Positions 1 to 15,357 of a DNA stretch of 15,357 bases are shown here, piece after piece. How positions within the stretch are numbered: the stretch's first letter is position 1; every line of letters begins with the position of its first letter. The stretch is from the NCBI GenBank assembly GCA_021794335.1, contig JAJYQZ010000338.1, positions 1-15,357 of the forward strand, given 5' to 3'. Under the pieces are notes generated by a model that saw only the letters and a list, made by a program, of their open reading frames with translations, was not told the origin of the DNA and ran no database searches. The position numbers and the translations under genes are program-made. Source of the stretch: a bacterium. Lineage in GTDB: Bacteria; SZUA-79; Acidulodesulfobacterales; Acidulodesulfobacteraceae.

Positions 1-1210
1 CCGCTATTAATAAATTGTCTTTTTTATGAGCCGCGAGTTCCTTATCGACATAATACCCTAATTTTTTCCATCCCAATACATCTCTCATAGGATTTTTGCT
101 TATTTTAATGCTAATCAACGGATAGTAAGGTTCCAAAAATATAATTAATGAAAAAATAAGTCCGGTTATAAAAGAAAGGGCATAAAAATAAGTCGTTAAT
201 TTCTTGAGTTTTTGCGATTTTAAATTTAGGTTTAAGCGCAGTATCAGGATAAAAGATAATAAAAAAGCGGGAAAATATAAAAATACAGGCCAATTAGGCT
301 GAACCGTTGTTTTTGTGCATTGATATATAAAATATAAAAATGGGGCTAAGGATGATATAGACAGCGCTAAATATATATCGTTATTTTCTTTTAATCCAAG
401 ATAAAAACCTATAAAAATAGATATTAGCATGATTATAAATATAAATGGGGAAACTATACCCATCTGGGAAATAAAAAATAAAAACAGATTCGATAAAAAT
501 GCACTAAAGCTTACAAAATGACCCGATAATGTCATAAGATGCCTGAAAGATACAAAATTATTCAGGTAATTCCATATTATTACGGGCGAAAATATGGCTG
601 CCCCGATTAAAAGAGCTAAATACGGTTCTTTTTTAAAAAAATATTTACGATAGTTTTTGCTTAAAACGAGAAATAAAAACACTATGGGGTATATAAAAAC
701 CGCCGTATATTTGCTGAGCAGCGCAAGCCCCGTCGAAATTCCTATGAGATACCAATAAAAATCCTTTTTGGTCAGAATAAGGTATATTAAAAGCAATATC
801 GTCAGCGAGAAGAATAACATTTGCAGGTTTCCATAGACAATTAATATCGAACCGACATTAAGTATCGGGATTGTGTTTAAAAGCGCCGCCCACAGCAGCG
901 AAAGCAGATTATTGTTCGTAATCTTTTTTAAAGCCAAATATACATATATCGATAAAATCAAAGAAATCGCAGGCGCCGCGAGCCTCACGAAAAACTGCGA
1001 ATTAAGCCTGCCGAAAAATGTCGTCAAGGCTATCGTATAGGCAACCATGGGCGACATATCATAGTAAGAAAGCGATAAATGCCTTGACCATTGCCAGTAA
1101 TAGGTTTCCTCTGGAATCAGGTCTATTTTTGTTATCAATATGAGTCTGATTATAAAAAGGATTATCAGTGCGGCAAAAAGAGAGTATAGAATAATTTTGT
1201 TTTTGTTCAT
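1..1210 (-). CDS. GT-C (GT39/ArnT-like) membrane glycosyltransferase, 3' end outside window
   Basis: The reverse strand is open from an ATG at 1210-1208 to the window edge (403 codons, no stop), so the C-terminus is missing; the family is usually around 500 residues. The protein is strongly hydrophobic with about ten membrane spans, the first at residues 6-24. After this first span comes the first periplasmic-loop signature of dolichyl-phosphate-mannose/ArnT-type transferases (residues 33-57): PEETYYWQWSRHL followed by SLSYYDMSPMVAY, with acidic residues E34/E35 where the family has its catalytic acid. Family members move a sugar from a polyprenyl-phosphate donor on the periplasmic face of the inner membrane, for example to lipid A, a glycan or a protein. 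The acceptor cannot be told here. No good ribosome-binding site is seen before the ATG. It diverges from the pil operon. GT-C assignment is firm; substrate unknown. Confidence 0.85.
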   Translation of the reverse strand, partial: MNKNKIILYSLFAALIILFIIRLILITKIDLIPEETYYWQWSRHLSLSYYDMSPMVAYTIALTTFFGRLNSQFFVRLAAPAISLILSIYVYLALKKITNNNLLSLLWAALLNTIPILNVGSILIVYGNLQMLFFSLTILLLIYLILTKKDFYWYLIGISTGLALLSKYTAVFIYPIVFLFLVLSKNYRKYFFKKEPYLALLIGAAIFSPVIIWNYLNNFVSFRHLMTLSGHFVSFSAFLSNLFLFFISQMGIVSPFIFIIMLISIFIGFYLGLKENNDIYLALSISSLAPFLYFIYQCTKTTVQPNWPVFLYFPAFLLSFILILRLNLNLKSQKLKKLTTYFYALSFITGLIFSLIIFLEPYYPLISIKISKNPMRDVLGWKKLGYYVDKELAAHKKDNLLIA

Positions 1211-1511
1211 AATTTTTAGGAAACATTATACGATTTTTGAAGCCAAAATTGAAATAAAAAAATCGATAAAAAAATAAATTAAAAATTTTTAATAAAAAAT
1301 TAGTAAAAATCAATAAAAAAGACTTGACAATCAAAGCAGTTTTGATTTATCTTTATATTTAATATATTTAATTATAATTTACATTAAAATAGTTATAAAA
1401 ATTAATGATAATTAATTAAAATATTAAAAAATGACGATATAATATTAAGTAAGCAAATGGACGGGGAACGGGGACTTACAATAAACAAAATTACAGGGGT
1501 AATAAACTTAT
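1211..1511. other. AT-rich divergent intergenic region
   Basis: This 301-bp gap separates the leftward glycosyltransferase from the rightward pil operon. I see no credible gene: an open stretch on the minus strand only overlaps the glycosyltransferase start in another frame. The middle part (about 1250-1440) is nearly all A and T. It contains one promoter-like sequence toward pilM (1324-1353). A tandem 7-bp repeat, ACGGGGA twice, lies at 1461-1474, in the presumed pilM leader. Confidence 0.7.
1324..1353 (+). promoter_or_regulatory. Candidate sigma-70 promoter for the pil operon with palindromic spacer
   Basis: A perfect -35 hexamer TTGACA (1324-1329) is followed, after 18 bp, by TATCTT (1348-1353), which matches four of six bases of the -10 consensus. 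The spacer begins with the interrupted palindrome ATCAAA-gcagt-TTTGAT (1330-1346), placed where a repressor or activator could bind. Transcription from here would give a leader of roughly 150 nt before pilM. The -35 is seen directly; promoter activity and operator function are inferred. Confidence 0.45.
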
Positions 1512-2564
1512 ATGGCATTTAAACTTAGCTTTGGTTCAAAAAACGGCGTAGGAATCGATATAGGTTCGGATTCGATTAAGGTATTAAGGCTTTCGAAGTC
1601 AGGTCATAAATACCGTGTTTTGGATTCAGATGTAATAAGTTTACCGGGCGGTGCCGTCAGCGGCGGGGTAATAAACGATAAGGCTTCCGTCGCCTCTTAT
1701 TTAAAAAGTTCGTTTTCGAGACTTGGGATTAAAGAAAAAAATGTCGTTATAGCGGTACCGTGCAAGCATGTTATTATAAAAACAATCGAAATGCCAAAAA
1801 TGAAAGAAGGCGAGCTTGATTCGTCGATATATTACGAAGCCCAGCAATACATTACTTATGATATAAACGAGGTTTTTTACGATTATGTCGTTTTAGGAGA
1901 ATCTCAAACGGATCCAAATAATAATATGATAATGATAGTCGCAGGTAAAAAAGACATCATTAACAATCAAACAGAACTCATACAGGAATGCGGCCTAAAT
2001 CCGTTCAGGGTGGATGTGGATTGCATAGCCGTTGAAAATATGTTTAATTTTAACTATCCCGAAGAATTTGACGAGCTTGTTTCTCTTGTGAGGGTCGGCG
2101 CATCGGAAACAAATGTTCACGTAATTAAAAAAGGTTTTAATTTGTTTAGAAGAGATATCCCTATCGGAGGAGTCAATATTACCGAGGAGATAGCCAAGAA
2201 ATTTCAGATAGATTTTAACGAAGCAGAAAATATAAAAACCGGCGATATCGGCAATCGGGATATTAATTTTCAATCGAATTACGCCGTTTATCTCAATATG
2301 ATAATATCCAGAGTGACCTCGGAAATTCAAAGGACGGTAGATTATTTTGCGGCGAATAACGACAAACAATATCCTAAAAAGATTTATTTAACGGGCGGCT
2401 CAAGTAAATTACCCGGTCTTCAGGGCGATATAGAGGGCAAACTGAATATTCCGGTAGAGGTTATAAATCCGTTCAGGAGTATTCTTTTTAGAGACGAATC
2501 AGCCGATAACCGAAGCCATCTGTTCGGCGTTGCCGTCGGGCTGGCATTACGAGGGCTTGAATAA
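1512..2564 (+). CDS. pilM: PilM, actin-like ATPase of the type IV pilus alignment complex
   Basis: The 350-residue product has the normal PilM length. Its N-terminal nucleotide-phosphate motif GVGIDIGSDSIKVLRLS (residues 12-28, D16 in the phosphate-1 position) and C-terminal YLTGGSSKLPGL, a typical adenosine-pocket motif, mark an FtsA/actin-fold protein. There is no signal peptide, consistent with a cytoplasmic protein. In known systems PilM binds the N-terminal tail of PilN and links the pilus motor ATPases to the inner-membrane PilN-PilO ring. The ATG is preceded by AGGGGT with rather long spacing (about 11 nt). It is the first gene of a five-gene collinear run whose order matches the classical pilMNOPQ operon, which makes the call secure. 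Confidence 0.96.
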   Translation: MAFKLSFGSKNGVGIDIGSDSIKVLRLSKSGHKYRVLDSDVISLPGGAVSGGVINDKASVASYLKSSFSRLGIKEKNVVIAVPCKHVIIKTIEMPKMKEGELDSSIYYEAQQYITYDINEVFYDYVVLGESQTDPNNNMIMIVAGKKDIINNQTELIQECGLNPFRVDVDCIAVENMFNFNYPEEFDELVSLVRVGASETNVHVIKKGFNLFRRDIPIGGVNITEEIAKKFQIDFNEAENIKTGDIGNRDINFQSNYAVYLNMIISRVTSEIQRTVDYFAANNDKQYPKKIYLTGGSSKLPGLQGDIEGKLNIPVEVINPFRSILFRDESADNRSHLFGVAVGLALRGLE

Positions 2565-2566
2565 TA

Positions 2567-2606
2567 AAGTTACGAAGTAACTTACTGGAGGAAGCCGAAA
2601 GCTTCC
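2567..2606 (+). repeat. Two tandem hairpins between pilM and pilN
   Basis: The 57-bp pilM-pilN gap holds two perfect stem-loops. The first is AAGTTAC-gaa-GTAACTT (2567-2583, 7-bp stem, triloop) and starts three bases after the pilM stop. The second is GGAAGC-cgaaa-GCTTCC (2590-2606). A purine-rich Shine-Dalgarno region for pilN (ggag at 2613-2616) follows at once. Neither stem has a T-run, so they do not look like terminators. They could limit mRNA decay or tune pilN translation (inference), or be a small repetitive element. Confidence 0.7.
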
Positions 2607-2621
2607 GGGGGCGGAGAGGGC

Positions 2622-3206
2622 ATGATTAAAATTAATTTAAATAAAAGCCGAAAAAAGGCAAGAATTAAAATCGAAAAGAAAAGCATAAAGAGCATAAGCG
2701 GCTTTGTGATAATACCGATTATAGCGGGTGTCGTTGCTGCGGAGGCAATGAATTTAGCCATTACGGCAAAGATTAACGCGGTCAATAATAATATTAAGGT
2801 ATATAACGGCAAGACTTCCGCTCTGCTTCCCAAAGTTCAAAAGGTTAACGCCATTAAAAAGAAACAAGCCGATATTCTTCAAAAGATTAATATTATAAAA
2901 ACATTAAAAAAAGAACAAAGCGGGCCGATAGGTTATATATATTATATAACAACGGCGCTTCCCCGGTTTGCATGGATCGACTCCTTAAAGTCGGTTAACG
3001 GCAATATAAGCGTGAACGGCATTGCCCTCGACGGACAGGTTGTTTCGCTCTTTATGGATAATTTAAACAAAACCGATTATTTTAATAATGTGACGCTGCT
3101 GCAGACATCCGAGGTCAAAAAACAAGAATTGAAACTCCAAAATTTTAATTTAACATTTAACGCAAATTATAAACCGGACATTAAAAGTGCCGTAAATAAT
3201 AAATAA
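2622..3206 (+). CDS. pilN: PilN, inner-membrane type IV pilus assembly protein
   Basis: The 194-residue product begins with a short basic cytoplasmic tail starting MIKINLN, the segment that in PilN proteins docks into PilM. One membrane span follows at about residues 26-48, then a helical stretch likely to form a coiled coil. The periplasmic domain (about residues 100-190) includes LPRFAWIDSLK and VNGIALDGQVVSLFMDNLN, the usual PilN ferredoxin-like fold pattern (W-[IL]-x-x-L followed by G-x-A-x-x). PilN pairs with PilO and connects cytoplasmic PilM to periplasmic PilP. The start is supported by ggag five bases upstream. Sequence similarity is moderate, but gene order makes it clear. Confidence 0.93.
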   Translation: MIKINLNKSRKKARIKIEKKSIKSISGFVIIPIIAGVVAAEAMNLAITAKINAVNNNIKVYNGKTSALLPKVQKVNAIKKKQADILQKINIIKTLKKEQSGPIGYIYYITTALPRFAWIDSLKSVNGNISVNGIALDGQVVSLFMDNLNKTDYFNNVTLLQTSEVKKQELKLQNFNLTFNANYKPDIKSAVNNK

Positions 3207-3209
3207 TCT

Positions 3210-3821
3210 ATGGACACTAAATTAGCGCGTAATATTAAATTTAATGGACCCTTAGGCATAGGCTTAATTGTGAGCGTTGCAATATTCATAATTATTATCG
3301 GCGGCTATTATTTTCTGTCTTATTCAAAGTCAGAGGCACGTTTAAGCCAAAAAAAAGGGGTTTTAAATACGGTTAAAGCAAAATATGATGCCGATTTAGC
3401 TTTGGTTAGAAGCTATCCCGTTTTGGTGAAGCAATACGAAGCTTTAAACAAAGAGTTTGCGAGCCTCGTCTTAGAACTTCCGTCAAAAAAGGATATTCCG
3501 GGGCTTCTTATGAAAATTGCGGATTATGAAAAAATTCTCGGTCTTAATTTAAAAATGTTTAAACCAGGCAAGGTTGTTGCCAAGGGTTTTTATGAAGCAG
3601 TCCCCTTTTCGATGAATATAAGCGGAAATTTTTACAATGTTTATAAATTTTTTTATAAGCTTGCTACTATGAAAAGAATAGTCGATGTCCATGATGTTTC
3701 CATATCGAACGGCGCAAAAGGACAAAAGGTTTCCGTCAGTTTTAACGGGACTACATTTTCTTTTACGGGAACCCCCCCTCAAAAACTTGTTAAAAAAGCG
3801 GGAGGCGTCGTTAAAAAATGA
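3210..3821 (+). CDS. pilO: PilO, inner-membrane type IV pilus assembly protein
   Basis: The 203-residue product has a short cytoplasmic N-terminus, one membrane helix (about residues 14-37, rich in Ile and Gly), a predicted coiled coil (about 40-85, with LSQKKGVLNTVKAKY and later YEALNKEF), and a globular periplasmic domain. That domain contains PSKKDIPGLLMKIADYEK and later VPFSMNISGNFYNVYKFFYKL, matching the PilO pattern in which a beta strand G-x-[FY] is followed by a helix. PilO dimerises with PilN and sets the spacing of the alignment complex. Its ATG lies three bases after the pilN stop with no clear Shine-Dalgarno, so translation is probably coupled. The next gene overlaps its stop by four bases. 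Confidence 0.93.
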   Translation: MDTKLARNIKFNGPLGIGLIVSVAIFIIIIGGYYFLSYSKSEARLSQKKGVLNTVKAKYDADLALVRSYPVLVKQYEALNKEFASLVLELPSKKDIPGLLMKIADYEKILGLNLKMFKPGKVVAKGFYEAVPFSMNISGNFYNVYKFFYKLATMKRIVDVHDVSISNGAKGQKVSVSFNGTTFSFTGTPPQKLVKKAGGVVKK

Positions 3822-4255
3822 AAAGAGCCGTTTTAATGTTAATACCTTTTGCCGTCATTTTAGCTTTGCCTTCTTTGTCTGCAGGCTTTACAAAACCGCA
3901 GGCTAAAAAACATCAAAGCTCATTAGTATATCCTTATTTTTTAAAAAGGAATCCGTTTCAAACATTTTTATATACAAAAAAACCGTCCGTTTCATTTAAG
4001 GTCGGGGAAATACCGCTGCTTCAATACAGCCTGTCATCTTTAAAAATAGTCGGGATAATGGAAAGAAGGGGGAAATATTTTGCGATGATTCAGACCCCCG
4101 ATAACAGGTCTTACATAGTTACGGTCGGTTCGATTATAGGGGTTGGCAGGGCAAGGATCGCATCCATTAACGACAATACGATAAACTTAGTCGAAAATAC
4201 ATATAACGCTTTAGGGCAAATGCGCGCCGTCAATGTTGTTATGAAAATGAGATAA
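3818..4255 (+). CDS. pilP: PilP, periplasmic link between PilNO and the PilQ secretin
   Basis: The 145-residue product has a signal peptide (residues 1-21 or so, likely cleaved near SLSA-GF). The mature part carries the PilP beta-domain: PLLQYSLSSLKIVGIMERRG (about 66-85), then a core ending in VGSIIGVGRARIASI and a final NLVE strand. In other bacteria PilP bridges the PilN-PilO dimer and the N0 domain of PilQ. Unlike the Pseudomonas and Neisseria proteins, there is no lipobox cysteine near the cleavage region, so this form is probably soluble in the periplasm or held as an uncleaved anchor. It overlaps pilO through ATGA (3818-3821), implying coupled translation. Confidence 0.92.
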   Translation: MKRAVLMLIPFAVILALPSLSAGFTKPQAKKHQSSLVYPYFLKRNPFQTFLYTKKPSVSFKVGEIPLLQYSLSSLKIVGIMERRGKYFAMIQTPDNRSYIVTVGSIIGVGRARIASINDNTINLVENTYNALGQMRAVNVVMKMR

Positions 4256-4270
4256 AAGAGGGCAATTAAG

Positions 4271-5647
4271 ATGAAAAAATTAAAGTTTCAAAGCAAACTC
4301 AGTAAAATTGGCTTTAAATTAATATTTATAACATCGCTGTTTTTGGTTTTTGTTATATTTTCTCAGGCTGACTCTTTTGCAAGTTCGGGCGGCAATAATC
4401 CTAATAATCATCAAACGGTTAAAAAGTTTTTTGTCGACCCCTCGGACATGAGGGTTAGTTTTGATTTTCAAAACGCAAGCATTGTAGATGTAATTAGAAT
4501 GATAGCAAAGGTTTCTAATATGAATGTTTTAATCGGTTCCGATGTCAAAGGAACCGTAACCATGAAAATGCGCAATGTTCCGCTTAAAGATATATTGTCG
4601 GTTATAATGGAAGCATACGGGCTTGGAATGGTTAAAAAGGATGGGATTTATTACATAAATGCGTCTGGAACGATAGCATCGGTTGTTTCTGCGGAAAAAA
4701 GAGCAAAAGCTATTTCTCAGCCGAAGATAACCAAAATTATTCCTATAAATTATGTAAGCGCAACTGGTCTTATGCCTAAGGTTAAGACCATGCTCAGCCC
4801 CGAGGGAAATGTTATGTACGATAAATCCCTTCATGCCTTAATTATTTCCGATATCGAAGAAAATGTCGTAAAGGCGGTAAGCCTCATAAAAAGACTCGAC
4901 AAAAGAACCCCTGAGGTTATGATTATTGCCAAAATGGTGGAGGTTAGTAAAAATTATTCTAACCAGTTGGGGATTAACTGGAACGGAAGCTATCTGGGCG
5001 CATCCCCGACCTCTGTGCTGCCTGCCTTCTCGAAATATGCGGGAGGCAGAACAACGGCTTCTCCCGCTGGTCCGGGTCTCAGTCCTACGCTTACGACCCA
5101 AGCGTCTCCCGGAACTTTTTCCGTGGGAATATTAAACTCGGCCGTCAGCATAAATGCGACGCTTGAGGCGCTTGAAAGTTTATCGAAGGCAAAATCTATC
5201 GCATCTCCGAAGGTTGTCGTTCTTAATAATCAGGCTGCTACAATAGAAAAAGGTGAGACATTGTATCTGCCCGGCGTTGCCGGCGTCGGCGCAACAGCCG
5301 CTCCGCAGGCCATTACCGCACAAATTTCCCTGCAAATAACACCTCATATTATGGCTGATGGAAATGTTAAGCTTGTTATAAATTCTACAAACAATACGGT
5401 TGCGCCGCCGGTTTCGGGCGCGCAGGCAACGCTTGACACGGAAAGCGCAAATTCTACGGTTATTATTAAAAATGGGCAAACAGTCGTTATAGGCGGAGTT
5501 TACCAGATGAACAAAACGGTGACCAATAACGGAATTCCCGGATTAATGAGCATCCCTCTTTTAGGCTGGCTCTTTAAATCTAAAAACATAAGCTATTCCA
5601 AAGATGAATTATTGATATTTATTACTCCAAGAATTATAAAGAGCTGA
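4271..5647 (+). CDS. pilQ: PilQ, short outer-membrane secretin of the type IV pilus
   Basis: The 458-residue product has a hydrophobic signal segment (about 13-35). An N0/STN-type domain follows (about 60-130), with FQNASIVDVIRMIAKVSNMN and VPLKDILSVIMEAYGLG. Next are an N1 secretin_N domain (about 153-210, with IIPINYVSATGLMPKVKTML) and the secretin beta-barrel domain (about 215-458). The barrel contains SKAKSIASPKVVVLNNQAA and VVIGGV, and the C-terminal signature GIPGLMSIPLLGWLFKSKN ending in ELLIFITPRII. It forms the outer-membrane channel for the pilus fibre. It is much shorter than typical PilQ (about 700 residues or more) because the N-terminal AMIN peptidoglycan-binding domains are absent. 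An agaggg sequence lies about nine bases before the ATG. It is the last gene of the pil operon. Confidence 0.94.
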   Translation: MKKLKFQSKLSKIGFKLIFITSLFLVFVIFSQADSFASSGGNNPNNHQTVKKFFVDPSDMRVSFDFQNASIVDVIRMIAKVSNMNVLIGSDVKGTVTMKMRNVPLKDILSVIMEAYGLGMVKKDGIYYINASGTIASVVSAEKRAKAISQPKITKIIPINYVSATGLMPKVKTMLSPEGNVMYDKSLHALIISDIEENVVKAVSLIKRLDKRTPEVMIIAKMVEVSKNYSNQLGINWNGSYLGASPTSVLPAFSKYAGGRTTASPAGPGLSPTLTTQASPGTFSVGILNSAVSINATLEALESLSKAKSIASPKVVVLNNQAATIEKGETLYLPGVAGVGATAAPQAITAQISLQITPHIMADGNVKLVINSTNNTVAPPVSGAQATLDTESANSTVIIKNGQTVVIGGVYQMNKTVTNNGIPGLMSIPLLGWLFKSKNISYSKDELLIFITPRIIKS

Positions 5648-5682
5648 TTATTTCTTAAAAAAGATGTTATAAAAAGGTGACT

Positions 5683-5719
5683 AAAAAAGGGGTCTGATTT
5701 CAAATCAGACCCCTTTTTT
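5683..5719. terminator. Perfect palindrome, copy 1 of gggg-tctgattt family; likely bidirectional terminator
   Basis: A 37-bp perfect palindrome: arm 5683-5700 (six A, gggg, tctgattt), single centre base C at 5701, and arm 5702-5719 (aaatcaga, cccc, six or more T). It lies 36 bp after the pilQ stop. In RNA form it gives a GC-based stem with a T-run of seven, matching an intrinsic terminator in both orientations. It is the same element as at 8281-8317 and 8584-8622; only the centre base and the length of the A/T ends differ. Confidence 0.8.
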
Positions 5720-5774
5720 TCTTTATCAAATATTGCGGTTGCTAAATCTGTTGTTTTTCTGATAAAATTAACTG

Positions 5775-6635
5775 ATGTTGATTGATGTTCAAAATTCAAA
5801 AGATAAAAGAGGAATAGCCATAGATAAAGTCGGCATAAAAAACCTCAGCTATCCGATTGCCGTTCTCGATAAAAAAAAATCCCTTCAGCATACCATAGCC
5901 CGTATAAATATGTATGTTGACCTTCCCCATTACTTTAAAGGTACTCATATGAGCCGCTTTCTCGAGGTTTTAAACGAGTACAGGGGGGAGATAAGCATTG
6001 TCAAATTTCCGGATATTTTAAGAAAAATTAAGCATGTTTTAAATGCTAATTCCGCTTCGGTTGAAATGGAATTCCCTTATTTTATCGAAAAAACCGCCCC
6101 CGTCAGCAGAAAAAAAAGCTTAATGGAGTATGTTTGTTATTATAACGGCACGATAAAAAATACGGCGGCGAAAGATATTATGGAAAAGGGGACAGATCTT
6201 TTTTTTTGCGAAGCAAAAAATAAATCTGTCCCCTTTTCCCCGCTTTCTGCCGACGAAGAAAGTGTTATTAAAATCGGCGTTAAGGTGCCTATTAATACCC
6301 TGTGTCCATGTTCTAAGGAAATATCGAAATACGGGGCGCATAACCAGAGGGGCGTCGTTTCGGTTTCCGTCGAATTTAGCAAATTGATATGGTTTGAAGA
6401 TATAATAGAAGATGTGGAATCATGCGCAAGTTCTCCGATATATTCGCTTTTAAAAAGGTCGGACGAAAGGTATCTGACGGAACATGCTTATGAAAATCCG
6501 AGGTTTGTCGAGGATGTGGTCAGGTGCGTGGCAGGAATTTTAAAAGAGAACAAAGATATTAAGTGGTATAAAGTCGAGGCCGAAAATTTTGAAAGCATAC
6601 ATAATCATAATGCTTATGCAATGATTGAGGGATAA
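5775..6635 (+). CDS. folE2: GTP cyclohydrolase FolE2 (type IB) with an in-frame palindromic insert
   Basis: FolE2 opens GTP to 7,8-dihydroneopterin triphosphate, the first step of folate synthesis, in the metal-dependent non-canonical (IB) family. Family marks are DVQNSKDKRGIAIDKVGIK at the N-terminus, DLPHYFKGTHMSRF, INTLCPCSKEISKYGAHNQR (C177 and H189 in the active-site/metal positions) and RSDERYLTEHAYENPRFVED (E231). These three residues keep the spacing I recall for the gonococcal enzyme (C147, H159, E201) with a constant offset of 30. The protein is 286 residues, against about 257 for many family members. The excess lies before the CPCSKEIS motif, where residues 136-155 are encoded by a long hairpin (6182-6239). 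No good Shine-Dalgarno precedes the ATG, so the start rests on the alignment of the N-terminus. Confidence 0.95.
   Translation: MLIDVQNSKDKRGIAIDKVGIKNLSYPIAVLDKKKSLQHTIARINMYVDLPHYFKGTHMSRFLEVLNEYRGEISIVKFPDILRKIKHVLNANSASVEMEFPYFIEKTAPVSRKKSLMEYVCYYNGTIKNTAAKDIMEKGTDLFFCEAKNKSVPFSPLSADEESVIKIGVKVPINTLCPCSKEISKYGAHNQRGVVSVSVEFSKLIWFEDIIEDVESCASSPIYSLLKRSDERYLTEHAYENPRFVEDVVRCVAGILKENKDIKWYKVEAENFESIHNHNAYAMIEG
6182..6239. repeat. Translated palindromic element inside folE2
   Basis: A 58-bp hairpin lies within the coding sequence. Its outer arms ggaaaaggggacagat (6182-6197) and atctgtccccttttcc (6224-6239) are perfectly complementary over 16 bp. An inner stem ttttttgc-gaa-gcaaaaaa (6202-6220) extends the fold nearly to the centre. 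It is read in frame as residues 136-155, including EKGTDLFF and KNKSVPFS. It resembles the aroK palindrome in structure (A-run, gggg, short mixed core, mirror), but its core is acagat rather than tctgattt, so it is a sister family. Confidence 0.85.
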
Positions 6636-6651
6636 AGGGAAATAAGGGTTT

Positions 6652-6679
6652 GTCATTCCTGCTGAAGCGGGTTGGGACA
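6652..6679. repeat. Mosaic hairpin repeat (GCGGG family), folE2-aroC copy
   Basis: The left half gtcattcctgc pairs with the core of the right half gcgggttgggaca around a tgaa loop; one stem pair is a G-T wobble because of a C-to-T change. The 19 bases gctgaagcgggttgggaca (6661-6679) recur exactly at 15086-15104 and, inverted, at 12799-12817. It fills part of the 87-bp gap between folE2 and aroC. The stem has no T-run, so it is not an obvious terminator. Confidence 0.75.
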
Positions 6680-6722
6680 AGAAATGGAACGGCATATTAA
6701 TAAAAGGCGGGTGAAATAATAT

Positions 6723-7913
6723 ATGTTGAGATTTTTGACGGCGGGCGAGTCTCACGGAAAGGGGCTTGTTACGATAATCGATAACTTTCCGGCGGGTGTG
6801 AAAATAGACGGGGATTTTATCGATGGAAAGTTAGCCTTACGGCAATCGGGCTACGGCAGGGGCGCAAGGCAGAAAATAGAAACCGATAAAATCGAATTTT
6901 TATCCGGCGTCAGGGGCGGATATACAACGGGTTCCCCAATATCCTTTTTTATAAAAAATAAGGACTACGAAAACTGGAAAGGAAGAATGGATGCCTATAA
7001 GCCCATTCCCGAAGAAACCAAAATCCATATTCCGAGACCAGGGCATGCAGATTTTGCCGGTTCGCTAAAATATGGTCTCGACGATATAAGAAATGTTCTT
7101 GAGCGTTCGAGCGCAAGAGAAACCGCCTCGAGGGTTGCGGTCGGGGTAATTTGCCAGATACTTTTAAAAAATTTCGGCATCGAGTTTGCTTCGGCGGTGC
7201 TTAGTATCGGCGGTGTCAATTCTGACACCTTTTTCTTCGACGCTATCGACCTTTTCGACAACGAAATTGTTAAAAATATTAACAATTCTGAACTTAGAAT
7301 GCCTTATCCCGATTTGGAAGGCAAGGCAAAAGCATTAATCGATAAGATGAAAACAGAGGGGGATACCGTGGGCGGTTTGATTGTCGCGCAGGTAAAAAAT
7401 CTTCCGATAGGTCTGGGCAGTTTTGCCCAGTGGGATGAAAAATTAGACGGGCATATTGCTATGTCTTTGATGAGTATTCAGGCAATTAAAAGCGTTGAGA
7501 TAGGTTTAGGGGTAAAGTCGGCTTTTATAAAGGGTTCCGAGTATCAGGATTCTATTTATTATAATGATAATCCCGGCAACAAAGGCAAAGTTAAAGGTTT
7601 TTATAGGAAGACCGACAATGCCGGCGGCATAGAGGGCGGAATGTCTAACGGCGGGATTATCAGCGTCAGATGCGCAATGAAGCCTATTCCGACGCTTATG
7701 AAGCCGTATCTTGATACGGTCGATTTAAAAACGGGCGAAGCCAAAAAGGCGTTTCTTGAAAGGTCTGATATTTGCGCCGTTCCCGCCGCTTCCGTCGTGG
7801 CGGAGGCCGCTTTGGCCTTTTCTATCTGCTATTTCTTCCTAAAAAAGTTCGGCGGAGACAGCCTGAACGAAATTAAAAGAAATTATGAAGGGTATGTAAA
7901 AAAATATAAATAA
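6723..7913 (+). CDS. aroC: Chorismate synthase AroC
   Basis: AroC converts 5-enolpyruvylshikimate-3-phosphate to chorismate with reduced FMN, the last shikimate-pathway step. At 396 residues it is at the upper end of the normal range. All family signatures are present: LTAGESHGKGL (residues 5-15), RQSGYGRGARQKIETD with SGVRGGYTTGSPISF, RPGHADFAGSLKYG followed by RNVLERSSARETASRVAVG, NGGIISVRCAMKPIPTL, and DICAVPAASVVAEAA near the end. The start ATG is preceded by ggcggg about nine bases upstream. It lies between folE2 and aroK; chorismate feeds p-aminobenzoate synthesis for folate as well as aromatic amino acids. Nothing in it looks broken or inserted. Confidence 0.97.
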   Translation: MLRFLTAGESHGKGLVTIIDNFPAGVKIDGDFIDGKLALRQSGYGRGARQKIETDKIEFLSGVRGGYTTGSPISFFIKNKDYENWKGRMDAYKPIPEETKIHIPRPGHADFAGSLKYGLDDIRNVLERSSARETASRVAVGVICQILLKNFGIEFASAVLSIGGVNSDTFFFDAIDLFDNEIVKNINNSELRMPYPDLEGKAKALIDKMKTEGDTVGGLIVAQVKNLPIGLGSFAQWDEKLDGHIAMSLMSIQAIKSVEIGLGVKSAFIKGSEYQDSIYYNDNPGNKGKVKGFYRKTDNAGGIEGGMSNGGIISVRCAMKPIPTLMKPYLDTVDLKTGEAKKAFLERSDICAVPAASVVAEAALAFSICYFFLKKFGGDSLNEIKRNYEGYVKKYK

Positions 7914-7929
7914 AATGCAAATAGAAAAA

Positions 7930-7958
7930 TTGACTTTTATATCTATATTGAGTAAACT
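7930..7958 (+). promoter_or_regulatory. Candidate sigma-70 promoter for the small membrane protein gene
   Basis: TTGACT (7930-7935) and TAAACT (7953-7958) are separated by 17 bp, five of six and four of six consensus matches. They lie 36 bp before the start codon of the next gene. In such AT-rich sequence chance matches are common, so this is only a candidate. Confidence 0.4.
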
Positions 7959-7993
7959 ACATTAGTATAAATATTGCTTTATGGAGAAATATT

Positions 7994-8257
7994 ATGAATA
8001 TAAACGCAAGTATAATCGATGTATTCAATGCGCTTAAAGATAAATTAGGCGAGAAGGAGGCAAAAACCGTAACCGAATACTTTGAGATTATGAATGAAAG
8101 CTGCAAAAAGGAAAGCCAAGAAAATATGTTAAAGACTTTTGCGACAAAAGATGATTTAAACAAAGCGGTATTAACGCTTATAAAATGGTTTATAGGTATT
8201 CAAATTGGATTTGTTGGAATTATAGGCTTATTATTAGAATTAATGATAAAGCGGTAG
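7994..8257 (+). CDS. Small coiled-coil protein with C-terminal membrane anchor, function unknown
   Basis: The 87-residue product is preceded by ggag seven bases before the ATG, which supports it as real. Residues 1-60 are charged and helical, including KDKLGEKEAKTVTEYF and FATKDDLNKAVL, and probably form a coiled coil. Residues about 64-84 (IKWFIGIQIGFVGIIGLLLEL) form one membrane helix, ended by a basic tail. The layout of an 'ATK-[ED]-DL' helix followed by a C-terminal membrane helix is common in small bacterial proteins of the DUF1640/CCDC90-like type, often found beside mobile or toxin-like genes, but I cannot assign it with confidence. It has its own promoter candidate and a palindromic terminator 23 bp after its stop, so it may be a single-gene unit set between aroC and aroK. 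Confidence 0.75.
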   Translation: MNINASIIDVFNALKDKLGEKEAKTVTEYFEIMNESCKKESQENMLKTFATKDDLNKAVLTLIKWFIGIQIGFVGIIGLLLELMIKR

Positions 8258-8280
8258 ATATTATTGTGTAATATATAAAG

Positions 8281-8317
8281 AAAAAAGGGGTCTGATTTAA
8301 AATCAGACCCCTTTTTT
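8281..8317. terminator. Perfect palindrome, copy 2 of gggg-tctgattt family, just upstream of aroK
   Basis: Arms 8281-8298 (six A, gggg, tctgattt) and 8300-8317 (aaatcaga, cccc, six T) surround the single centre base A at 8299; one more T follows. It lies 23 bp after the small membrane protein gene and 22 bp before the aroK ATG. It looks like an intrinsic terminator in either orientation. If it works as one, little room is left for an aroK promoter downstream of it. Confidence 0.75.
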
Positions 8318-8339
8318 TCTGAATGCGGGGCGTGAAATA

Positions 8340-8957
8340 ATGAAAACCAATATTGTGCTTATCGGATTTATGGGGGCCGGAAAAACGGAAGTCGGACGGC
8401 TTTTGGCTGAAAAAATGGGGTATAACTTTATTGACCTGGATTATATTGCGGAAAGCCGCGAGGGCATGACGATTAATGAAATATTTAAGCAAAAAGGCGA
8501 GGCTTATTTCAGGGACGCCGAAAATAAGATTTTAAAGGATTTCAAAAAAAACAAAAATAATATTTTAAGTTTCTTAAAAGAAGAAAAAAAGGGGTCTGAT
8601 TTTAAATCAGACCCCTTTTTTTTAAAATCCGGTAATTTAATTATAAACGGAGAGGATAAGTACTGGGTAATCTCCACGGGAGGGGGCATGCCGGTTTATA
8701 AAAACAATATGGAAATGCTAAAAAAATTAGGCTATGTTATATACCTTAAAGCCGACGGCAAAACGATATATCAAAGAATCAGGGCGGAAAAGAACCGTCC
8801 CGTATTGGGAGAAAGCGGTTTTAGCGAAAAGGATATTAAAAATAAACTTGACGAGCGGGAAAGATTTTATAAAAAAGCCGATATGATAATTTATACGGAT
8901 GGTTTATCGCCGCAAAGCGTTGCCGAGGAAATAGACATCTTTGTTTCAAATTTGTAA
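8340..8957 (+). CDS. aroK: Shikimate kinase AroK with an in-frame palindromic insert
   Basis: AroK phosphorylates shikimate at O3 using ATP. Visible motifs are the Walker A GFMGAGKT (residues 9-16), the shikimate-binding DLD at 32-34 and R58 (both at the E. coli AroK positions as I recall), the STGGG motif at 112-116, the lid RAEKNRPVL (148-156), and DERERFY near 171-177. The protein is 205 residues, while the family is about 170. The GGG motif is shifted by about 35 residues relative to E. coli (79-81), so the extra length is confined to residues about 69-108. Residues 82-95 of this insert are translated from a perfect palindrome (8584-8622) and read EKKGSDFKSDPFFL. The insert sits in a surface-loop position just before the glycine-rich motif, and catalytic residues on both sides are intact. 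Confidence 0.95.
   Translation: MKTNIVLIGFMGAGKTEVGRLLAEKMGYNFIDLDYIAESREGMTINEIFKQKGEAYFRDAENKILKDFKKNKNNILSFLKEEKKGSDFKSDPFFLKSGNLIINGEDKYWVISTGGGMPVYKNNMEMLKKLGYVIYLKADGKTIYQRIRAEKNRPVLGESGFSEKDIKNKLDERERFYKKADMIIYTDGLSPQSVAEEIDIFVSNL
8584..8622. repeat. Perfect palindrome, copy 3 of gggg-tctgattt family, inside aroK
   Basis: Arms 8584-8602 (seven A, gggg, tctgattt) and 8604-8622 (aaatcaga, cccc, seven T) flank centre base T at 8603. The element is open in the aroK frame and contributes KKGSDFKSDPFF. It is identical in core to copies 1 and 2, with copy 2 only about 300 bp upstream. Its GC stem and run of eight T also resemble an intrinsic terminator inside the coding region. Confidence 0.85.
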
Positions 8958-8984
8958 ATAAAATCCATTAGTTAACAAAAAAAT

Positions 8985-9011
8985 TAAAGTTTGTTTTTAA
9001 AAGGACGATAT
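8985..9011 (+). promoter_or_regulatory. Sigma-28 (FliA) promoter for flagellin
   Basis: TAAAGTTT (8985-8992) is an exact match to the sigma-28 -35 element. After exactly 11 bases comes GACGATAT (9004-9011), which matches six of eight positions of the -10 consensus GCCGATAA. It is the only such match I found in the window, and it precedes the flagellin gene, the classical late flagellar target. Transcription would start near 9018, giving a leader of about 190 nt. Confidence 0.85.
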
Positions 9012-9030
9012 ATAATCAAAGGCTATAAAA

Positions 9031-9062
9031 AAAGAAAGAGGGCGAGTTGCCTTCAATTCTTT
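9031..9062 (+). other. 5' stem-loop of the flagellin mRNA leader
   Basis: Close to the predicted transcript start the sequence AAAGAA (9031-9036) pairs with TTCTTT (9057-9062). Inside it, GAGGGC (9038-9043) pairs with GCCTTC (9049-9054) around a gagtt loop, with one G-T pair. Such a 5'-terminal hairpin could protect an abundant mRNA from decay (inference). Further downstream, an isolated perfect anti-SD match GGAGGTGA lies at 9089-9096 without a convincing gene behind it. Confidence 0.5.
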
Positions 9063-9161
9063 AAAATGTGAACTAATTAATAAAAAAGGGAGGTGAACGG
9101 GGTTAGTATTTTGACATATAGCCTTACCATTTTCATAATTCAATGTTAAATTAAACAAAAC

Positions 9162-9197
9162 TTTCGGCACGGATGCCGGAAAAATTTATCACGGAGG
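9162..9197 (+). promoter_or_regulatory. Two CsrA-like sites in the flagellin leader, the second over the Shine-Dalgarno
   Basis: A hairpin (9162-9169 with 9174-9181, loop cgga) presents the motif CACGGATG (9168-9175), with GGA mostly in the loop. A second motif CACGGAGG (9190-9197) covers the ribosome-binding site ggagg of flagellin (ATG at 9206). Both fit the CsrA/RsmA pattern CANGGANG, 22 nt apart, a spacing one CsrA dimer could bridge. The Bacillus subtilis hag leader has the same arrangement of a hairpin site plus an SD site. No csrA or fliW gene lies in this window, so function is inferred. Confidence 0.55.
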
Positions 9198-9205
9198 ATA
9201 AAGAA

Positions 9206-10261
9206 ATGTATAACGGTTTATTTATCAATTCAAACCAGTCCGCAATTATCGCGGAGAACAATCTTCAAAACACTTCTAATGCCTTAGGAACAGCGTTAAA
9301 CAGGTTATCGAGCGGCTTAAGAATAACGGGCGCTTATGTTGACCCGGCGGGTTATCAAATTGCACAAGGTTTAAATTCCACAGACCTCGGTATTAATCAG
9401 GCGACAAGAAACGCAAACAATGCTAATTCATTAGTTTCCATCGCTTCCGGCGGTCTTTCGACCATTCAGGGAATGCTTGGAACGATGCAGACGCTGGCGA
9501 CCGAGGCTGCAAACGGAACAGAAAGCTCTCAGGATTTGGCGGCGTTAAACAGCGAATATTACCAGCTTGCTTCGGAAATAACGCAGATTGCCCAATCCAA
9601 CCAGTTTAACGGGCTGCATTTATTAAATGCTGGTGCAGGATCGGCTTATGTGTCGGTAGCGGGTGCAACAACGGCAACAGCTGCCGGTGCTTTCAATTTT
9701 CAAATCGGTTATAATGCAAATACGGCTACCAATCAGATCAGTGTGACTATTAGCGGAACTCAAGCTTCACAATTAGGAATGAGTGCGGGGACAGTTACTC
9801 TTTCTTCTGGAACTCAGGTTTATACAGCAACCGAGTTTATATCCTTACAGGGTATTAATTACTATTCGGCAGCTACTAACGGACAGATATCAACTTTAGG
9901 AAATTTGGCTAATTTTACTACTTTTCAGGGTACTTCCAATGTAGGCGCTACACAAACATCTGTCGATTTATTAAATAATACCGACGCCTTAACCGCTCTT
10001 AGCGCAGTTCAGGCGGCTAATGTTCAGGTTGCGGGAATGAGTGGTCAACTTGGTTCGTATCAAAACAGGGTTACCCAGATATTAGGCAATTTGCAGACGG
10101 AAGGACAAAATACACAGGCGGCATATTCCCAGATTATGGATGTCAATTTTGCCGCAGAGATGGCAACATTCACATTACAGTCAACGCTGGCTCAATCCGG
10201 CGAGGCTATGCTTGCCCAGGCAAACTTAATCCCTCAGGGGCTTTTGACATTGCTTAGATAA
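9206..10261 (+). CDS. fliC: Flagellin, filament subunit, free of lysine
   Basis: The 351-residue product shows the flagellin N-terminal domain, with INSNQSAIIAENNLQN and LNRLSSGLRITGAYVDPAGY (residues 32-50), then the D1 helices to about residue 140. A variable, Ala/Thr/Ser/Gly-rich centre follows, and then the C-terminal domain ending MLAQANLIPQGLLTLLR. I chose the ATG at 9206 because ggagg lies eight bases upstream; an ATG 33 bases earlier is in frame but sits in a leader hairpin and would add an un-flagellin-like charged extension. The canonical LQRMREL motif reads GMLGTMQTL here, without its arginines, and the common SRI-D-D segment near the C-terminus reads SQIMDVNFA. There are no lysines and only five arginines. 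Export is through the flagellar apparatus with no signal peptide. Expression is probably by sigma-28. Confidence 0.95.
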   Translation: MYNGLFINSNQSAIIAENNLQNTSNALGTALNRLSSGLRITGAYVDPAGYQIAQGLNSTDLGINQATRNANNANSLVSIASGGLSTIQGMLGTMQTLATEAANGTESSQDLAALNSEYYQLASEITQIAQSNQFNGLHLLNAGAGSAYVSVAGATTATAAGAFNFQIGYNANTATNQISVTISGTQASQLGMSAGTVTLSSGTQVYTATEFISLQGINYYSAATNGQISTLGNLANFTTFQGTSNVGATQTSVDLLNNTDALTALSAVQAANVQVAGMSGQLGSYQNRVTQILGNLQTEGQNTQAAYSQIMDVNFAAEMATFTLQSTLAQSGEAMLAQANLIPQGLLTLLR

Positions 10262-10288
10262 TATGGCGGCGTAGGAAATAAATAGGGG

Positions 10289-10336
10289 GTATATATAGTC
10301 TGTTTATGCATCTTGCTTAATTAAGATTATATATAC
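10289..10336 (+). repeat. Long AU-rich hairpin between flagellin and flaG
   Basis: GTATATATAGTCT (10289-10301) pairs with AGATTATATATAC (10324-10336) over 13 bp with one G-T pair, around a 22-nt loop. The g-run before it can add weaker pairs with the tttc after it. It starts 27 bp after the flagellin stop. Without a clean T-run it is a poor terminator. It could stabilise the flagellin message or reduce read-through into flaG (inference). Confidence 0.55.
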
Positions 10337-10367
10337 TTTCCTGTTTATATTTATTAAGGTGATTATT

Positions 10368-10802
10368 ATGAACGGGATAGGAAGTATTACGGGGAATACC
10401 GTCAGCCAAACAAATAATTACTATATGTTCCCAAATTTAGAAAATCAAAATAACGGCAAAGTGGGTAATACTTTGCAAACGGGTAGCGCTCCGCCGCCTC
10501 CCAATAACACGCTTGCCGCCGTTAATAATCATTCTAATTCAGCAGGTTCGGCTGAAAATGGAAATAGCGGCAATCAAAAAAAATTAACCGCTCAAATGTT
10601 GCAGCAGATGCAAAAGGAGTTAGATCCCTCGCCTATGCTCCCAACCGTTTATATGCTGAGCTGGGATGGGAAAGATGGGGGCGTCGTAGTTAATATAGTC
10701 GATAATAAAACAGGCAGGGTTATAGGAACTATTCCGCCTTCGCAGGTGCTTAAATATTTAAAAAACTATAATAAAGGAATGTTTTATAACAATAAATCTT
10801 GA
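10368..10802 (+). CDS. flaG: FlaG family flagellar protein
   Basis: The 144-residue product has a low-complexity N-terminal part rich in Asn, Gly and Pro (to about residue 70). A FlaG domain follows, with the family pattern VVVNIVDNKTGRVIGTIPPS and then QVLKYLKNY (about 107-135), corresponding to the usual V-D-x-x-T-G-E-V-I-R-x-I-P-P consensus. FlaG proteins are poorly understood; they are commonly coded between flagellin and fliD and have been linked to filament length control. The ATG at 10368 is preferred over a GTG nine bases earlier because AAGGTGA (10356-10362) is correctly spaced for it. The R-to-G change in the VIR motif is unusual but not disabling as far as can be judged. Confidence 0.85.
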   Translation: MNGIGSITGNTVSQTNNYYMFPNLENQNNGKVGNTLQTGSAPPPPNNTLAAVNNHSNSAGSAENGNSGNQKKLTAQMLQQMQKELDPSPMLPTVYMLSWDGKDGGVVVNIVDNKTGRVIGTIPPSQVLKYLKNYNKGMFYNNKS

Positions 10803-10868
10803 AAATCTTAATTTTGGCTATTAATATATTCAATATAATAAGCATTAATAATTAATATTATCCTTATA

Positions 10869-10895
10869 GTCATTCCCGCGAAAGCGGGAATCCAG
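10869..10895. repeat. Mosaic hairpin repeat (GCGGG family), upstream of fliD
   Basis: Left half gtcattcccgc and right half gcgggaatccag surround a gaaa tetraloop; the stem ATTCCCGC/GCGGGAAT is 8 bp and perfect. The same 27 bases occur in inverse orientation at 12741-12767, beyond the other end of fliD. It lies 23 bp before the fliD start codon, just ahead of the gaaggtga Shine-Dalgarno. Confidence 0.85.
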
Positions 10896-10918
10896 TTTAT
10901 ATAGAAGGTGAATAAATA

Positions 10919-12673
10919 ATGTCAATATCAGGAACTACATCGGTATATCCGAATCAGGGCTTAATTACAATGGGAACAGGTCCCGCATCGGGAATTAATT
11001 ATTCCCAGATACTTGCCGCGCTGCAGCAGTACCTTTCCCAGCCTATAACGGTATTACAGACTCAAGAAGGGGTTTATAATAACCAGCTAAGCGCATGGCA
11101 GACGATAGGGACGGACTTAACGAATCTTAACAACGCCGCTCAGGCGCTGGCAAGCCCAAGCCTGCTGCAAAATTATACCGCTACTTCAAGCAATACGGGG
11201 GTTGCTACTGCCACGGCATCACCCACGGCTTTACCCGGCACATACTCTTTTACCGTTAATCAACTTGCGCAGGCTAACGAGACAGGTTCTCAAGGTGTTG
11301 CCTCGACTTCTACTACCGTGGCCGGCTCCGGAACGGGAACATTTAATATAACGGTTAACGGGACTACAACCGATGTAACATTGAATTCAACCACCGGCTA
11401 TACCTTAGCCGATTTAGCACAGGCAATAAATAATGCCAACGCCGGCGTAAGCGCCGCCATTATTAACGATGGGAGTGCCAACGACCCGTACAGGCTTGTT
11501 TTAACAAGCAATAATACAGGAACTAACAACGCTATATCGGTTACCAATAATTTATCAGGCGGCTCTGTAAACCTTAATCTTAATTCGACGACCATAAACC
11601 CGACATACTGGGTTAATCAAGCAGTTTCTACGGATGCTCTGCCATCAGATACCGGTACTTACACAGGGACGCAGACCCAAACATATACTTTTACTGCCCA
11701 GAATAGCGGGACTGTCGGAACTAATGCAATTACATACGACTGGACCAATCCTGCGGGTCAGTCCGGAAGTTTTACGGTTCCGTCAACCGAAACAGGGACA
11801 ACTTCTTATTATATAGACGGCGGCGCATCGTCAAACTCTACCAACAGCGGCATCGAGCTTACCTTTACGGCGGGTCAAACCGTATCATCGGGGGATAAGT
11901 TTTCCTTAGATGCCTTTAATCCTCAAATGGTAGCGGCTCAAAATGCCGTTATAAACTATGGAAACGATTATATAACGAGCCAGTCCAACACCGTAACTAA
12001 CGCCATACCGGGTGTTACTTTAAGTCTTGCGGGAACAGGTTCGGCATCGGTAACAGTCGCTTTAAACAGCAGCGCGATAAATTCGGATGTTAGCAGCTTT
12101 ATCTCGAGTTATAATCAGCTTATATCCGATATAAATTCACAGCTTCAGTATAATACGCAAACAAAATCCAGCGGTCCTTTAGGAGGCAGCGCAACACTTA
12201 TGACGCTAAAGAGTTCGCTTATGTCTTTTATGGGTTCCGTTGCGCCGGGTTTAACCGGCAATAACGGGCTTGCCTCGACTTACGGAATAACTGCAGACCC
12301 GTCCGGGTCGGGAAAGCTTCAGTTTAGTTCATCTACGCTCGATTCATTATTAACTTCCAGCCCGGCCCAGGCGCAACAGTATTTTAGCTCCTTGTTTGAC
12401 GGAACGCCTACGGCAAACGGCGTGGCGCAGGCAGGAGGGATGATAACCTATTTAAACAGTTACACAAATCAGGCAAACGGCATAATTCAGTATAAAAAAG
12501 CGGGAATAAACAGTAACATAACAAATTTAAATAATCAAATTTCGTTGGAGCAAAGTATGGTTCAACAGCAGATGGGCGTTTACACCCAAGAATTTTCGCA
12601 GCTTGAGTCTTACATAGGTCAAATGAATACTACCAATCAGGCTTTAACAAGTTCTATTGCCCAACTGCCGTGA
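10919..12673 (+). CDS. fliD: FliD, flagellar filament cap
   Basis: FliD forms the cap at the filament tip and guides flagellin assembly. The 584-residue product has the FliD N-terminal domain (about 15-120, with GINYSQILAALQQYLSQPI and YSFTVNQLAQAN). A long Ser/Thr/Asn/Gly-rich surface-exposed middle follows (about 120-330). The FliD C-terminal domain (about 340-580) includes VISSYNQ-like FISSYNQLISDINSQL, LASTYGITADPSGSGKLQF and a C-terminal coiled coil, NSNITNLNNQISLEQSMV. The start is supported by gaaggtga seven bases before the ATG. Basic residues are very scarce (six Lys, one Arg), as in the flagellin. It lies between flaG and fliS, the normal late-flagellar order, and is bracketed by two inverted copies of the GCGGG hairpin repeat. 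Confidence 0.95.
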   Translation: MSISGTTSVYPNQGLITMGTGPASGINYSQILAALQQYLSQPITVLQTQEGVYNNQLSAWQTIGTDLTNLNNAAQALASPSLLQNYTATSSNTGVATATASPTALPGTYSFTVNQLAQANETGSQGVASTSTTVAGSGTGTFNITVNGTTTDVTLNSTTGYTLADLAQAINNANAGVSAAIINDGSANDPYRLVLTSNNTGTNNAISVTNNLSGGSVNLNLNSTTINPTYWVNQAVSTDALPSDTGTYTGTQTQTYTFTAQNSGTVGTNAITYDWTNPAGQSGSFTVPSTETGTTSYYIDGGASSNSTNSGIELTFTAGQTVSSGDKFSLDAFNPQMVAAQNAVINYGNDYITSQSNTVTNAIPGVTLSLAGTGSASVTVALNSSAINSDVSSFISSYNQLISDINSQLQYNTQTKSSGPLGGSATLMTLKSSLMSFMGSVAPGLTGNNGLASTYGITADPSGSGKLQFSSSTLDSLLTSSPAQAQQYFSSLFDGTPTANGVAQAGGMITYLNSYTNQANGIIQYKKAGINSNITNLNNQISLEQSMVQQQMGVYTQEFSQLESYIGQMNTTNQALTSSIAQLP

Positions 12674-12740
12674 TTGGCGTATGAATATTGGCCTGCAATG
12701 AACTTTTAGTTTCCTTAATCTTGCATTATAAATTTATTTT

Positions 12741-12767
12741 CTGGATTCCCGCTTTCGCGGGAATGAC
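12741..12767. repeat. Mosaic hairpin repeat (GCGGG family), downstream of fliD, inverted copy
   Basis: Left half ctggattcccgc and right half gcgggaatgac surround a tttc loop. The 27 bases are the exact reverse complement of 10869-10895. It lies 67 bp after the fliD stop and could act in mRNA 3'-end protection. The rest of the 261-bp fliD-fliS gap holds a second repeat (12799-12827), a small hairpin AATAGAAA/TTTCTATT (12839-12865) and AT-rich sequence without a gene. Confidence 0.85.
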
Positions 12768-12798
12768 ACTGCAGAGATTGAGGTTTTGACCCAAAAGG

Positions 12799-12827
12799 TG
12801 TCCCAACCCGCTTCAGCGGGAATCCAG
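12799..12827. repeat. Mosaic hairpin repeat (GCGGG family), hybrid copy
   Basis: Left half tgtcccaacccgc and right half gcgggaatccag surround a ttca loop. The left arm equals the inverted right arm of the copies at 6652 and 15083, and the right arm equals that of the copy at 10869. Together with the copy 31 bp upstream it makes an 87-bp unit (12741-12827) whose outer ends, ctggattcccgc and gcgggaatccag, are perfect inverted repeats. Confidence 0.8.
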
Positions 12828-12934
12828 AATTTACGTAAAATAGAAACATTTAAATATTTTCTATTGCAGGATTAAGGTGGTTTGTATTAATTATTAATTA
12901 TAAATTTATTAATATATTATGAGGGAGTAAAATT

Positions 12935-13393
12935 ATGCAGAATGGCGGTTATGATAATTACCAGGGTGTCGACGCCCTTACGGCGGATCAGGGAAAACTT
13001 ATTTTAATGGCTTACGAGGGGACGATAAATTTCGTAAAAATAGCTAAAGAAAAATTAATGGCAAACGATTATGCAGGGAAATCCATAAATATATCCAATG
13101 CCGTTGCAATTATAAATGAACTCAGGAGTAGGATAGATATAGAAAAAGGCGGCGAGACGGCTAAAAATTTGAATAATTTATATATTTTTTTATCAATGCA
13201 TTTAACCACGGCCAATTTAAAAAAGGATGCTCATAAAATGGACGAGGCTATAGAAATTCTTGAAAATTTATATAACGGCTGGGTCAATATTATCGAAACG
13301 GAAAAGAAAAAGGCCGGAGACGCTGCCGCTAATGTCCATAATGAAAAGAATAAAATAGAGTCCGTTCAATTTACCGCTAATGTTATGGCATAG
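12935..13393 (+). CDS. fliS: FliS, flagellin export chaperone
   Basis: FliS binds the C-terminal helices of flagellin in the cytoplasm and prevents early polymerisation before export. The 152-residue helical product shows the family pattern: LTADQGKLILMAYEGTINFV (where most homologues have LYDGAI), ISNAVAIINELRSRIDIEKG, AKNLNNLYIFLSMHLTTANL and ILENLYNGWVNII (about 110-122). It is somewhat longer than the usual 120-135 residues because of a charged C-terminal tail (about 123-152) without a known motif. gaggga lies eight bases before the ATG. It follows fliD and its stop is eight bases before the next gene. Confidence 0.94.
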   Translation: MQNGGYDNYQGVDALTADQGKLILMAYEGTINFVKIAKEKLMANDYAGKSINISNAVAIINELRSRIDIEKGGETAKNLNNLYIFLSMHLTTANLKKDAHKMDEAIEILENLYNGWVNIIETEKKKAGDAAANVHNEKNKIESVQFTANVMA

Positions 13394-13401
13394 TCATAAT
13401 A

Positions 13402-15090
13402 GTGAATAACGATGAACTCACAACCGTTGTTTTATTTCAGTCAAGAAGGATCGGAGATTTTTTTCAAAGCCTGCCTTTAGTTAAAAACATACTATCGAAA
13501 TTCAACAATAAATGCCGTTTATTTATTGTCGTTAATAAAAATTTAAAGATATTGCAGCCTTTTTTTGAACCGAATATCGCTTTAATAGATTTAAACGACT
13601 TTTTTAAAGAATTTTACGGTATCGATTTAAATAAAAGCACATATCTAGATTTTTTAAATCTAACCAAAGATGCCGTTGTTTTTGACACAGCCATAAACCT
13701 TAATTACAATTTAACGAATTCTTTAATATTCAATATTATTCAGGCAGGGTCTAAATCAGGTTTTATAGCAAATCAAAAAGGGGATAAAAAGCAAAAAATA
13801 ATTTATCCGTTAAAGGCGGTAAGCTATTTTTTTAACTCTGTAAGGCATAGAAATCAAAACAGGATTAATATAGCGGATATTTTTTGCCTGTTTAACCCCG
13901 ATTTTTATTTAAGAAATAAAAATCATTCAAGCAAAGATAATAATAAAGGTTTTGACACGCTAAAAAAAATAAAAAAAAGAGACCATAGCTTTAAAAGGAT
14001 AATATGCGCCGTAGGCGCAAGTTCTCCGAAAAGGCAGTGGGACGATAATGATTTATCGGAACTCATCAAATTAATACATGGTAATCACCCTGATTTTGAA
14101 ATTATATTAGCTGGTTTAAAAGAGGAATCGGATTATGCAAAACAGATTGAAAATAGCCTTGATTTCCCTATTTTAAATCTTGTCGGCGGGACATCGCTGA
14201 TAGAGGTAATAGAACTTTTAAAAACAGGAGATATTATAATCTCGCCCGATACGGGGCTTCTTCAAATTGCTTCTTTTATCGGACTTAAAATAGCGGCTAT
14301 TTTTCTGGGAAATGCAAATGTATATGAAACCGGTCCATATCTGGAAGGCTCTTATGTAATCTCTCCGGCTATAGGTTGTTATCCCTGCCTTGAACATTTA
14401 AGGTGCGAATTTGATTATGAATGTAAAAAAAGAATAAAAGCAAAGGATGTTTTTAACCTTGTTGAGCTGATGCTGTTAAGGGACGGCGGCAGTGGGTTTA
14501 ATTATAATAGTAAAAAAAGGGGTAATATTTTAAGGGATTGCGAAGGAGATTTTAGGGAAGGGAGGTTTAACTTATATAAAATATCTAACGATATAACGCT
14601 TTCGCCTGTCCCCGTATTTAAATCAAAATTGGATAAAATAAGCCTTGCGTCGGAGATTTTTAAATTCGGATGGTTTAAAATCCTTTCGGATAATAAAATT
14701 AGCGCGGATTATGACGACATATTAAAATATTTAACAGATTATTTTATTTTGGATTTAGATATTGCCAAATCTATCAATGATGATATAATGTTTTTTAAAA
14801 ATATAATGGCGAACGCGTTGAAAACAAATGAAATTTCCGAAAATTTTATTTTGTTTTTAAAAAACATGGCAATAAATTATCCGCATTTGTCGCTCCCGCT
14901 TAATTACTTTATAAGCGAGATACGGTTCGGCATGCAGATCGGCGACAAAAAATATATAAAATCGTCTTTTGAGGGTATTGACCTCTTTTTAGAAAACGCG
15001 CATATTGTGTTAAATAAAATGGGTTCTCTGGATTATCGCTTCGCTCTCGGCTTTCAGCCTCGTGAAGTTTCAAAGAAACTTTCCCGCTGA
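13402..15090 (+). CDS. GT9 (heptosyltransferase-like) glycosyltransferase with long C-terminal extension, probably acting on flagellin
   Basis: Residues 1-355 follow the two-domain GT-B pattern of ADP-heptose:LPS heptosyltransferases: VVLFQSRRIGDFFQSLPLVK (9-28), AVGASSPKRQWDDNDLSELI (203-222), NLVGGTSLIEVIELL (259-273), IISPDTGLLQIASFIGLK (279-296), and a cysteine cluster C326, C329, C335, C341 near the end of the domain. Residues 356-562 are an extension I do not recognise. The gene lies between fliS and a MAF flagellin glycosyltransferase, which suggests a role in flagellin glycosylation rather than LPS core synthesis. It starts with GTG eight bases after fliS, without a clear Shine-Dalgarno. 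Its last residues and stop codon are supplied by hairpin repeats (15065-15104), so the C-terminus may have been reset by repeat insertion. Confidence 0.85.
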   Translation: MNNDELTTVVLFQSRRIGDFFQSLPLVKNILSKFNNKCRLFIVVNKNLKILQPFFEPNIALIDLNDFFKEFYGIDLNKSTYLDFLNLTKDAVVFDTAINLNYNLTNSLIFNIIQAGSKSGFIANQKGDKKQKIIYPLKAVSYFFNSVRHRNQNRINIADIFCLFNPDFYLRNKNHSSKDNNKGFDTLKKIKKRDHSFKRIICAVGASSPKRQWDDNDLSELIKLIHGNHPDFEIILAGLKEESDYAKQIENSLDFPILNLVGGTSLIEVIELLKTGDIIISPDTGLLQIASFIGLKIAAIFLGNANVYETGPYLEGSYVISPAIGCYPCLEHLRCEFDYECKKRIKAKDVFNLVELMLLRDGGSGFNYNSKKRGNILRDCEGDFREGRFNLYKISNDITLSPVPVFKSKLDKISLASEIFKFGWFKILSDNKISADYDDILKYLTDYFILDLDIAKSINDDIMFFKNIMANALKTNEISENFILFLKNMAINYPHLSLPLNYFISEIRFGMQIGDKKYIKSSFEGIDLFLENAHIVLNKMGSLDYRFALGFQPREVSKKLSR

Positions 15091-15104
15091 AGCGGGTTGG
15101 GACA
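15065..15104. repeat. Two tandem hairpins at the GT9 gene 3' end; second is a GCGGG-family copy
   Basis: AAGTTTC-aaa-GAAACTT (15065-15081, 7-bp stem, triloop) is followed at once by CCCGC-tgaa-GCGGG (15083-15096) with the family arm ttgggaca (15097-15104). The TGA stop of the GT9 gene (15088-15090) lies in the loop of the second hairpin. The first hairpin has the same build as the one after pilM (2567-2583). The left arm of the GCGGG copy departs from the other family arms outside ttcccgc. Confidence 0.75.
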
Positions 15105-15141
15105 TTAGTAAAAACTTTAAATTTTAACTTTAATTGTCGAA

Positions 15142-15357
15142 ATGGATTTTTTTAAAGCGAATGTAGAAAAGATAAAGCGAAAAAATCCTGATTTATATAA
15201 CTTATTAATTTCCAATGAAAAATTAGATTTAGAATTTAATTTAACCGTTATAAAAACAAAAAAAGAAGGTTTTAATTCTTTAAAGATAAATAATATCACC
15301 GTTCATTCCGTTTACGACCCTTTTGCCGAGGCAAAAAAATGGGTAGAGGTTAATTTA
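15142..15357 (+). CDS. MAF-type flagellin glycosyltransferase, N-terminal part only
   Basis: From the ATG at 15142 the frame stays open for 72 codons to the window end. The sequence starts MDFFKANVEKIKRKNPDLYN and reaches INNITVHSVYDPFAEAKKWV (residues 50-69). This is the N-terminal pattern of motility-associated-factor (MAF, DUF115) proteins: a helix with an 'N-x-x-x-[IL]-x-x-x-x-P-x-L' stretch, then 'hHS-x-YDP-x-x-EA'. MAF proteins attach nonulosonic acids such as pseudaminic or legionaminic acid to flagellin. The position after fliS and a GT9 gene fits. No clear ribosome-binding site is seen. The catalytic region is outside the window, so the call rests on the N-terminus and on context. 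Confidence 0.75.
   Translation, partial: MDFFKANVEKIKRKNPDLYNLLISNEKLDLEFNLTVIKTKKEGFNSLKINNITVHSVYDPFAEAKKWVEVNL

What the first reader, a model, noticed from the sequence alone, without database searches (positions are those of the whole stretch)
8584..8622. Perfect palindrome inserted in frame in shikimate kinase and translated
A 39-bp perfect palindrome, almost identical to intergenic copies at 5683-5719 and 8281-8317, sits inside aroK and is read as KKGSDFKSDPFF. It lies within a ~35-residue excess placed between R58 and the glycine-rich STGGG motif, while all catalytic motifs are intact. This mirrors the Rickettsia palindromic elements (known to insert into genes and be translated) but the sequence is unrelated as far as I can tell. 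The element may be selected to keep an open frame on insertion.
Basis: partly seen in the sequence, partly recalled or inferred. Interest (0 to 1): 0.85.

Follow-up and report, generated by a model that had tools for sequence, protein, structure and literature searches.

The report
Self-mending palindromes translated inside genes
In a group of uncultured bacteria, tiny mirror-image DNA elements sit inside genes, are read through as part of the proteins, and keep their two halves matched as they mutate, which suggests a DNA copying process that preserves them whatever it does to the protein.

Summary
Confirmed: a 39-bp perfect palindrome (8584-8622) lies in frame in aroK, with 37-bp sister copies at 5683-5719 and 8281-8317 (chance expectation 0). 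It belongs to a dispersed family in relatives: 113 distinct copies collected, 27 of them in frame inside longer ORFs such as AroK, AroC, FolE2 and DnaE. FolE2 in the same window holds a longer relative (6182-6239) and AroC a remnant (7212-7229). The surprise is how the arms evolve. Orthologous copies differ in sequence yet stay paired: across 24 copies in FolE2, AroC and AroK, 11 of 19 arm pairs have changed on both sides, 57 cells against 23.6 in shuffles, mostly by transversion and without excess G-U. Some arms run on into host sequence that matches only its own other side. Best reading: REP-like elements, probably derived from RAYT repeats, kept palindromic by hairpin template switching during replication. 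Mobility and mechanism are inferred. They work like Rickettsia palindromic elements but keep their arms matched. Selection on RNA hairpins, and replacement or re-insertion at the same sites, are not excluded.

The parts
8584..8622 (.). 39-bp perfect palindrome in frame in aroK, read as KKGSDFKSDPFF
   Evidence: orthologous copies with covarying arms in G006 and G010
8340..8957 (+). aroK, shikimate kinase, 205 aa
   Evidence: Pfam SKI, E 2.4e-42; model mean pLDDT 89, residues 81-100 at 64-65
5683..5719 (.). intergenic palindrome copy, 36 nt after the secretin gene; terminator-like
   Evidence: differing palindromes at the same place in G010 and G009
8281..8317 (.). intergenic palindrome copy between a small ORF and aroK; terminator-like
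6182..6239 (.). long-form palindromic element in frame in folE2 (EKGTDLFFCEAKNKSVPFS)
5775..6635 (+). folE2, type I GTP cyclohydrolase
   Evidence: Pfam GCHY-1, E 2.8e-93
7212..7229 (.). short palindrome in aroC, probable remnant of an element (GGTGTCA-attc-TGACACC)
   Evidence: aligns with a fuller, imperfect copy in G010; also a terminator-like site
6723..7913 (+). aroC, chorismate synthase
   Evidence: Pfam Chorismate_synt, E 4.5e-107

Best explanation
The window carries a small dispersed palindromic element (short form about 35-53 bp, long form 58 bp in FolE2) that lies in intergenic spaces and in linker regions of genes, where it is simply translated if the frame allows. Shown by sequence: many copies in different surroundings; presence and absence between relatives; in-frame copies in conserved genes; arms that change together; arms that continue into host sequence repeated inverted on the other side. 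Inferred: (1) the core derives from AATAAA-GG[GT]G[AT]CAGA-TTTATT units found near RAYT-type (HuH, Y1) transposase genes, so founding copies were probably spread by that system; (2) once in place, the element folds into a hairpin during replication, the nascent strand switches template onto the opposite arm, and this corrects mismatches, turns one mutation into a matched pair, and sometimes lengthens the palindrome by copying host flank. The proteins tolerate it because it sits in flexible linkers. It persists by a copying bias rather than by benefit to the gene.
For: Open pattern with four free pairs: 58 hits in 15 of 61 genomes, reversed-pattern control 0; 219 of 232 free cells pair (shuffle mean 132, maximum 154), 47 hits perfect, in 14 versions. 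FolE2 site, 11 species: 93.3% of cells paired, 23 double-changed cells against 9.7 shuffled. FolE2+AroC+AroK, 24 copies: 90.6%, 11 of 19 pairs changed on both sides, 57 cells against 23.6; 40 double transversions, 15 double transitions, G-T 8 of 51 departures. Same AroK site and flanks, GGGG..CCCC in the window and G006, TGGG..CCCA in G010. FolE2 GTG/ACC in G010 and GCG/GCC in G006, two amino acids together. G007 glycosyltransferase: right flank an inverted copy of the shared left flank. Flank test: arms run 4.25 nt past the core against 1.16 when flanks are exchanged, 0 of 2000. RAYT-type loci with the unit. Insert in a low-confidence loop.
Against: The flank test by subclass is uneven: ACAGAT 2 of 2000 and TCAGA 31 of 2000, but TCTGA, the window's own type, 219 of 2000, and ACAGAA 596 and ACAGAC 988 of 2000. 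67 of 113 copies extend less than 5 nt. Shuffles do not remove relatedness, and the number of pairs changed on both sides in FolE2 alone is reached by 27 of 500 shuffles. The window's FolE2 element is of another form than that of G010, whose FolE2 outside the linker is 97% identical, so replacement or re-insertion also happens. No closely matched empty site was found, so neither transposition nor a target footprint is shown. The exact palindrome was not seen beside an intact RAYT gene, and the unit was near Y1 genes in only 5 of 34 loci. G009, inside the window's FolE2 clade, lacks the FolE2 element.
Confidence: 0.55

Rival explanations
1. Selection on RNA: the palindromes are bidirectional intrinsic terminators or mRNA hairpins, and compensatory changes are kept because the RNA structure matters, inside genes perhaps as attenuators.
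For: The three palindromes fold at -25 to -27 kcal/mol, z -5.9 to -7.6, and score as terminator-like. Of 80 copies outside ORFs, 64 lie within 80 nt of a gene 3' end, against 35% of random intergenic places.
Against: 40 of 55 double Watson-Crick changes are transversions and G-T is no commoner than in the columns outside (8 of 51 against 22 of 127). Arms extend into host-specific sequence, which a terminator does not need. In the genes some paired changes alter two amino acids.
Confidence: 0.17
2. Replacement, not coupled mutation: the same linkers repeatedly receive different, already perfect versions of the element by new insertion or by conversion from other copies, which mimics covariation.
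For: Elements cluster in folE2-aroC-aroK: 3 of 4 strict hits of G002, 3 of 10 of G020, 3 of 16 of G017. The window and G010 differ in form at the FolE2 site. G010's AroC copy has a left arm like its AroK copy and a different right arm.
Against: At the AroK site the flanks up to the palindrome are nearly the same in window, G006 and G010 while arms covary. Half-changed states exist: one mismatch in G010 FolE2, split arms in G022 FolE2. Locus-specific extensions cannot come from another copy.
Confidence: 0.23
3. An assembly artefact of metagenome-assembled genomes.
For: The relatives are MAGs; P0008 looks mosaic and could be chimeric.
Against: The AroK insert occurs in separate protein clusters P0001-P0003 from several sources and in G006 and G010 with different arm letters; reversed-pattern controls are 0.
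Confidence: 0.02

Closest known systems
Rickettsia palindromic elements (RPE)
   Same: Dispersed palindromes, inserted in frame in unrelated genes and read as part of the protein (review PMC10969869, passages)
   Different: RPEs are about 150 bp there; these are about 35-58 bp. RPEs are said to lose repeat identity over time (discussion of PMC6649704); here orthologous arms stay matched. RPE sequences were not compared.
Coding palindromes in mitochondrial genes of Nematomorpha (PMC6649704)
   Same: Perfect inverted repeats inside translated genes; arm identity kept, with template switching proposed (abstract and discussion)
   Different: There both arms code for conserved protein regions and run to 284 bp; here one small dispersed family adds extra residues in linkers of bacterial genes.
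REP / REPIN elements with RAYT (TnpA-REP) transposases
   Same: Small palindromes of similar size; a similar core lies near RAYT-type genes in this group
   Different: REPs are preceded by a tetranucleotide, most often GTAG, and are mostly intergenic (PMC8266576, passages); GTAG is absent here apart from 2 of 110 copies, and 27 of 113 copies are in frame in genes.
Quasi-palindrome correction by template switching
   Same: Arms of inverted repeats are homogenised, also in coding genes and with amino-acid changes (PMC8604942 abstract; PMC8794818 abstract)
   Different: Those are scattered native repeats in yeast and RNA genes; here a dispersed element family would depend on the process.
Terminator-like dispersed repeats such as SPRITE of pneumococcus
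   Same: Small dispersed hairpins with terminator-like shape (name from PMC10969869; PMC3049150 seen in listing only)
   Different: Not compared by sequence; covarying in-gene copies are not something I saw reported for them.

Membership tests
Rickettsia palindromic elements | In-frame insertion into unrelated genes with translation | tested here: met
   27 of 113 copies in frame in ORFs of at least 140 aa; translation is inferred from open frames, no protein data
Rickettsia palindromic elements | Length about 150 bp | tested here: not met
   core 24-26 bp plus arm extension of 0-14 nt per side; long form in FolE2 58 bp
Rickettsia palindromic elements | Sequence similarity to a known RPE family | not tested
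   no RPE sequences were fetched
REP / REPIN of RAYT systems | Conserved 5' tetranucleotide such as GTAG | tested here: not met
   GTAG within 14 nt of the core in 2 of 110 copies; other tetranucleotides not sought
REP / REPIN of RAYT systems | Physical link to a RAYT gene | tested here: inconclusive
   related AATAAA-core-TTTATT units lie at 5 of 34 Y1 loci, four RAYT-type genes and one broken one; the palindrome itself was not seen there
REP / REPIN of RAYT systems | Mostly intergenic | tested here: met
   80 of 113 copies outside ORFs of at least 100 aa, though 27 are in frame inside genes
MITE of a DDE transposon | Target-site duplication at a filled versus empty site | not tested
   no filled/empty pair close enough was found
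Template-switch maintained palindrome | Orthologous arms change together | tested here: met
Template-switch maintained palindrome | Single events seen in replication or mutation data | not testable with these tools
   needs strain resequencing or a reporter
Known RNA family (Rfam 15) | Match at gathering score | tested here: not met
   0 matches in the window

The most novel reading that the evidence does not exclude
A class of minimal genomic parasites that need no enzyme of their own to persist once inserted: a hairpin-forming palindrome in an essential gene is repaired to perfection by polymerase template switching, grows by copying host flank, and rewrites two separate codons of the host protein at a time, so that a stretch of an essential protein evolves under a DNA-symmetry rule.
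Probability: 0.4. Interest if true: 0.85.

Novelty: new variant of a known kind. Interest (0 to 1): 0.72.

Why it matters
Template switching is usually inferred from isolated events. Here many copies of one small palindrome in comparable genes form a natural replicate experiment: whether palindromic DNA keeps itself palindromic, how fast, and at what cost to proteins could be measured. It also warns that covariation in a coding region, normally read as evidence of a functional RNA structure, can arise from a DNA copying process. And it links two curiosities: translated dispersed palindromes (Rickettsia) and arm-identical coding palindromes (Nematomorpha).

Tried and rejected
Integron reading of the repeat arrays: no integron integrase above the curated cut-off in 34 genomes, so not adopted. 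Loss of SbcCD as the reason palindromes survive: none of the 21 nearest genomes passes the SbcD cut-off, but six have weak matches and these are draft MAGs: inconclusive. A resemblance of GGGGTCTGA to Tn3 ends is from memory only; no Tn3 gene was sought. Rfam: no match. Plasmid relatives of 7900-9100: no match. The peptides in print: 0 papers. The FolE2 tree supports only 4 of 21 inner branches well, so changes were not counted on it. Event counts and a target footprint were therefore not obtained.

Papers: abstracts of PMC8794818 (with the start of its text), PMC6649704 and PMC8604942, the discussion of PMC6649704, passages of PMC10969869 and PMC8266576; others as search listings only. That I found no description of this family rests on those searches.

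Full report
What is there. The palindrome at 8584-8622 is perfect: two 19-nt arms around one free base, with 37-bp sister copies at 5683-5719 and 8281-8317. The core matches three times in the window and never in 200 shuffles. In aroK it is read as KKGSDFKSDPFF. The same window has a longer relative in frame in folE2 (6182-6239) and a short remnant in aroC (7212-7229). By Pfam the neighbourhood holds a secretin, FolE2, AroC, AroK and flagellar proteins.

AroK. Homologues P0001-P0003 (90-94% identical) carry the insert; P0004 and P0005 lack seven residues between its LKS repeats; P0006 and P0007 (84 and 83%) lack it. The nearest relative without it found, G009, has 200 residues against 205, so most of the long linker belongs to the clade. 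The predicted structure is confident (mean pLDDT 89), lowest at residues 81-100 (64-65), a flexible loop. P0002 reads KRGSDLKSDPLF: K to R and F to L together, which in DNA would be one arm pair changing from A-T to G-C; this is inferred from protein only.

The family. The exact core occurs in 11 stretches from 7 MAGs in the scanned collection, all seven among the relatives of G006. A wider pattern hits 13 of 34 genomes and an open pattern 15 of 61; reversed-pattern controls were 0. The GGGGACAGATTT form is in 16 of 291 genomes, three of them outside the group: G199 (8 copies), G203 (2), G217 (1). From the loci fetched, which are not all hits, I collected 113 distinct copies. 27 of 113 lie in frame in an ORF of at least 140 aa with at least 18 residues on each side; several are one site in related genomes, and an ORF is not proof of a gene. 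22, 4 and 1 use the three frames; 19 of 27 read [KQR]G[ST][DE][FL][KN]S[DV]P. Hosts include DnaE (Pfam), AroC, FolE2 and AroK and, judged from sequence only, an NtrC-like regulator and a membrane glycosyltransferase. Six more copies lie inside an ORF in a closed frame or near its end; of the 80 outside ORFs, 64 are within 80 nt of a gene 3' end, against 35% of 3000 random intergenic places, and 34 of 80 near a gene start against 33%. Intergenic copies therefore probably double as terminators.

Arms evolve together. In the open pattern four pairs are free: 219 of 232 cells pair (shuffle mean 132, maximum 154); 47 of 58 hits are perfect, in 14 versions, and 11 have one or two mismatches. These hits include related copies. 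At the FolE2 site in 11 species 93.3% of cells pair; 23 cells are changed on both sides against 9.7 in shuffles, while the count of 7 such pairs is reached by 27 of 500 shuffles. Over 24 copies in FolE2, AroC and AroK, decayed ones included, 90.6% pair, 11 of 19 pairs are changed on both sides (0 of 500 shuffles) and 57 cells against 23.6. For that set I used short-form copies only; the long forms of the window and G024 and the most decayed AroC and FolE2 copies (window AroC, G004) were left out because they do not align without gaps. The double changes are 40 transversions and 15 transitions. G-T makes up 8 of 51 departures, no more than in the columns outside (22 of 127), where Watson-Crick pairing is 41 of 168. 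Changes kept by RNA folding would be expected to pass largely through G-U. Cases: FolE2 GTG/ACC in G010, GCG/GCC in G006, two amino acids at once; AroK GGGG..CCCC in window and G006, TGGG..CCCA in G010 with nearly the same flanks; two compensated pairs at the NtrC-like site.

Arms reach into host DNA. Beyond the core, 46 of 113 copies stay paired for 5 nt or more, up to 14, often with letters found only at that place. Exchanging flanks between copies drops the mean from 4.25 to 1.16 nt (0 of 2000); by subclass ACAGAT 2, TCAGA 31, TCTGA 219, ACAGAA 596 and ACAGAC 988 of 2000, so the effect is clear in two subclasses, suggestive at best in the window's own A-rich one, and absent in two. In a membrane glycosyltransferase three genomes share the left sequence coding KAVE; in G007 the right flank is an inverted copy of it, coding STAF, while G005 and G017 have other right flanks matching their own left ones for 7 and 8 nt.

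Origin. Units AATAAA-GG[GT]G[AT]CAGA-TTTATT lie at 5 of 34 Y1 transposase loci looked at: RAYT-type genes in L030, L173, L175 and L177 and a broken one in L031; similar genes in L172, L185 and L187 had none in the DNA fetched. The unit occurs in 13 of 34 genomes. The palindrome half AAAGGGG[TA]C[TA]GATTT is close to it. Spread by this system is an inference.

Weighing. Artefact is unlikely. Pure RNA selection fits the intergenic copies but not the transversions, the paired amino-acid changes or the host-derived extensions. Replacement or conversion between copies surely contributes: the window's FolE2 element differs in form from that of G010, whose FolE2 without the linker is 97% identical, and G010's AroC copy looks hybrid. 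I hold template-switch upkeep of probably RAYT-derived palindromes as most likely. They work like Rickettsia palindromic elements but are not filed as such: the length is not met and sequences were not compared. The taxon is not established: relatives are MAGs titled only 'bacterium', and one homologue is labelled Deltaproteobacteria.

Noticed in passing
L241 (G022:C16) and L242 (G017:C6:1-3000): Same-orientation arrays of the AATAAA-GG[GT]G[AT]CAGA-TTTATT unit (nine full units, ten full units) with small genes between: DUF4258 and DUF2283 pairs, a HicB-like antitoxin and, in L241, the RAYT gene itself. They look like gene-cassette arrays without an integron integrase above cut-off.
   Followed up: partly
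window 7905-8338: A segment of roughly 430 bp with an 87-aa ORF (7994-8257, no Pfam match) and the palindrome at 8281 is absent between aroC and aroK in G010, G006 and G009.
   Followed up: partly
folE2-aroC-aroK in the window, G002:C13, G017:C105, G020:C2: Elements cluster in this operon far beyond their genome-wide density (3 of 4, 3 of 16 and 3 of 10 strict hits in the three genomes); unexplained.
   Followed up: partly
window 6655-6679, 10869-10895, 12741-12767, 12799-12827, 15081-15104: A second dispersed repeat family, ATTCCCGCTGAAGCGGGTTGGGACA and GTCATTCCCGCGAAAGCGGGAATCCAG, in both orientations in the same window.
   Followed up: no
P0008: An AroK that joins another species' flanking sequence with the window-type insert and neighbouring codons: recombinant or chimeric contig.
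   Followed up: no
L244-L246 (G199): A genome outside the group has 8 copies of GGGGACAGATTTNAAATCTGTCCCC; the 7 listed have the same centre base, and of 5 read one extends 6 nt and four 0-1 nt into flanks: perhaps a younger relative.
   Followed up: partly
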